A DNA stretch of 64,000 nt from Thioploca ingrica (GTDB taxonomy: Bacteria; Pseudomonadota; Gammaproteobacteria; Beggiatoales; Beggiatoaceae), in NCBI GenBank assembly GCA_000828835.1, contig AP014633.1:1054001-1118000 (forward strand), written 5' to 3'. The notes under the pieces are model-generated. The model was not told the DNA's origin. It worked only from the letters and a program-made list of their open reading frames with translations, and made no database searches. The position numbers and the translations under genes are program-made. Shown piece after piece: positions 1-64,000 of this stretch. Position 1 is the first letter of the stretch; every line of letters begins with the position of its first letter.

Positions 1-953
1 ATTTCAGCTATTTTTTGCTCAAGCGGATTCAATTCGGCATAAGCTTCGTCTGCATGTCGAGACAAGGCTTCGGCTAAACCACCAATGGCTTCATAATGTT
101 GAATCGTCAATACCATAGTGGGGGAATTTTCCGCTTGAGCGAGGTGCCACATGCGCATGAGAGCATGTTGTAATAACGGTAATTGATCGGGATCATTACC
201 CGCGTCATTAAGTAACCGATTGATTAAACCGGGTTCAATTTCACCGTCGAAGACATTGGCTGGTGCTTCAATGGCTTCACGTAGTTGTTCGCGCGTTAAC
301 CGTGGAGTGAGAAATAATCCTTGATTGATCGCTTCAGGTAAATCGTAAAATAAGGCACAGTCGCCAATAAAATCAGAACGCATGGTGATAACGACATAGA
401 CTTGAATGGGCCGAGCTGATAATTGGCTACTGGTTAAGAGTAAGGCGACAAAAGCGGCGGCTTCATTGGCAGCCCCTTGATAATAGTAACGAAAAATTTC
501 TTCAAATTGATCAACCACGATTAACAGATTAGTTTGTTCTGGTAAGGTTGTTTCGCGGAGAACTTCCACTAAACTCAGTGGGCCTCGCCGTAATTGAGCA
601 TGAAGGAAAGCAATCGCTTCAGCGGGTTCTGCAAACGGTAGCGTATATTCGGGACCAATGGCTTTATCGACTAATAAAGCTTCGGCTAAGCGCGCAAAAG
701 GGTGATTACCCGGGCGTAATTCGGCGATTCGCCAATGGACACCGGCAGTGGCTAAAAATCCGGCTTCTAAACCCGCCAGCAATCCGGTACGTACCAGTGA
801 AGATTTACCACATCCTGACGGACCAACCACAGCCATAAAGCGAGTTTGGCCTAATTTTTCGATAAGTTGATCAGTGGCTGCTTCACGTCCAAAAAAGATA
901 TCCGTTTCGTAGCGGTGAAACGGGCGTAAGCCAGGATAAGGAAAATCACTCAT
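1..953 (-). CDS. nSTAND1-type P-loop ATPase, C-terminus beyond window
   Basis: My translation of the minus strand from ATG at 953 is open for 317 codons to the left edge, so only the N-terminal part is present. It starts with the nSTAND1 signature (GLRPFHRYETDIFFGRE, residues 8-24), followed by Walker A GPSGCGKSS at about 44-52 and a Walker B-like LLIVVDQFEEIF at about 143-154. Family members are STAND-class NTPase switches that usually carry C-terminal WD40 or other sensor repeats, which would lie outside the window. The start codon is 3 bp after the stop of the upstream TIR gene, so the two are almost certainly co-transcribed and probably act together, plausibly in a defence or cell-suicide response. 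The family call is firm; the role is inferred. Confidence 0.88.
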   Translation of the reverse strand, partial: MSDFPYPGLRPFHRYETDIFFGREAATDQLIEKLGQTRFMAVVGPSGCGKSSLVRTGLLAGLEAGFLATAGVHWRIAELRPGNHPFARLAEALLVDKAIGPEYTLPFAEPAEAIAFLHAQLRRGPLSLVEVLRETTLPEQTNLLIVVDQFEEIFRYYYQGAANEAAAFVALLLTSSQLSARPIQVYVVITMRSDFIGDCALFYDLPEAINQGLFLTPRLTREQLREAIEAPANVFDGEIEPGLINRLLNDAGNDPDQLPLLQHALMRMWHLAQAENSPTMVLTIQHYEAIGGLAEALSRHADEAYAELNPLEQKIAE

Positions 954-956
954 AAT

Positions 957-2474
957 TTATAATGACTGCAAGAACAGAGGTAAACAACTTTCTACTTGGG
1001 TTGCCGGACAATTTAAAATTTGCATATTAGGTAATTTAATATTCAAAGGAGGTTTGTTAGGAGAAGGTGTGCTATACACTGCAATAATTTTCAAGGGCTG
1101 GTCTCGCAGCCTTTGCATGCGTCGGCAATATAAAAGTTGTTCATTAACCCAAACGGCCGAGGTGTTATCGTAAAGGACGATAATAGAATCACAATAAAGT
1201 AAATTTTGCTCTAAATAATTGCGTATTTCCGCCGCTTTGGTACTCGTAGAAATCTCTAGGGGTAAACTATAACCAATGCCATGCGCATCTAAAATGTCTT
1301 TAATGCGGTGGGCTAACGTCATATCTTCTGGTGCGGCATTGATAAATACTAATATGTCCCCGGCAGTGGTCGGTTTAGGTATCTCAACCGGTGCTGGGGT
1401 TAAGTATTTGATAATGTAGGTTTGAAATTCAAATAAATGCACCGCCATAACGGTACTGGCTTCCAAAAGCGTACGCTGAACTGAATCAGTAACCGTGGTT
1501 AAATTCAACCGGGGATCACGCCATTGCAAAATTGGTAATGATGCTGCTTGAGCACGCTGATATTGAAATAAAGGATAGTTAATAAAACCACCGCTATTAT
1601 CATTTAACAATTGAACAAATAACTGACATTCCTTTAAGTCTTGATCAAGTGATTGTTGTAAAGTGGCGAATGCATATTCTTTCGTTGGTAATATTCGTAC
1701 ACCTTGTTGTTCAAGATAGCCTTTAACTTCTTGACGATGTTTTTCTAAATTTTCGCTCACTTTAGCTAAAAAGACGGTGGTTGTAGGTGGAGAGGTGATA
1801 GTCGGTGTAGGATCAGCCTCGTCAGCGGGTAACCGAGTCGTTAAGGTGGTTGTCGCCGCTATTAGGTCAGCATAATCAGAGGGTAATGTTGGTGTCGTTG
1901 CTAACTTTGCTTGGGCTTCTTGTTTTAATTCTTTCAGTTTTTCAACTAATTGTCGAGCGAGATCATCCAGTTTTTGGTAATATTCAAATTCTTCGGGATT
2001 GGGTTTAGGAATGGCTAAGATACGAGGTTGCCCAAATTCATTGCGTACCCAAAATTTATACCCGAGTAGATCACTTAAATCGGGTGATCGTTCTTCAACG
2101 ATATCGTGTTCAACGACAAAAATCCGCCCGGAATCTTTCCCAGCTATCGCCAACAAAGTATTCAGTTCGAACTGACACCACTGAGATACCTCATAAGCTG
2201 GAGAGAGGATCAACACAAATAGAGCAGAAGTTTCTAGTTGTTTACAAATGTGGGGTGTGGTTGGCGTATTACCCCGTAATTCATGATCCATCCACAATGA
2301 AAACAACTCTGGGCTACCGAGTTTCTTTCCCAATAAAATTTTTAAACCGGTTATTAATGTGGTTACCCAGCCTTTATCTGCTCCGGCAAATGGTTCATCA
2401 TCAACACGAGCATAGCTTACAAAAATATCGTGTTTACAATTAGGAACATAGGCTTTAGGAGCATGAATTAGCAT
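957..2474 (-). CDS. Protein with two or three TIR-like domains
   Basis: 505 residues. An N-terminal TIR domain (about 14-150) opens with HDIFVSYAR and contains SQWCQFEL with Glu103 where the catalytic glutamate of TIR NADases sits. A C-terminal domain (about 370-505) repeats the pattern: DILVFINAAPED, then VWVNEQL with a candidate Glu445. The middle (about 232-355) also looks like a TIR/DUF4062-type Rossmann fold, but without a clear glutamate. The linker at 190-230 is Thr/Pro-rich. TIR domains cleave NAD or make signalling nucleotides in bacterial immunity. The downstream nSTAND1 ATPase suggests an effector-sensor pair. Which domain is active cannot be read from sequence. No strong ribosome-binding site was seen, but the start agrees with the domain boundary. 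Confidence 0.85.
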   Translation of the reverse strand: MLIHAPKAYVPNCKHDIFVSYARVDDEPFAGADKGWVTTLITGLKILLGKKLGSPELFSLWMDHELRGNTPTTPHICKQLETSALFVLILSPAYEVSQWCQFELNTLLAIAGKDSGRIFVVEHDIVEERSPDLSDLLGYKFWVRNEFGQPRILAIPKPNPEEFEYYQKLDDLARQLVEKLKELKQEAQAKLATTPTLPSDYADLIAATTTLTTRLPADEADPTPTITSPPTTTVFLAKVSENLEKHRQEVKGYLEQQGVRILPTKEYAFATLQQSLDQDLKECQLFVQLLNDNSGGFINYPLFQYQRAQAASLPILQWRDPRLNLTTVTDSVQRTLLEASTVMAVHLFEFQTYIIKYLTPAPVEIPKPTTAGDILVFINAAPEDMTLAHRIKDILDAHGIGYSLPLEISTSTKAAEIRNYLEQNLLYCDSIIVLYDNTSAVWVNEQLLYCRRMQRLRDQPLKIIAVYSTPSPNKPPLNIKLPNMQILNCPATQVESCLPLFLQSL

Positions 2475-2565
2475 ATCAATTCGGTTTATTTTCTATAGCT
2501 ATTAGGGTTACTTGACTAGTTTATATAAAGTAATACATTATTTTTTCTGTCAATAGTTATTTAAG

Positions 2566-2940
2566 TTATTTATTTCGTTTTTTATTTCTATAAATCCGGT
2601 TTTGAGGCATATCAATCTTGGGAGGGTCATTCGGTTTGATTTTCTCTTCATTAGTTTGTTCATCGTCGGATTTTTTCGATTTTTCCGTTTCAGGTTTGGT
2701 ATTTTTGCCAGAGATTGATTCTTTCTTACCAGTGATTGATTCTTTCACGTTCGCTGCTCCTAAGTGGGTAGAAGTGACACTCAATAATAATATGAAAGTC
2801 ATAAAAAAACTAGCAAAGTAATTCCTGCTGCTATGATTGTTCCCTGATATATGTTGGTACAGGCTTATTGCCACTATCATCACCATAACCATTATTAAGC
2901 TTAATGGTATTGCTGTTATTAGATAAATGATATTATTCAT
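2566..2940 (-). CDS. Small two-helix membrane protein with charged tail
   Basis: About 124 residues from ATG at 2940. A GTG nine codons upstream (2967) also opens the frame, but its AGGA abuts the start codon, whereas GAGGA lies about 10 nt before the ATG, so I prefer 2940. Two hydrophobic stretches (about residues 4-28 and 40-62) are followed by a Lys/Glu/Asp/Pro-rich hydrophilic tail. No known family was recognised. It lies 91 bp upstream of the TIR gene on the same strand and could be a membrane partner of the TIR/nSTAND1 operon, though this rests on position only. Confidence 0.55.
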   Translation of the reverse strand: MNNIIYLITAIPLSLIMVMVMIVAISLYQHISGNNHSSRNYFASFFMTFILLLSVTSTHLGAANVKESITGKKESISGKNTKPETEKSKKSDDEQTNEEKIKPNDPPKIDMPQNRIYRNKKRNK

Positions 2941-3131
2941 TGACTTTAATTCCTCACTCAAATTCACTCCTAATTATTTTAAGTTTAGCAGCGTTTTTGA
3001 GTTGATGGGGGCTTTCTCAACAGAAAATAAAACCGAATGCTTTAATCATTGGTAGTGCTAAATTGATAGCGATGTTAACAATATGGCCACTCGGGATTAC
3101 AACTCCTTCGCTTGGTTAGCACGACCCAAAA

Positions 3132-4040
3132 TTAGAAAACATGAGCATAGAGACGTAATTGTTCTGCCGTCAATAAAAATACGCCTTCACCACCGCGTTG
3201 AAACTCTAGCCACATAAAAGGCACATCAGGATATTCTGCTATCAAACTGTTTTGGCTCAGACCCACTTCAACAATCAGCACGCCATGGGGGGTTAAATAG
3301 GGTGCTGCTTGCCGCAAAATCCGTTTGACAAACAATAATCCATCTTGTCCCGCAGCTAAACCGACTTTAGGTTCGTAGTGGTATTCCTCTGGCATATTTT
3401 GGAGTTCTTGTGCATCTGCATAAGGCGGATTACAGACAATTAAATCATACTGCTTACCACTCAGGCTAGCAAACAAATCCGAAAATAGGGTATGAACTCG
3501 GTGTTCAAGCCCATAATTTTCAACATTTTTTTGTGCTACTTCGAGGGCTTCACTAGAGATATCGACCGCATCGATTTCTGCTTGTGGAAAAGCTAACATC
3601 GCACTGGCAATCGCAATACAACCGCTGCCCGTACAGAGATCTAACATCCGTTCAATCTGTTCAACTTGAACCCAAGGTTCGAAGCGTTGTTCTATTAATT
3701 CGGCTATGGGCGAGCGAGGAATTAATACCCGCCTATCGACATAAAAACGCAAGTGAGCAAACCAAGCTTCGTGGGTCAGGTAAGGAATGGGAATGCGTTC
3801 TTGGATTCGCCGATTCAGGAATTCAACGATGACTTGTTTTTCTGAGTGAGTGAGTTGAGCATGCCATAAAATGGCTGGAATTTCTGGGGCGAGATGCAAA
3901 GCATATAAAACCAAGGTAGCGGCTTCATCTACCGCATTATCAGTACCATGCCCAAAAAATAACTGAGCTTTGTTGAATTGAGTTGCACCCCAGCGAATAA
4001 AATCACTGATGGTATGTAATTCATCAAGGGGATGTTCCAT
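3132..4040 (-). CDS. prmB: Ribosomal protein L3 glutamine N5-methyltransferase
   Basis: 302 residues, the usual length for PrmB, which methylates a glutamine of ribosomal protein L3 using S-adenosylmethionine. The SAM-binding motif DLCTGSG is at about 134-140 and the glutamine-site motif NPPY at 204-207. The following segment (MPEEYHYEPKVGLAAGQDG) matches PrmB better than the related release-factor enzyme PrmC. The gene stands alone: the TIR operon lies downstream and a palindromic repeat element upstream. It is a housekeeping gene that anchors the gammaproteobacterial assignment. Confidence 0.93.
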   Translation of the reverse strand: MEHPLDELHTISDFIRWGATQFNKAQLFFGHGTDNAVDEAATLVLYALHLAPEIPAILWHAQLTHSEKQVIVEFLNRRIQERIPIPYLTHEAWFAHLRFYVDRRVLIPRSPIAELIEQRFEPWVQVEQIERMLDLCTGSGCIAIASAMLAFPQAEIDAVDISSEALEVAQKNVENYGLEHRVHTLFSDLFASLSGKQYDLIVCNPPYADAQELQNMPEEYHYEPKVGLAAGQDGLLFVKRILRQAAPYLTPHGVLIVEVGLSQNSLIAEYPDVPFMWLEFQRGGEGVFLLTAEQLRLYAHVF

Positions 4041-4146
4041 ACTTATATTTTGTTATCCTTGAATAGCGGCTGTTGAGTCGTCGTTTGCCTATAATAGGTT
4101 AGTAAGGGGTAAACTAAATAAGTAAGTTAAGCTTAATATTTCGTTG

Positions 4147-4290
4147 AATAACTCACCTGACGCACTTTTGACTCAACCACCCCAGCCCTTCCTTAGCAAG
4201 GAGGGGTATACACGCTATCCAATTCGCCGGGTATAACTCCCCTCCTTAGCAAGGAGGGGCTGGGGGTGGTCATGTGTAAGGTGAGTTAAT
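4147..4290. repeat. Long imperfect inverted repeat, MITE-like
   Basis: The two halves (about 4147-4206 and 4232-4290) are near reverse complements. Each outer end reads like AACTCACC/GGTGAGTT, and each inner arm contains CCCCTCCTTAGCAAGGAGGG-type sequence, itself a hairpin. No transposase is encoded. The element fills the gap between prmB and the ClpP-like gene. A related end (GGTGAGTTATAAT) occurs near 53474, and a hairpin with similar inner arms near 43409. It could fold as a bidirectional terminator or be a non-autonomous mobile element. Confidence 0.75.
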
Positions 4291-4344
4291 AATTATCACG
4301 CAATTATTTTTTGCTTGATGATTAGTAACTTGGTTAAGTTAAGA

Positions 4345-5943
4345 CTATCTATAGTAGTTGTGAGGATTATACAAATAATAAAAATCTAATGGAATAAGCT
4401 GAGGCAATTCTACATAACGTTGACCTCGAACATCCGTTTTTTCAGTGAAGGTTTGCTCATGGAAAGCGGGTTCCTCTTCCTCTTCTTCGGGTTCAGTTTC
4501 GAGTATATCAACTGGCTTTTTGGTAATAGAAGCATCCCTTATATCGCTAACGACTTGATCCACCCATTTTAATTGCGTAGCTTTATCAGCGAATTCTCGC
4601 CAATTACCATTAGAATCTTTTTCATACATTTTTTTAGTAAATTCTTCTATAGTTATGCCCATTTTTTGGGCGACTGGGTACATAATTCGTTTAGTCCATT
4701 CTTGAGTAACTTCCATCTGTTCGGCTATTTGTCTTTCATTACCAAAAGCAAAACTCAACATTTGATGGTGAACTAAAATCGCGTTGGGATAGGCATAAGA
4801 ACGTGTTGCTAAAGTCGTGATCACCGCCGCCATACTCGCTGCCAATGTTTTTACGACCACATAGACCGGCGCACGGCTATTATGCATCACCTCCAGAATT
4901 TTTGAACCTTCCATAACTGAACCACCATAACAACGATCAATTATTAGGAAAATAGGATATTGAGTATTTTTATTATTATAATAATGAATTCGCTCGTTGA
5001 CGTACTCTGCTGTTCCCGACACGATAACTGTATCGAGATCAATTTTACGATCACTGATAATTAAATGACCCTCAACAAAAGGTTCTTGCAAATATTCTTG
5101 GGGGTTATTAACTTGACTTTCCCAAATTTCACGTTGTTCTCGTGCCGAAATCTTTTGAGTTAATTCTTCTAAATTGAGGCCCTGTTTGTTTTTTTCAAAT
5201 TCAACCTGAGCCATTGCCAAGTTAAGTTTGGCGGTTTCGAGTTGAATTTGCAATTCTTGTTGTTTATTTTTTTCTTCTTGTACAGCATTTAATAAAGCTA
5301 ATCGATCTCTTTCGCTAGCCAATTCGGTCAGTAGTTGCCTTTTTTCTTGATCATGAATGTCGTTTTCTAGTTCTAGTTGACGTTTTGTAGCTTCAAATTG
5401 AGCCAATAATTGAGTTTGATGGGCTGATTGTAATTCATTGTCGAGTAATACTTTTTCTTTTTCAGCTTGTAATTGGGCTAATTCATGCCGTCTTTTTTCA
5501 ACCTCTAATTCGTTCTGTAAAAGTAATTTATCTTTATCTTGTCGTAGGTTTGATAATTCTTGGGCGTATTTTTCGGTTTGAATTAGATTTTGGAGAGATA
5601 AGGCCGCATTTTGTAATTTTAGCCATTCTATTTCTGATTGAATAGGGTCAATTTTAGCGTTATTCCGATTCGATTGAGGATGAATCGACGGTTTAGAAGG
5701 TGAGTTTAGTGGTGTAGTTGGATTAGAGTCCGGTGTCGTTTTACTGGATTCATTAGTTAAAGACTTATCTGGTGGTGGGCGAGTAGGCGCAACCGCTTGA
5801 TTAGCTTGGTCTAGGGTTGCTTTCTCAACCACCGCAGTTGCCGCGCCCATATCAGCATTGGCTTGAGTAATCATATTCTCAGCCAGAAAGCTTAAAATAC
5901 TACTACTGAGGATAATTGTTATGGATATTAAATTCTGCTTCAT
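4345..5943 (-). CDS. Exported coiled-coil ClpP-like serine protease
   Basis: 532 residues. An N-terminal hydrophobic signal (about 1-30) and a Pro/Ser/Thr-rich linker (50-98) precede a long Gln/Glu/Lys-rich coiled coil (about 100-275), then a ClpP/crotonase-fold protease domain (about 288-470). The catalytic set is readable: Ser370 in LAASMAA, His393 in LVHHQM, Asp453 in FADKATQ, plus the oxyanion glycines YGGS at about 339-342. Ordinary ClpP is about 200 residues, cytoplasmic and works with ClpX/ClpA; this one appears exported and has no ATPase nearby. SppA-like or SDH-class membrane proteases are the alternative. The C-terminal tail is acidic (a run of glutamates), then Tyr-rich. Substrate unknown. 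Confidence 0.8.
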   Translation of the reverse strand: MKQNLISITIILSSSILSFLAENMITQANADMGAATAVVEKATLDQANQAVAPTRPPPDKSLTNESSKTTPDSNPTTPLNSPSKPSIHPQSNRNNAKIDPIQSEIEWLKLQNAALSLQNLIQTEKYAQELSNLRQDKDKLLLQNELEVEKRRHELAQLQAEKEKVLLDNELQSAHQTQLLAQFEATKRQLELENDIHDQEKRQLLTELASERDRLALLNAVQEEKNKQQELQIQLETAKLNLAMAQVEFEKNKQGLNLEELTQKISAREQREIWESQVNNPQEYLQEPFVEGHLIISDRKIDLDTVIVSGTAEYVNERIHYYNNKNTQYPIFLIIDRCYGGSVMEGSKILEVMHNSRAPVYVVVKTLAASMAAVITTLATRSYAYPNAILVHHQMLSFAFGNERQIAEQMEVTQEWTKRIMYPVAQKMGITIEEFTKKMYEKDSNGNWREFADKATQLKWVDQVVSDIRDASITKKPVDILETEPEEEEEEPAFHEQTFTEKTDVRGQRYVELPQLIPLDFYYLYNPHNYYR

Positions 5944-6025
5944 AAAGCCATGACGTACTCAATTGAAGATGATGAATAAAAAAGTGAGGTTCAGATTTTG
6001 CGAGCAAAAATTAAGCCTGATCTTC

Positions 6026-7771
6026 TTAAACCGGTAATAAGCAAAGCGGCTGCTGGTCAATCCGTTGTAACAGTTTAGTCATTTCTTCTTGTGACAATGG
6101 CTTGCTCAATAGATAGCCTTGTACAATTTCACACTGTCGACTTTGTAAAAAAATGAGTTGCTCCTTATTTTCTACTCCTTCGGCCACCACTGAGAGATGC
6201 AAACTATGCGCTAGCGCAATAATCGCGGTAATAATAGCCGCATCATCACGGTTAGAATTAATATCTTGAATAAAAGAACGATCAATTTTTAAGGTGTTGA
6301 CGGGTAATCTTTTTAAATAGCTCAATGAAGAATAGCCGGTGCCAAAATCGTCAATCGCGATTTGTACTCCCATGGTGCGTAATTCCGTTAACACCGCAAC
6401 GATACTGTTGTTATTATCATTGTGTTCTTCCATCAGCACACTTTCAGTCAGTTCTAATTCTAAGTAATTGGGTGCCAATTGACTTTCTTGTAAAACATTT
6501 TTAATCGTTTGTAACCAATAAACCGGTTTAAACTGTCGACTGGATACATTAATAGAGATACGAATTGGCAGTAATCCGGCGGCTTGCCAAGCTTGAGTTT
6601 GATAGCAAGCGGTTCGCAATACCCATTCACCGATAGGGATGATCAGATTCATTTCTTCAGCAACCGCAACAAATTGACTGGGTGAAAGTAAGCCAGATTC
6701 TGGATGTTGCCAACGTAACAACGCTTCCATTCCCACTAACTGCCCAGTACTCAAGGCAATTTGTGGTTGATAAAATAAACATAATTCCTCGCGCTCTAGT
6801 ACTCGACGCAGTTGATTTTCTAAAATGAGACGTTTGAGAGCGGCTTGGTTCATTTCGGTCGTAAAAAATTGATAAGTATTTTTACCCGCTGCTTTGGCAC
6901 GTGACACTGCGGTATTGGCATTTTTGAGTAAAGCGGCTGCTTCTTCGCCATCACTCGGATAAACACTAATACCGACACTCGCCGTCACAATAATCTCATG
7001 TTTATTGAGCATGAGCGGCTGGCTAATGCTATTTAATAATCGTTGTGCTACCCCACTCACTTCTTTAACAAGATTATCCGTATCAACCAAAATAACAAAT
7101 TCATCACCACTGATTCGTGCCACAGTGGCTTCAATCTCGGACACCGTTTGAGTGAGACGGTGTGCGATTTTACACAACAAATTATCCGCACAATCATGCC
7201 CAAAGGAATCATTAATAATTCGGAAACTATCTACATCGACTACTAAGACCGCAACACCCCGATGACTGCGACGAGCACGCCCGAGAGATTGTTGCAGTCG
7301 TTCCATTAATAGATTACGGTTAGGTAAACCCGTCAAGGTATCGTAATTAGCTAAATAAACTAATTGTTCTTCCGTTTCAACTAAGCGACGGTAACGATTA
7401 AGACGGGTTATGGTACGAATACGAGCACGTAATTCAGCACGATCAAAGGGTTTGCTCATGAAATCATCCGCACCCACTTCTAAACCACGTAACCGCGATT
7501 CTCGGTCATCCAAAGCGGTTATCATCACCACCGGTAATTCTGAGGTGCGCGGATTAGCACGGAGTTGCTGACAAACTTCAAACCCATTCATCCCTGGCAT
7601 CATGATATCCAATAACATTAAATCAGGTATTAATTCAATGGCCTTTACTAAAGCTTCTGCTCCATTCTCTGCAAAAATTAACTCATATCCTTCTGATGCA
7701 AGTAAGATTTCAATCGTAGAACGCGAGATGATTTCATCATCCACAATTAAAATAAGACTTTTCTCCGCCAT
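6026..7771 (-). CDS. Response regulator with REC, GGDEF and EAL domains
   Basis: 581 residues. The N-terminal receiver domain (about 6-122) has phosphoacceptor context LLDIMMPG and SKPF. The GGDEF domain (about 145-310) has SGDEF at the signature, a variant that may or may not make cyclic di-GMP. The EAL domain (about 325-570) has an intact GMEALLRW and DDFGTGYSSLSYLK, so phosphodiesterase activity is likely. It would change cyclic di-GMP level in response to an unlinked histidine kinase. It lies 67 bp downstream of a REC-only protein with a very similar receiver and a similar leader (GGAAGA before the start), so the two appear to be a tandem duplication in one operon. Confidence 0.93.
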   Translation of the reverse strand: MAEKSLILIVDDEIISRSTIEILLASEGYELIFAENGAEALVKAIELIPDLMLLDIMMPGMNGFEVCQQLRANPRTSELPVVMITALDDRESRLRGLEVGADDFMSKPFDRAELRARIRTITRLNRYRRLVETEEQLVYLANYDTLTGLPNRNLLMERLQQSLGRARRSHRGVAVLVVDVDSFRIINDSFGHDCADNLLCKIAHRLTQTVSEIEATVARISGDEFVILVDTDNLVKEVSGVAQRLLNSISQPLMLNKHEIIVTASVGISVYPSDGEEAAALLKNANTAVSRAKAAGKNTYQFFTTEMNQAALKRLILENQLRRVLEREELCLFYQPQIALSTGQLVGMEALLRWQHPESGLLSPSQFVAVAEEMNLIIPIGEWVLRTACYQTQAWQAAGLLPIRISINVSSRQFKPVYWLQTIKNVLQESQLAPNYLELELTESVLMEEHNDNNNSIVAVLTELRTMGVQIAIDDFGTGYSSLSYLKRLPVNTLKIDRSFIQDINSNRDDAAIITAIIALAHSLHLSVVAEGVENKEQLIFLQSRQCEIVQGYLLSKPLSQEEMTKLLQRIDQQPLCLLPV

Positions 7772-7838
7772 AGTGGTTGGTCTTCCACGAATGAATAATC
7801 AAAATAGCATGAAGGTTCTTAATGAAAAATCGGACTTA

Positions 7839-8222
7839 TTAATCTTCATGAGAATGGATAAGTTTACTAATAACCGTATGTAAATCTTTACGGTTAAACG
7901 GTTTACAAATCACTTCATTAGCACCAATTTCTAGACAGCGTGAACGTGCGGTTGGATCATCCCACGCCGTCACCATAACCACGGGTAAATTAGCCAATTG
8001 AGGGTTGGCTCGGAGACGTCGACAGACCTCAAAACCATTTATCCCTGGCATCATGACATCTAACAAAATTAAGTCGGGGGTAAGCAATTCCGCTTTTTCT
8101 AATCCTTGCTCACCATTTTCAGCAAAGACTAAAGTATAATCTTCTGATTCTAAGAGCGCTTCTATGGTATAACGGGAAACGATTTCATCATCAACGATTA
8201 AAATAGTGGTTTTATCGCTCAT
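7839..8222 (-). CDS. Stand-alone receiver (CheY-like) response regulator
   Basis: 127 residues made of a single receiver domain: acidic pair VDDE near the start, phosphoacceptor Asp in LLDVMMPG, switch Thr in VMVTAW and conserved Lys in CKPF. It resembles the REC domain of the downstream REC-GGDEF-EAL gene closely enough (MMPG-NGFEVC-LRANP) to suggest a recent duplication. A GGAAGA site precedes the ATG. It probably shares a kinase with, or competes for phosphate with, the downstream regulator. No histidine kinase is adjacent. Confidence 0.9.
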   Translation of the reverse strand: MSDKTTILIVDDEIVSRYTIEALLESEDYTLVFAENGEQGLEKAELLTPDLILLDVMMPGINGFEVCRRLRANPQLANLPVVMVTAWDDPTARSRCLEIGANEVICKPFNRKDLHTVISKLIHSHED

Positions 8223-8289
8223 AGTTGTTCTTCCATCTCGTAATAGATATTATAATAATAACATATTGCTTAAGTTCACTCAGTAAAGA

Positions 8290-8481
8290 TTAAGTATTGA
8301 TTTTACAATCGGAAAAAATCGTAACATGATATGATTCATATTGGCTTGGATAATGTACTGGTAAACAATTTAATTTGTATTTAAACCAACCGGCAGTAAA
8401 GGTAAGATTGAAGAATCGCCATTCAAAGCAATAATGCACAATGGTTTTGTCTAAAAATGAAGGTATAAAGGCAGATGTCAT
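8290..8481 (-). CDS. Possible small protein, doubtful
   Basis: A 63-codon frame rich in aromatic residues and cysteine, with no recognised family and no ribosome-binding site before its ATG. It sits alone in the AT-rich gap between the receiver gene and the divergent ABC permease. Composition is protein-like, but nothing else supports it. Confidence 0.2.
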   Translation of the reverse strand: MTSAFIPSFLDKTIVHYCFEWRFFNLTFTAGWFKYKLNCLPVHYPSQYESYHVTIFSDCKINT

Positions 8482-8781
8482 TGTGTTGGTTATTAGAATA
8501 TTATAATGTAATTATGTAATAAAGAAAGGCAAAAAAACTGACTCCTTAATCAGTAATTTTCTTATTTTTAGCTTTAACCTATCTTCCTTCTACCGGAATC
8601 TAGTACAGCGGGCTATTATTTTCTTAACGCCTTTATTAATAATCACTCGTAATTTACCGACTACACTTCCATTCTAAACAAGTAGAATGAGATCAATTTT
8701 AACTCTATGATTATCCATTATTTATAATAAATTAATCATTAAATAAATTTATTACTAAATTCTGTGTGGATTTAAAACAAG
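8482..8781. other. AT-rich intergenic region
   Basis: About 300 bases without a convincing gene. A weak hairpin (CATTCTA/TAGAATG) lies near 8670-8690. The last 70 bases before the permease are almost pure A/T and probably hold its promoter; I could not settle on -35/-10 boxes. Confidence 0.4.
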
Positions 8782-9954
8782 ATGCCTCGTCAATCGCTTC
8801 CTCAAGCCAGTTTAACAATACTCCTATCGCAATGGAGCGTGTTAATACAACGTAATTTTCAAGTTTTTTTAGCAGATAAGCTCAATTTGGCTTTAACTAT
8901 TTTGCAAGTACCTCTCATTGCTATGCTGATTGTCGGCGCGTTTTATCAGTTTGATCGCGATAAACATATTTTCGATGAAGCCGCCCGGGTGGTGTATTAT
9001 TTCGATTTGCTCAAGACACCTTTAGAACAAGCTGATAAGGCAGTTAATATTGATAAACTGTATAAATATGCTCAATTTTTAGCCCAAGAGATCGATGAAA
9101 ATTTAAAAATGGATTATATTAATCAGCAAATCAGTCCTTATTTTACCGCTAAAAGTGTCACTCTACCTAATAGGGTCATCACCTTCCCTCAAACAACTTC
9201 CCCACTCCCCATAAGCGACTTAGCCAGTATAAGACGAGGAAGCATTTATTTTCTTTTGGTTGCCGCGAGTATCTGGTTTGGTATCATGGCTTCTTGTAAA
9301 GAGATCGTTACTGAACAACCCATTTTAAAAAGAGAAATTCGTTCTTATTTATTTATTTTTCCTTATTTAGCTGCCAAATTTTGGGTACTCATGCTCATTT
9401 TAGGTGTACAAACCGGTCTGTTAGCGATGATGGTGGTGCCACTGTTATTAAAATTATCGTGGCTTCATACCGGCTGGATTGGTTTAATTTTATGGATAAC
9501 AGCCTCTGCCGCGGCAACACTCGGCTTATTTATCTCTTGTGTGGTCACCAGTTATCGGGTGGCACTCACCTTAGTTCCTTTATTAATGATACCACAATTA
9601 TTGTTTGGTGGCTTACTACGCCCACCCGCTGATATTGCGCCAACCAATAATTGGCTCATCGTAACCAATACCTTAAGTGCTTTGACTATTCAACGTTGGG
9701 CATTTGAAGCCATTTTAACCACGGATATTTATGCCAAAGGTGGTATTTTAAAATTACAGGTTAATCCGAAAGGACGCGGGGAATTGGATTTAGTGCGAGC
9801 CATTAACAGTTCGTTGGTGAATTCTTTTTTTCAACCGCGGAAATGGGGAGATTTTGAAGCTGGATATCGATGGCCCCCTTTATTGTACCTAGGTAGTGCC
9901 AGTATTCTATTTTTTCTCGGTGGTTATTTGGCACTGCGATGGCGATTTACCTAA
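8782..9954 (+). CDS. ABC-2 type transporter permease without its ATPase
   Basis: 390 residues. One hydrophobic helix lies near 37-56, followed by a large extracytoplasmic loop, then about five helices from 150 onward. The segment PILKREIRSYLFIFPYLAAK is the signature of ABCG-type permease halves, in which ATPase and membrane domain are usually fused. Here an in-frame stop (8773-8775) lies just upstream of the ATG, and no ATP-binding gene is adjacent, so the ATPase must be encoded elsewhere or has been lost. The substrate cannot be inferred. No clear ribosome-binding site precedes the start. Confidence 0.8.
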   Translation: MPRQSLPQASLTILLSQWSVLIQRNFQVFLADKLNLALTILQVPLIAMLIVGAFYQFDRDKHIFDEAARVVYYFDLLKTPLEQADKAVNIDKLYKYAQFLAQEIDENLKMDYINQQISPYFTAKSVTLPNRVITFPQTTSPLPISDLASIRRGSIYFLLVAASIWFGIMASCKEIVTEQPILKREIRSYLFIFPYLAAKFWVLMLILGVQTGLLAMMVVPLLLKLSWLHTGWIGLILWITASAAATLGLFISCVVTSYRVALTLVPLLMIPQLLFGGLLRPPADIAPTNNWLIVTNTLSALTIQRWAFEAILTTDIYAKGGILKLQVNPKGRGELDLVRAINSSLVNSFFQPRKWGDFEAGYRWPPLLYLGSASILFFLGGYLALRWRFT

Positions 9955-10014
9955 GTTATTCAAATTTATTGTTAATACTAACTTGCGTTCAAGAATAAAT
10001 GCCAAAATAAATGT

Positions 10015-10037
10015 AGGTCGGCAAGCCGTTGCCGACC
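10015..10037. repeat. Short perfect palindrome downstream of permease
   Basis: AGGTCGGCAA and TTGCCGACC flank a 4-nt centre. It is one of the REP-like palindromes that fill many gaps in this window. There is no T-run after it, so it is a repeat first and only possibly a transcription end. Confidence 0.6.
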
Positions 10038-10126
10038 AACGTGGTGGGAAAGGATTCCCGCCCTACTGAATGGAGCTATTCCTGGAGGCAACTTAGTAAT
10101 AAGAATCTTCAGTCACGGAGAAAAAC

Positions 10127-10669
10127 ATGCGTTATGCTATTTTACTAGTGTTAATTATGAGCAATCTATTGGGGATAACGAGTTATGCACTATCACTGGA
10201 TATTATTAATCATATTGATATTAAAGCGATTAAAAGTATTAATCTGCAAAAAATTAATAATGAATTTAAAGCCGAAGTGGTAGTTCAATTTAGTACTTCT
10301 GCTGAAGCGGCAGTTAAATTTAAACAAGCCGATTTCGTTATTACTTTTACTAATGGCAAAGATCAAGAAATTCATCTGGGTAAAACTCAACCAGCAGAAA
10401 TCATTTTTCCAGCAAGTGAATCTGGTAATGAGGAACTGACTGAACAGAAATTAGATGTTTTAGTTGGTGAAGACAACCTTGAAACGATTAATCGTTTACT
10501 GAAATTATTTAATCTGATTGGTAATCCTAATTCAGAATTTGCCATGATCCTGACCGGGAGTACTGAAGTTGGCGTAAAATCGAAACGGGGTTGGATTTAT
10601 CAAGGAAGAGTTCAACTGGAAAATTTTACTTTTCATCCCACTATTCAAAGAGAAGTTTTATTTAAGTAG
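10127..10669 (+). CDS. Exported protein, possible LEA type 2-like fold
   Basis: 180 residues. A signal peptide (hydrophobic 4-20, ending near SYALS) is followed by a beta-rich soluble domain with alternating hydrophobic residues and a conserved-looking end (GWIYQGRVQLENFTFHP). The pattern resembles periplasmic LEA type 2/WHy proteins, but I cannot make that call firmly. GGAG lies about 9 nt before the ATG. It is a single gene, convergent with the LD-carboxypeptidase. Likely periplasmic. Confidence 0.7.
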   Translation: MRYAILLVLIMSNLLGITSYALSLDIINHIDIKAIKSINLQKINNEFKAEVVVQFSTSAEAAVKFKQADFVITFTNGKDQEIHLGKTQPAEIIFPASESGNEELTEQKLDVLVGEDNLETINRLLKLFNLIGNPNSEFAMILTGSTEVGVKSKRGWIYQGRVQLENFTFHPTIQREVLFK

Positions 10670-10724
10670 CTTAATCCCAATGAGCCATTTCGACCCCTCC
10701 ATCGAGAGGAAGTCGAAAGTCAGT

Positions 10725-11771
10725 TTATTCGATTACCCCGGTGGCCAACACCTTGACTACACCCCTATTAGCATCTAATTGTGCGGCAACACCAATCGGT
10801 AGAGTCAGTTGCTCTGAGGTATGACCAATGGTTAAACCATATAAAACCGGGATATTTAAATCACCTAAAATGCTATCGAGAACTTCTCCCAAAGAGTAAT
10901 CCCAAGTATAACCAGTCGAATCACAATCATTACATTCACCAATGATAATCCCGGCAGCTTGGCCTAATTTTCCAGCTAAGCGCAATTGGGTTAACATTCG
11001 ATCAATTCGGTAAGGTTGTTCTCCCGTTTCTTCTAAGAAAAGAATTTTTCCTTTGGTATCAATTTCATAAGGTGTTCCCATCAAACTAGTTACTAAAGAT
11101 AAATTGCCGCCAATCAGTTCGCCTTGCGCTTTGCCGGCAGTAATGGTACGAAGCGGGTGTTTGGGCTTAATGTCTTGTTCATCGGTTGAATTAGTTAACT
11201 CTCCTAAAGGTGCGGTTGCAAAAATCGCTTTTTGAAAATAGTCAGCCGTATAACCTTTGAATGGCGAAAGTAAAACGGGGCCATGAAAAGTCACTAACCC
11301 AGTCTGTTTATGAATAGCGAGATGCAAGGCGGTTATATCACTAAAGCCAAAAAAAATTTTAGGATTTTGTTTGATTAAATCATAATTAATGTGATCAAGT
11401 AATTGAATAGAACCATAGCCACCGCGTAACTCAAAAATAGCCTTTACTTCTGGATCACTAAACATTTCATGTAGATTAGCTAATCTTTCTTTAATACTTC
11501 TCGTTTTATAGCCACTGCCCTGATTCACATATTTGCCCAATTTCATTTTTAGATTGAAATAATTTAAAATACGTTGTGCTTCTAAAATGCGATCCGGATC
11601 CGGAACCGCAGTCCCGGAAGCAATAACACCAACCGTATCCCCTTTAGATAACACTTTGGGGCGAATTATTGGAGTAGATGAAGTTGTTTGTGCATAACTT
11701 AATTGAGAAGACCAAAGAGGCGAAGCCAAAGCCATTCCCAGGGTAGTAGAAAAAAAACTTCTTCTTTGCAT
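10725..11771 (-). CDS. LD-carboxypeptidase, peptidase family S66
   Basis: 348 residues. The N-terminus has a twin-arginine-like signal (QRRSFFSTT), followed by a hydrophobic stretch and a cleavage-like SYAQ. The S66 Ser-Glu-His triad is visible: Ser144 in FGFSDITALH, a glutamate at about 247-248 in FLEETGEQPYRIDRM and His317 in IGHTSEQ. RGGYGS at 116-121 is also typical. These enzymes trim the terminal D-alanine from muropeptides (LdcA) or cleave microcin C-type peptides. LdcA is usually cytoplasmic, so the Tat-type signal makes this an exported relative. GAGGA lies about 6 nt before the start. Confidence 0.87.
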   Translation of the reverse strand: MQRRSFFSTTLGMALASPLWSSQLSYAQTTSSTPIIRPKVLSKGDTVGVIASGTAVPDPDRILEAQRILNYFNLKMKLGKYVNQGSGYKTRSIKERLANLHEMFSDPEVKAIFELRGGYGSIQLLDHINYDLIKQNPKIFFGFSDITALHLAIHKQTGLVTFHGPVLLSPFKGYTADYFQKAIFATAPLGELTNSTDEQDIKPKHPLRTITAGKAQGELIGGNLSLVTSLMGTPYEIDTKGKILFLEETGEQPYRIDRMLTQLRLAGKLGQAAGIIIGECNDCDSTGYTWDYSLGEVLDSILGDLNIPVLYGLTIGHTSEQLTLPIGVAAQLDANRGVVKVLATGVIE

Positions 11772-11812
11772 ACAAAATCCTCTTTCTGGTTAGCTGATCT
11801 CAAAAGCTGAAC

Positions 11813-11841
11813 TTGATAAAATTAAATCAATATAACATAAT
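11813..11841 (+). promoter_or_regulatory. Candidate promoter for the EamA leader RNA
   Basis: TTGATA at 11813-11818 and CATAAT at 11836-11841 with 17 bp between, each one base from the sigma-70 consensus. A start near 11848 would give a leader of about 240 nt before the EamA gene. This is pattern matching only. Confidence 0.45.
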
Positions 11842-11904
11842 AAGGCGTATTAGTAACTTATTACGTAAAAATGATGCAAGTATAGACGACAATAGCTGAT
11901 TAGA

Positions 11905-12000
11905 ATGATTTTCGTATTCACTTTCACACTTTGGCAACTGCGTTGGCGATTTATTGCTGGCAAGGTTGCTTCTGTCTGTGGAGAAATAACTCATCATTAG
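11905..12000 (+). CDS. Candidate aromatic-rich leader peptide
   Basis: A 31-codon frame, ATG at 11905 and TAG at 11998. Six of its first 16 residues are Phe or Trp (Phe 3, 5, 7 and 16; Trp 10 and 14), as expected of an attenuator control peptide. It ends with His-His. It lies just upstream of, and overlaps, one arm of a possible antiterminator. Against it: no Shine-Dalgarno sequence is visible before the ATG. Treat as a hypothesis. Confidence 0.4.
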   Translation: MIFVFTFTLWQLRWRFIAGKVASVCGEITHH

Positions 12001-12043
12001 TTAATCGATTTCATTTTATATTCTCTTATTAAGGCCACAGACA
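11973..12043 (+). promoter_or_regulatory. Potential antiterminator pairing
   Basis: TGTCTGTGG (11973-11981) is exactly complementary to CCACAGACA (12035-12043), which is the left arm of the terminator hairpin. The two pairings are mutually exclusive, the arrangement used by trp/his/phe-type attenuators. A ribosome stalled at the Trp/Phe codons (11911-11952) would leave the first arm free. Seen directly: complementarity and order. Inferred: regulatory use. Confidence 0.5.
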
Positions 12044-12064
12044 TTCAGTCAGTGGCCTTTTTTT
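12031..12064 (+). terminator. Rho-independent terminator upstream of EamA gene
   Basis: AAGGCCACAGAC (12031-12042), loop ATTCA, GTCAGTGGCCTT (12048-12059): a 12-bp stem with one mismatch followed by seven T. It stands on the plus strand only 22 bp before the EamA start, with no complete gene on that strand for more than 1 kb upstream, so it most simply acts on that gene's own leader transcript. Confidence 0.75.
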
Positions 12065-12086
12065 ATGATCTTTAGGAATAGGACAA

Positions 12087-12956
12087 ATGTTTATACCTTT
12101 TGCTTATATCAGCGTTATCATGATTTGGTCGACCACACCATTGGCTATTAAATGGAGTGGCGAAAATGGAAGTTTTTTATTTGGTGTCAGTGGGCGCATG
12201 GCATTAGGTGCATTGTTAACTCTACTGATTATTATCCTAAGACGGATAGAATTTCCTTGGCATACCACCGCTCGCCGCTGTTACTTTATGGTGAGTTTAT
12301 CCATTTATGGCTCGATGATATCAACTTATTGGGCTGCCCAATTTATTCCTTCTGGCTTAATCTCTGTCTTATTTGGAATTTCGCCGATGGTAACTAGCCT
12401 ACTCGCCGTCATGCTATTAGGAGAACGTCATTTTAGTCTTAATAAATGGCTTGGAATGTTACTTGGGGTAATTGGACTCGCTTTAATTTTTAACACCGAA
12501 TTAAGTCTAGATAAAGAAAGCATCAAGGGCTTATTAGCTATTTTATTGGCGGTATTTTTACATTCACTCAGTGCCGTTCTCGTCAAACAGACGAATGCCG
12601 ATCTTTCTCCCTTAGCGATGACAGCCGGAGGCTTATTAGTCGCTTTACTATTTTATGGAATAACTTGGTTATGGCTTGGAGAAACCATACCTCATTCCTT
12701 ATCCTGGCGGGCTATTTTAGCCGTGATTTACTTAGGTCTATTTGGTTCGGTGATAGGATTTATACTTTATTACTCGCTGCTCAAGCAAATTGATGCCACC
12801 AAAGTCGCTCTGATCACTTTAGTGACACCCATTACGGCATTATTATTAGGCCAAAACCTGAATGGTGAAATGATTCACCCGACGATGTGGATAGGTACTA
12901 GTATCGTATTAAGTGGATTGGCGTTATATCAATGGGGAGAGCTTATTAAAAAGTAA
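12087..12956 (+). CDS. EamA/DMT-superfamily transporter
   Basis: 289 residues with about ten hydrophobic segments in two EamA repeats (about 5-135 and 148-285), typical of drug/metabolite transporters of the inner membrane. YddG, RhtA and RarD belong here and move amino acids or related metabolites, but substrate cannot be read from sequence. AGGAATAGGACAA precedes the ATG. The upstream terminator, alternative pairing and aromatic-rich leader frame suggest control by aromatic amino-acid supply. The gene is monocistronic. Confidence 0.88.
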   Translation: MFIPFAYISVIMIWSTTPLAIKWSGENGSFLFGVSGRMALGALLTLLIIILRRIEFPWHTTARRCYFMVSLSIYGSMISTYWAAQFIPSGLISVLFGISPMVTSLLAVMLLGERHFSLNKWLGMLLGVIGLALIFNTELSLDKESIKGLLAILLAVFLHSLSAVLVKQTNADLSPLAMTAGGLLVALLFYGITWLWLGETIPHSLSWRAILAVIYLGLFGSVIGFILYYSLLKQIDATKVALITLVTPITALLLGQNLNGEMIHPTMWIGTSIVLSGLALYQWGELIKK

Positions 12957-12996
12957 GGTGATTTTGATAAGTTAGATATTTTACGACCAGCTAGGT

Positions 12997-13017
12997 AGGG
13001 TAGGCATTGCCTACCCT
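12997..13017. repeat. 21-bp palindrome
   Basis: AGGGTAGGCA/TGCCTACCCT around a single central T. It lies between the EamA and Uma2 genes, which converge here, and may serve as a bidirectional transcription end. It belongs to the same style of palindrome as 23527-23543 (GGTGGGCAATGCCCACC). Confidence 0.65.
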
Positions 13018-13060
13018 CAATTCTGGAGCAAAGCGGAAGACATTCGACTACAATGAAAAG

Positions 13061-13513
13061 TTAGCTACTAAACACTTTGGTGAAATCAACTTTTATCCCT
13101 TCACTTTCCACAATGTCTTCATGAAATAATTTCTTGCCTTCTTTATTAACCACAAAAATACTTCTTCCATAGGGTTCTACTGTCCAAACCGTCTTCACTC
13201 CAGAATTGACCAGGAGTTTAGACTTTTCTAATATGCCCTGAATACTTTGACTTGAAGAAATGACTTCGATAGCTAAAATAGGCAGGTCTTTAACTTTTAA
13301 TATATCTTCAAAGAAATTGGGTTGGATTTTTTCCTTTTTAAATACAGATATGTCAGGTGTAAGCCCATTATCTATATCTAAAGTTAACTCTGGTAATGGT
13401 TGGATAGAGTCATTTTGTAGCAATTGCCGCATGACTTGAGCGCAGATATAACTATGATTGAGTGAGGGCATTTTTTCTACCTGAACTGCTATAGCCTGAG
13501 TATTTTCAAGCAT
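13061..13513 (-). CDS. Uma2-family (DUF820) PD-(D/E)XK nuclease-like protein
   Basis: 150 residues, on the short side for the family (about 190). The core is present: Asp in GLTPDISVF, AIEVISSSQS for the (D/E)XK strand, then a Lys-bearing helix (EKSKLLVNSGVKTVWTVEP). Uma2 proteins are abundant in cyanobacteria and large sulfur bacteria; most have no proven role. AGGGTG lies about 8 nt before the ATG. A Uma2 gene with a 21-bp tandem repeat (43493-44359) and a dead Uma2 gene (46706-47033) also occur in the window. Confidence 0.82.
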   Translation of the reverse strand: MLENTQAIAVQVEKMPSLNHSYICAQVMRQLLQNDSIQPLPELTLDIDNGLTPDISVFKKEKIQPNFFEDILKVKDLPILAIEVISSSQSIQGILEKSKLLVNSGVKTVWTVEPYGRSIFVVNKEGKKLFHEDIVESEGIKVDFTKVFSS

Positions 13514-13594
13514 AAGATTTCACCCTAAGGTTGTAGGTTACATTGTTTTTCAGAAGCTAATTCCAACTAATTGTTTCCTTTATTTCCCTTGTTT

Positions 13595-13626
13595 CCCTGG
13601 ATTCCGCTACGCTTCATCCAGGCTAC
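13595..13626. repeat. Dispersed repeat, GTAGCCTGGATGAA family
   Basis: The minus strand reads GTAGCCTGGATGAAGCGTAG and continues GGAATCCAGGG; CCTGGAT/ATCCAGG arms form a hairpin. Relatives occur at 14866-14905, 15724-15802 and 42265-42362. It is a REP-type repeat in the gap between the Uma2 gene and ogt. Confidence 0.75.
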
Positions 13627-13634
13627 ACTATCTT

Positions 13635-14207
13635 TCAGTAGAAGAAATTCTCGGTTGCAACTGACCCATTGTCATTGAAACCAATGCCTTCCATCTCTAG
13701 CAATGCTCGTTTCATTTCGAGACCGCCTTGATATCCACCGAGAGTTCTATCAGAACGAATGGCGCGGTGACAGGGAATTATGATAGGAAAAGGATTATTG
13801 GCTAGAGCGGTACCAACGGCTCTGGCGCCACTATCCATTCCCAGATATCGGGCAATTCGCTGATAGGTACTCACCTGCCCTCGAGGAATTCCATGTTCGG
13901 CGCGTAAAACTTGCTGCTGAAATAGGGAGCATCGATTCAGGCAAGCAATGTCTAAAGAGAAGCAAATATCGTCTCCCATTAAAAATGCTAACATCCGGTC
14001 AGCAATCACATCAAGCTCGGCATCTGAAGAAGAAATGGAATAGGGAAATGAAATTTTGACGAGTTGTTCTGCCGAGCCACCAGAATTGGAAAGCAAGACG
14101 CGCAAAATCTTCAACTGCTCTCGATAAACCGACCCAACGACAGCTATCGCACCAAACGGCGTGTGGCGCAAACAGTAGAATGACTGAATTGTTTGTATCT
14201 TCTTCAT
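13635..14207 (-). CDS. ogt: Methylated-DNA-[protein]-cysteine S-methyltransferase
   Basis: 190 residues. The active-site motif IIIPCHRAI (Cys146) is intact, with the preceding DNA-binding helix (RGQVSTYQRIARYLG) and trailing LGGYQGGLEMKRALLEMEG. The protein transfers alkyl groups from O6-alkylguanine to its own cysteine and so repairs DNA once per molecule. Length and lack of an AdaA domain favour Ogt-type over Ada. It lies 35 bp downstream of the HEPN-like gene on the same strand and may share its transcript. No strong ribosome-binding site. Confidence 0.92.
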   Translation of the reverse strand: MKKIQTIQSFYCLRHTPFGAIAVVGSVYREQLKILRVLLSNSGGSAEQLVKISFPYSISSSDAELDVIADRMLAFLMGDDICFSLDIACLNRCSLFQQQVLRAEHGIPRGQVSTYQRIARYLGMDSGARAVGTALANNPFPIIIPCHRAIRSDRTLGGYQGGLEMKRALLEMEGIGFNDNGSVATENFFY

Positions 14208-14242
14208 GTGTTTAACTAAAATTTATGCTGTGCTAACCGGTA

Positions 14243-14695
14243 CTATGAAACCGACGAACTCTTATTTTCTCCAGAGCGGTGTGGAATGTTTGCCTCAAAT
14301 TCTAATAATTCTTTTAATAATTCATGACTGATTTTTACACTGTCTTTATAAGCTTCACAATCTATTAGAAAATTATAGCGGTATTCTTCAGCACAAACAG
14401 TTATAACTTGTAAAGCCATTCTATATTTAGACTTATCGGTTTTGAAAGGAGTATACTCTATTAACTCTTCTAATAATTTATGTAATTTATGACTATGCGA
14501 ATAAGAGCCATACTTACTTTTGGTTTCCAGTAAGTGTTTAAATAGCAATTCAAACATCTGCTGGTAATGAAAACAGTGAAGAGAACAGTCTTTTATATTA
14601 GTTTGTTCTATTAAGTCTAGATTTAAACCATGTTGCCAAGCTTTACCGCCTAAGTTCTCAATATTTTCAAATTTTTGCAACAGTTCTCCGTACAT
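14243..14695 (-). CDS. HEPN-domain-like helical protein
   Basis: 150 residues, all helical in appearance. The segments FHYQQMFELLFKHLLE and YSHSHKLHKLLEELIEY match the two central helices of HEPN proteins, and RYNFLIDCEAY the third. The catalytic R-x4-6-H motif of HEPN ribonucleases is not obvious, and no nucleotidyltransferase (MNT) partner lies beside it. AAGGG precedes the ATG. It could be a HEPN antitoxin-like or an inactive HEPN protein. Moderate confidence in the fold, none in function. Confidence 0.6.
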   Translation of the reverse strand: MYGELLQKFENIENLGGKAWQHGLNLDLIEQTNIKDCSLHCFHYQQMFELLFKHLLETKSKYGSYSHSHKLHKLLEELIEYTPFKTDKSKYRMALQVITVCAEEYRYNFLIDCEAYKDSVKISHELLKELLEFEANIPHRSGENKSSSVS

Positions 14696-15092
14696 TTTTT
14701 TACCCTTAGTTTATTGAGCCGGTCGGTTGGACTGACCAAAGGAAGTTTAATATTTTAGTACCTAGCAAGGTAAGGTACGTTAGACGTTAGCCGTAACGCA
14801 CTAAAAAAAAGCTATTTTTCTCTTTAATGCGTTAATAACGTATCCTACGTAGGAAATTTCCTATTCCCTAGATTCCGCTGCGTTTCATTCAGGCTATGCT
14901 CGCTACTACTAATACAATTTCGTTTTAACATATAGTTAATTATAGTATTTCAATTTTGAGTTAATTAAATTAATGTAGCCAAGATTGACAAGATTGATAG
15001 GTTATGAAAACCAATCGGATCTTGTTGTACCAGTAAAAAGACTATAATCAATCTGAAAATCAGTTTTCTGTAACTAGAAAAGAAGGAAAATC
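14696..15092. other. Repeat-containing intergenic region
   Basis: About 400 bases between the HEPN-like gene and rraA, which diverge from here. It contains a GTAGCCTGG-family repeat (14866-14905) and an imperfect inverted repeat (about 14792-14833: TAACGCACTAA against TTTAATGCGTTA around an A/T-rich centre). The AT-rich stretch 14930-15080 probably carries the rraA promoter. No gene seen. Confidence 0.6.
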
Positions 15093-15572
15093 ATGAGTTA
15101 TCAAACTGCTGATTTATGTGATAAATACACGACTAAAGTTAAAGTTGCTGACCCTATTTTTAGAAATTTTGGAGGTAAACTGGCGTTTGGTGGACAAATT
15201 GTTACAGTCAAAGTACATGAAGATAATGTGCTTGTGAAGGATGCGTTAAGCAGGCCTGGTCAAGGTAAAGTTTTAATTGTAGATGGCGGTGGTTCGCTAC
15301 ACTGCGCTTTAGTAGGAGATTTGTTAGCGCAGTTAGCGGTAGACAACGCGTGGGAAGGCATTATTGTGTATGGTTGTATACGTGATTCCGCCACTATTGC
15401 ACACATTGCTATTGGTTTGAAAGCACTCAATACCCATCCTTTGAAAAGCATTAAACAAGGGCGAGGAGATACGAATTTATCGGTCACCTTTGCTGGCGTA
15501 ACGTTTTTCCCGGAGCATTATGTTTATGCAGATGCAGACGGCATTATTGTCGCAGAACAAGTGTTAGAGTAA
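15093..15572 (+). CDS. rraA: RraA-family protein (RNase E regulator / HMG aldolase fold)
   Basis: 159 residues, collinear with E. coli RraA over its whole length: YQTADLCDKY, FRNFGGKLAFGGQIVTVK, VLIVDGGGSLHCALVGD, GIIVYGCIRD, VTFAGVTFFPEHYVYADADG. RraA binds RNase E and masks RNA decay; close homologues are 4-hydroxy-4-methyl-2-oxoglutarate aldolases. The GD...RD metal/pyruvate-site residues of the aldolases are present (VGD, GCIRD), so aldolase activity cannot be excluded. AGAAGGA lies about 6 nt before the ATG. Single gene. Confidence 0.9.
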   Translation: MSYQTADLCDKYTTKVKVADPIFRNFGGKLAFGGQIVTVKVHEDNVLVKDALSRPGQGKVLIVDGGGSLHCALVGDLLAQLAVDNAWEGIIVYGCIRDSATIAHIAIGLKALNTHPLKSIKQGRGDTNLSVTFAGVTFFPEHYVYADADGIIVAEQVLE

Positions 15573-15673
15573 ATTTAGAAAAAACTAATCTTATTGATGA
15601 ACAACTCCAAAAAGAAATAACTTATCTTAAAGAAGAACTTACTTACCTCGGAGAAATGATGAAGAGCAAGTAG
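15573..15673 (+). pseudogene. Coiled-coil C-terminal tail without a start
   Basis: Immediately after rraA, the third plus frame is open and ends in a protein-like tail (QLQKEITYLKEELTYLGE) and TAG at 15671. No start codon or ribosome-binding site precedes it. It may be the end of a deleted gene, or chance. Confidence 0.25.
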
Positions 15674-15723
15674 ATTAGCCATTTTTTGCAGACCCAGCCA
15701 GTAGGGTCACTACCATTAAGCCA

Positions 15724-15802
15724 GTAGCCTGGATGGAACATAGTGGAATCCAGGAATCACCAATTACGTTCGCTGGATTTCGTATCTTAACCCAGCCTAC
15801 TC
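15724..15802. repeat. Inverted pair of GTAGCCTGG-family repeats
   Basis: GTAGCCTGGATGGAACATAG at 15724 faces a more decayed reverse copy ending CCCAGCCTAC near 15800. The two arms together resemble a small MITE. The element lies between rraA and the DUF29 gene, which converge. Confidence 0.6.
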
Positions 15803-15845
15803 GTGATAACCAATTGATATGAAAAATAATAAATTAAAATCAATT

Positions 15846-16274
15846 TTATTCGGCATCCAAAGAATACTTGGTCTGAAAAACTTCTTCTTGAGTCAATTGA
15901 TTCAAAGAAGGTTTGATGCCCGTTTCATCTTTGGCAATTTGACAAGCTGCTTTAAAACATTTTTCCCATAATTGATAGACTTGCGGTTCTAAATGCGGTT
16001 CTTCTTCCAGGATTTCCTCAATTTCAATTCTCGCATTTGAAATGGTTGATTGCCAACTCCGTGAGCGGCGTTCCGGTTGAATTTGCCATTTAATAATGTG
16101 CATCATTAATCTTATCAATTGGCTCCTTAAAGCCCTTCTTTCTGAACGAGACAAAGCGTCTATTAACTCCTCAATCCCGGTGGTTGATTCTTCAATATTT
16201 CCTTGTTTCAATTCATTTTTAATCGCTACAGCCGTTTGGTAATGTGAAGTCATGGCTAATTCTTTCCAATTCAT
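15846..16274 (-). CDS. DUF29-family protein, copy 1
   Basis: 142 residues. Typical DUF29 landmarks: LIDALSRSERRALRSQL, LMMHIIKWQIQPERRS, SWQSTISNARIEI and a late ETGI. DUF29 proteins are small helical proteins of unknown function, numerous in cyanobacteria and large sulfur bacteria. A second copy at 24756-25184 is very similar along its length. Both copies are preceded on the same strand by hicB-like sequence, so the gene pair seems to have been duplicated as a unit. Confidence 0.88.
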   Translation of the reverse strand: MNWKELAMTSHYQTAVAIKNELKQGNIEESTTGIEELIDALSRSERRALRSQLIRLMMHIIKWQIQPERRSRSWQSTISNARIEIEEILEEEPHLEPQVYQLWEKCFKAACQIAKDETGIKPSLNQLTQEEVFQTKYSLDAE

Positions 16275-16360
16275 ATTTATCCTCTGGTGGCGAAAGTGTT
16301 TTGAGATAAAGTTCTACCACTTTTTTGATATTACTATTAATTTTTTCAATAAAACTGACT
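16275..16360 (-). pseudogene. hicB fragment upstream of DUF29 copy 1
   Basis: On the minus strand this segment encodes a run like NIKKVVELYLKTLSPPE, matching INLNIKEAVELYLETLSPEE of the hicB gene at 25268-25552, and the DNA aligns closely (GATAAAGTTCTACC in both). Only about 28 codons survive, with no start. It directly abuts the DUF29 start, whereas in locus 2 about 80 bp separate DUF29 from the hicBA remains. Confidence 0.75.
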
Positions 16361-16382
16361 GTTCGGTTTATTTGGAGCGAGC

Positions 16383-16468
16383 GTAGGATGGGTAGAGCGA
16401 AGCGAAACCCATCAAAGGGATTAAATGCTACAATGATGGGTTTCGGCTTTGTCTCTACCCATCCTACA
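16383..16468. repeat. Inverted repeat, GTAGGATGGGTAGAG family
   Basis: GTAGGATGGGTAGAGCGAAG at 16383 faces its reverse complement ending CTACCCATCCTAC at 16468. Single copies lie at 24656-24687 and, more diverged and inverted, at 47155-47191. This REP-like element creates a spurious open frame across itself (16325-16630) and ends 5 bp from the stop of the next gene. Confidence 0.85.
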
Positions 16469-16473
16469 CTCGT

Positions 16474-17250
16474 TTATGATTCTTCTATAGAGGACCGCTT
16501 AGATTTCGTCAAATTGATCATCTGTTTAATCGCTAAACTTAAACGTCCTTTACTTAAATCGACTTCAGTAGGAATTTCGGTGGAAAGTGTTAACAATAAA
16601 CATTCTGATGCTTTTTGGGCAAGTTGGTAACTTTTCTCCAGGTTTAAACGGTCGGTTGAGACTAAAATAAAACTTCCATGTTGACGCGCCTCAAAATTGA
16701 TCAGGTAACGGGCACAGCGATTACGATTAGCGACATTAGCAAACAAAGCGGTCTTTTTTAAAGTAATTAAAGCTAAGCTAAAATCGGGTTGCTGATTAAC
16801 GACGGGTAAAGCAATCGTGGTTAATATCTGTTGAGAAGAAGCTGAGGCATTGTAAAACAGTCTTTCGGCATAATCGATGAAATGATTTTCCAAAGTGGGG
16901 TAATGAGGTTCTGAAGCCAGTAATAATACCGCCACGGCATGCAGTACACTCCGTTGATAATGACCATCAAATTCTAAATAAAAAGTATCGTGGATGATGC
17001 GATTGCTGTGGTCAATTCGCTGACTCGGCATTTCGGCGAGCAGTAACCCGATGCGTTGGCGTTCAATCAACACGGCTAATTTGGGAATATCATTGCGACT
17101 AATGTTACGTAAAGCGAGCCGCTGAATGGCTTCCATTGGCGTAAATAACTGGAGGTCGCCGGTTTTGACATACCAGTCATAATCTTTACCGGGTTCTAAG
17201 GCTCTCGTGTAAACTGCTGCACCCAATAAACCAACCTGTTTTAATACCAT
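16474..17250 (-). CDS. Unknown protein, third gene of GTPase operon
   Basis: 258 residues, no membrane segment or signal peptide, no family recognised. It starts MVLKQVGLLGAAVYTRA and has mixed alpha/beta character; RIDHSNRIIHDTFYLEFD is the most distinctive stretch. Its ATG overlaps the stop of the small GTPase gene (TAATG at 17248-17252), so translation is coupled and the products probably work in one complex. A GTPase regulator or effector is a reasonable guess but is not shown by sequence. It ends beside a REP-like repeat. Confidence 0.75.
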   Translation of the reverse strand: MVLKQVGLLGAAVYTRALEPGKDYDWYVKTGDLQLFTPMEAIQRLALRNISRNDIPKLAVLIERQRIGLLLAEMPSQRIDHSNRIIHDTFYLEFDGHYQRSVLHAVAVLLLASEPHYPTLENHFIDYAERLFYNASASSQQILTTIALPVVNQQPDFSLALITLKKTALFANVANRNRCARYLINFEARQHGSFILVSTDRLNLEKSYQLAQKASECLLLTLSTEIPTEVDLSKGRLSLAIKQMINLTKSKRSSIEES

Positions 17251-18203
17251 TATTTCGTTACCTCAATCAGGGACGCATTGCCATAAATCTTAAAATTTTT
17301 TTGTCGCTCTTCCGCAAATTGTACTAAAGCGTGCTGAAAAGCGGTATTTTCATTCCATAGCCAGCGCATAAATTTATTCCATTTGCTGCGATTTTGGTTA
17401 TGTTGCTGCAAGGCAAATGCCAGTGCGTAGCGCAGCGGCTGATCGGTATTATTCGGTTGAAAGGGTAAATTGGGTTTTCTCACAAAAATCATTTCTTTTA
17501 CTTGGTTTTGATAGCCAATGTGAGTAAATTCAACACAACCTAAAGTTTTAACTGGAATTAAGACGGCTACCGTGTTGGTCATTTCTGCCAATAAATTAAT
17601 CATCAGTTCATATTGAGTTTCAAAAGCGTGTTCGAGTTGCTGTTGACTCTCTACATTTTTTAACCACGCTTCACACTTCGTTATCACGAATAAAAGCAGG
17701 TGGGGTTGTTTATCGGGTTGGAGAAGGGGAGATAACAACTCATAAATCGATTGTGGCTCATTCTTGCTGTTAGCGAGGGTTGGGTCACCTTCAACTAACG
17801 CCGAACCATCAATGACATTAATAATTACTGTCGCTTGATTGAGTCGAGTTTTAAAATCAATGACATCTTGATTGGTTTCTTCAGCACGGATGATGCCGCC
17901 AGCAATATCGCAAAAAATAAAATCAAGCTCGGGGTTACGATTAAATAACAGTTGAAATTGGCGTTCAATGATTCCAGCAGTGCCTTTTAACAGTGGACCG
18001 GTTGGGGTAAAAGTCGGTTGAGTGATGATGGTACTTAATTTCTCATAAGCCGCTTGCAGATCTTGATGAGTATCGGCGGTTGCCATTAAAGTAAAGGGCG
18101 AATCATTGTCAACCCGTGACAATTCGTAGTACATCGTGGCGAGTAAAGTTGTTTTGCCCACACCGTCAGGTCCCACCATCATCATAATTGTCCCATTTGC
18201 CAT
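17250..18203 (-). CDS. Small P-loop GTPase, double-GTPase-2-like
   Basis: 317 residues. Walker A/G1 GPDGVGKT is at residues 11-18. A G3-like DIAGG sits in FIFCDIAGGII, and ITKCEAW is a G4-like motif (TKxD with Glu in place of Asp). Overall it resembles the DO-GTPase2 family described in bacterial conflict systems. The gene lies 19 bp after the dynamin-like gene and overlaps the next one by one base. The trio probably forms a GTP-driven module. Family assignment is from motifs only. Confidence 0.75.
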   Translation of the reverse strand: MANGTIMMMVGPDGVGKTTLLATMYYELSRVDNDSPFTLMATADTHQDLQAAYEKLSTIITQPTFTPTGPLLKGTAGIIERQFQLLFNRNPELDFIFCDIAGGIIRAEETNQDVIDFKTRLNQATVIINVIDGSALVEGDPTLANSKNEPQSIYELLSPLLQPDKQPHLLLFVITKCEAWLKNVESQQQLEHAFETQYELMINLLAEMTNTVAVLIPVKTLGCVEFTHIGYQNQVKEMIFVRKPNLPFQPNNTDQPLRYALAFALQQHNQNRSKWNKFMRWLWNENTAFQHALVQFAEERQKNFKIYGNASLIEVTK

Positions 18204-18222
18204 GGTTGTTGACGGTCAATTC

Positions 18223-20433
18223 CTAATAGTGAGGAAATTCGGCTTGAACTTGTTGAACACATTTGAGGACGTCTTCAATCGCAGTTCGCCATTGTTTCCG
18301 CAAAGTAATCTCTTTATCAAACCGACTAAATTCTTCTGCCCATAATTGACTGCGGATGGGATCGAGAAAACTTTTCCATTCTTCTTTAATGCCTTTGGCT
18401 CTCACTAACCGGTCTTTGACTTCTTCTACTAAAGCCAATAAGGCATTGGCTGGATCAGCTTGCATTTTTTCACTAAATTTTTTCCGCAGCCGATAAATCG
18501 TTTGTTGATAATGGCTGTCTAATCCACGCGCAATTTCTTCGGCTTTTTCGAGGAAATTTTCGCGGATGGCATCTTGAGGCACAATATCGTCAATGGAATC
18601 ACTACTATAAGTGCTTAATAAACCCATTTCTTCCCGAACGCGATAATGAAAATGGCTATGATAAGAAAAATTGAACTTCAGAATATATTCAAAAGTTTTG
18701 TACAGATTAGGATGTTCAGCTTTATTTAATAATTTTTGAAATTCCAGAATAATATGCCGTGGATCACCAGCCGTCGTTAAATTGTGGGGAATAACGCGTT
18801 GTAAGGCGTGAGGAAAAACCCGTTCTAAAATTTGTCGTAAAGCGTCATCTATTTTACTTTGCAAGTATTCATCCAATTTAGTGGCGAGATATTCCGTCAA
18901 ATGCGCGCGTAAATAATTCAATTCATCACCCACTAAGCCTTTCCAACCACTGTATTCCAAATACTGTTCCGCTAATTCTTCCTTACGCGGAATCGGTGCG
19001 GATTGCGCGGCGGCTTCACAGATTTCTTCCACTCTTTGTTTAAATTCTTCACTGATATTGAGTTCTTGTTGGACTTCTAATACTAATTTCTCTAAGCCGG
19101 TGGTTAAGTCACGGATAAATTTTTCTGATAATAAGCGATATTTCCTTTCCCGGCTTAAATCAGCATGAGTGGTATCTAAGGTATCTAGAATGGGATTAAA
19201 CACCGGTTGCAAAGTTTTAATGATGGTTGTCATTTTCTCGGCTAATGTTTTTACATATTGTCGATCCGTACTTTCTAAATTTTTCTCAATATGTTTGAGT
19301 ACCACCGAAAAAACTTTTTGTTCGACTTCAGTCGCATCACTGCAATTAGCCGTTAAAATACGCGGTTTACTATAAGTTTCTGGCGGTTTGTCTTTCAGTA
19401 ATTGGACTTGTTTTTGGTTAGAACCATCATTTTTTTCATTGAGGACGATAAATAAACGGTCGGCTAATTCAATTTCTTTAATGGCATTGTCAATTAAATC
19501 AAAAACATTGTAATCCGCTTGTTCCCAATCAGTTCCTAATACATTGGGCGATTTAACAAAAATTACCGCATCGACTTCATGTTCAAGCGAAGCCACCAAC
19601 TTTTTCTCATGTCCTTGCGCGGCTTCCAAGCCGGGTAAATCGACTAAACATAAGCCGGTGACATCATAATTGGGAAATTTAGTATAAATATTAGCCGATT
19701 TAACCGCTAAATAACGGGTACGCCCACCACTTTGGGTGACATAATCCAGAATTTCTTCTAATTCTAAAGTCTTGGGTGATTTAGATAAAAATTCAGCAAA
19801 ATCCGGGTAATTTTCATGAATAAAGTTCAGGGTTTCATAAATTGCCTTATCTAAATTTCGATCATCCTGACGAGTATCACTTAGTTCCGGTAAAACTTCA
19901 CCAAATCGTTTTAAAGAAAATGGCTTAGCTAAATTTAATTTATCAAAATACGGATGGAGAATTTCTTTTAAAAACTCTTCTTTGCTATAAAATTCTATCT
20001 TAGCATAGGCATTTTCTTCGGAATGGTAAATTTTACTTTTAGTACCGGTACAAGGTAATTCATCTGAGGTCGGAATTTCCTTGTTAGACAGCCCCGATAT
20101 TTTTTGTAGTAAAGTACTTTTTCCTTGGCGAGCTTTGCCGGCAACCCCAATATTAATGGTTTCCTTGCTAAAGCGCTTGGTCAAATTGGTGACAGCCGCA
20201 TTTAATTGCGTTACTTCCGCTTGTAACCCTTGTAACGGCTGAGTTATTTGCGCCGTAAGCGATATTAAATCGGTTGGTATGGCCTCGGCATCTGCTTCGA
20301 TTTCTATCGCCATTTGCTGAAGATTATCGAGTTGCATTTCTAATTCAGCTAATCCATGATGCACTTTTTCTAGCAGCAATACTTTACTGTGCCGCTGGTC
20401 TAAAACTTCGGCTATAACCGCTCTCACACTCAT
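18223..20433 (-). CDS. Dynamin-like large GTPase
   Basis: 736 residues. An N-terminal coiled coil (about 18-90) precedes a GTPase domain with G1 GKARQGKST (99-107), a G2 threonine in LPCTGTKS, G3 DLPGLE and a G4-like VLNEKNDG. The remaining 400 residues are helical and charged with no clear transmembrane helix. Bacterial dynamin-like proteins remodel membranes, and some act in phage tolerance. AAGGA lies about 9 nt before the ATG, and gltX ends only 37 bp upstream on the same strand, so the module may be read from the gltX promoter. The GTPase call is firm; dynamin membership is likely. Confidence 0.82.
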   Translation of the reverse strand: MSVRAVIAEVLDQRHSKVLLLEKVHHGLAELEMQLDNLQQMAIEIEADAEAIPTDLISLTAQITQPLQGLQAEVTQLNAAVTNLTKRFSKETINIGVAGKARQGKSTLLQKISGLSNKEIPTSDELPCTGTKSKIYHSEENAYAKIEFYSKEEFLKEILHPYFDKLNLAKPFSLKRFGEVLPELSDTRQDDRNLDKAIYETLNFIHENYPDFAEFLSKSPKTLELEEILDYVTQSGGRTRYLAVKSANIYTKFPNYDVTGLCLVDLPGLEAAQGHEKKLVASLEHEVDAVIFVKSPNVLGTDWEQADYNVFDLIDNAIKEIELADRLFIVLNEKNDGSNQKQVQLLKDKPPETYSKPRILTANCSDATEVEQKVFSVVLKHIEKNLESTDRQYVKTLAEKMTTIIKTLQPVFNPILDTLDTTHADLSRERKYRLLSEKFIRDLTTGLEKLVLEVQQELNISEEFKQRVEEICEAAAQSAPIPRKEELAEQYLEYSGWKGLVGDELNYLRAHLTEYLATKLDEYLQSKIDDALRQILERVFPHALQRVIPHNLTTAGDPRHIILEFQKLLNKAEHPNLYKTFEYILKFNFSYHSHFHYRVREEMGLLSTYSSDSIDDIVPQDAIRENFLEKAEEIARGLDSHYQQTIYRLRKKFSEKMQADPANALLALVEEVKDRLVRAKGIKEEWKSFLDPIRSQLWAEEFSRFDKEITLRKQWRTAIEDVLKCVQQVQAEFPHY

Positions 20434-20470
20434 TAAACGAATTCCTTACAGAAAATTTGTTGGTAAAATT

Positions 20471-21883
20471 TTAACCCATAATATTAGCTTGTAAACGGCG
20501 GCGGGCGCGTTCCAAACCGATTAAGGGCAATAAGTTTGCCATTTCTGGACCATGAACTTCTCCGGTCAAAGCGGCTCGTAGTGGCATAAATAAATTCTTA
20601 CCTTGGGTACCGGTGGCTTGCTTCAGTTGCTTGACCCACTCCGGATAATTTCCTTGCGTGGTTGCTAAGGTCACTATAGCCTGGTGAAAGAAATCACTAC
20701 CGGCTTTAGCTAGAACGGTCTGTGCCTCCGGTGAGAAAATCAATTCATCGCTAAATAAAATTTTAGCCCAATGCAGTGCCTCGTGGGGATAAGTCATGTT
20801 AGAACGAATAGCGGCGATAAACTGCGTTTGTAAATCGTGGGGCACTTGCGCCGCTACGGTTTGACCTATCCAATCCCAAAGGCGAGTTGCTGATGCTTGT
20901 AGAACTGCCATTTGTTGCCAATGACGTAATTGTTGTTCATCAAAATGGGCTGGAGCGCGACCCAATCGTTCAACCGCAAAGTGGTTCGCTAACTCAGTTA
21001 AAGATAAATAACTTTCCTCCGAATAGGTATGTCCTAGACGGGCTAAGTAATTAACAACACCTTCAGCTAACCAGCCATTTTCTCTGAGTTCCTGGATACT
21101 TTGACTGCCATTACGTTTTGATAATGGCGTTCCGTCATCACCAACGATTAAAGCGATATGTCCATACTGCGGAATCGTTAACCCCAGTGCTTGTAACATC
21201 ATGATTTGCCGAGGTGTATTGGTTAAATGATCATCGCCACGAAACACATGCGTAACGCCCATTAAAGCATCGTCTATAGCATTGCAAAAGAAAAAAGCCG
21301 GCGTTCCGTCAGCACGACGGATAATAAAATCACCAATATCATCGGTAGCAAATTGTTGCTGTCCTTTTACTAAATCAAGAAATTCAATTTTTTGCCCCCG
21401 TGGAACACGGAAGCGTAAAGTGGGTTTTAATCCTTGTTCTAGTTTAGCGGCAATTTCCGCTTGACTGAGGTAAGCACAAGTCCCTGCATAACGTGGTGCT
21501 TGTCCGGCGGTACGTTGTAGCTTGCGCGCTAACGCCAGTTCTGACGGTGTACAAAAACAGGGATAGACAGCATCTTGTTGTTCTAACAAGGCATAATAAT
21601 GCGCATAAATTTCATTGCGTTCGGATTGATAATAAGGTCCATTATCTCCGCCAACTTGTGGACCTTCATGCCAATTTAAGTCCAACCAGTGTAAATCGGT
21701 CATTAATTGTTGAACATATTCGGTTTGACTGCGTTCCAAGTCAGTATCTTCGATGCGTAATAACAACGTGCCTTGGTGACGATAAGCATATAAAGCATTA
21801 AATAACGCAGTACGCGCATTACCTAAATGAATTAACCCAGTTGGACTCGGTGCAAAACGGGTTTTAATAGTCGGTGTATTCAT
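20471..21883 (-). CDS. gltX: Glutamyl-tRNA synthetase
   Basis: About 470 residues from ATG at 21883; a TTG two codons upstream also opens the frame but has no advantage. Class I motifs are clear: PSPTGLIHLGNART (HIGH type) near the N-terminus and PLSKRNGS (KMSKS type) in the middle, plus CFCTPSEL in the zinc-binding region. It charges tRNA-Glu with glutamate. The order gltX, dynamin-like GTPase, small GTPase on one strand is unusual for this housekeeping gene. Confidence 0.95.
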   Translation of the reverse strand: MNTPTIKTRFAPSPTGLIHLGNARTALFNALYAYRHQGTLLLRIEDTDLERSQTEYVQQLMTDLHWLDLNWHEGPQVGGDNGPYYQSERNEIYAHYYALLEQQDAVYPCFCTPSELALARKLQRTAGQAPRYAGTCAYLSQAEIAAKLEQGLKPTLRFRVPRGQKIEFLDLVKGQQQFATDDIGDFIIRRADGTPAFFFCNAIDDALMGVTHVFRGDDHLTNTPRQIMMLQALGLTIPQYGHIALIVGDDGTPLSKRNGSQSIQELRENGWLAEGVVNYLARLGHTYSEESYLSLTELANHFAVERLGRAPAHFDEQQLRHWQQMAVLQASATRLWDWIGQTVAAQVPHDLQTQFIAAIRSNMTYPHEALHWAKILFSDELIFSPEAQTVLAKAGSDFFHQAIVTLATTQGNYPEWVKQLKQATGTQGKNLFMPLRAALTGEVHGPEMANLLPLIGLERARRRLQANIMG

Positions 21884-22034
21884 AAACAAATTAATTATCG
21901 TATCATATCGTAAGGTAATTTATAGGGTTCTTTCCAATTATTACTAGAGTATAACGATTAACTGGCAAAATGATTCTAGCTAAAATAAAAATAACCGTTA
22001 ATGAATGCTTAGCGTTTCAAGCCGGCAACCTTGT

Positions 22035-22078
22035 AAGGTGTGCACCGTACACCCATCATTATCTTCATTAACGCTCAA
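22035..22078. repeat. GGTGTGCACCG repeat, copy 1 (left of TA pair)
   Basis: Palindromic head AGGTGTGCACCGTACACCC followed by CATCATTATCTTCATTAACG. It matches copies at 22590-22631 and 25571-25613. Copies 1 and 2 lie in the same orientation on either side of the toxin-antitoxin pair. Confidence 0.85.
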
Positions 22079-22103
22079 CTTGACTGAATAAGGAGATTCC
22101 ACC

Positions 22104-22346
22104 ATGCGTGTTGTATTCAATGTAAGCGAGCACGAAATAAACCTTGAATTTCTTGAATTAATCAAAGTCTTGATTAGAAAAAATGCGGAAATCGTGATTA
22201 AAAAAGAATCCATTGTCTTGGAAGAATATGACCCAAACATTCCTTTAGAACAGGTAATGCAAGAATTTTCTCGCCAGAATTATCATCCCGATTTTCTCGC
22301 TGATTTGGAAAGCGGGTTAAAAAGTTCGTCAGTTTATACAAAATGA
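22104..22346 (+). CDS. Antitoxin of RelE/ParE-type pair
   Basis: 80 residues, acidic, beginning MRVVFNVSEHEINLEFLELI. Size, acidity and 4-bp overlap (ATGA at 22343-22346) with a downstream RelE-like toxin identify it by context. The N-terminal part (about 1-45) is probably the DNA-binding or dimerising half and the C-terminal part (PLEQVMQEFSRQNYHPDFLA) the toxin-binding half. It probably represses its own operon. No named antitoxin family was recognised. Confidence 0.75.
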   Translation: MRVVFNVSEHEINLEFLELIKVLIRKNAEIVIKKESIVLEEYDPNIPLEQVMQEFSRQNYHPDFLADLESGLKSSSVYTK

Positions 22347-22588
22347 ATATCAAACCGCTCAAATCCGAGCTTATCCACTATCTCAAACAACATCGGCTGG
22401 AGAAGAAATTTGCCAAAGCCATAAACTTATTTGAACAAGATATATCGCATCCGTCCCTCAATGTCGAAGTACTTGAACCTAAACATCTGAAAGTTTACTC
22501 ATTCAGGATAGACTTAAAATACCGTGCGCTGTTCATTATTATTAATGGCGAAGTTGAAATTATCTCTATTACCAATCATTACAAATAA
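22343..22588 (+). CDS. RelE/ParE-superfamily toxin
   Basis: 81 residues, basic, with the core typical of this superfamily: HPSLNVEVLEPKHLKVYSF, then FRIDLKYRALFI (the arginine pair used by RelE/YafQ ribonucleases) and a terminal ITNHYK. Such toxins cleave mRNA on the ribosome or act on gyrase. It overlaps its antitoxin by 4 bp. The whole pair sits between two direct repeats about 550 bp apart, which suggests transfer as a cassette. Confidence 0.82.
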   Translation: MNIKPLKSELIHYLKQHRLEKKFAKAINLFEQDISHPSLNVEVLEPKHLKVYSFRIDLKYRALFIIINGEVEIISITNHYK

Positions 22589-22589
22589 A

Positions 22590-22631
22590 AGGGTGTACAT
22601 CGCACACCCATCATTATCGTCATTAACGCTT
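22590..22631. repeat. GGTGTGCACCG repeat, copy 2 (right of TA pair)
   Basis: GGGTGTACATCGCACACCC followed by ATCATTATCGTCATTAACGC, the same orientation as copy 1. It begins 2 bp after the toxin stop codon. Confidence 0.85.
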
Positions 22632-22647
22632 AAAAAAAGATTATCCC

Positions 22648-23497
22648 ATGAAACAAGTTGCTTCATTACGTTACGACGTAATTTTCAAAAAAGCTTTTAG
22701 TGTCCCAGCTATTTTCACTCACTGCCTTTGTTCGGGATTTTTTGGGCATCGAACTGGAAATTAACACGGTTGAAACGGACAAAACCTATGATCCACCGCT
22801 GGGTCGAGTAGCGGCTAAATTTGATCTCTATGCTGAAGATAAGAAAAATCGGATCATTGTCGATATACAACATGTCCGTTTTCCCGATCACTATCACCGC
22901 TTTTTACACTATCATTGTGCGGCTTTATTAGAACAGGTAGTCAACTCATCCGATTATCGTCCACGCCTGAAAATTTTTACGCTGGTGGTGTTAACGTCGG
23001 GTAATAAACATAAAACTGACCTAGCCATGATTGACTTTGACCCCAAAGATTTACAAGGTAACTCCCTTGGTGAGATTGAGCATAAAATTATCTATATTTG
23101 CCCAAAATATCTGAATAAAAACCTTACTCCGCACCAATGCCATGAGTGGATGGAGGCGATAGAAGATAGTTTAGATGAACAGATTGAAGAATCTCATTAT
23201 ACCCGCCCGGAAATTCAACAGATTTTCAGTCTCATTGAAACCGATCAAATTACCCCACAAGAACGGGCCAAAATGTTTGATGAATATAGTTATGAAGCAA
23301 TTAAAGCGGAAATCAAACAAGAAATTAAAGCCGAAATCAAACAAGAAGGGTTTCAACAAGGTTTGAAAGAAGGTGAACAGAAAGCCAAAACAGAATTAGC
23401 TCGTCAGCTACTCTCGCTGGGGAGCTTGACCGAAGTACAAATAGCACAAGTGACGGGACTTTCTTTAGAACAAGTGAAAGCGTTAGCGGCTTGTTAA
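22648..23497 (+). pseudogene. Rpn-type PD-(D/E)XK nuclease gene, frameshifted near its start
   Basis: The natural start is ATG at 22648 (MKQVASLRYDVIFKKAFSVP), typical for this 'PD-(D/E)XK nuclease family transposase' group. A tandem CACTCACT at 22716-22723 shifts the frame, and the first reading ends at 22764. Removing one CACT restores an expected FTAFVRDF. The rest (to 23497) is intact in another frame and can be entered only from GTG at 22700, giving a 265-residue N-terminally trimmed protein. The core (KFDLYAEDKKNRIIVDIQ), HYHRFLHYHC and the Glu/Lys-rich C-terminus with AQVTGLSLEQV are normal. It is either a recent pseudogene or a phase-variable gene. Confidence 0.8.
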
Positions 23498-23526
23498 AAA
23501 AAATTATTGGTAATTTAGCTCAAGCT

Positions 23527-23543
23527 GGTGGGCAATGCCCACC
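23527..23543. repeat. 17-bp palindrome
   Basis: GGTGGGCAATGCCCACC, perfect. It lies between the Rpn-type gene and the convergent membrane-protein gene; a partial copy (GGACAATGCCCACC) is near 24732-24745. REP-like; may mark transcript ends. Confidence 0.65.
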
Positions 23544-23574
23544 TTACCAGACTTGGCTACCCTAGTAGGGTGAG

Positions 23575-24609
23575 TCATGCACGGAAACGCCGTTTTTTGA
23601 CCCCTTCACTTGACCGTGACCTTTCCGCTAATTGGCGCAAAATTGGGCAAAGATAATTTAAATCTATCTTAAAAGAACCATCTTTTAATACCACGGGTGT
23701 CTCCTCCCCCTGAATGATAATTTCTAAACCGCAACTTTGCCAACCTGGTGAGGGAGTATCACGAATAAAGATAGGATGATCCTCAACAATAAAACCGACT
23801 TGCTCGATTTTATGGTAAGGGTAACGCTGCGTGGATAGCAGAGAGTGAAATTCAAGGGCATTTAAGCCAAGTACCAACTTATAAGGAATATTCAACAGAC
23901 CCACCAAGATGAATACGACAGGGGATCCGAATAAATATATAAATATCAATATCATCACCATACTTATTAAATTCATTAAATCCACTTCCATTATTGTTGT
24001 GACCATTATCTTGATTAACATTAATGTTATGAATATCATGGGCAGAAGGTTAACAATAAGCACCAACCATAGCAGAAGCCTTAGATCAAGGACCAGTCTT
24101 ACATAAAATTTTAGGGGCAACGCAGGCAACGAAAAATTTGCATGGCTAAGCTTTTCTCGAACGATTTTATGCAATGTTTCAAAGTCTACGAGTTGATAGT
24201 CAAGTTTAAGCAAAATCTGACCCGACGCATCTAAAATATCTAGTCCTTGCCTGAAGTGTTCTCTAATTTCCCTAATCATGCTCCAGGGAACGAGAGCACT
24301 TTCTTTAGAGCGAGAAGCTGGCCAAATTCCATCATCGTCGACCATCATTGCTAAATCAGGAATAGTTTTGAGTATAAGAAAATTATAGTAGCCCCAAAAA
24401 CTGAATAACCCAATGAACGCGAAATAGATAACGTATAGTTCTGATAAAATAGTATGATTCTCCAATAACCAACATACCCATTCGAATAACCAAGGTGTTA
24501 TAGGGAGTAAGAGAAGTAATAAAATGGCATTTCGAATATTTGCTCTCATTTCTGATCGTACTTGATTCATAAAGCCGTTCTTCAATGGAAACAAACGAGG
24601 TGGATTCAT
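23575..24609 (-). CDS. Membrane protein of unknown function
   Basis: 344 residues from ATG at 24609, chosen because GGAGG lies 6 nt upstream. The frame extends 25 codons further up, but that part is the translated GTAGGATGGGTAGAG repeat. Two hydrophobic segments (about 30-80), a soluble part with WPASRSKESALVPWSMIREIREH, two or three long Ile/Leu/Met-rich helices (about 170-265) and a beta-rich C-terminal domain (LEIIIQGEETPVVLKDGSF) are visible. No family recognised; the soluble parts resemble PH-like domains of bacterial membrane proteins. Confidence 0.7.
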   Translation of the reverse strand: MNPPRLFPLKNGFMNQVRSEMRANIRNAILLLLLLPITPWLFEWVCWLLENHTILSELYVIYFAFIGLFSFWGYYNFLILKTIPDLAMMVDDDGIWPASRSKESALVPWSMIREIREHFRQGLDILDASGQILLKLDYQLVDFETLHKIVREKLSHANFSLPALPLKFYVRLVLDLRLLLWLVLIVNLLPMIFITLMLIKIMVTTIMEVDLMNLISMVMILIFIYLFGSPVVFILVGLLNIPYKLVLGLNALEFHSLLSTQRYPYHKIEQVGFIVEDHPIFIRDTPSPGWQSCGLEIIIQGEETPVVLKDGSFKIDLNYLCPILRQLAERSRSSEGVKKRRFRA

Positions 24610-24655
24610 AATTAACCTCCAGCTTTGAATAAGCTTAAGATAAGCTAAGCAAGTG

Positions 24656-24687
24656 TAGGATGGGTAGAGCAAAGCGAAACCCATCTT
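24656..24687. repeat. GTAGGATGGGTAGAG-family repeat, single arm
   Basis: TGTAGGATGGGTAGAGCAAA and following GCGAAACCCATC match the arms at 16383-16468. It lies immediately upstream of the true start of the membrane-protein gene. Confidence 0.8.
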
Positions 24688-24755
24688 CTCATTTCATTTT
24701 TCTGTGACTATCAGAAGTCAAGCTTAATCGGTGGACAATGCCCACCAAATCTAGT

Positions 24756-25184
24756 TCAAACTTCCTCCAAAGAATACTCGGTTTGAAATACTGCTTCTGG
24801 AGTTAATTGGCTCAGAGTAGGTTTGATACCGGTTTCTTTTTCAGCCAGACGATTGGCTGCCTTAAAACATTTATCCCATAATTGAGGGAGTTGCGGTTTT
24901 AAATGCGGTTCCTCCTCCAGGATTTCTTCAATTTCAATTCGGGCACCTTCAATCGTGATTAGCCAACTTCGGGAGCGGCATTGGGGTTGAATTTGCCATT
25001 TGATGATGTGCATCATTAATCGGGTTAATTGGCTTCTTAAAGCCCTTCTTTCTGAACGAGACAAAGCGTCTATTAATTCCTCTATACCAAGAGTAGATTC
25101 TTCAATATGCCCTTGTGTTAGCTCATTTTTGATCTGAACAGCGGTTTGGTAAGGTGAGGTTATAGCTAATTCTTTCCAATTCAT
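24756..25184 (-). CDS. DUF29-family protein, copy 2
   Basis: 142 residues, closely similar to copy 1 (15846-16274) at every landmark (MNWKELA, ELIDALSRSERRALRSQL, MMHIIKWQIQP). It lies downstream of a collapsed hicBA pair on the same strand, with about 70 bp between the hicA remnant and the DUF29 start. The repeated linkage to hicB-like sequence suggests an inherited gene cassette. Function unknown. Confidence 0.88.
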   Translation of the reverse strand: MNWKELAITSPYQTAVQIKNELTQGHIEESTLGIEELIDALSRSERRALRSQLTRLMMHIIKWQIQPQCRSRSWLITIEGARIEIEEILEEEPHLKPQLPQLWDKCFKAANRLAEKETGIKPTLSQLTPEAVFQTEYSLEEV

Positions 25185-25253
25185 TGTTTACTCTTTAATT
25201 TTTTATAGGAACGGTAGGTACTCCTAACCAGAACGTTTGAAATGAGAACCAAG

Positions 25254-25358
25254 TTATTCCAATACCTCTAGTACTTGTTTAACAATTTTGGGATGTAAGG
25301 TTTTTCCAGTATGAAAGGGGATAACCACACGCTGATTACCTTTTCCATTGTTATCGTA
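25254..25358 (-). pseudogene. hicA C-terminal remnant fused out of frame to hicB
   Basis: In a different minus frame from hicB the DNA reads YDNNGKGNQRVVIPFHTGK and continues to HPKIVKQVLEVLE and a stop at 25254, which is the C-terminal half of a HicA (YcfA-type) mRNA interferase. Its N-terminal half, including the catalytic His region, is missing, and hicB runs straight into it. A deletion has joined the two genes, so the toxin must be dead. Confidence 0.75.
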
Positions 25359-25552
25359 TAAATTTCTTGGCTTAAATACGATTTTATTTCTTCTGGTGAA
25401 AGTGTTTCGAGATAAAGTTCTACCGCTTCTTTGATATTGAGGTTAATTTCCTCAAACGTCTCGCCTTGACTTTGGCAACCGGGCAATTCAGGACAATAAG
25501 CATAATAGCCCCATTCATCTTTTTCAATAACAATGCTGACTTTTCGGTTCAT
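25268..25552 (-). CDS. hicB: HicB-type antitoxin with altered C-terminus
   Basis: About 94 residues from ATG at 25552 (AAAGGA about 6 nt upstream); the frame also extends 18 codons further into a repeat. The HicB domain is intact: YYAYCPELPGCQSQGETFEE, NIKEAVELYLETLSPEEIK. After about residue 75 the protein reads through the hicA remnant in the wrong frame, giving a foreign tail. The tail replaces the usual end and any DNA-binding part. It could still bind a HicA elsewhere. Confidence 0.8.
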   Translation of the reverse strand: MNRKVSIVIEKDEWGYYAYCPELPGCQSQGETFEEINLNIKEAVELYLETLSPEEIKSYLSQEIYTITMEKVISVWLSPFILEKPYIPKLLNKY

Positions 25553-25570
25553 GGTTGTTCCTTTAGCCTT

Positions 25571-25613
25571 GTCGGGTGTGCACCGCACACCCATCATTAT
25601 CGTCATTTATGAT
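25571..25613. repeat. GGTGTGCACCG repeat, copy 3 (upstream of hicB)
   Basis: GTCGGGTGTGCACCGCACAC and following CCATCATTATCGTCATT match the copies flanking the toxin-antitoxin pair at 22035 and 22590. It lies just before the hicB start. Confidence 0.85.
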
Positions 25614-25658
25614 AAGTTAGCCTCGCTCAATTCGCACCACGTGAACGGCAACGATGAG

Positions 25659-26261
25659 TTAGACATTCTTTTCTGCCAGAGAAAAAATATAATCTAGCCC
25701 GCCCAATAATTTTGGTAAATCATCTATCGACAAACTTTCAGTATTTTTAGTAAGCCGATTGGCGGTTAATACCCCAAACTCCCAGTACTTTCCATCGGTA
25801 ACTATCCCATAAATGGGTAATTGAGTATTATCATTGAGCTTTTGTGAGGCAATCAATTGAGCTAAACATTGTGCCCAACCTTGCTCAAAATCATTTTTCT
25901 TGGCTTCAGCAACAATAAGCAAGGGGCATTCAAGAACTGTTTTTCCCAGTGCCGATCTTTTAGAAACGATATAATCGGGTGTTCCATTGAGATCGGCATC
26001 ATAATTAATTGATTTTTGAACCCATAAAGACAACTTTAAAGACACTTTTTTATAAACTTCTCTCAGCAGCGGCAAGATAATCAGTTCACACCGCGCCGCC
26101 TCAGAGGAGAAAACATCTAAGGTTTTAATATTGAACTCAATTTCATCAATAAATTGCGTGGATATTTGAGCAACATTTTTTTCTACGAACCGAGCTTCAT
26201 CATATTTTATTTGATATTCGGTTTGTACTTGAGAGATAGTTTTATAATCACTAAATGACAT
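25659..26261 (-). CDS. PD-(D/E)XK nuclease-fold protein beside McrB-like ATPase
   Basis: 200 residues from ATG at 26261 (GGAGAG upstream); a start 13 codons earlier is less likely. The nuclease core is visible: Asp96 in LNGTPDYIVS, Glu119-x-Lys121 in LLIVAEAKKND, then the helix QGWAQCLAQL, with Glu59 as a possible first-helix acid. Such proteins resemble the N-terminal domain of type I restriction subunits and many defence nucleases. The gene lies 75 bp downstream of an McrB-like ATPase on the same strand, so the two may form a restriction-type pair. The gap contains a hairpin. Confidence 0.78.
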   Translation of the reverse strand: MSFSDYKTISQVQTEYQIKYDEARFVEKNVAQISTQFIDEIEFNIKTLDVFSSEAARCELIILPLLREVYKKVSLKLSLWVQKSINYDADLNGTPDYIVSKRSALGKTVLECPLLIVAEAKKNDFEQGWAQCLAQLIASQKLNDNTQLPIYGIVTDGKYWEFGVLTANRLTKNTESLSIDDLPKLLGGLDYIFSLAEKNV

Positions 26262-26290
26262 AATGGTTTCTCTCCGTATTAAAACTAAGC

Positions 26291-26312
26291 GGGCAGACAC
26301 ACGGATCTGCCC
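26291..26312. repeat. Hairpin between ATPase and nuclease genes
   Basis: GGGCAGA/TCTGCCC with an 8-nt loop. It may attenuate transcription or protect mRNA between the two genes, or be another REP-like insertion. Confidence 0.55.
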
Positions 26313-26336
26313 CTACATTAGCCGCTATTACTGAAA

Positions 26337-28127
26337 TTACGCTTGAATAATATCTCGACCGTCTTTTAAAGCCTCTGTCCAACTATTAACCAGATTGGCA
26401 CAGCGACGCAAATATTTACCATAATTTTCCGTCCATTCCTCTAAACCTTGCATCAGGCTATCATTACCGGGATCACCTACCATGAGTCTAACTTTCGTCA
26501 GTACTTGTTGGATTAAGACAATGTCTAAAGCATCCCAAGTGCTATTCATATCCAGTGTTTGCATATTGTCTAGACAGCGTTTTAATGATTCAGCCGCTCG
26601 TAAGGAAAACATTGCGTTTTTATATTTGAGCAACGCATCTAATTCTTCGATTGACATGATTTGTTTTTCCTCTAAATCGAGTTTAGCGCGATCTAAAGTA
26701 GTTCTGGGTTCCAAAGATAATTCCACGATGGAAGTCCGATCTAACACGCGCGGTGATAAGGATAAAGTCGTATGATCATTATTGATAGTAGCTATAAAGC
26801 GAAGTGCCGGTGAAATTAATACTTTGCTGGTATTGTTAGAAACACCGCGGATACTTTTACCTCCCAATTCAATCATCCGTAATTTTTCTTGTTCTTCCGG
26901 ATATTGAGAACGGACTAAAATATCCGCAAACCAGTATTCGGGTTGACTCAAATTAAATTCTTCAAAAATAACGACATAAGTACGTTTATCATTTTTTCGC
27001 CAAGCCGTTTCGGCTTTACATAAAAATTTAGTAAAATCAGTCGGTTCAAATTCATTACTAATGGGATTAACATAACCTAATAAATCTTCTCGACCTCGCC
27101 AAGTTGAACCCACTGACACAATCAATTTACGTTCATAATCATCAATTAAATCAATTGCTAAACTACTTTTGCCTACGCCAGGACTGCCGGTGAGGATAAG
27201 AATATTTTTGGTGAATGAAGCCGCCATGACCGCATCTAAAACTTCCTTACTATAAATCGTTTTGATTTTTTCTTTAGTCGCTTCTTTTTCTATAATGGGA
27301 TAAGTCGGACTCAAGGTACCATTTTTTATCGGTTTATGGGTAGTAATGACCGTGGTGGTAATTGGTTTTTTGATATCTAAATTTTTTAATCCTTCAAAAG
27401 GGCCTCTTAACGGTATCACTGCGGTGGGACTCCGATTAACACTATAAGTATGTACCATGGTTTGCTGTATTTTTAACGCATCTTCTCGAGCGAGTTCAAA
27501 CCATTCTTGCAAATGTGCATGAAAATTTTCAAAACGTTCAGCATCTTGAGGCATGGTCCAATTCGGGTGAGGACTAGAGGCTTGCTCAGCCGCTTTTTCG
27601 AACATATTTTCTACGGCCACCCGATTGACTTCTTTAAGATAAACTCCACCAATAATACTTTTATAATAAACTGTCAAAATATAAGGCTGTTGAAATCGAG
27701 TCCAACCATCTAAATAAGGCTCTATTTTCCATAACGTCTTAAATTCATTAATTTTTTGTGGAGAAACACTTTTAACGCGATAGGCACCAAATACATAATC
27801 TTTTGGTCTCATGTTAATATCACTAATTCCACGAGGTTCTTGAAAACGTTTACCCCAAAACAGTAAAATTTGATTGTTTAAAGCATCGGGGTAAGGTTCT
27901 AATAACCACCCAATTCCTAAGTCATCGATTAAACAATAGGGATTGGCTTCTTCAAAAATATGGATATGATAACAACGTGGATCACCTTGTTGACAATAGT
28001 CGGTACGAAATTGTTGTTTGGCAGAACAATTCCAGGTTTCAGCATTTTTACAAATACTGCCATCCCACCCGCGCCGGTGAGAATTAATGGTGCAACCTAA
28101 AGCGTTGCCAACCGTAATAAAACTCAT
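26337..28127 (-). CDS. McrB-like AAA ATPase with Cys/His-rich N-terminus
   Basis: 596 residues. Residues 1-65 hold six cysteines (12, 26, 34, 45, 52, 65) and several histidines, suggesting a metal- or ligand-binding module; 66-170 is beta-rich, somewhat like a modified-base reader. The AAA domain (about 290-480) has Walker A GSPGVGKSS (314-322), Walker B YVVIFEEFNLSQPEYWF (384-400), the McrB/MoxR-type GSTWRGREDLLGYVNP and a sensor FIATINNDHTT with an arginine-finger context LSPRVLDRTS. McrB uses GTP; this may use ATP. Paired with the downstream nuclease it suggests a modification- or phage-sensing restriction system. The N-terminal domain was not recognised. Confidence 0.8.
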   Translation of the reverse strand: MSFITVGNALGCTINSHRRGWDGSICKNAETWNCSAKQQFRTDYCQQGDPRCYHIHIFEEANPYCLIDDLGIGWLLEPYPDALNNQILLFWGKRFQEPRGISDINMRPKDYVFGAYRVKSVSPQKINEFKTLWKIEPYLDGWTRFQQPYILTVYYKSIIGGVYLKEVNRVAVENMFEKAAEQASSPHPNWTMPQDAERFENFHAHLQEWFELAREDALKIQQTMVHTYSVNRSPTAVIPLRGPFEGLKNLDIKKPITTTVITTHKPIKNGTLSPTYPIIEKEATKEKIKTIYSKEVLDAVMAASFTKNILILTGSPGVGKSSLAIDLIDDYERKLIVSVGSTWRGREDLLGYVNPISNEFEPTDFTKFLCKAETAWRKNDKRTYVVIFEEFNLSQPEYWFADILVRSQYPEEQEKLRMIELGGKSIRGVSNNTSKVLISPALRFIATINNDHTTLSLSPRVLDRTSIVELSLEPRTTLDRAKLDLEEKQIMSIEELDALLKYKNAMFSLRAAESLKRCLDNMQTLDMNSTWDALDIVLIQQVLTKVRLMVGDPGNDSLMQGLEEWTENYGKYLRRCANLVNSWTEALKDGRDIIQA

Positions 28128-28620
28128 AAAATTTAATTTCCTCTTTCTAAGTTGTTGAAAATAGGCGTGTCAATAAGGAATCATTTCCACTTAAGTTATC
28201 GTGATCCCCTACCAAGACGCTAGACGTTAAGGTGTGCTTGTTGATAGTATTGGCAAGCGGAATGATTTGAATTGTTAAACAGCTTATCAAAAAAGTGACA
28301 TTGATGGGGGAGAGATTTCGGTATAACCGAGTTTATAATTGAAATCTCTTGTAAAATCGACTATCACCATTTTTATCATAACCATCGTGGCGTATCAATA
28401 AATGGAGTTAAACGGAGTTTATTCACCCGCCCAGGTTTAAATTGATGAAATAGCTGGTTGAGCTTGCTAACATAATGAACCTGGCAAGTAACAACCCAGA
28501 TAAGTTGTTAATAGACTTCATTTCTAAACATGACCGCGATTACGAGGGTAACAGCGGGCGATGGCTAGAAAATCTTCAACTGGATAGATTGAAATATTTT
28601 TTTATTAGGAGGAATAATAC
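28128..28620. other. Intergenic region, divergent promoters likely
   Basis: About 490 bases between the McrB-like gene and the SCP2 gene, which point away from each other. It contains a fragment (near 28205-28226, GACGCTAGACGTTAAGGTG) like one at 14774-14790. A 58-codon frame at 28475-28651 lacks a ribosome-binding site and overlaps the next gene, so I do not call it. No RNA gene recognised. Confidence 0.5.
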
Positions 28621-29022
28621 ATGGCGGAATTATTTTCAGATGCTTGGATGAAGAGCTACATGACCGAATGGAATAATGAACCGGAATTATCGGATGCATT
28701 AGCTAAAATTAATTTCAATTCCAGAATTGCTTATGGATTTGATAAAGAAGATCAACCCCGAGCGGTTATCACTATCGAAAATGGGAAAGCGACTGCAGCG
28801 GGTAGTTATAACGGTGAAGAGTTGAATTGGGATTTACGTGCTTCCGCAGAAAATTGGCAAAAATGGATAGACAAGGGTATTGGCATGGCGAGTTTAGGCA
28901 TGGCTTATGTCGGTGGTAAACTAAAATTCAAAACGGGGGATTATGGTGCTATGATCAAGGATCCGCGTATGGCAAGCCCGTTTGTCAAAAGTTTTACGGT
29001 CATGGGACGTGTTAAAGCCTAG
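28621..29022 (+). CDS. SCP2 sterol-transfer-fold protein
   Basis: 133 residues. The pattern fits the SCP2 fold of small lipid-binding proteins: VITIENGKATAAGSY, DLRASAENWQKWIDKG and the conserved GGKLKFKTGDYGAMIKDP. An ideal AGGAGG lies 8 nt before the ATG. Bacterial SCP2 proteins bind acyl chains or act in quinone and lipid handling. It stands alone upstream of the RND genes and no specific role is evident. Confidence 0.8.
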   Translation: MAELFSDAWMKSYMTEWNNEPELSDALAKINFNSRIAYGFDKEDQPRAVITIENGKATAAGSYNGEELNWDLRASAENWQKWIDKGIGMASLGMAYVGGKLKFKTGDYGAMIKDPRMASPFVKSFTVMGRVKA

Positions 29023-29141
29023 CTGAAAAGCGAGCCGATGTCAGTACCGGTATTCCCGGTAATTCATTGTAAAGAGGGGATGATTGTAGCCATTTAGCTC
29101 AATCAGTCCCTTCCTACTAACTTAAGGTCAAATGTAAAAGC

Positions 29142-30335
29142 ATGGTGAAACAAGTTATTAAAATAACTGCTTTGGTTGGGATGTCCTCGTACCTGTGTCT
29201 CACAACCGCTACAGAAATGGTAGGAGAGTATTATGAAGTACATACCCACGAGGTGAGCCCACCGGTGAGTGTGAGTGGTACAGTGATCCCGAAGAAAGAA
29301 GTCACCTTATCAGCACAATTACCCGGACGCGTGGAACTGATTGCTGGCGAAGAAGGTGATGCCTTTAGTGAAAGTACGGTATTAGTCGCTTTGGATGATA
29401 GAGAATTGCTGGCACAGCGACGTGCTGCCATTGCGGATTGGAGAAATGCTCAAGCGACATTACGCAATGCCGGCATCCAATATTCTCGCGAATATCGGTC
29501 CCCGGATTCACCCGAAAAAGCACCCGGAGGGATGGGTTTGCCTCATCTATTTGATCAATTTGTGACCAAACCACTGAGCGATTTGCTGAGTGAAAGTGAT
29601 GATTCACTCGATCGCAACGCTAACCTTTATCGTTATGGCACTCAGGTTGAACAGGCACAGGGAACGCTTATGCAAGCACAATCGCGGATTGAACAAATTG
29701 ATGCTAAGTTACGTGATGCCGAAAGTCAAGCACCCTTTGATGGCGTTATCACTAAAAAATTAGTCGAAGTGGGAGATACCGTGCAACCCGGTCAACCCTT
29801 ACTGCAGTTTGCTGACATCGAACATTTGCAATTGGAAGTCGATGTGCCCGCTCGGTTAGTTAGTGCTCTCAAAGTGGGAAAAACCGTTACGGCTAAACTG
29901 GATGTCTTAAGCAAACGCGTTAATGTGACCGTCGCCCGAATTTTTCCGGTCGCGGATCGACAACGTCATACCGTCAAGGTTAAATTGGATCTTTCTTTGG
30001 ACACCGATGAGCAAAAATATATCAGTCCAGGTCAATATGCCCAAATTGATATTCCTGATATCAAAGCCGCCGGTCAACAGAAATTACTCTTAGTGCCAAC
30101 GGCAGCGGTTGACCAAGGCAGTAGCTTACCGAGTATTTGTGTTGCCAAGGGTAATAATCAATATGAAACCCGTTTAGTTAGACTCGGTCAAACGATGAGT
30201 TCTTCACAAGTGGGTGAGATTAACCCTCGGTTTCGTGAGCATGAATTTATAAGTATTCTCAGCGGGTTAAAAGAAGGTGATCAAATTGTGGTGACTGATT
30301 CATCCAAACCAACACCTTGTGTAACCCAACATTGA
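29142..30335 (+). CDS. RND efflux periplasmic adaptor
   Basis: 397 residues. A signal-like N-terminus (about 1-24) is followed by the biotinyl-lipoyl half-motif (SVSGTVIPKKEVTLSAQLPG), a helical hairpin with an unusual Pro/Gly-rich insert (SPDSPEKAPGGMGLPHL), the second lipoyl half (APFDGVITKKLVEVGDTV), then the beta-barrel and membrane-proximal domains. Adaptors of this class link an RND pump to an outer-membrane channel. The permease follows 36 bp downstream; no TolC-type gene is nearby, so the channel is encoded elsewhere. Confidence 0.9.
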   Translation: MVKQVIKITALVGMSSYLCLTTATEMVGEYYEVHTHEVSPPVSVSGTVIPKKEVTLSAQLPGRVELIAGEEGDAFSESTVLVALDDRELLAQRRAAIADWRNAQATLRNAGIQYSREYRSPDSPEKAPGGMGLPHLFDQFVTKPLSDLLSESDDSLDRNANLYRYGTQVEQAQGTLMQAQSRIEQIDAKLRDAESQAPFDGVITKKLVEVGDTVQPGQPLLQFADIEHLQLEVDVPARLVSALKVGKTVTAKLDVLSKRVNVTVARIFPVADRQRHTVKVKLDLSLDTDEQKYISPGQYAQIDIPDIKAAGQQKLLLVPTAAVDQGSSLPSICVAKGNNQYETRLVRLGQTMSSSQVGEINPRFREHEFISILSGLKEGDQIVVTDSSKPTPCVTQH

Positions 30336-30371
30336 TTAACTCCTACTTCCCAATTCTCATCAAGATTCCAC

Positions 30372-33300
30372 ATGACTGAGCAATATTCTCCGACGGAAAA
30401 TTCGCCACAACATTTAGGCGTGGCTGGGAAAATGGCGCAAGCATTTATTCATTCTCCCCTATCGCCACTTATTTTCTTTGCCATGTTATTCATGGGTATT
30501 ATGGGCTTAATTTTTACGCCTCGACAAGAAGATCCGCAAATTTCAGTACCCATGATTGATATTTTTATTCAATATCCCGGCGCCTCAGCACAACAAGTGG
30601 CTAAGATGGCGATTGATCCTTTAGAACGGATTATGAGTGAAATTCCCGGTGTTAAACATGTGTATTCCGCAGCGGAACGTGGTCAAGGTCTCGTTACCGT
30701 GCGGTTTGACGTGGGCGAAGACTTGGGTATATCTATCGTTAAAGTCCATGATAAATTGCAATCCAATCTGGATAAAATGCCACCTGGCGTATTGCCACCA
30801 CTCGTGAAACCCAAAGGAATTGATGATGTGCCGGTAGTGACCTTAACTTTATGGTCAGAAGATGTTGATGATGGCGCATTACGCACCCTGGCTTTTGAAG
30901 TTATGCAACAACTGAAAGGGATTCCTAATACGGGTCAAAGTTTTGTGGTTGGTGGACGTGCTGAGCAGGTATTAATCGAACTGAAACCGGAGCGATTATC
31001 TGGTTTTGGCATCAGTCTTGGACAAGTGGCTCAAACGATACAAACAGCCAATAGTGAATATAATGCCGGCTATGTGGAAACAAATAATACCCACTACACG
31101 GTTTATACCGGTAAATTTTTAAGCAATGCCTATGAAATAGGACAACTGGTCGTGGGGACTTATCAAAATGCACCGATCTATGTACGTGATGTGGCTAATG
31201 TTTCCCAAGGTCCGGAGAAAGAACCGAATCAAATCGTTAATTATTTCTCTGGTCCAGCTTACGGTTATAAGCAAAAACAGTTAGATCCACAACTTATCTT
31301 GCCTATCGCTAATGGTGCACCGGCAGTGACCATTGCCATTGCCAAAAAAATTGGTACCAATGGAGTAACCGTTGCCAATGCCATTTTAGAACGTATCGAA
31401 ACCCTAAAGAAAACAGTCATTCCTGATAATGTTCAGGTTGAAGTGACGCGTAATTATGGTGAAACGGCAAATGATAAGGTCAATGACTTAATTAAAAAAT
31501 TATTTATTGCTACCGGTGCCGTGACCATCCTCGTGTTGTGGTGGTTAGGTTGGCGTCCAGCACTGGTGGTGACGATTGTAATTCCGGTCGTGATTTTAAT
31601 TACAGTGTTCTCTGCTTGGATTTTAGGTTTCACCATTGATCGGGTGAGTTTATTTGCGTTAATATTCTCTATCGGTATTTTAGTTGATGATGCGATTGTC
31701 GTTATAGAAAATATTTATCGTCGTTGGTTACTGAAAGGTGAGACGGACACTTCAACTGCCGTTGATGCCGTGCGCGAAGTGGGTAATCCAACTATTTTAG
31801 CGACTTTTACGGTGGTAGCGGCTTTATTACCTATGGGGTTTGTCTCTGGCATGATGGGACCTTACATGTTACCGATCCCCATCTTGGGTTCAGTAGCGAT
31901 GGTCTTTTCTTTGTTTGCCGCTTTCGTATTTACACCTTGGTTAGCGATGCATTTTAAACCCTCATTAGCAGCCCTCCAAAAAGCAGAACATCAAGAACAT
32001 AAATCGAATGAAAGGTGGGAAAGACGTTATCGTAAAGTTTTGCCTCCTTTATTTACGAATCGCTTGTTAGGCTGGGGATTTTTGCTGTTACTGATTGTTA
32101 GCTTTGCTGCTGCTTGTTCCATGTTTTATTTCAAATCAGTTGAAGTCAAAATGTTACCCTTGGATAAGAAGCCAGAATTCAATGTGTTTATTGACATGCC
32201 AGAAGGAACCGCGCTGCCGGTAACCGCCAATTTGACTTATCAACTCGCCAACAGACTACGTCAAGAACCCGATTTTCCAGAAGTCATTGCGTTACAAACT
32301 TATGTCGGTACTTCACAACCATTTGATTTTAATGGCATGGTTCGCCATTATTATTTGCGCAACCGGGCTTGGCACGCTGATATTCATGTGCAACTCCAAA
32401 AACATAAATGCCATTTTCCTTTTATACCTTGCTTATTTGAAAAACACCACCGCAGCAGTCATGAAATCGCAGTCCAAGCTCGAAGAACCTTAAATGATTT
32501 CATCAAAGGTGAATTAAAGAGTCCGGCTAAAATTACAATTGTGGAGATGCCTCCCGGTCCGCCGGTGTTACAAGCGATGGTAGCAGAAGTCTATGGTCCA
32601 GATGACAAAACTCGCTGGGAAGTCGCACAAAAAATAACCCAAGCCTTTCAAAAGGCTGAAATTGTCAAAGACGTAGACAATTATATGATCGAGCCTTATG
32701 AGTTTTGGCGGTTTGAAGTTGACACCGAAAAAGCGGTACGACGGGGTATTTCGGTCGACACCATTAATCAAAATTTAATGATGGCACTGGGTGGTTTCAA
32801 GCTTGGCGATATTAAAGAAGGTCACCACTTAGAACCTACCTATATCATTATCCAAGTACCACTGATGTACCGTGCCCAACTGAGTCGCTTATATGATTTA
32901 CCGATTCCTTCGCAAAATGGAGGCATTGTGCCACTCACTGAGTTAGGACATTTTGTAAAAGATAAGCAAGAGCCGATTTATTATCAAAAAGATTTGCGTC
33001 CCGTTGAATACGTGGTCGGTGATTCAGTAGGCATTTACGACGAGGTCAAAAATAGTTACAGCTTAAGTGCACCGATTTATGGCATGTTAGAAGTAGAAAG
33101 CCTGTTAAAAGATTATGAGACGCCTGATGGTATTAACCTGATTAAAACCGGATGTCATTCCTTCTCTTTTCTCGCTTACTGTGACCGATTTATTGGTCCA
33201 CCGCCAATCGGAAAATCTGGTTTTGAATGGAGTGGCGAATGGACTGTCACTTATGAAACTTTCCGTGATATGGGATTAGCATTCTGTGTGGCTATGGTGT

Positions 33301-34640
33301 TGATTTACATTTTAGTAGTCTGGTTATTTGGCAACTTTATTGTCCCGGCGATCATTATGGTACCGATTCCACTTACTTTATTAGGTATTATTCCGGGTCA
33401 CTGGTTCTTAGACGCCGAATTCACCGCGACTTCAATGATAGGTTGGATTGCTTTGGCTGGCATTATTGTGCGTAATTCCATCTTATTAGTCGATTACTCT
33501 ATCCATGAAATTCAAAAAGGTACCCCGATTCAAGACGCCGTTATCTTAGCTTGTAAAACGCGGACGCGACCCATTTTAATCACCGCTCTCGCTTTAGTCG
33601 CGGGATCAAGTGTGATTATTGTTGACCCCATTTTCCAGGGTATGGCTATTTCTTTGCTATCTGGTGTATTAGTTTCTACCCTATTAACTTTGATTGTTAT
33701 TCCGTTAGGATGTTTAAGTATCGGTCCTAATGCTCTGTGTGCAACCGCTGGAAATGGTCATGGTGATCTGCCACCACCTACTGCTGCCCACTTTGCTACT
33801 TACCAACCAGCCACCTCTCAGCCTCCGGCAATGCCTTTATGGTTACGTTTGTGGATAGTGGTTATCAGTGTCATTCTCTGGATCATTAATGCAGTGAAGA
33901 TGGTTTATTACCTCATCCGCGCTATCTTCATTATTATTTTTAGTATTATTTCCAGTGTATTGGATGGATTAATCCGGAAAAATCCGCCACCAACGCCTTC
34001 GCCAACAACACCGACAAAAACACCACCAACCTCACCACCACCTCCGGTTATGACGCCAAGTCAGACGACTGGAAGGGCAGAACTGGGTGTTACATCATCT
34101 TTATCTTCTGCTATGGCGGCAGAACCCAGTACGACTAGGGTCACGCTATCACCAGAAGCAGCGGTAAATTCGATGACCTTGGTTGTTGTCGATACACCCT
34201 CTCGTGAGTTAACGACCTTGGCTTCGGCGACAGTTAATCCTCAGATATCAACCACTGAAAAAGAAATTATTGTTTCAGCTCAATTAGTTACCACTCCGGT
34301 GCAATCTGCTTCCACTGACGAGATAAATCGTGATCAGCCTATAGAAAAACCAACACCACTGAGTTTGGAAACCACACTAAGCAGTGAAGTAACGCCTTCT
34401 GAAGAAGAGGAATTGACTGATAACCAAGCTGACCAAGACCCCACTTTGGTTATTACTACAAGCGAAACCACTTCGCGTCAGGAAACGCCACCCACCGCTG
34501 CTGCTAAACAAACGACTTCCAGAGCATCCAAAAAGAAAGCGACTACTCGTCGTGGTATTCAGCTAAAAACTGATCTGGTAACACAATATAAACCGGAGAA
34601 ATCTGATAACGGTAACGATGATTCCAATAAATCTGATTAG
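30372..34640 (+). CDS. RND efflux permease with long C-terminal extension
   Basis: 1422 residues, about 300-350 more than a normal HAE-1/AcrB-type pump. The pump core (about 25-1125) has the expected first helix, porter domains (QYPGASAQQVAKMAIDPLE), the helix-4 motif GILVDDAIVVIENIYR with its paired aspartates, and the second half ending near IPLGCLSIGPNA. After that come an extra hydrophobic pair of helices (about 1155-1210) and a Thr/Ser/Pro-rich tail ending basic and Asn/Asp-rich, presumably cytoplasmic. Porter loops contain odd cysteine-bearing inserts (KHKCHFPFIPCLFEKHH). Substrate unknown. It is co-transcribed with its adaptor. Confidence 0.9.
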   Translation: MTEQYSPTENSPQHLGVAGKMAQAFIHSPLSPLIFFAMLFMGIMGLIFTPRQEDPQISVPMIDIFIQYPGASAQQVAKMAIDPLERIMSEIPGVKHVYSAAERGQGLVTVRFDVGEDLGISIVKVHDKLQSNLDKMPPGVLPPLVKPKGIDDVPVVTLTLWSEDVDDGALRTLAFEVMQQLKGIPNTGQSFVVGGRAEQVLIELKPERLSGFGISLGQVAQTIQTANSEYNAGYVETNNTHYTVYTGKFLSNAYEIGQLVVGTYQNAPIYVRDVANVSQGPEKEPNQIVNYFSGPAYGYKQKQLDPQLILPIANGAPAVTIAIAKKIGTNGVTVANAILERIETLKKTVIPDNVQVEVTRNYGETANDKVNDLIKKLFIATGAVTILVLWWLGWRPALVVTIVIPVVILITVFSAWILGFTIDRVSLFALIFSIGILVDDAIVVIENIYRRWLLKGETDTSTAVDAVREVGNPTILATFTVVAALLPMGFVSGMMGPYMLPIPILGSVAMVFSLFAAFVFTPWLAMHFKPSLAALQKAEHQEHKSNERWERRYRKVLPPLFTNRLLGWGFLLLLIVSFAAACSMFYFKSVEVKMLPLDKKPEFNVFIDMPEGTALPVTANLTYQLANRLRQEPDFPEVIALQTYVGTSQPFDFNGMVRHYYLRNRAWHADIHVQLQKHKCHFPFIPCLFEKHHRSSHEIAVQARRTLNDFIKGELKSPAKITIVEMPPGPPVLQAMVAEVYGPDDKTRWEVAQKITQAFQKAEIVKDVDNYMIEPYEFWRFEVDTEKAVRRGISVDTINQNLMMALGGFKLGDIKEGHHLEPTYIIIQVPLMYRAQLSRLYDLPIPSQNGGIVPLTELGHFVKDKQEPIYYQKDLRPVEYVVGDSVGIYDEVKNSYSLSAPIYGMLEVESLLKDYETPDGINLIKTGCHSFSFLAYCDRFIGPPPIGKSGFEWSGEWTVTYETFRDMGLAFCVAMVLIYILVVWLFGNFIVPAIIMVPIPLTLLGIIPGHWFLDAEFTATSMIGWIALAGIIVRNSILLVDYSIHEIQKGTPIQDAVILACKTRTRPILITALALVAGSSVIIVDPIFQGMAISLLSGVLVSTLLTLIVIPLGCLSIGPNALCATAGNGHGDLPPPTAAHFATYQPATSQPPAMPLWLRLWIVVISVILWIINAVKMVYYLIRAIFIIIFSIISSVLDGLIRKNPPPTPSPTTPTKTPPTSPPPPVMTPSQTTGRAELGVTSSLSSAMAAEPSTTRVTLSPEAAVNSMTLVVVDTPSRELTTLASATVNPQISTTEKEIIVSAQLVTTPVQSASTDEINRDQPIEKPTPLSLETTLSSEVTPSEEEELTDNQADQDPTLVITTSETTSRQETPPTAAAKQTTSRASKKKATTRRGIQLKTDLVTQYKPEKSDNGNDDSNKSD

Positions 34641-34684
34641 AGTTAGGTTAGCTGTTACCCCAATACTTCCTTATCGTCTCCTCG

Positions 34685-34706
34685 TTTCCACGCATCAGCG
34701 TGGAAA
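34685..34706. repeat. Hairpin after RND permease
   Basis: TTTCCACGC/GCGTGGAAA, perfect 9-bp stem, loop ATCA, 44 bp downstream of the permease stop. There is no T-run. It could protect the 3' end of the transcript or be another dispersed palindrome. Further on (34815-34860) are GTTATCAG and GTTAAC direct and inverted repeats. Confidence 0.6.
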
Positions 34707-34879
34707 TGCGTGTGAAAGGGGGGAATTCTTAACTAAATGGCAATGACGCTAGCATGTGGGAGCGAGAAAGGTATTTATTCCCCAATTTCACAAAGGCATA
34801 ATATCTGCTTTGAACAGTTATCAGTTATCAGTAAATATCAAATTGTTAACTGTTAACAAACTAAAAGGATAAGTAAACG

Positions 34880-36370
34880 ATGTTAAACTTTTGTCAGTAT
34901 CGAATTTGCTCTATATTGCTTATTAACTTATTAATTTTTTTAAGTAAAGCGAGCTACGCTCAAGTATCGGGGTCATTGTTGATACCAACGGTTGATAATG
35001 CTTTGAATTCTCGTTGTTTAGATGCGAGTCAAACGGCTGCAAGTGTGGTTTCCCTACCCAGTGGTAGACAAATTTACAGTCACAATTCTCTCCAACCCTT
35101 GTTAGCCGCTTCAGTTACGAAGATCATTACTACGGCGGCTGCACTCCATTATTTAAGCCCAGAATATCGCTTTAAAACCCTATTTATGCATACCGGGCAA
35201 CGACAAGGTGATGTTATTCAAGGTGATTTAATTATTCGAGGGGGTGGTGATCCCAAATTATCTACTGAGCAATTTTGGCGCATTGCAACCCAAATTAAAG
35301 CCAGTGGTATTAACGAAATTACCGGTGATTTAATAGTCGATGCTCATTTTTTCGATGCCTATGATCGTGCTCCCTCCTGGGAAGTTGATCGAACTCAACA
35401 AGCTTATGATGCAAAACTGGGTGCTTTATCTTTAAATTTTAATACGATTTCTGTACATCTTCAGCCAAGTGATCAGGTCGGGGAGATGATTAGGACTTGG
35501 TTAGAACCAGCAACTCCTTATATTCAATTGCAAAATACCGCAAAAACTATCCACCGAGGTAAAACGACCGTTTCTGCTTACCGTAGTCCAGAAGAATCGC
35601 TTGGGCAAGTTTACCTGTCTGTCCGTGGACAATTACCGATCGGTAGTCAAGAAAAAGTCATTCGTCTTAATATTGATAATCCTATCCGCTATGCCGCCGA
35701 AACTTTTAAAGCTATCTTACAGCAAACTGGCGTTAAAATAGATGGGATGACTAAAATTTCCTATAATCCGGTTGCCGGGCAAGAACTTTATTATCACTTA
35801 TCTGACCCGTTATCACTGATTTTAAAAGAATTAAACACTTTTTCTAATAATTTTATGGCAGAACAAATACTTAAGACAATCGCCGCAGAAAAAGTGGGTA
35901 CCCCGGGTTCTCACGAAAATGGATTGAAATTAGTAGAAGAGTTTCTGCAACTGAGTCACGTCAATACCCAAGGGGTTCTCCTCCAAGACGGTTCTGGTTT
36001 ATCGAGAAAAAATCGCATGACCACCCAAGCTATAACTGATGTGTTAAGTAGCATGTATTCTCGATTTGATATTGGTCCAGATTTTATCACGGCATTGCGG
36101 GTTATGGGTGCAAATGGTGTTCTTTCTCAGCGGTTAGCTAAATCTCCAGCACGTGGGCAAATTCGAGCCAAAACGGGCACTTTAAATCGGGTTAGTACTT
36201 TAGCCGGCTATGTTGCCACACCGCACGGTAAAGTATTTGCCTATGCAATATTTTTGAATAATAATGGTTGTGGTCCTTGGCGAGCCGACCGGATAGAAGA
36301 TCGGATAGTAAACGCAATCCATGAGTTAGGTGATAACACGATTGAATATACGGCGAGTATTGCGCAGTAA
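34880..36370 (+). CDS. dacB: D-alanyl-D-alanine carboxypeptidase/endopeptidase (PBP4 type)
   Basis: 496 residues with a signal peptide (about 1-27, cleavage near SYAQ). The three penicillin-binding motifs are present: SVTK with Ser78, SNN in NTFSNNFMAE and KTG in RAKTGTLNRVS. The domain inserted between SxxK and SxN that marks the S13/PBP4 class is also there. The enzyme trims and cleaves peptidoglycan cross-links in the periplasm. AAAGGA lies about 9 nt before the ATG. Single gene. Confidence 0.93.
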   Translation: MLNFCQYRICSILLINLLIFLSKASYAQVSGSLLIPTVDNALNSRCLDASQTAASVVSLPSGRQIYSHNSLQPLLAASVTKIITTAAALHYLSPEYRFKTLFMHTGQRQGDVIQGDLIIRGGGDPKLSTEQFWRIATQIKASGINEITGDLIVDAHFFDAYDRAPSWEVDRTQQAYDAKLGALSLNFNTISVHLQPSDQVGEMIRTWLEPATPYIQLQNTAKTIHRGKTTVSAYRSPEESLGQVYLSVRGQLPIGSQEKVIRLNIDNPIRYAAETFKAILQQTGVKIDGMTKISYNPVAGQELYYHLSDPLSLILKELNTFSNNFMAEQILKTIAAEKVGTPGSHENGLKLVEEFLQLSHVNTQGVLLQDGSGLSRKNRMTTQAITDVLSSMYSRFDIGPDFITALRVMGANGVLSQRLAKSPARGQIRAKTGTLNRVSTLAGYVATPHGKVFAYAIFLNNNGCGPWRADRIEDRIVNAIHELGDNTIEYTASIAQ

Positions 36371-36461
36371 TTCCGGTGCGGAAAGGGATTTTTTCTTCCA
36401 GGTTATTTTAAAAGTTACGCATTGATAAACCAATCATTTTGTCAACGCGTAACTTCTATAG

Positions 36462-37955
36462 TTATGGACAGGTAGTTATTGCATTAGGACATTGTTCTTC
36501 TGGCGGTAACCACCCTTCGATTTTCTGATTTTCAGTCGAATCACCTTCTACCAATAACCATTCATCTTTACAACCTAAAATACTTACCCCGCGTTCTCCC
36601 AGAAACCGACCTTGCGTTTGAGCTGTTTTAGAAGGGTCGGCATAGGCATAAGCCCAACCTTGCTGATAACCTTTCACAAAAGTACCCATTAATTTGCCAT
36701 AAATCCAGGCTTCTTTATTCACTTTTACGGTTGTATAAGAATCTTCCCATTGATCAATTCTTAGCCAACCCTCTTTGGCATCTATAATATGAATAGAGGT
36801 AAAACCTTCATAATCATTGTAAGGAATACGGGAAATTATTTCTTTTTTGGGAGCACTTCTGATATTAAGACCGGTGGGATCAGTATCGATGATAAATGCC
36901 CAAACATCACACCGATTATTTGGCTTGGTAGTTGTCAATACCGCAGTGTTAGCTACTTTGCCACTTTGACGTAAATTATCTAAATAAGTTTGTAGTTCTA
37001 ATACCCTATTTTTAATCAGATTTACCGTTGCTTCTAGTTTAATTGGCGTCCACATCGTTCCGGTTAAAGAATCATAAGTTTGATTGAACGATTCCAATTG
37101 GGTATTTTTATACTTAATCCAAGCATTTTGAGCTTGTTGGAGAGCTTGTTGTTCTTTTTCTTTTAAGTTATTAACCAGTAATGAATAAACCGTATTTAAT
37201 TCCTGATCCCATTGATCATAGGCTTGATTAAAACACTCTATCATCCCGGCAGTGGAGTAATTTTTATTAATGCAAGCCGTTGTGGTCTTGTCAAGCGGAT
37301 GAGTCGTGTTATTGAGAGGAAGTATATTTTGCTTGGGTGGTGTGGTGGAGAAGTTATTAATAGCAATAATCTGGTTACTTTTAAATTTTATTTCACCTTG
37401 CCCTATTTGGGTTCCCATCGCATTAGTGATAAGGTGGTTGGGATCTTGATTTAATAAAGCAATTTTGATTGGTTCGGTTATTATCTTGGAATAATTGGCT
37501 AAAAATTCTTGTTCATTTTTGAGGATCAATTTGTTACCCTCCAATTGAACTTCAAACGGAAATGCAATGAGACGCGCTAATTTTTCCCTTTGTTCGTGAG
37601 TGACTAACGTTTGCAAATAAACCACAAATAAACTTGCTAAACGTTCTTCATATTTTTGTGCCAAGCATCCAATGGAACTGACTTTATCTTGAAGACATAA
37701 ATCGCGTTTACTTAACCAATCTTGTTGCTCTTGTTTTAATTGTTCCGCTTGAGAAGAAACCAAAGTAACTAACTGTAGGAAAAGATTATTTAGGCGTTCA
37801 TCATCCTCACTGAGATAATTCTTTTCATCACAAATAATCTTTTCAGTTTCGGTAGTGGCTCGGTTACAATCAAAACTAGCTGCCATCACTGAATAGTTAA
37901 TCAACGCCAGTATAATACTTATTAAGAAACTTCCATAATGGCTATATTTAGACAT
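36462..37955 (-). CDS. Exported protein with two LprI-type domains and SH3-like tail
   Basis: 497 residues from ATG at 37955 (GGAG 8 nt upstream; the longer frame is unlikely). A signal peptide ends near VMAAS. Two LprI/DUF1311 domains follow (about 27-100 and 235-335 of this start), each with paired cysteines (FDCNRATTETEKIIC; ACINKNYSTAGMIEC) and a Trp/Lys helix (QEQQDWLSKRDLC; QAQNAWIKYKN). The C-terminal 140 residues look like bacterial SH3 repeats (TGLNIRSAPKKEI; AKEGWLRIDQW). LprI-type proteins inhibit host lysozymes. The double LprI plus SH3 arrangement suggests a cell-wall-associated inhibitor. Confidence 0.8.
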   Translation of the reverse strand: MSKYSHYGSFLISIILALINYSVMAASFDCNRATTETEKIICDEKNYLSEDDERLNNLFLQLVTLVSSQAEQLKQEQQDWLSKRDLCLQDKVSSIGCLAQKYEERLASLFVVYLQTLVTHEQREKLARLIAFPFEVQLEGNKLILKNEQEFLANYSKIITEPIKIALLNQDPNHLITNAMGTQIGQGEIKFKSNQIIAINNFSTTPPKQNILPLNNTTHPLDKTTTACINKNYSTAGMIECFNQAYDQWDQELNTVYSLLVNNLKEKEQQALQQAQNAWIKYKNTQLESFNQTYDSLTGTMWTPIKLEATVNLIKNRVLELQTYLDNLRQSGKVANTAVLTTTKPNNRCDVWAFIIDTDPTGLNIRSAPKKEIISRIPYNDYEGFTSIHIIDAKEGWLRIDQWEDSYTTVKVNKEAWIYGKLMGTFVKGYQQGWAYAYADPSKTAQTQGRFLGERGVSILGCKDEWLLVEGDSTENQKIEGWLPPEEQCPNAITTCP

Positions 37956-38522
37956 GATTATTTCTCCATAAAACAAATAGGGGACTATTAAATTTTTCCA
38001 GCGATACTTTAAAGCGCGATTACCCAAAAGTTCTAAGCCAATTAAGACTGAATGACTCTCTTAAAGTTAAGAAGTAACCTTTTCTCCGGTAAAATTATTT
38101 AATGAACTCATAATTAATTCTTACACAAAATACCCAAGTCTCGCAACCACAGCGTTATCTTAATTAAAAGAACCAGGGTGCGACACCGATGTTATCAGGG
38201 AATTGATCCGGACAGATATCACTGCTGATAAAGAGCCAATAAAATGAGGCGTTACGCAGTTAACTTATTGAGTAATCAGAATTATTCAGTGAACTTCTAA
38301 AATAGGAGCAATACAATTATATCTTATTCTTCATTGCGTTCCAGAGAAACTCATTGGCGGGAAACCCAGTTTTGGAAATTAATTTTAGAAAAATTTTAAT
38401 AACCTTAGAGGAATATCATAATGACTCGAATGATGTGCTTCGTCCCTCAGCGCATCCTACGCGCGCGGGCTGTTAAAACATCCGACCATTGCCTAGTTTT
38501 TTCCTTATTTGCAAATATAATG
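37956..38522. other. Intergenic region with no convincing gene
   Basis: About 570 bases upstream of the LprI-type gene and downstream of the S8 peptidase. A 49-codon frame at 38421-38570 has a good AGAGGA but overlaps the peptidase 3' end and contains a repeat-like run (CCTCAGCGCATCCTACGCGC), so it is not called. No terminator with a T-run was found. Confidence 0.45.
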
Positions 38523-40946
38523 TTACACTTTTACTCTAGCTTGATTCTTTACCTTTATTTGGTTGTATAACTCAATTGCTTTTTCATGCTCAAAAGTCAC
38601 TGATATACAATAATCCTGCATTTTATTTGAATCAGGCATCCACTTATTGAAGTTTAACAAAACTAGGGATACGGGAGAGGTTGGTCTATTTTTGGGTTCT
38701 TTTTTATAATTTTTCCATGCTTTTTGATGACACCCGGCTTTTCTAGTATTTGCACCTGGGAATAAATCTATTTCAAATTTCTTCAAATCTTCAGGCACAC
38801 CGCCATATTGTTCAGTATTTTCAGAGATAACACCGTATTTTTCAATTAAAATCTGCGGATTTATTGAATGAAAAAGATGAAATTCCATTCTGTTACCTAA
38901 ATAACTATCACCACGAGTAGGGCGGGTGTCAGGACTAAAAGTTAGAGTGATAATGATTGTTTTTTTGCCACGCTCGGTGAAAAATATATCAGGGAGTTGT
39001 AAAGAATAAACTTTTATTTGATTTAAGCCAATTTTGCCTTCATCCCAAAGCACCGCTCTATTGCTATATGAATTTACTGTCCGGTCAAAATTACTTAAAC
39101 CGAAACCGCAGATAGAAAGATGCTTGGTTTCGGCTGCTTTTTTATCTTTAGTCGAATAAAATTCTTTGCTCGGTGTAAATGGATAATCTGCTTCCACAAG
39201 TAACATATTTTTAATAAACAAACCAGATCGTTGCGGGAACTGGTTAGCAATTCTACCGGCCAAATGTGCAACTTTAGGCGCGGAAAAACTGGTTCCATAA
39301 TCAAATTGGATAATATTGTCTGTAGTTTTATTGTTTAACAAGGCAATCTTTCCGCCCCGGTCTTCCGATATTCTGCCATGATTGCGAAAAAGAATAAGAT
39401 TTCCGCCATATTCTACTAACTCAGGTTTTATCATACCATTGATACCAAAACCGGTTCGCGTAAAAGGTGATGGCTGATTTTCTTCTGCAATGACGGTTTT
39501 TATCTGCTTTGTGCCATCATATCGTTCCTTTTCAATTTTAGCTACCCCTGCAATAGAGCTAACAGTCAAGGCTAAGGCTGAAGTTGCTGGGTTGATAATT
39601 TTAAAATCAGGATTTTCTGTAAGATATGCGGGATAATTGTCTTTTATCTCAGCAATGGTTTCAAAAACATCTGAGGGTGATCGATTGCCTGCCGAAACGA
39701 TAAAGACTACATCTGAAAAAATAAAGGCTAATTCATCAATAAGCGCAGCTAGTGGTAATTGCCGATGATAGTTTTTATGCCATACCTCATTACTGTTGCC
39801 TAGCGAAATATTAACCACGCGAATGTGATAATCAGGATTTGATAAAAAACTTTCTACCGCATCTTTAAATTGATGTTCGATTAATTTTTCAGGGTCATAA
39901 ATTGCGGAAACCATCCCGTTCAAGTTATTTTTCTCGGCATACATGATTTTGGCAGAAAATATCCAATTTGACGGGTTAAATTCTTTATTTTTCAGGCAGA
40001 GTTCAATGTTGCCATAAGCCGCACAACCCGCAACAGCAGTGCCATGCCCCACAGTATCATGCGTCTCTTTCTGACCGGTTTGAAAGTTTTCTGCACTGCC
40101 TACACATTTCTCCAACATAGGGTGATTTGAAATAATGCCAGAATCAATAATTAATATACCAACTGCATTTTCATCAGGCGCATTGATTTCAATATCAGAA
40201 ATATTAGGATTGTCATACTCAGAAGGATTGAACTGTGTTATAGAGGGTCTATCGGCTCTTGTAATTTCTTTAAGTTCTATAATTTCATCAAATATTCGTT
40301 TGGTTAGTTTGACTCTTAAAAGTACGAATGTCCGGGTTATTAGGGTATCGGTGATTCTGAATTGTGACCCATCTGAATAAGTCCGTTTTAATTCGGCAAT
40401 AAATTGTTCATTTTTTTGTGGGTCGGTCATTCGCCACAATTCTATATCGATGAAATCTGCTGTTTCACCGAGTGGACTATCCTGTAATGCTTTGCCAATC
40501 TTTTTCTCTGAGGGAATATCTTGAAAAGATTCGATGGCATTAAAAAAATCATAGTTAGAACCATCTGGTTGTCCATAAATTTTTAGTTTACTTTTAAATT
40601 TAGTTAATTCAATATCGTCAGCAAAAATGACCCAATATCCTCGTTTATTCTCTGCTACCGATAAAACATGAATATCCATTCCCGTTAAGTCTTTTTCAAA
40701 GTTATCAGGCGAAACGGATTGATTTATTTTAATTTCAAATATTAAAGTAGGGTTTAGGTTGCCAGAAAATTTCTTTTTTAGGATGGTAAAATTATTTTTT
40801 ATATCATTAGCATCTTTTATCGCTTGTTGAGCAAATTCAAGTTTATTTCTACCTTCTGGTAATTTATAACCACCTCCACCACCTTTTTTCTGTCTCTCTA
40901 CATTTTCTGCAAAAAGGGGAAGTTTAAGATGCTCGTATTGCTCCAT
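38523..40946 (-). CDS. Subtilisin-like (S8) peptidase paired with AAA ATPase
   Basis: 807 residues, no signal peptide, hence cytoplasmic. A Gly-rich N-terminal stretch (KKGGGGGYKLPEGRNK, about 20-35) and a 220-residue N-domain precede the S8 catalytic domain. The triad is intact: Asp268 in LIIDSG, His301 in VGHGTAVAG, Ser553 in YGTSFSAP, with the oxyanion Asn in VSAGNRSP. A 200-residue C-terminal beta domain follows. Its ATG overlaps the stop of the AAA gene (TAATG at 40944-40948), so production is coupled. The likely action is regulated intracellular proteolysis, possibly in stress or defence. Confidence 0.9.
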   Translation of the reverse strand: MEQYEHLKLPLFAENVERQKKGGGGGYKLPEGRNKLEFAQQAIKDANDIKNNFTILKKKFSGNLNPTLIFEIKINQSVSPDNFEKDLTGMDIHVLSVAENKRGYWVIFADDIELTKFKSKLKIYGQPDGSNYDFFNAIESFQDIPSEKKIGKALQDSPLGETADFIDIELWRMTDPQKNEQFIAELKRTYSDGSQFRITDTLITRTFVLLRVKLTKRIFDEIIELKEITRADRPSITQFNPSEYDNPNISDIEINAPDENAVGILIIDSGIISNHPMLEKCVGSAENFQTGQKETHDTVGHGTAVAGCAAYGNIELCLKNKEFNPSNWIFSAKIMYAEKNNLNGMVSAIYDPEKLIEHQFKDAVESFLSNPDYHIRVVNISLGNSNEVWHKNYHRQLPLAALIDELAFIFSDVVFIVSAGNRSPSDVFETIAEIKDNYPAYLTENPDFKIINPATSALALTVSSIAGVAKIEKERYDGTKQIKTVIAEENQPSPFTRTGFGINGMIKPELVEYGGNLILFRNHGRISEDRGGKIALLNNKTTDNIIQFDYGTSFSAPKVAHLAGRIANQFPQRSGLFIKNMLLVEADYPFTPSKEFYSTKDKKAAETKHLSICGFGLSNFDRTVNSYSNRAVLWDEGKIGLNQIKVYSLQLPDIFFTERGKKTIIITLTFSPDTRPTRGDSYLGNRMEFHLFHSINPQILIEKYGVISENTEQYGGVPEDLKKFEIDLFPGANTRKAGCHQKAWKNYKKEPKNRPTSPVSLVLLNFNKWMPDSNKMQDYCISVTFEHEKAIELYNQIKVKNQARVKV

Positions 40947-41956
40947 TATTTATCCCCCATAAGATTATTTCTTACCTTTTCCCTACGAATAAATTTCTCA
41001 ATAGCACAAATAAGTTCGTTTTGTCCTAGATGACTTTTTGAATTAATAATTGCCGTTTTCATAACTTCTTCTGTCACCATTTTAATATCAGCCGGCGAAA
41101 AGCCAGCGGTCATACTGGCGGCTTTAGTGGTATCAATGTCGGTATTCATTTTAATCGGTTTTAAGTAAAAATCTAACAATTGCTGGCGGGTATTTTCATT
41201 GGGTAGTTCATAATAAATCACCTCATCAAAACGTCGCCATATTGCGGGGTCTAGCATATTCTGATGATTTGTTGCCGCTAATATAATGCTGTCACCCTTA
41301 AAGTTATCTAGCATTTGTAAAAAATTATTAACAACTCGTTTTATCTCGCCGTGTTCATGACTATCGTCTCGGTTTTTCCCAATCACATCAAATTCATCAA
41401 ATAGAACTACCCAGGTGTTACTTCCAATATAATCAAATACTTTTCGCAGATTAGTTGCTGTTTCACCTAAATAGGAAGAAATAATGGCATCAAAGCGAAC
41501 ATATACCAAAGGAATACTTAAAATGGAACTGATAATTTGTGCAGAAAAGGTTTTTCCCGTTCCTGGCTTACCACACAGAAGAATTTTTTTCTTATTTTGC
41601 AGATTATAAGTTGCCAAAATATCAGAATCTTTAAATTCCATAACAACCTGTTCTAGTTGAACTTTTATCTCATTTACCACAATAAGGCTATCAATACTTT
41701 TATCAAACTGCTGTATTTCTAATAGTGGAAAACCTTTCTCAGTATCCCTTGGGATAGGTAAGAAATTCTTAAATCGCTTACCACCATTTTGTACACTATT
41801 TGTCGAAAAAAGAGCTTTTTCCAACTCTTTTGCAACTAAATTATGTTTTTTTCGTTTTTCGTGTTCGATATAATCTCTTGCAGTTTTGATAAAAGTCTCG
41901 CTATCTTTGTCATTAAAGGACAAAAACAATTGTTTTATTAACTCTGCAGTTGTCAT
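40946..41956 (-). CDS. AAA ATPase partner of S8 peptidase
   Basis: 336 residues. A helical N-terminus (about 1-60) is followed by a classic AAA module: Walker A GKPGTGKT (129-136), Walker B WVVLFDEFD (182-190), sensor 1 LAATNH, arginine finger IWRRFD (239-244), and a helical lid ending in FIRREKVRNN. It resembles spastin/katanin-type and proteasomal AAA modules more than Clp or Lon. It may unfold or deliver substrates to the coupled peptidase, or hold it inactive. First gene of the pair. Confidence 0.9.
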   Translation of the reverse strand: MTTAELIKQLFLSFNDKDSETFIKTARDYIEHEKRKKHNLVAKELEKALFSTNSVQNGGKRFKNFLPIPRDTEKGFPLLEIQQFDKSIDSLIVVNEIKVQLEQVVMEFKDSDILATYNLQNKKKILLCGKPGTGKTFSAQIISSILSIPLVYVRFDAIISSYLGETATNLRKVFDYIGSNTWVVLFDEFDVIGKNRDDSHEHGEIKRVVNNFLQMLDNFKGDSIILAATNHQNMLDPAIWRRFDEVIYYELPNENTRQQLLDFYLKPIKMNTDIDTTKAASMTAGFSPADIKMVTEEVMKTAIINSKSHLGQNELICAIEKFIRREKVRNNLMGDK

Positions 41957-42144
41957 TTTTCCCCTTACTTTTCAAAGTTAGGTCTTATTATTCAATGTTA
42001 TTTTCAAATCCACGCCCACACGCCTTACATTTTTTAATTGCAAAACTTTCTTATCCGTCATTATCTGCAACCTAGGTAAGGTAAATAAACCGCGTCCATT
42101 ATCAATTAAAATACAAGTTGCCATGTAAATAATCCATTCATCAA

Positions 42145-42258
42145 CTAAATTAGTAATATATCAGTTTTCCCATCACCATTGAAGTCGCCAGTGATATTGT
42201 TAGTGACACCACCCCAATAACTATTCCAATACCCACTCCCAGGTCCATCGAAATTCAG
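42145..42258 (-). pseudogene. FG-GAP/VCBS repeat C-terminal fragment
   Basis: The minus strand encodes SGYWNSYWGGVTNNITGDFN followed by GDGKTDILLI and a stop, the last repeat of an FG-GAP/VCBS extracellular protein (calcium motif DFNGDGKTD). Upstream the sequence breaks into a repeat element (42265-42362), so the rest of the gene is gone. Confidence 0.7.
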
Positions 42259-42264
42259 AGATTC

Positions 42265-42362
42265 AGCGGGTAGCCCGTATGAAACGAAGTGAAATGCGAA
42301 AATAGTCGAGAAAACCACCCCATTCCCAGATTCCACTACGTTCCATCTGGACTACGCTGGCT
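42265..42362. repeat. Inverted pair of GTAGCCTGG-family repeats
   Basis: GCGGGTAGCCCGTATGAAAC at 42266 faces a reverse arm (CCAGATTCCACTACGTTCCA ... CTACGCTGG) ending near 42362. This MITE-like pair sits at the broken end of the FG-GAP fragment and may have caused the break. Confidence 0.65.
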
Positions 42363-42548
42363 GATGAAAGATGATCCTGATTAGGTAATGAGTAAAGATT
42401 CAGTGGAAGTTCTTTTGGGGAGGCAAGAATAATAGTAAAACTATGTTGAGATTGACAATATATCAGTTTTGCGCAAAAAACGGAAAGGACTGCCACAGTT
42501 AGGGGGTTTGCGATGAATGGAGATTGTCGATAATTATCTTGCACATCT

Positions 42549-42923
42549 TTAAACAACATGTGCCTTGCTATAATAATTAGAGAAAACCCTTAGAGAAAAC
42601 CCTATAATTATCGAAATAGTCAAACGCGAAAGGTGAATAACAAGAGTGATTTGATTGATTGAATTAAATTGGTTTGCAGCTTTGATAATGAAGTTAATCC
42701 CTTCTCCCTGCATCCTAGGCAATAAAAAATACAGAAAGTTACTTATAACTATGAATACTACCATAGCATAGAGTAGTCGGTTATTTTTAACTTTATATCC
42801 CCAAATCAGGAGAGCAGCAGCAACGGTAAATACTAAGGGTCCAATTATGTGGCCAAAGAAAAATATTTGAAATATCAGGGTTCCAAAAATAATAACCATT
42901 GAAAACAATCCAATAATATTCAT
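42549..42923 (-). CDS. Small four-helix membrane protein
   Basis: About 124 residues from ATG at 42923 (GTG one codon upstream is equally possible). Four hydrophobic helices (roughly 3-28, 30-47, 52-70, 92-115) with short polar loops. No family recognised and no clear ribosome-binding site. It is surrounded by gene fragments, so it may be an orphan of a decayed cluster. Confidence 0.5.
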   Translation of the reverse strand: MNIIGLFSMVIIFGTLIFQIFFFGHIIGPLVFTVAAALLIWGYKVKNNRLLYAMVVFIVISNFLYFLLPRMQGEGINFIIKAANQFNSINQITLVIHLSRLTISIIIGFSLRVFSNYYSKAHVV

Positions 42924-42959
42924 CACAGGTTGAACAAATCCACCAGCCGGATATTGGAT

Positions 42960-43240
42960 GAAGTAGCGGTGTTCAATGCAATAAAATTGATGAATCTTTA
43001 TCCGGATGGCAAAATTTAACGAGTCAAGAAAATTTTACCTTGACCACTTTACTCAATGAGTTGGAAAATTAGGGGAGTTACTCATTAGAACGTGTTAAAC
43101 AATCCTTAGATCGTCTCACGCTTAGTTTCATCGTTAAAAAACAACAGCCGTATTATACTTATTGTGTGCCATTGTTTCGTAATCGACTGTTACAAGAAGA
43201 TTTGAAAGAATTGTTAAAACACGAAAGTTCGATTTTCTAG
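42960..43240 (+). pseudogene. C-terminal remnant of an ATPase-like gene
   Basis: One plus frame reads GWQNLTSQENFTLTTLLNEL, then TAG at 43070, then continues in frame through SLERVKQSLDRLTLSFIVKK, QPYYTYCVPLFRNRLLQEDL to TAG at 43238. The helix-turn-helix-like end is what one expects of the winged-helix C-terminus of large AAA/STAND ATPases. There is no start, an internal stop and no upstream domain, so it is a dead fragment. Confidence 0.6.
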
Positions 43241-43408
43241 CATCACTGCTATTTATCTCACTCAACCCGCTAGCTTTTTTCCCTTGATTGCACAATTCTT
43301 CTCCAAATTGAGTTTTGGAATGCCTTAAATCTAACTCAGTTGGGTATCTTTTATTGCAAACCGAGCTTGTTTAATCGGTATTCTCCAGTCAAACCTCACT
43401 GCCATTAA

Positions 43409-43430
43409 GTTAAGGAGTTTCCTCCTTAAC
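43409..43430. repeat. GTTAAGGAG hairpin
   Basis: GTTAAGGAG/CTCCTTAAC, perfect 9-bp stem, loop TTTC, followed by AAAGGGAGCAGGGGGGATTT. Related in style to the inner arms of the 4147-4290 element. It lies between the ATPase remnant and the 3' end of the Uma2 gene. Confidence 0.55.
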
Positions 43431-43492
43431 AAAGGGAGCAGGGGGGATTTAAACTGAATCTTACTTTCTTGGTGAAGTTAAGTTAAATTGAT

Positions 43493-44359
43493 TTATAGTT
43501 TAGGTTCAACGCCTAAAGCTCTTAACTGTGCTGCTAATTGCTCAGCGCGTCGCCATTCTTGTTCAGCACGTTGTCGCTCTTGTTCAGCACGTTGTCGTTC
43601 TTGTTCAGCACGTTGTCGTTCTTGTTCGGCACGTTGTCGCTCTTGTTCGGCACGCTGTTGTTCTTGAGTAACTTGTTCACTTGCGGTTGGCAGCCAATTA
43701 TTCTGGGTATCATACCAACGTAACCATTTACGTTCCATGCCTTGATAAGTTCCTAACCAAACCCCTAAACCAAGTTCGATCTCGGACAACCATAATCGTT
43801 CCCCCGGTAAACTTAATTCTCGATAGCGATTTCCAACTAATTCAAATGCTTGAAACTTATTTGTGTAGCGACTAAATACGACATAATAGGGAATACGTAA
43901 GATCTGTTCATACACTTCCCATTTGGTTGGAGGTTGATTAATATCACGTAAAGTCTGGCCTAAATCTTCTTTTTCGGTACCCGGTGAGAGTAATTCCATC
44001 ACCAGAAAGGGCGCTATCCCTTCTTGCCAAATGACATAACTTAAACGTAAATTTTGTTCAAACAAGGGAGAAACGCCTAATACCACGAACCAATCGGGAC
44101 GTTTATGCCAATTAACATGACGAACATCGTAATATAAGTTAAGATCGCGGGCTATGAAAAATTGCTCTGGAGAATAATGTGATGGGCAAAAAGTTTCCCG
44201 TAATAACTGGGGTTGAAAATCATGAAAAATGTCAGGCAAACCAGGTTCCTCCGGATCTTCACTGGGTAGGTCATACATGGTAGGTAAAGTTTCTCTTGGT
44301 GGACGTGGGGGGTCCGTTTGCGAAATGAAAGTGGCCGGTTCTAGCTGATTCATTGCCAT
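43493..44359 (-). CDS. Uma2-family nuclease-like protein with heptad repeat tail
   Basis: 288 residues. The Uma2 core (about 55-215) includes NLYYDVRHVNWHKRPDWFVV (the PD-like strand), APFLVMELLSPGTE and YVVFSRYTNKFQAFEL. The last 60 residues are a run of RAEQERQ heptads (about five copies, ending QEWRRAEQLAAQLRALG), encoded by a 21-bp tandem repeat at about 43550-43665. The repeat number may vary between strains. Such tails form a straight charged helix. This Uma2 type is typical of cyanobacteria and large sulfur bacteria; its function is unproven. Confidence 0.85.
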   Translation of the reverse strand: MAMNQLEPATFISQTDPPRPPRETLPTMYDLPSEDPEEPGLPDIFHDFQPQLLRETFCPSHYSPEQFFIARDLNLYYDVRHVNWHKRPDWFVVLGVSPLFEQNLRLSYVIWQEGIAPFLVMELLSPGTEKEDLGQTLRDINQPPTKWEVYEQILRIPYYVVFSRYTNKFQAFELVGNRYRELSLPGERLWLSEIELGLGVWLGTYQGMERKWLRWYDTQNNWLPTASEQVTQEQQRAEQERQRAEQERQRAEQERQRAEQERQRAEQEWRRAEQLAAQLRALGVEPKL

Positions 44360-44460
44360 AAGAATTCCTTTTGGTATTAAGTGTTGGATTTCCTTTCGTT
44401 AGGCCAACTGGGGGATTAGGTACGGGATTCTAACCGACTCGCTTAAGTTGATGGTTGTAA

Positions 44461-45954
44461 TTAATTACCTTCTGCAGACGGTGAATTAATCAGTTTTTGG
44501 ATACTGGTTAAAGTCCGTGCCCAGGGTTGAGTGTTTTGCCGTAGTGAAGCCGGTAAATTTTCCAGCGCCGCTAGTGCTTCGGAGCGATTAGGATAAAGAC
44601 CATGAACTAAGACATACCAATTTTTGTTACGATAAGTGGTTTTAAACATAGCTACATCGGCGAGTGGATGTTGAGCCAGAAATTTCTTTAAAGTTTCTTG
44701 GTCATGGGCACCGAGTACTTGTAGAGTATAAGCATTCGGGTTCTGATGACGTAACCAGTCTTCTCCCTTAATGTGGTTCTCATCAAGCCATTGGGGAGTT
44801 GATTCGGGAGTTGATGGGGATTTATTAGCACTTGGCAAAACGGTTGACTCTACCGGTTCACTTGGAACCGATTCTGATAGTGAATCCTCTGCTGGCTCTT
44901 CCATTGGAGATAAAGTGGCTAAATCTGAATTCGCTTTAGGTAAGTGAATCTGAGCCGGTAAATCAGTTTCACCTTCTGGTAAAGCCGGATTTACCAAAAC
45001 TTCATTAAATAAGGAATTTGAAGAAGGTTGTTCTGTTGGCAAGGAATTACTTATCGCCGGTAAAGGAGATATTTCCTTACTGGGTTTAAAAGATTGCCAA
45101 TAAATTAATACGGCAATACTCAATAACACCAATATGATAGGAATACCCCACACTAATTTTGAGTAGGACCAAGCACCGGTTAAGCTGGGGATATAAGGTC
45201 GCTGTTCAGCAAATTGACGCAAAATTTGTTGTGCCACTAGGTTAATTTCGCCAGGAACGCCTTCGGTATCATCAGAAATTTTTTTAATGATGTCGCTAGT
45301 AAACGGGTGAATATGACTATATTGACTGTTTTGTAAGCGAAATTGCAGGTAATCACGAACTTGAGTTTTAGAAAAAGGTGGGACGTCAAGCGTGTGAATT
45401 AACGTATTATGGACAATATTAAATTCTGGGGTTGCTAAAATGCTTGTCATTTGAGGTTCGCACAATAAGGCCACTCGCATCCGCGTCAATGCTTCTCCTT
45501 GCATCGCTAAATCAACAATCAATTTTAAGGTTGCTAGCGGTAACATATGAGCATCATCGACTAATAATACGGGAAGTTGACCGTTATAACGGGTTGCGGC
45601 AATATGACTACGCAGGCTTTCTTGCAATACCGACATCGGCTTGCCATCTTGACGGACATGAAATTCGGCTAATATGGTAGCAATCAAAGCTTCTGGTGAT
45701 AAAGCCGGGCTACTTTCCAGGGTGTAAACCCACCAATGTTCACATTGTTGAGCCGATATTTTCTTCAATTGACTTAATAATGCCGTTTTACCACAGCCGA
45801 TTTCTGCTAGTATCAACAGCAATTGTTCACTATTTTGCAATAAATGACGAATGAGATTAAGTCGCTGACTCAATTCTGGCGTTAAGAAATAGCGGTACAG
45901 CTTGGCACCAAAGGGATCATCAAAATGAGAAGGATAGGCTTCCAATTCGAGCAT
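44461..45954 (-). CDS. DamX-like AAA ATPase with transmembrane helix and SPOR domain
   Basis: 497 residues. The N-terminal ExeA-type AAA domain (about 10-260) has Walker A AEIGCGKTALL, Walker B LPVLLVDDAHML and sensor ALLCEPQM. A single membrane helix (about 268-288, GIPIILVLLSIAVLIYW) and a Pro/Ser/Glu-rich linker follow, then a C-terminal SPOR domain (about 405-485, YTLQVLGAHDQETLKKFLAQ). SPOR domains bind denuded peptidoglycan at division sites, so DamX-like proteins join the septum. In many gammaproteobacteria damX lies beside aroB/dam; here it stands alone. Confidence 0.88.
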   Translation of the reverse strand: MLELEAYPSHFDDPFGAKLYRYFLTPELSQRLNLIRHLLQNSEQLLLILAEIGCGKTALLSQLKKISAQQCEHWWVYTLESSPALSPEALIATILAEFHVRQDGKPMSVLQESLRSHIAATRYNGQLPVLLVDDAHMLPLATLKLIVDLAMQGEALTRMRVALLCEPQMTSILATPEFNIVHNTLIHTLDVPPFSKTQVRDYLQFRLQNSQYSHIHPFTSDIIKKISDDTEGVPGEINLVAQQILRQFAEQRPYIPSLTGAWSYSKLVWGIPIILVLLSIAVLIYWQSFKPSKEISPLPAISNSLPTEQPSSNSLFNEVLVNPALPEGETDLPAQIHLPKANSDLATLSPMEEPAEDSLSESVPSEPVESTVLPSANKSPSTPESTPQWLDENHIKGEDWLRHQNPNAYTLQVLGAHDQETLKKFLAQHPLADVAMFKTTYRNKNWYVLVHGLYPNRSEALAALENLPASLRQNTQPWARTLTSIQKLINSPSAEGN

Positions 45955-46287
45955 AAAACTTAAAGAATATAATTTGGTAATGAATGAAACTTCATACTAG
46001 TATAGTTACTTTCTCAATAAATTGCGCGTATTGTTCATATCATATTGTTATATAATATTTTTATTATTTTGTGGATTAGTTATTTTGTCTATTAACTCAT
46101 TTATCAAACTAAAGGGTAGCGTAATTCAAAATTAAGTGGTAACATGAGAACGGGTTTTCGCCCACAAACTAAACTTAATCAAAGGTATTAACTTCTTATT
46201 CCAAACTTAAAGCGATTTGATATTGAAGTGAATACAGAAACGTGATAGCAACTGATTATTTCATCAATTCTCAAGAGGAGATTTTCT
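45955..46287. other. AT-rich intergenic region, divergent genes
   Basis: About 330 bases between the DamX-like gene and ydcH, which diverge. It probably holds both promoters. I see no gene, strong hairpin or recognisable riboswitch. Confidence 0.5.
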
Positions 46288-46554
46288 ATGTTTGGAGAAC
46301 CTCATGATATCCCTCGTGAATTTCCAGAATACAGTGATTTAATTCGACACCTCCACGATAATGACTCAGAATTTCAACGGATGTATGTTGAATATCATGC
46401 CCTCGATCAAGAAATCCGTGATATTGAACAAAATGTTGAAACCGTCTCCGATTTTTACGCAGAAGATTTAAAAAAGAAGCGAGTATTCTTAAAAGATCAG
46501 CTTTATGACAAGCTCAGGCGACAGAAGGGTAATCACGCTTCTTCTTATAGCTAA
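46288..46554 (+). CDS. YdcH-family (DUF465) small protein
   Basis: 88 residues. DUF465 landmarks: FPEYSDLIRHLHDNDSEFQR, EYHALDQEIRDIE, LKKKRVFLKDQLYDKL. These short helical-hairpin proteins are widespread in proteobacteria and their role is unclear. AGAGGAG lies 8 nt before the ATG. Single gene. Confidence 0.88.
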   Translation: MFGEPHDIPREFPEYSDLIRHLHDNDSEFQRMYVEYHALDQEIRDIEQNVETVSDFYAEDLKKKRVFLKDQLYDKLRRQKGNHASSYS

Positions 46555-46705
46555 ATTATTTTACTTTACCTTTTTTATCCAACACCAAAAAATCGCCAAG
46601 TTAACAGGTGGGAAAAGCGATCCCACCTGGCAAACACTTCTAATAAAGTGAGCTCATTTTATTGAGACTGGAAAAAATTATTGTTATTACTTGGAGGAAG
46701 ACTCG

Positions 46706-47033
46706 ATGACAACCTCTTTCGCCATTCTTAAACCCTCACCCCACACCGTTTCTTTTCAGGTAAACGCAGTTGAACCCGCTAATGGGTTGCTAAAAGAAAT
46801 AAAATATCAGCAAGCCGTTGAAACTCATCTGGGGAAGCACCTATAAAATTCCACTTTATGCCCAATATGACATTCCGGAAGTATGGCTACTTGATCTCCA
46901 AAAATACCAATTAGAAATTTACCGACAGCCGGAAGTGGATCATTATCGCTACATCCTCATTCCTAAACGAGATGAAACGGTTAACTTATTATTGCTACCC
47001 AACATAACGCTAGACCTAAAAGCCATGTGGTAA
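46706..47033 (+). pseudogene. Uma2 gene with internal deletion and frameshift
   Basis: A start with a good GGAGGA (ATG 46706) gives a 46-codon N-terminal piece ending at TAA 46844. The overlapping next frame encodes the Uma2 C-terminus (YKIPLYAQYDIPEVWLLDLQ, then NLLLLPNITLDLKAMW) to 47033. The catalytic core between them, about 100 residues, is missing. The gene cannot make an active protein. Confidence 0.78.
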
Positions 47034-47154
47034 TCCATTATTCAGTTATCCAGGATGTGATAAACTAACAATTAACTCTGAATCAATTGTTCAGAGAGTT
47101 ACTTTATCTGACGTCATTAGATTTATCAGCGCATGGGTAAAACCAATAATTTTT

Positions 47155-47191
47155 AGGGTGGGTTTTGCTTCGCTCTATCTACCCGACACGC
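47155..47191. repeat. GTAGGATGGGTAGAG-family repeat, diverged and inverted
   Basis: TTTTAGGGTGGGTTTTGCTT followed by CGCTCTATCTACCC, the reverse of the 16383 arm with several changes. It lies between the dead Uma2 gene and the membrane-complex operon. Confidence 0.65.
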
Positions 47192-47289
47192 TATACTATA
47201 CTCTACACCTAATTAAATAATTAAATTAGATAAAAGTGTCGCACATAGTTGTGATAACTGTTAACTGATAAAATGTGGGAAGTCAATAA

Positions 47290-47970
47290 ATGGAATTAAG
47301 TAGTCTGACCCATTATGAACAAGCTATTTTAGTTTTATCTGCATTAGTATTATTCACTTCATTTGCTCTCTTGGCGCAATCACGTCTGTTAAGCCTTATT
47401 AATCTATTTGCTTGGCAAGGCGGGTTACTTGCTGCCACAACCGCGCTCGTTGCTTTGGTTTCTCAACAGTACCATTTATATATTTCTGCATTATTGACTT
47501 TGATATTAAAAGCAATAGCCATCCCCGGGATGTTACGTTCTCAAGTGCTTGATCTGAAATTGCATCGTGAAACCGAATCACTGACTCATCCAACTTTAGT
47601 TTTGTTAGGTGGTGTGGCTTTGGTTATTTTTTGTTATTACGTCACGTTACCAGTCGAATCCTTGTTCACTGTAGTCGTTACCCGTAATACAATTGCGGTA
47701 AGCCTTGCTAATGTTTTATTATCGATGTTGTTAATTATTTCTCGTCGGCAAGCGGTTAGTCAGGTCGTGGGTTTTATGGCGATGGAAAATGGTTTGTTTT
47801 TTGCTGCGGTGGTATCTACTTATGGAATGCCAATGGTCGTTGAATTAGGCATTGCTTTTGATGTGTTAGTGGCAGCAGTATTATTTGGGGTCTTTTTCTT
47901 TCATATTCGGGAAAATATTGATTCATTAAATGTCGATCAAATGAATCGTTTAAGTGAGGTTGACAAATGA
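47290..47970 (+). CDS. HyfE-like membrane subunit of hydrogenase-related complex
   Basis: 226 residues with about seven hydrophobic helices. Conserved-looking segments match the HyfE/NuoK-like family (LKAIAIPGMLRSQV, VVGFMAMENGLFFAAVVSTYGMPMVVELGIAFDVLVAA). NuoK-type subunits carry glutamates in helices used for proton movement; ENG and VELG supply candidates. Its stop overlaps the next start (ATGA, 47967-47970). First gene of the three-gene run. Moderate to good confidence in family, none in substrate. Confidence 0.85.
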   Translation: MELSSLTHYEQAILVLSALVLFTSFALLAQSRLLSLINLFAWQGGLLAATTALVALVSQQYHLYISALLTLILKAIAIPGMLRSQVLDLKLHRETESLTHPTLVLLGGVALVIFCYYVTLPVESLFTVVVTRNTIAVSLANVLLSMLLIISRRQAVSQVVGFMAMENGLFFAAVVSTYGMPMVVELGIAFDVLVAAVLFGVFFFHIRENIDSLNVDQMNRLSEVDK

Positions 47971-49472
47971 ATATGGCTCTGTTTGACTATTTTGCGATTG
48001 ACCTCATTTTCATTACCCCGCTGTTTGGTATTTACCTTTTTGCCGTATTTGGTGATTGGCGTGGCGCCGGTGGGCTTAACATCATTTTGACGGGAAGCCT
48101 ATTTCTCAACTCGCTCTGGTTAGCTTGGGACTTAGGGAATAATCAGGGCACCTTAATTGTAGCCCATAAATGGTTCTATATTGATAGTTTCAATATCTAT
48201 TTGATTATTTTGACTACCTTCATTGGCATGACGACGGCTATTTTTTCGCGTCCTTATATGCTAAGAGAAGTTGATCATGGCCGGCTTGGTATGCGAAGAA
48301 TGCGACTTTACTATTCTCTCTATCAGGGGTTTATCTTTGCCATGTTATTAGCTTTGATGAGTAACAATTTGGGATTACTTTGGGTAGCGATGGAAGCAGC
48401 AACTCTAGCTACCGTGTTACTGGTCAGTCTTTATCGAACTCCAGAAGCCATTGAAGCCGCTTGGAAGTATTTCATTTTATGTGGTGTTGGTATTGCACAA
48501 GCGTTGTTTGGTACCGTATTACTTTACTTTGCGGCTGGACAAGCGCTTCCGGATCATCACAGTGAAGCGCTATTGTGGAGTGTTTTATATGAACATGCTG
48601 ATAAATTAGAACCCACCGTGGTGAGTATTGCTTTTGTTTTTATCTTAGTGGGTTATGGCACTAAAGTGGGTTTAGTTCCGCTTCATAACTGGTTACCGGA
48701 TGCGCATTCCGAAGGGCCAACACCGATGTCAGTGATGCTTTCTGGGTTATTACTTAACGTCGGATTATACGCTTTGGTCAGAATCAAAACGTTAGTCGAT
48801 AGTTCATTAAAAACGGAGTTAGCCGGCTATTTGATGATGGGATTTGGTCTCGTTTCCTTTTTAGTCGCCGCCTTCTTTTTACATCGGCAACGAGATATCA
48901 AACGCCTTTATAGCTATTCTTCCATTGAACATATGGGTTTAATGACCTTTGCCTTTGGTTTAGGAACACCACTCGCCACCTTTGCGGCTTTATTGCATAT
49001 GGGAGTCCATTCTTTAAGTAAATCAGCACTCTTTATGACCGTGGGTTATGCTGCGCAAACGACTAAAACTCAAACCATCGATAAAATGAGAGGATTATTA
49101 CGCACTCAACCAACGGTTGGATGGGGACTCTTGATAGGAACGCTAGCGATTGCCGGTTTTCCGCCTTTTGGGCTATTTGTCAGTGAATTTTTATTACTGA
49201 TCGCTACCATGAAATCATGGCCGTGGCTCACTTTGCTGTTATTACTGGGTTTGGTGATTGCCTTTGCTGGGTTATTCAGACACATACAATGTATTGTTTA
49301 TAGCGAACCACCCGAGGGACAAACCGCTGTGCCGGCCAATATGTGGATAGTGATGATACAACTCCTGTTGGTATTGGGAGTTGGTTTGGCTATGCCACCC
49401 TTATTGGTCAACTGGTTTGAGCAAGCGACCCAATTTATTACTGGAAGTACCGTGGGGAGTATTATACCATGA
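47967..49472 (+). CDS. HyfF-like (NuoL/M/N-type) proton-translocating subunit
   Basis: 501 residues, about 14 helices. The antiporter-type domain is clear: a glutamate in LLWVAMEAATLATVLLV, the lysine-bearing GYGTKVGLVPLHNWLPDAHS with the characteristic HNWLPDAHSEGPTPMSVMLS, and YSSIEHMGL. These subunits of complex I and energy-converting hydrogenases move protons or sodium across the inner membrane. It overlaps both neighbours by 4 bp, so the three are translated together. Confidence 0.92.
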   Translation: MNMALFDYFAIDLIFITPLFGIYLFAVFGDWRGAGGLNIILTGSLFLNSLWLAWDLGNNQGTLIVAHKWFYIDSFNIYLIILTTFIGMTTAIFSRPYMLREVDHGRLGMRRMRLYYSLYQGFIFAMLLALMSNNLGLLWVAMEAATLATVLLVSLYRTPEAIEAAWKYFILCGVGIAQALFGTVLLYFAAGQALPDHHSEALLWSVLYEHADKLEPTVVSIAFVFILVGYGTKVGLVPLHNWLPDAHSEGPTPMSVMLSGLLLNVGLYALVRIKTLVDSSLKTELAGYLMMGFGLVSFLVAAFFLHRQRDIKRLYSYSSIEHMGLMTFAFGLGTPLATFAALLHMGVHSLSKSALFMTVGYAAQTTKTQTIDKMRGLLRTQPTVGWGLLIGTLAIAGFPPFGLFVSEFLLLIATMKSWPWLTLLLLLGLVIAFAGLFRHIQCIVYSEPPEGQTAVPANMWIVMIQLLLVLGVGLAMPPLLVNWFEQATQFITGSTVGSIIP

Positions 49473-51112
49473 GCCGATTTGATTGGTTGTCAGAACTCAT
49501 TGCCCGGTTTCAAGATGAACATATTCTGGTTTATAAAGGTTCACGCAGCTTATTAGCACCCGCTCATGTTTTACATACTGATAAAGAGGATTGGGGATCA
49601 GCAGCAGCACAAGCCGCACGTTATGGCTGTCGCTGGTGTGCATTGTGGGCGGAAGAAATTTCTCCTCACTCAGAAAACGCATCAGCAGGGTTATTTATTA
49701 TTAATGGGTGTTATGAAAAAGAAGGGGATCATTTAGTATTGCGAACTCGAATTCCTTACCATACCCCCCAACTGGCTTCCATAACACCGAGTTATCCGGC
49801 GGCTAATCGCTCGGAGCGGCATATCCAAGACTTATTCGGGATCTCGTTCACTAATCATCCGGATAAACGCCGCTGGATTCGCCATCAAGCTTGGTCAGAA
49901 AATGATTACCCCTTGCGTAAATCCTTTCCGCTTCACGGCGTTAATTCAACCACTTTGACTCAACCGCAAACTCATCAAGTTTCCCTGACTGCGCCGGATA
50001 GTGGTTATCCCTTTTTAACCGCTACCGGGGTTGGCGTTTATGAAATTCCGGTGGGACCGGTACATGCGGGTATTATCGAACCCGGACATTTTCGCTTTCA
50101 AGCCGTTGGTGAAACCGTCCTCAACCTAGAAGAACACTTAGGTTATGTCCATAAAGGCATAGAAAAGTTAGCCGAAGGTCGTGACGCTGATGGGCTAGCT
50201 CGGTTAGCGGGACGCGTTTCCGGTGATACCACCGTTGGGCATACTTGGGCCGCTTGTATGGCCATGGAACGCGCGGCTCAGCTAAAAATCCCACCCCGAG
50301 CGATCATGTTACGTGCTATCATGGCAGAACGTGAGCGAGTGGCGAATCATCTTGGCGATATTGGTGCGATTTGTAATGATGTCGGGTTTACTTTTGCCTA
50401 TTACCAATTCAGTCGGTTACGAGAATTATGGCAACGCTTAAATCAACAGAGTTTCGGACATCGGTTCATGATGGATTGTATTATTCCTGGCGGGGTTAAA
50501 GTGGATCTCGAGCCCACTCAGATTGCAGCTCAGCTTGAACAAGTGTATCATTTCCATATAGAAATACATGAATTAGAAGAGATTTTAGAACGTCATACGG
50601 GTCTTGAAGATCGTTTAGCTACCACGGGCATTTTAACGCCAGCTCAAGCTGATCAATTAGGCTGCTTAGGCTATGTCGGACGTGCCAGTGGTTTACAATA
50701 TGATGTCCGCTGTGATGCCGCTTATGCACCTTACGAACAATTTCAATTTGAAGTGCCGGTCTTATCAGCCGGTGATGTTGAAGCACGGATGCAAGTGCGG
50801 ATAGCAGAAGTCCATGTTTCCTTACACATGCTTTATCAGATGCTAAACCAATTACCCAGCGGCGATCTCAATACACCTTGGCAAATCCCTAAAGCCTCCG
50901 CAGAAGGACTCGGTTTAGTAGAAGGCTGGCGGGGTGAAATTTTGGTTCATGTCCGTTTCGGTGCCGATGGCAAGATAAGCCGGTATTATCCACGTGATCC
51001 AAGTTGGTTAAATTGGCCGGCATTGGAGTTATTGATTCGGGATAACATTGTCCCGGATTTTCCGGTCTGTAATAAATCGATTAATGGTTCTTATTCGGGA
51101 CACGATTTATAA
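49469..51112 (+). CDS. HyfG-like fused NuoC/NuoD-type large subunit without NiFe ligands
   Basis: 547 residues. The N-terminal NuoC-like part ends in IQDLFGISFTNHPDKRRWIR and YPLRKSFP. The C-terminal NuoD/hydrogenase-large-subunit part starts near LNLEEHLGYVHKGIEKLAEG. At the first nickel-binding site, where group 4 hydrogenases have R-x-C-G-x-C, the protein reads GRVSGDTTVGH (about 50210-50240). At the C-terminus, in place of DPCxxC, it reads NKSINGSYSGHDL. All four cysteines are absent, so it should not make or use H2. It fits the Ehr (energy-converting hydrogenase-related) class. Confidence 0.88.
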   Translation: MSRFDWLSELIARFQDEHILVYKGSRSLLAPAHVLHTDKEDWGSAAAQAARYGCRWCALWAEEISPHSENASAGLFIINGCYEKEGDHLVLRTRIPYHTPQLASITPSYPAANRSERHIQDLFGISFTNHPDKRRWIRHQAWSENDYPLRKSFPLHGVNSTTLTQPQTHQVSLTAPDSGYPFLTATGVGVYEIPVGPVHAGIIEPGHFRFQAVGETVLNLEEHLGYVHKGIEKLAEGRDADGLARLAGRVSGDTTVGHTWAACMAMERAAQLKIPPRAIMLRAIMAERERVANHLGDIGAICNDVGFTFAYYQFSRLRELWQRLNQQSFGHRFMMDCIIPGGVKVDLEPTQIAAQLEQVYHFHIEIHELEEILERHTGLEDRLATTGILTPAQADQLGCLGYVGRASGLQYDVRCDAAYAPYEQFQFEVPVLSAGDVEARMQVRIAEVHVSLHMLYQMLNQLPSGDLNTPWQIPKASAEGLGLVEGWRGEILVHVRFGADGKISRYYPRDPSWLNWPALELLIRDNIVPDFPVCNKSINGSYSGHDL

Positions 51113-51167
51113 AATTTAACGGAATAGTATTCTGGAATATTTTACTCAAACCAAGAGGGATAAAGCG

Positions 51168-51635
51168 ATGAAAAATTTACTATTTCAATTTAAATTTTCG
51201 CTGTTAACACAGCGTCACTGGTTCGTTTCCTTAGCCAGAAGTTGCGGGTTGATTGCTTTAATAATGATAGCTTTGCCAGTTTATAGTGCACAGTGGATTA
51301 AAAGTTCTAATCACAAATGTGATTACAATGAGCCAGTTAAAGCAGGAAGTTTAGTTTGCCTATGTTTAAAAATAACGGAGAGCGAACTACCAAAAGAATT
51401 AGCGGACAGTAACACACCTATCCGTTATAAATGGTTTCAGTATATTGGTACGAAACCTTATTTTGAAGAAAATCAAAAACCATCCAAAGAAAAACTTAAT
51501 GAACAATCTTGGCAATTATGTAAAGAGAAAGATAATATCCAAATCGGTCTATGGCAAATAGATGCCGTTTACGAAAATAACGAACCGGTAAAGTGTGGTA
51601 ACCAAGATTGTCATTATAGTATTCGCGTCGAGTAA
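51168..51635 (+). CDS. Exported Cys-containing protein of unknown function
   Basis: 155 residues. A long N-terminal signal or anchor (about 20-42, LIALIMIALPVYSAQW) follows a basic stretch. The mature part has several cysteines (HKCDYNE, LVCLCLK, QLCKEK, VKCGNQDCHYS) and aromatic residues, suggesting a small disulfide-bonded periplasmic or surface protein. GAGGGA precedes the ATG. It lies 55 bp after the hydrogenase-related subunit where a NuoB/HyfI-like gene would be expected, but shows no iron-sulfur motif of that family. Confidence 0.65.
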   Translation: MKNLLFQFKFSLLTQRHWFVSLARSCGLIALIMIALPVYSAQWIKSSNHKCDYNEPVKAGSLVCLCLKITESELPKELADSNTPIRYKWFQYIGTKPYFEENQKPSKEKLNEQSWQLCKEKDNIQIGLWQIDAVYENNEPVKCGNQDCHYSIRVE

Positions 51636-51676
51636 TTTATTTACATCGGTTATAAATAACAATATCTATAAAATAG

Positions 51677-51743
51677 TTTAACCGGTTAGGAGTATAGTTT
51701 ATCTTATAATAAATATTATTTAACCGGTTAAGAATATCGTTTA
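51677..51743. promoter_or_regulatory. Two direct repeats centred on TTTAACCGGTTA
   Basis: TTTAACCGGTTAGGAGTATA at 51677 and TTTAACCGGTTAAGAATATC at 51719, each continuing GTTTA, starts 42 bp apart (about four DNA turns), with the palindromic core TAACCGGTTA. They stand in the promoter region of the next gene and could be operator sites for a dimeric regulator. Other GTTAAC/GATAACTG repeats follow up to 51790. Confidence 0.5.
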
Positions 51744-51814
51744 ACTTATTAAGTTATCGATTAACTGAATACTAGGAATTGATAACTGATAGTGAATGAT
51801 TGAGGATAAAGTCA

Positions 51815-53191
51815 ATGGATACACCCATTAAGTCAGTGGAAACACCAATCAAACCAAGCCCTAAAAACGATTCTAAAAACAGTAGTACCCAACCGACTGA
51901 ATATATTTATGAAGCCGAACTGTTATTAGCCTACGTGGCACAAAATGGTTTAGAAATTGATGATGCTATCGTTGCAGTTATTGTCAATTCTAAATATTGG
52001 CTAGAACAAGACGAATGGACTCCGGAGCGAGAAATTCAATTTTGGCTAGCTTTTAATACCATCGCTAAGCTGGTTTCACCGGTATCAGTGGCGAGCCTAA
52101 AAGCAACCAGTTCTACTGTTGCAGAAAGCAGCATACTTAGAGATCCGCGCAAAAGATTCAGTTTCTATTTGTCCCCCAAAGGCAGTACTTTTGCTAAACA
52201 ATCAGTTAGTCTTTATCAAAAAAGTACTGTTTGGGTTTTGTTAGTACTGCTTTTAACCCATAGTTATTGGTTATTACAATCGATGTTTATTGCACCCATT
52301 TTGGAATTGAAACAACAAATAGAAACAACAAAAGAACAACTAACCTTAGCAAGGCAAAATCCGGCTATAACCCAGGATACCGGTAAGGATCCGCGAATTA
52401 AAGATCTGGAATCTAAAATTAAGGAGTATGACGATCTTTCTCAAGTTTATTCTAAAATGATAAGAACATGTAACCCTTTATTAAGTTTATTTGTAGCTTG
52501 TTCTATGTCACCAGAAGAATCTGCTGTAAAAGAAAAACTTCAAAATAAATCAAATAAACCAACAACCCCGGAAATTAAACCAATAACCCCGGAAACTAAA
52601 CCAATAACCCCGGAAACTAAACCAACAACCCCGGAAATTAAACCAACAACCCCGGAAACTAAACTATCAACCCCGGAAACTAAACCAGCAACACTAGAAA
52701 ATAAATCAGCAACACCTGAACCAGAATTAGTATTGGGACAAGAAGCATTACTACAACAGAAAAAATTTATTTTAACTAATTTACAACTATTTGTATTACC
52801 TTTGCTTTACGGTCTACTCGGTGCTTTAGTCTATGTGCTTCGTACCCTCACGATTGAAATTAAAAATTTAACCTATACCAGAGAATCTAACATCAGCTAC
52901 CACTTGCGTATTCAATTGGGTGCCTTAGCCGGTTTGGCGATTGGTTGGTTTACTGGTCCGAATGCTTCTTTTTCTTTAGATGCCTTATCTTCAGAAACGT
53001 TATCGACTTTAGGGGGGGTATCTGCGCAAACACTTTCCCCCATGGCATTAGCTTTTTTAGCCGGATATAGTGTTGATGTGCTATTTGCTTTGATGGATAG
53101 GATTATTTATGCGTTCTCAAGCAAGGAAATTACTTCTCCTAATGTTTTTAAACCCAGCTTAGCAACTAATAAATCGGCTACTGATAAATAA
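51815..53191 (+). CDS. Membrane protein with TPETKP tandem repeats
   Basis: 458 residues from ATG at 51815 (GAGGA 8 nt upstream); a TTG five codons earlier is less likely. An N-terminal cytosolic domain (about 30-110, LLLAYVAQNGLEIDDAIVAV), a membrane helix (about 140-160), a coiled stretch, a Thr/Pro/Lys repeat of about eight heptads encoded at 52559-52722, and two or three C-terminal helices (LYGLLGALVYVLR; LGALAGLAIGWFTG; MALAFLAGYSVDVLFALMDR) can be seen. The repeat is Pro-rich, so it should be extended and span the periplasm. No family recognised. Confidence 0.7.
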   Translation: MDTPIKSVETPIKPSPKNDSKNSSTQPTEYIYEAELLLAYVAQNGLEIDDAIVAVIVNSKYWLEQDEWTPEREIQFWLAFNTIAKLVSPVSVASLKATSSTVAESSILRDPRKRFSFYLSPKGSTFAKQSVSLYQKSTVWVLLVLLLTHSYWLLQSMFIAPILELKQQIETTKEQLTLARQNPAITQDTGKDPRIKDLESKIKEYDDLSQVYSKMIRTCNPLLSLFVACSMSPEESAVKEKLQNKSNKPTTPEIKPITPETKPITPETKPTTPEIKPTTPETKLSTPETKPATLENKSATPEPELVLGQEALLQQKKFILTNLQLFVLPLLYGLLGALVYVLRTLTIEIKNLTYTRESNISYHLRIQLGALAGLAIGWFTGPNASFSLDALSSETLSTLGGVSAQTLSPMALAFLAGYSVDVLFALMDRIIYAFSSKEITSPNVFKPSLATNKSATDK

Positions 53192-53632
53192 ACCGATCAG
53201 GTTTTTTTAGAAAAGTCACTCCTTTTTTAGCACTACCTGGTTATAAAATTAAGGGGGATTAAAATGAATAAATTAATTTATAATCTCGCCTGACACACGC
53301 TGTAGTGAATTGCTCATCATGGCTCTTTAACGATTACCAGTTCGCTAAAGCAACCATTGGAATGCAAGCCTTGCTTGCCGGTTCAAACCAGCCTAGCTTG
53401 CACTCCAACCATTAACTGAATGGCATTAACCTATGGACCATCTTTAATTAAGAAGGGTTAGGTGGTTGTGGAAGGTGAGTTATAATATTTTATATGGATA
53501 TAAATCGTTATCTCGGTATCTATCTATCGTCTGATGATAAAATAAATAAAGTGTATAGAGTATACTTTCTCAGCCTGAAAGACTTGCCTAAGTCAGCGTT
53601 ATTGTTTGCAACCCGAAACAGGTCTATATCAC
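53192..53632. other. Intergenic region with inverted repeat
   Basis: About 440 bases. It holds an imperfect inverted repeat, GGAATGCAAGCC (53359-53370) against AGCTTGCACTCC (53395-53406), and a piece (about 53450-53480, GGTGGTTGTGGAAGGTGAGT) resembling the end of the 4147-4290 element. No gene seen. Confidence 0.55.
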
Positions 53633-54814
53633 ATGCCTCATATTGAAGGTATTCGTATCCAAAATTATCGATCACTCAAAGATATTACTTTAGGCAAAAC
53701 TTCTAAAAATTGGAATGCTGAGCCATTACCACAATTAATTACTATTATTGGTTCCAATGGTTGTGGTAAATCGACTTTGATAGATGCTTTAGCGTTTTTG
53801 GGTGATTGTTTAGCTGAAGGCGTTAAATCAGCTTGTGATAAGCCACATCGAGGTGGTATTGAACGCTTACTCACGCGTGGGCAAGACCATTTAATTCAAT
53901 TTGAAATTTATTATCGTCACAATGATAGTTCTACTTGTCGAGGTTATTATTTATGTATCGGCAAAGATAAAACTGATCAACCTTATATCGTTCATGAATA
54001 CTTGGGAGAAACCATAAAGTACATAGAAACCAATGCCTTTTATTTATCTTTAAAAAAAGGTCATGGTGATGTCAAAATGGGTACTGATCGAATCGATGTT
54101 AGCCTCACTGACCCCCAACGTTTAGGTATTTCTACCTTTGGCAATCTAGCCAACTATCCTCATATTGTAGCCTTTCGTGAATTCTTAGAAAGCTGGTATC
54201 TATCCTCTTTGGTACCCATCTTAGGACACCAAATAACCATGATAGGTGCACACAAACATCTCACTCGCAATGGTGATAATTTGGCTAATTATGCTCAATA
54301 TTTAAGTCACTATTATCCCAGTCGATTTGAAAAAGTATTACAAGATATTGCCCAATGTATCCCGGGTATTGATAAAATTATTCTTAAAATAACAGAAGAT
54401 AACCAATTATTATTACAATTTATTGACAATCGTTATATTACTCCATTTTATGCCCAAGATATTTCCGATGGAATTCTAAAATTTTTCGCTTATTTATTAC
54501 TGTTGCAAGATCCGGAACCAGCCGCATTAATTGGTATTGAAGAACTTGAAAATGGATTACATCATCATTTAGTGGAATCATTAGCCTTAGAAATGAAACA
54601 AGTTACCCGATATCTTTATGGTCCACAAATTCTCTTAACAACTCATGCACCTCATTTAGTCGATATCTTAACGCCTGAAGAGGTTTGGATTATGAAAAAA
54701 AATGATCACGGTTTTAGTACGATTGAAAGGGCAGTCGATATTCAAATGATGAAAGAATTATCCGCTAAAAAAAAGAATTTTTGGTATACCTACTATGTGA
54801 AGCAGGGTCTGTAG
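53633..54814 (+). CDS. AAA ATPase of the RecF/OLD-like class
   Basis: 393 residues from ATG at 53633; a TTG nine codons earlier also opens the frame. The N-terminus HIEGIRIQNYRSLKDITLGK and Walker A IGSNGCGKSTLIDAL are typical of SMC/RecF-type ATPases. The ABC signature is QDISDGILKFFAYLLLL, Walker B LIGIEELENGLH, and the H-loop LLTTHAPHLVDIL. Such ATPases are usually followed by a TOPRIM/DUF4276 or DUF4435 nuclease-like partner in defence systems. None follows here, so the pair may be broken or the partner unlinked. Confidence 0.82.
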   Translation: MPHIEGIRIQNYRSLKDITLGKTSKNWNAEPLPQLITIIGSNGCGKSTLIDALAFLGDCLAEGVKSACDKPHRGGIERLLTRGQDHLIQFEIYYRHNDSSTCRGYYLCIGKDKTDQPYIVHEYLGETIKYIETNAFYLSLKKGHGDVKMGTDRIDVSLTDPQRLGISTFGNLANYPHIVAFREFLESWYLSSLVPILGHQITMIGAHKHLTRNGDNLANYAQYLSHYYPSRFEKVLQDIAQCIPGIDKIILKITEDNQLLLQFIDNRYITPFYAQDISDGILKFFAYLLLLQDPEPAALIGIEELENGLHHHLVESLALEMKQVTRYLYGPQILLTTHAPHLVDILTPEEVWIMKKNDHGFSTIERAVDIQMMKELSAKKKNFWYTYYVKQGL

Positions 54815-55565
54815 AAAGAAAATGGTTTCAGTCATCATCACGAATTAACTTTATTAGGCACTTAATCCGGATAAAAGCAATAATGATATAATTAAAAATT
54901 ATTTAAAGATAAGGGGTTATTGATTGTAGTCGGTTTGCAAAATAATGGGTTGAATCAAATCTTTTTATAGTAGACAATTAAAGTGATATTGGCGTGCTAT
55001 TTAAAAAATAGCGGATAACAATCTAGTATTTTAACCCTATCATTGACTTAGCTATTCTCCATTCAAGGGGAAAAAGGGTAAAATTTCTAAAAAATATTTA
55101 TTTAAACTATAATAAATATTAAGATAGGATGAGTTTACTGTAACCGTTAAAAAATCACCACCGCTTCTAAACCAATTCGCTCCTGGCCAATCCTTTTTTA
55201 GCGGAAAATTTTTATAAGAAATTAATTTTAAATATGAAAATGACTTCAAAATTCATGCTGAAAAAAACTTGCTTTAATAAACTCAACCGAAGTATTAGCA
55301 TCCTATTTGCTAAGCGGGTACCTTATCAGTATTATTCTGAAAATGATATTTTTATCGCTGTGCTCTAAACAAAGCTTGTTCTTCTAATCCTGAGTTTTTA
55401 AGGTTTAAACGTTATGTTAAACTACAAAAGGTTACAACTCATTATCATGATGAGTTCAAGCGGTGCATAACCACGAAAAAGTAAAAAATTAAGAATGATT
55501 GTACTGGAAAACGAATGCTGGTTTTATGAAAATAACTAAAGCGAGTCACAAGAGGATATTTGAGC
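54815..55565. other. Gene-poor region after AAA ATPase
   Basis: About 750 bases. An 8-codon frame starting near 54830 (MVSVIIT) could be the start of a lost partner gene, but it stops at once. A 65-codon minus-strand frame (55052-55249) has no ribosome-binding site and no recognisable content. Composition is AT-rich and decayed-looking. AGAGGA before the next gene is the only clear signal. Confidence 0.45.
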
Positions 55566-56648
55566 ATGGCACCGCGTAGCAAAATTTTGATTGTCGATGA
55601 TGAACTCACCATGCGTCGACAACTGTCGTCTATGTTAGCGACGGAAGATTATGATATGACGTTATTAGCCAGTGGTACCGAATTGCTGGAAAAATTGCCC
55701 GAAATCATGCCCGATTTGATTATCCTGGATTTGATGTTGCCTGAGTTAGATGGTTTTGAACTCTGTCGTCGTCTCAAATCCAATAACCAGTTTCAACATA
55801 TTCCGATTGTATTGGTGACAGTATTAGATGCTAAAACAGCACTACCTCAGGGTGTTGTTGCGGGTGCAGATGATTTTTTGCAAAAGCCAGTAAGTAAAGT
55901 GGAATTACGTGCTCGAGTACGTTCGATGCTGCGGATTAAACGGCAATATGATGAATTAGAAGCCACTTTAAAGATGCGTGAAGAATTATCCAATATGATT
56001 GTACATGATATGTCCAGTCCGATTGTGTCAGTGTTACTTCATGCGACTTTAATGGAAAATAAAATCACTGAACCCGAGTTGCTTGAACATCTCAAAATGA
56101 TTCGAATGGCAGCAGATCGCTTGGATTCATTTACAAATGATATGTTAATGTTAGCCAAGATGGAACAAAGCAAGTTGCGTTTGAATCTCACCCCGGTAGA
56201 CATTAATCAATTAATTTTAGATGCCGAAAAGCATTTCAGTGTAATTGCTAATTATAAAGGAATTCACCTAAAATTATTACTACCCACTGCACCACTCACT
56301 ATTTCAATTGATAGTAATTTATTTCGCCGCGTTATTGCCAATTTATTAGCGAATGCGTTGCAATACTCTCCTAGCGATACCACCGTAACCGTGAGTTTAG
56401 TGGCAGTAACAAAACTAGATGGTAAACCACACTTTTGCATGCAAGTTATCGATCAAGGTTCTGGCATTCCCGCAGAATATCGCCTACGTGTATTTGAGAA
56501 ATTTGAAGTAATTGATTTGAAAAAGAAAGGCATAGCACAAATTGGTTTGGGCTTAACCTTTTGTAAAATGGCAGTGGATGCTCATGGCGGTAAGATTTAT
56601 GTCGAATCTAATCAGCCACAAGGCTCTATATTTGTGGTCGAAATTTAA
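55566..56648 (+). CDS. Response regulator fused to histidine kinase
   Basis: 360 residues from ATG at 55566 (AGAGGA about 10 nt upstream; TTG two codons earlier possible). The N-terminal receiver (about 7-122) has LILDLMLPELDG as phosphoacceptor. A HisKA helix follows with His in MIVHDMSSPIVSV, then an ATPase domain: N box ANLLANALQYSP, G1 IDQGSGIP, G2 IGLGLTFCKMAVDAHGG. No membrane segment, so it is a soluble hybrid that likely relays phosphate from another kinase. Convergent with bioB with only 19 bp between stops. Confidence 0.92.
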   Translation: MAPRSKILIVDDELTMRRQLSSMLATEDYDMTLLASGTELLEKLPEIMPDLIILDLMLPELDGFELCRRLKSNNQFQHIPIVLVTVLDAKTALPQGVVAGADDFLQKPVSKVELRARVRSMLRIKRQYDELEATLKMREELSNMIVHDMSSPIVSVLLHATLMENKITEPELLEHLKMIRMAADRLDSFTNDMLMLAKMEQSKLRLNLTPVDINQLILDAEKHFSVIANYKGIHLKLLLPTAPLTISIDSNLFRRVIANLLANALQYSPSDTTVTVSLVAVTKLDGKPHFCMQVIDQGSGIPAEYRLRVFEKFEVIDLKKKGIAQIGLGLTFCKMAVDAHGGKIYVESNQPQGSIFVVEI

Positions 56649-56667
56649 GCTCAAGTGAACCACTCAA

Positions 56668-57642
56668 TTATTCAACGGCTTGCATTCCTAACCGACTGAG
56701 TAAATGGCGATCTTGATCGATAGGTAAATTGTCAGTCGTTAATAATTTTTCTCCATAAAAAATAGCGTTAGCACCCGCAAAGAAACATAAGGCTTGTAAT
56801 TCATCACTCATGGTGGCTCGCCCAGCTGATAAACGCACTACCGAAGTTGGCATTAAAATCCGAGCAACGGCGATACAACGTACCCTATCAAACGGATCGA
56901 TTGGTGGTGCTTGAGCGAGAGGAGTTCCAGCAACCGGTACGAGTTGATTAATCGGTACACTTTCAGGATGGTGTGGTAGATTCGCTAAAGTTTGTAACAG
57001 TGCGGCACGATCGGCTAAACTCTCTCCTAAGCCAATAATCCCACCACAACACACTTTCAAATCAGCGGCACGGACATGAGTTAATGTTTCTAAGCGTTCC
57101 TGATAAGGATGGGTGGTCACAATTTGCTCATAGTAAGCAGCAGAAGTGTCGAGATTATGATTGTAATAGTCTAAACCAGCCGCTTTTAATTGTTGTGCTT
57201 GGAGGGCAGTTAACCTCCCTAAAGTCATACAAGTTTCTAAGTTCAGCGCTTTAACCGCCTTAACGATGGCTAATAATTGCGGAAATTCTTGCAACTGCGG
57301 ATTTCGCCCAGCGGCTCCCATACAAAAACGGGTTGCTCCATTGGTTTTAGCTTGACGTGCTGCTGCTACGACAGTTTCAACTGCCATTAACGGTTGAGGT
57401 TTAATGCCCGTATTAAAATGTCCACTTTGGGGGCAATACGCACAGTCCTCTGCACAAGCACCGGTTTTGATATTAAGTAAGGTACTTAGTTGAACTTGAT
57501 TAGGATTAAAATAAGTCCGATGAGTCCATTGTGCTCTGAAAAGTAAATCACTCCAAGCGGTATTAAATAACTCAATCACTTCTTCAAGTAGCCAATCGTG
57601 ACGGATTGGAGTGGGTTCTAGCCAAGCGCTGGTTTTAAACAT
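56668..57642 (-). CDS. bioB: Biotin synthase
   Basis: 324 residues. The radical-SAM cluster motif [13 protein letters not shown] (Cys63, 67, 70) is intact, followed by family segments ([54 protein letters not shown]). It inserts sulfur into dethiobiotin to form biotin. Other bio genes are not adjacent, as is common outside enterobacteria. Length and motifs are complete. Confidence 0.96.
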
Positions 57643-57741
57643 GATTATTTTCGATTAACAAGTAAAGTTAAATTTATCGTACCAAACCATTTTTCTCCAG
57701 TTTCCCCCTGAGTTCCAACCAAAATTGAAAACGATACCCCA

Positions 57742-60594
57742 TTAATTTTCAGTCAACCACTTATTCAATACTTGGGCAAGGTATTCTTGAGTAACCGGTT
57801 TAGCTAAAAAATCATTCATGCCAGCCGCTAAACATTTTTCGACATCCGCATGGGTGGCACTGGCGGTAATCGCAATGATGGGTAAGGGATGATACTGATT
57901 ATCTTTTTCGCGATCTCGAATTTGCTCAGTCGCTTTATAGCCATTTAAAATGGGCATATGAATATCCATTAAAATAAGATCATAATTTTCTTTGGCGGTC
58001 ATTTCCACTGCTTCTTGACCATCATTAGCTATGTCTACTCGATAGCCAAGCTCTTCTAACATCATTTTTTCTACCACCTGATTGGCTTCATTATCTTCTG
58101 CTAAGAGTAGAATATGAGCGGGTTTAGATATCGCCAACTGTTCTGGAGATGCCACTGGATAGGAGAGCCATTTCCTTAACAGTTGTTCCAAATCTGCTTT
58201 GGTAAAAGGTTTGGTCAAAATATCGTCCATTCCTATTGCTCGGGTAGATTCTGCCAATTTATCGGTGATGATTTCAGCCGTCATCGCGACAATGGTTAAA
58301 TGTAACGGGGTATTTTGTTCTCGCTGGCGAATCTGTTGAGTTGCCGTATAACCATCCATAATAGGCATATGTAAATCCATCAACACGAGGTCATAAGATT
58401 GGTTAGCCGTTATCTCAACCGCTTCTTGACCATGGTTAGCAATTTCCACTCGACAACCCAGTTCTTCTAATGCCATTGTGGCTACAATTTGATTGATCTT
58501 ATCGTCCTCAACTAATAAAACGGTAATATTTAACGATTCAAGCGGTTGAGTTGACCAAGTCGACCAATGACGAGATTCAATCACTGAGTGCATCTCCACC
58601 GGCATAACTGAACTGGACAGTGATAGTGAATTAGAAATCACCGAACCGGTCATAACCACAACCGGTAAATTAAGCCGGAACCAAAAAGTACAGCCCTGAC
58701 CCTCTTGGCTGCCTACACCAATTTCTCCACCCATCAATTCGATTAATTGGCGGCAAATAAACAACCCTAGCCCAGTACCACCATAGTGATTATGAGCACC
58801 CACATCGACTTGATGAAACTTATCAAATAAATAATGCAGTTCCTGTTGTGGAATCCCAATGCCAGTATCAATCACTGCAAAGTAAAGTTGAGCCTTATCG
58901 GCTATTTTTTCCTCGAGTTTAATTTGGATGGTAACACCGCCTTTGGAAGTAAACTTAATTGCATTTCCAAGCAAATTAATTAAGATTTGCCTGAGACGAT
59001 TGTTATCACCTATCACTTGTGGCGGTAAATCATCGCTGGCTTGTATTTCTAACCACAAGCCTTTTTCTCGGGCGCGAATACATAATAAGGAGATGGCTTC
59101 CTCAACCGTTTGTAATAATTTAAATGGTTTAATTTCCAACTCCATTCGACCGGCTTCAATTTTACTGACATCTAACAATTCATTAACAATATTCACTAAA
59201 TTTTTTCCCGATTCATGGAGAATCCGCAACTGTTGTCGTTGCTTATCATTGAGAGGGGTATTTAAGAGCAGTTCTGCCATCCCTAAAATCCCATTCATCG
59301 GCGTGCGTAATTCATGACTAATATTCGCTACAAATTCACTTTTAGCTTGGTTAGCGGCTTCGGCTTTCTGATGTTCTATTTCTAATTCTTGATTTAATTG
59401 TTCTAAACTGAGCGTACGCAATCTCACTTTTTCTTCTAATTCCGCATTGACTTGCTCAATTTGCTGCAATGCGGTTCGTAATCGAACCACCATATTATTA
59501 AAGCAATGGTAAAGCGAACCAATTTCATCGGAGGGACGCTCCGGCAACTGTACTGCTAAGTTATCTGTCCCAACTTGTTGACTCGCTTCAGCTAAGAGTT
59601 GAATCGGATTAATCACTAAATAGTTAAGCGCGAAAAACAGCAAAATAAAGGTAGTCGCAATGGTTGCTAGAGTAACAATCGCAAATAAAATCTTGATAGG
59701 TTGTCCGGCAGCTAAAACATCTTCCTGTGGTAATAAGGCAAACAGATATAAATTGTCGTGCAATTGAGCACCCTGCAAGTAAACCGTCTGTTCGGCTAAT
59801 TTGACTGGTAAAGGTTCATTTTCATGATGAGGTTGGAGTAATCGAGGAAATTCTGTTGCCGGTAGCTGATGCAGTTGCTGAGTTAGCGCATTAGGGGGTT
59901 GTAATAATATTCGTCCTTCTCCATCGGTTAGCAGTAAATAGCCATTTTCACTGATCTCACCAATTTTGATGTGTTCAGTTAAAAAATAGGGATGCATAAT
60001 AATCAACAAATAACCGCGTGGTGGGATTAAAGCATTAGCGGGCGTATTAACCAAAAAACTCTGCGGAAACAATTTTTTAGCAATGATAAAATAAGAATTT
60101 TGTGAAGACTTACCCACAAAAAAAATATCAATCAAGTTAGCCGAGTTTTTAATCTGCGAAAAATAGGCGGCTTTATCAGTTTGACTGAAGATATTTTTAT
60201 TATTCTTTTCATTAATAAAACCGGTGACTTCTGAACCATCGGGTAATAATACCTGAATATTATAATAATCTTGGTAAACATGTTGGTAGCTATTAAATAG
60301 ATAAGGCATACGAGTTTGTAAAGCCTGCATAGCTAAACGACGCTCGTCTTTGTCAGTAATCGATAAATAACTATTCAGTAAACCCGACTCTGACAACAAT
60401 TCAATATTAACTTGAGCGGTTTGTAAGCGAAATTGGGCACCTTGATAAACCTGCTTTAACAGGGTTCCCATTTGCATCAATACCTTTTGTTTAGTCGTAT
60501 CAACTACATAGTCATAAGACAGTTTACCCAATAATACAATAGGAATAACAACCAATGGAATTAAAATAAGAGTCAGTTTAGTCTTAAGTGTCAT
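57742..60594 (-). CDS. Membrane hybrid histidine kinase with two receivers
   Basis: 950 residues from ATG at 60594; a TTG seven codons earlier is possible and neither has a good ribosome-binding site. Order: membrane helix (about 6-27), a Cache-like periplasmic sensor (about 28-290), a second helix (about 298-325), HAMP (about 325-380), coiled coil, HisKA with His in [15 protein letters not shown], ATPase ([29 protein letters not shown]), and two receivers (phosphoacceptors in [13 protein letters not shown] and [13 protein letters not shown]). Likely senses a small extracellular ligand and feeds a phosphorelay. No HPt or output partner is adjacent. Confidence 0.93.
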
Positions 60595-60793
60595 TGCAAA
60601 TGTACTGTTGATCAAATAAAGATAAGGTTTATCATGATGTTAGCATTTTCATCTATAACCTTAATAAGGTATTAATCTATACACATTGTACGCCTACCTG
60701 TCAATCAAATTTTAGGTTCTTACTTCCCTAAAATCATAACCATTTTGCTATTTTTGCGGTTAAATAGCTAACTAGCGGCTTTAAATCGAGGGG

Positions 60794-61282
60794 TTAATGG
60801 CTTGGTTCCAATAACTGATTAAGAATTAAACCATAAAAACGATCACTTGGAGATTGATAAAACCAACCTAAGTGGAGATGACAATAGGAACAAAGTGCAT
60901 AACGCCAAGCAAATCCATTAAACCAAGTATATTCTAAAGTAGGAGCACCATAATTAACACAACCATTTGCGGAAGCAAAACAACCCATTTCAAACACAAA
61001 CCCCGTTGGGTTACTAAAAATATGGCGATGTGCTCCATTAACTTGAATCTTCTGGTCGAGAGAAGTAATGGCGTGGTGGCAAACTTTACAAAGGATTGGC
61101 TTTTTTTCAGGTAATTGTTGTTGCTCTAATTGTTTTGGTATGGTTTCAAATTGTTCTTCATCAACCAGTTGAAAAAAATAATTTTTCTGGGCAATAAAGC
61201 TATAAAAACACGGTAGCTCTCTAAACCGGAGATTAATTTGATACGGTAAAGAGAGTTGGGAAAAATTCACTAATCGACTCAA
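60794..61282 (-). CDS. CULT-domain (cereblon-like) protein
   Basis: 162 residues from TTG at 61282 (GTG at 61270 is an alternative; no ATG is available, and a stop lies just upstream). The C-terminal 100 residues match the CULT domain, known from human cereblon and a Magnetospirillum protein: zinc ligands C65-x2-C68 and C131-x2-C134, and the ligand cage TWFNGFAW (Trp120, Trp126) plus HLGW (Trp140), with the same 6-residue spacing as human Trp380/Trp386. The cage binds uridine-like and imide ligands such as thalidomide. The N-terminal 60 residues are not recognised. Single gene; natural ligand unknown. Confidence 0.85.
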   Translation of the reverse strand: MSRLVNFSQLSLPYQINLRFRELPCFYSFIAQKNYFFQLVDEEQFETIPKQLEQQQLPEKKPILCKVCHHAITSLDQKIQVNGAHRHIFSNPTGFVFEMGCFASANGCVNYGAPTLEYTWFNGFAWRYALCSYCHLHLGWFYQSPSDRFYGLILNQLLEPSH

Positions 61283-61316
61283 TGGCTATTCTCACAATTC
61301 AGTTGTTTTCAGGATT

Positions 61317-61393
61317 GACTAGTAGTGCTGAAGAGGTAGTCATTTTAGTGAGTATAACCTGGAGTTACAACGTTGCTAGCCTCACTACTAGTC
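61317..61393. repeat. 11-bp perfect inverted repeat, 55 bp apart
   Basis: GACTAGTAGTG (61317-61327) and CACTACTAGTC (61383-61393) enclose 55 bp. No gene inside. It might be a tiny non-autonomous element or an RNA stem; it lies between the CULT gene and the LRR gene, which diverge. Confidence 0.5.
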
Positions 61394-61688
61394 GTATACT
61401 ATCGATTATTTTTTTACCTAAGTTACAATCGTTACATGAAACACTAGACGAACGACTTTGCCTAATTTTTGCATGGTAGATGATCTGAGGTTAAATAACT
61501 TCATTTTGAAGTGAATATCATTCTCTAATTTAACTTCAGCACAATTTACCCAATTATCAAAATAAAATCAGAAGAAATATTTTTTTAATTGGTCTTATTG
61601 TTTTTTCATGAAACTGCTATACTTTACTTTTAGTACTAAAATAGTGTAAAATAATAATTTATCCTTCTTAACAATGAAGGGAAACCAT

Positions 61689-63623
61689 ATGCCCAACACA
61701 GCTTGCTTAAATAATCAACTTCTTCTTAAATTCCTAGGCCTTATTTTATTTATTTCACCATTGGCTTTAGCACAAGCCACTACTCAGTGTTCAACCGTAA
61801 CTGCAATTCCCATCACCGAATGTGAAGTACTTCTCACTCTCTATAACCAAACTAACGGTACTTCTTGGCAAAAAAATACCGGCTGGAATGAAAACAATAC
61901 GCCATGTCAATGGTGGGGAGTGACTTGTGACAACGGTTATGTAACTAAACTTTACCTAGAAAACAATAACCTCAATGGCTCTATTCCGGATTCACTGGGT
62001 TACTTAAACCAATTACAAGAACTTTCCTTAAGTAAAAACCAATTAAGTGGTTCCATTCCGGATTCTTTAGGTCAATTAAAGCGTTTAAAAATCCTGTATC
62101 TAAGCGGTAATCACCTCGAGGGTTTTATTCCTAACTCGTTGGGTGACTTAATGAATTTACAAGGACTATATTTAAACAGTAATCAACTGAATGGTTCTAT
62201 TCCAGAATCACTTGGAAACTTAGACTTATTGCAAACCCTATCTTTAAATAATAATCAACTGAATGCCGTTATTCCTGATTCATTAGGCAACTTAAGTCAT
62301 TTACAAGGACTCGATTTAAGCCATAATCAAATTACCGGTTCTATTCCTCGTCCCCTAATCAATTTGAAAAAATTACAGCGGCTTAAGCTGGATCATAACC
62401 AACTAAGCGGTGCTTTGCCTGACTGGCTAGAAAAGTTAAGCGATTTACAATGGCTGGTTTTAAATGATAATCAACTGAGCGGCTCTATTCCTGACTCATT
62501 AGGAAATCTAAACTATTTGCAAGTACTGTATTTAGATAACAACCAATTAACGGGTTCCATTCCAGAATCGCTAGGAAATTTAGCTAATCTACAACAACTG
62601 GTCCTAGAAAATAATCAACTCAGCGGTACTGTTCCGGAAACACTGGGAAACTTAAATAATTTGCAAGATCTCTATCTAAGCAATAATGAATTATGTGGAG
62701 ATATTCCACCGACATTAATGAACTTAACGGGGCTTAGTTATTTAAGTTTAGACGATAACCATTTAACTTACGCTGATTCTAATTTATTTAACTGGATCAA
62801 TAATTTAAATTCAGATTGGGCCAGTACTCAAACCCCTTGCTTGAAAAATTCACCGGCAAAATTAAATCCTCAGGTTACCGAACCCAATCCTCCAACCAAA
62901 GAGAATTCAACCTGTTTACTTTACGCCTTACAAGATGAAGGTCTCAATAATACTCAATTCTTTACGGTTGATCCCCAAAAGAATTTTGCCGTTACGCCAT
63001 TAGGAAATGTTCATCCGGAGTATGATATTGAAGATATGGATATTCTTTCAGCAACTACCGAAATTTATGCTTCATCGGGTGATGATGCTCAAGCCAATCA
63101 TGAAAAAGGTTATATCTATCAAGTTAACCCAGCTAATGGTGAATTAACGCCGGTTTGCAGTACTGGATTAGGCAAAGTATCAGCTATCTCTTTCTATCCC
63201 AATAGTCAAGATTTATGGATATGGGCGGGAGGTAAAGGACTCTTTGTTATTGATCTGAAACAAATTAATAATGGTGTTTGTCACCCCCAAGAAATATTTC
63301 GTTATTCTGCCCAAGTAGAAGGGATTACTTGGGATCCTGAAGGTAAGATCCTTTATGGCGCTAAGGGAACCACTTTATATAAATATTTTCACGATACCGG
63401 TACAGTTGCAAAAGTTTGTGATAATTTCCCGAAGGGCGCCGAAGCCCTAGAAATGTCAACGGATGATTCACTTTTATTTGCTGTGCACCAGGCTAAAGAT
63501 ACTTCTATTCACTCATTTGATATTAACAGTTGTTCTATCGTTGATAAAGCTGATTTTCCCATTAAAACCCCTTATAACGATATTGAAGGTATGGCTTGGA
63601 CCTGTCATTCCAACTCAAAATGA
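61689..63623 (+). CDS. Exported leucine-rich-repeat protein, plant-like LRR type
   Basis: 644 residues from ATG at 61689 (AAGGGA about 8 nt upstream), preferred to ATG at 61674. After a signal peptide (cleavage near LALAQ) comes an LRR N-cap with WQKNTGWN and CQWWGVTCD. About 12 LRRs of 24 residues follow, consensus LQxLxLxxNQLSGSIPDSLG, which is the plant receptor-kinase type. The C-terminal 240 residues (about 395-644) read like a short beta-propeller (EDMDILSATTEIYASSGDDA, WIWAGGKGLFVIDL). It is probably secreted or on the outer surface and may bind proteins or other cells. No membrane anchor is obvious. Confidence 0.88.
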   Translation: MPNTACLNNQLLLKFLGLILFISPLALAQATTQCSTVTAIPITECEVLLTLYNQTNGTSWQKNTGWNENNTPCQWWGVTCDNGYVTKLYLENNNLNGSIPDSLGYLNQLQELSLSKNQLSGSIPDSLGQLKRLKILYLSGNHLEGFIPNSLGDLMNLQGLYLNSNQLNGSIPESLGNLDLLQTLSLNNNQLNAVIPDSLGNLSHLQGLDLSHNQITGSIPRPLINLKKLQRLKLDHNQLSGALPDWLEKLSDLQWLVLNDNQLSGSIPDSLGNLNYLQVLYLDNNQLTGSIPESLGNLANLQQLVLENNQLSGTVPETLGNLNNLQDLYLSNNELCGDIPPTLMNLTGLSYLSLDDNHLTYADSNLFNWINNLNSDWASTQTPCLKNSPAKLNPQVTEPNPPTKENSTCLLYALQDEGLNNTQFFTVDPQKNFAVTPLGNVHPEYDIEDMDILSATTEIYASSGDDAQANHEKGYIYQVNPANGELTPVCSTGLGKVSAISFYPNSQDLWIWAGGKGLFVIDLKQINNGVCHPQEIFRYSAQVEGITWDPEGKILYGAKGTTLYKYFHDTGTVAKVCDNFPKGAEALEMSTDDSLLFAVHQAKDTSIHSFDINSCSIVDKADFPIKTPYNDIEGMAWTCHSNSK

Positions 63624-63636
63624 CATCGATGTTATG

Positions 63637-64000
63637 TTATTGTAACAACCACCGTCGCATTAATTCTATTTGGAAACGATAACCTTGCTCGATAATTTCG
63701 ATTAATTCACGACGTAACAAGTGATCAATACTGGCTTTTAATGCTTCAAGATCTTGACCCTTTGAACGAGCATAATGAGCTAAAGTAGTTAATTTGACGA
63801 TTTTACCTTCACCTTGTAAAGCCAAAAATTTTAAAATTTGGCGATCCCAATGATTAAGTTGATTATGTAATATATCACTAAAATAGAATTTAACCCCTTC
63901 TAAACAACGGGGAATAGCAGCTTCAACCTCTTCAATTTGAGCTAAGCGGCGTTGCTCAGCGACTTGGGTATTTTTCAATTCGACTATTTCCGCACAGAGT
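63637..64000 (-). CDS. C-terminus of a winged-helix protein, cut by window edge
   Basis: The frame is open from the stop at 63637 to the right edge (121 codons). A TTG at 63978 is not the start: the frame continues upstream as LCAEIVELKN. A coiled coil at the visible N-terminus is followed by a winged-helix-like region (LNHWDRQILKFLALQGEGKI, then KASIDHLLRRELIEIIEQGY). Such ends occur in large AAA/STAND ATPases, but the decisive part lies outside. It is convergent with the LRR gene, 13 bp apart. Confidence 0.7.
   Translation of the reverse strand, partial: LCAEIVELKNTQVAEQRRLAQIEEVEAAIPRCLEGVKFYFSDILHNQLNHWDRQILKFLALQGEGKIVKLTTLAHYARSKGQDLEALKASIDHLLRRELIEIIEQGYRFQIELMRRWLLQ

Follow-up and report, generated by a model that had tools for sequence, protein, structure and literature searches.

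Identity, fold and ligand cage

What might a cereblon-like domain do when it stands alone in a bacterium? The question is raised by a minus-strand open reading frame of 162 amino acids with a TTG start (60794..61282) in the window, by which we mean the whole 64,000-nucleotide stretch of the Thioploca ingrica genome (4.81 Mb, single contig) analyzed here. Read from 61282 to 60794, the frame encodes a bacterial CULT (cereblon-like) protein, with a similarity far beyond chance: phmmer aligned residues 60–159 to MsCI4 (4v2y) with an E value of 6.6e-23 and, among the matches listed, the protein to cereblon chains with E values of 5.8e-11 to 2.4e-8. The Yippee-Mis18 match in Pfam was sub-threshold (20.9 bits versus a cut-off of 26.6), and the NCBIfam scan of the frame gave no match at 1e-5. 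By eye, the only alternative early start is a GTG at codon 5. Relative to the closest copy found, in a same-genus genome (G040, 75% identical; 69% for locus L017), dN/dS is ~0.43 across the gene and 0.72 over residues 1–30, where sites are few, which makes coding less certain for this segment than for the remainder.

AlphaFold, supplied with 77 aligned sequences, predicted a CULT beta-tent domain of eight strands for residues 61–160 (60803..61102, minus strand), with a pLDDT of ~98 in the core. Foldseek and VIA matched the model to MsCI4 (Z up to 19.8) and human CRBN (Z up to 18.1), as well as to the cereblon chain 9nr3, titled CRBN-DDB1 with GLUL-cN (Z 17.5); the structure search also returned 4v31, in which MsCI4 is bound to deoxyuridine. 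Although a 60-residue tail predicted to be disordered precedes the core, AlphaFold predicted no second folded domain in the frame. Pfam gave no LON match up to E 1 in the 162 residues, and the frame contains no region for DDB1 binding. An earlier note, made from the sequence alone, had described the protein as a free-standing CULT domain that is not part of a ubiquitin ligase, and both statements are borne out: without a LON part, the protein as it stands cannot take the part of cereblon as an E3 receptor.

Among known systems, MsCI4 (MGR_0879 of Magnetospirillum gryphiswaldense) resembles the window protein in being a single CULT domain with the zinc site and the same cage spacing, at 35–39% identity. 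The thalidomide-binding domain of human cereblon has the fold and the cage in common with it at ~30% identity, but human cereblon also has a LON domain, whereas the window frame lacks it and hence the DDB1-binding part. Animal secreted CULT proteins (PMC4287342) are likewise free-standing but carry a signal sequence, and none is evident by eye here. Yippee and Mis18 are described as sharing the beta-tent fold (PMC4287342).

The zinc site consists of two CxxC pairs, C65 and C68 (61079..61090) and C131 and C134 (60881..60892), and the cage of W120 (60923-60925) and W126 (60905-60907), together spanning 60905..60925, and W140 (60863..60865), all on the minus strand and identified from the alignment and an unfiltered profile set. 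Thus, the four cysteines and three tryptophans named in the earlier note are indeed present. The tryptophan spacings, 6 and 14, equal those of the published cage residues W79/W85/W99 of MsCI4 and W380/W386/W400 of human cereblon (PMC8900816). The unfiltered profile set comprises 93 further places collected with no motif filter, two of which (L258 and L262) are fragments, and its printed residue tallies also include the window's own row. All seven residues are kept in 90 of 91 full-length relatives in this set, the sole exception being L232, which has Leu in place of W120; Asn91 is kept in 92/92 covered places, and position 142, which we take to correspond to human F402, is Tyr or Phe in 92/92. 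Alignment A2 was built from 76 of the 80 genome loci; L085 and L086 did not fit the pattern, and L019 and L080 were excluded manually. In part, its Cys and Trp counts are a consequence of selection with the locus pattern and the scan pattern, for which the unfiltered set serves as the check, whereas the conservation of Asn91, Phe149, Leu152 and Tyr/Phe142 in 77/77 sequences was not built in by selection. An earlier alignment used for the zinc and cage residues omitted the broken copy of genome G028. Computation thus shows that the tryptophan cage is complete and that the zinc beta-tent fold is present in the window protein.

CULT genes across bacteria

In 2015, the bacterial CULT proteins described were mainly from deltaproteobacteria, with a few others (PMC4287342), and the earlier note had likewise considered them few. 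Genome searches instead recovered them in numbers from several phyla: CULT is found in at least 21/398 genomes of the window's phylum, the window's included, at least 32/392 in the phylum of the spirochaete L037, at least 11/295 in that of L035 (Nitrospiraceae) and at least 29/297 in that of L065 (Deltaproteobacteria), where the first 10 to 13 candidates were scored in large genomes and the genome at the center of each search, with a known CULT, is counted. From the genome contigs, a single narrow pattern recovered 114 relatives by itself, and 80 of these were kept. Within the family, 15 of 42 genomes carry CULT, one of them only as a broken copy. Stand-alone CULT proteins, already known in bacteria, are therefore widespread here. 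A mobile-element origin was rejected, as viral contigs, phages and plasmids yielded no CULT relative at the limits used.

In a tree of 79 cores, the window protein falls into a starred group of 10 whose other nine members are Pseudomonadota (support 99/96). Its neighbors in the tree, weakly supported (81/89), are two spirochaetes, including the LonA-linked L037, and one Aminicenantes record; two other Thiotrichaceae records, L036 and L084, are placed elsewhere. Transfer of CULT between phyla is possible.

A disordered tail with an aromatic patch

The N-terminal tail (residues 1–60; 61103..61282, minus strand) had been taken for an extension of unknown fold. The AlphaFold prediction replaces this with a disordered tail that forms no domain: mean pLDDT values over residues 1–50 are 51–59 per block, and residues 1–61 have no secondary structure. 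In relatives, tail length ranges from 23 to 64 residues (median 44). The starts were set no more than 62 residues ahead of the first zinc cysteine, a choice on which the tail results depend. Their sequence is variable, and a charged linker lies between the domain and an aromatic patch, which in the window protein reads NYFFQLVD (residues 34–41; 61160..61183, minus strand), 31 to 24 residues before C65.

The position of this patch is what is conserved. Among 97 tails, the aromatic fraction peaks at –32 to –29 from the first zinc cysteine (0.256 versus a shuffled maximum of 0.100), and the peak persists among the 23 tails whose cores are <50% identical (0.24 versus 0.13); in both sets it was matched by none of 500 shuffles. 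Three or more hydrophobic residues out of six occur at the patch position in 52 of 89 tails (shuffle mean 15.8, maximum 25), a count restricted to tails of at least 30 residues and to a place picked after the peak had been seen. In the L017 copy, the 15-residue segment that contains the patch in the window protein is missing, and another Leu-Phe stretch sits at the same distance. Computation thus shows a disordered tail carrying an aromatic patch at a conserved distance from the first zinc cysteine. In MsCI4, by contrast, the tail is only ~20 residues in the alignment, against ~60 here, too short for the patch position.

An exact 8-residue tail motif was also considered and rejected: it scored 175.1 versus 131.1 in locally shuffled tails (sd 4.0, 79 tails) but was not robust, as its excess shrank with more divergent cores, to z 2.7 below 60% identity (54 tails), and had vanished below 50% (z –1.0, 23 tails) and 45% (z 1.2, eight tails). 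A 9-residue motif trained on Pseudomonadota gave a combined p of 0.0016 on 24 tails from other phyla and p 0.18 in the reverse held-out test on 55 tails, a mixed outcome. Because the exact motif fails once related sequences are removed, only the fixed-distance patch is claimed. According to PMC4287342, the N-terminal extension of human cereblon runs alongside the drug site, and by analogy the bacterial tail could act as a lid over the ligand site.

Linkage to Lon-family proteases and RpoH

Neighborhoods vary widely among the relatives, with no universal partner gene, and 34 of 75 loci have no same-strand neighbor within 150 bp. A survey of neighbors, suggested in the earlier note, nevertheless brought out linkage to Lon-family proteases and to RpoH in some relatives. 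Loci L019, L136, L200, L201, L207, L218, L219 and L223 are outside the neighbor counts; where the pattern had given no CULT (17 loci), a second attempt at 15 recovered nine.

In seven loci from three lineages, CULT adjoins a Lon-family protease gene. In L037, the gene ~140 bp downstream on the CULT strand is lon (LonA; PF02190 E 4e-46, TIGR00763 over cut-off). L074 has a LonC-like protease (AAA_32, LonB_AAA-LID, LonC_helical, Lon_C) convergent with CULT, end to end. The remaining cases belong to one CULT subfamily, in which five of seven loci have LonC and a bifunctional-nuclease gene (BFN, PF02577) beside CULT, in the order CULT-LonC-nuclease in L263 (3244-7081), L264 (2945-6419) and L277 (3414-6709) and LonC-nuclease-CULT in L276 (4433-7909) and L278 (1921-5569). 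Searching ~4 kb on each side of the other two, L275 and L279, revealed no such cluster. The occurrence of the three genes together in two orders speaks for function, and CULT, the LonC-like protease and the BFN gene possibly form a three-part system. The flanks of 107 loci contain two clear Lon-family genes, both immediate neighbors of CULT, and a search of 223 loci (duplicates included) for a Lon link added L260 and L261. By a rough hand estimate, well under one Lon-adjacent lineage is expected by chance among ~160 loci; the Lon idea was formed after L037 had been seen, and later loci were searched for Lon. The lon gene of the L037 MAG (822-3242) is broken into two frames, with the protease part at 2454-3242, and the split may be either genuine or an assembly error.

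For the window's gene, which has no protease neighbor, the Lon link is indirect, since LonC (sought as PF13654) was not found in its genome and the tail is too short, in the CULT proteins of the five LonC clusters, to extend to the patch position. For the latter reason, patch and Lon cannot be regarded as one device. Across the 42 family genomes, a single one, which has no CULT, gave a LonC match. PMC3391209 describes a LonC-type protease without ATP-powered unfolding.

In relatives from the same family as the window's genome, CULT is gene-linked to the heat-shock sigma factor RpoH. In L018, L020, L021 and L022, RpoH lies upstream of CULT and on its strand, with TIGR02392 over cut-off in all four and one small opposite frame between the two genes in L021; tblastn also placed RpoH before the broken CULT in L136 and 1.8 kb upstream of CULT in L019. 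The frame-broken copy of G028, a family member, occupies L136:7945-8295, still downstream of rpoH.

A putative reader of damaged protein ends

Of the guesses in the earlier note, sensing of damaged or cyclised protein ends is, in our judgment, the best supported. It is favored on account of the published cereblon biochemistry together with the Lon-family neighbors in relatives. Human cereblon is reported to recognize cyclic imides at C termini, a modification that PCMT1 can generate (PMC11974815, PMC13001092). The explanation that we tentatively put forward as the best is that the window protein is a cytoplasmic single-domain CULT receptor that reads C-terminal cyclic imides on damaged proteins and serves proteolysis. 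As in human cereblon, the cage would bind the cyclised Asn or Gln ends of ageing or damaged proteins; the disordered tail would serve as a tether, docking the protein to a partner; and the cargo would then be handed to a housekeeping protease. ClpS and SspB are bacterial proteolysis adaptors, and the proposed scheme would work in their manner, the analogy being that a small domain binds the cargo and a flexible tail docks, with no relation in sequence or fold claimed. Beyond the fold and the cage, every step is one that we infer. All 42 family genomes gave a match to PIMT, which exceeded the curated cut-off in 33, so that imide chemistry is available throughout the family but does not single out CULT carriers; PIMT co-occurrence was accordingly discarded as a marker for CULT.

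Cereblon itself is a LON-CULT fusion. A wider proposal, which we consider unlikely, is a bacterial cyclic-imide C-degron pathway without ubiquitin, in which CULT would read the ends and Lon-family proteases would receive them; the cereblon fusion would then be a relic and the ligase role a later one. Among the open-licence PMC papers listed by the literature searches, we noted none on a proteolysis role, a Lon neighbor or a tail patch of bacterial CULT proteins. In crystallography, bacterial CULT proteins serve as models for thalidomide-type drugs. Should they indeed contribute to the removal of damaged proteins, what cereblon does naturally would predate ubiquitin, and a new degron, together with a receptor that drugs can address, would be added to bacterial proteolysis. 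The CULT-LonC-nuclease clusters offer a direct, testable system.

Alternative explanations

It is somewhat unlikely, in our estimate, that the Lon and RpoH linkages reflect chance or clade-bound hitch-hiking and that the role of CULT is unrelated to either. The diversity of the neighborhoods suits this explanation, as does the recurrence of other genes, namely Bat-type (VWA/BatD) genes and, in a gammaproteobacterial clade, TauE; the RpoH linkage may be one event, LonA beside CULT is a single case with a gene in two frames, and in the LonC-linked subfamily the flanks covered show no cluster at two of seven loci. Against it, the association of CULT with LonC and nuclease persists across two different gene orders, Lon-family genes stand by CULT in three lineages, and both clear cases in the 107 sets of flanks are directly adjacent. 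Quite unlikely is a small-molecule sensor, whose cage would bind uracil, uridine or another heterocycle and signal to a partner. MsCI4 binds uracil and uridine (PMC4287342), and its deoxyuridine structure matches the window model. The next downstream gene in the window encodes a hybrid histidine kinase (HAMP, HisKA, HATPase_c, two receivers; 57742..60615, minus strand), as it does directly downstream on the same strand in L017, the other Thioploca-type genome. Histidine kinases recur near CULT (a kinase-like cluster within 8 kb in eight loci, and HATPase_c in 4/78 immediate neighbors scanned, among the Pfam families listed), which would suit a sensor; the Pfam scan covered 158 of 204 neighbors and the first 25 of 88 and of 99 families. 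However, among 14 family loci, a same-strand kinase after CULT occurs in this genus only, and inspection by eye shows opposite-strand kinases ending beside CULT in L021 and L133. On the strand opposite CULT in L264, a gene that looks carB-like by eye (pyrimidine/arginine synthesis) starts ~1.1 kb away, but among the neighbor-cluster representatives no pyrimidine gene was noticed by eye.

We regard as improbable a partnership with UPF0047 (YjbQ) in the repair of a metabolite or protein, in which CULT would capture a damaged ring compound and UPF0047 act on it. UPF0047 recurs across more lineages than Lon, at distances of up to ~2.3 kb from CULT: in a gammaproteobacterial clade, in Beggiatoaceae (L029), in Nitrospirota (L026), in L065 and in the spirochaete phylum (L186 and, by tblastn only, L171). 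Yet the family is common on its own, being present in 29 of 42 family genomes, and the contrast between those with CULT (13/15) and those without (16/27) is weak. Moreover, all three copies in the window's genome lie >1 Mb from CULT, and the function of UPF0047 is, to our knowledge, unsettled, which we count against this partnership. Reading of damaged protein ends remains the explanation that we tentatively prefer.

Further observations on the neighborhood

The recurrence of UPF0047 near CULT was noted at L026:9390-10336, L029:9158-10303, L186:4359-4760, L171:1086-1484 and L065:9576-9998, and by coordinates the two genes are head-to-head in L026, L029, L186 and L171. In the window, scanning the gap between CULT and the kinase gave no terminator-like site, and the promoter scan at the locus returned 6 sites versus 6.0 expected. 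The kinase is followed by a minus-strand gene (56668..57642) that we take to be biotin synthase-like. Upstream of CULT, on the opposite strand, a large leucine-rich-repeat protein is recognizable by eye (61674-63623). In L204, L205, L206 and L209, all from one family of their phylum, CULT ends a run of VWA/BatD genes, and in L134, a Beggiatoaceae-type genome, it follows a VWA gene.
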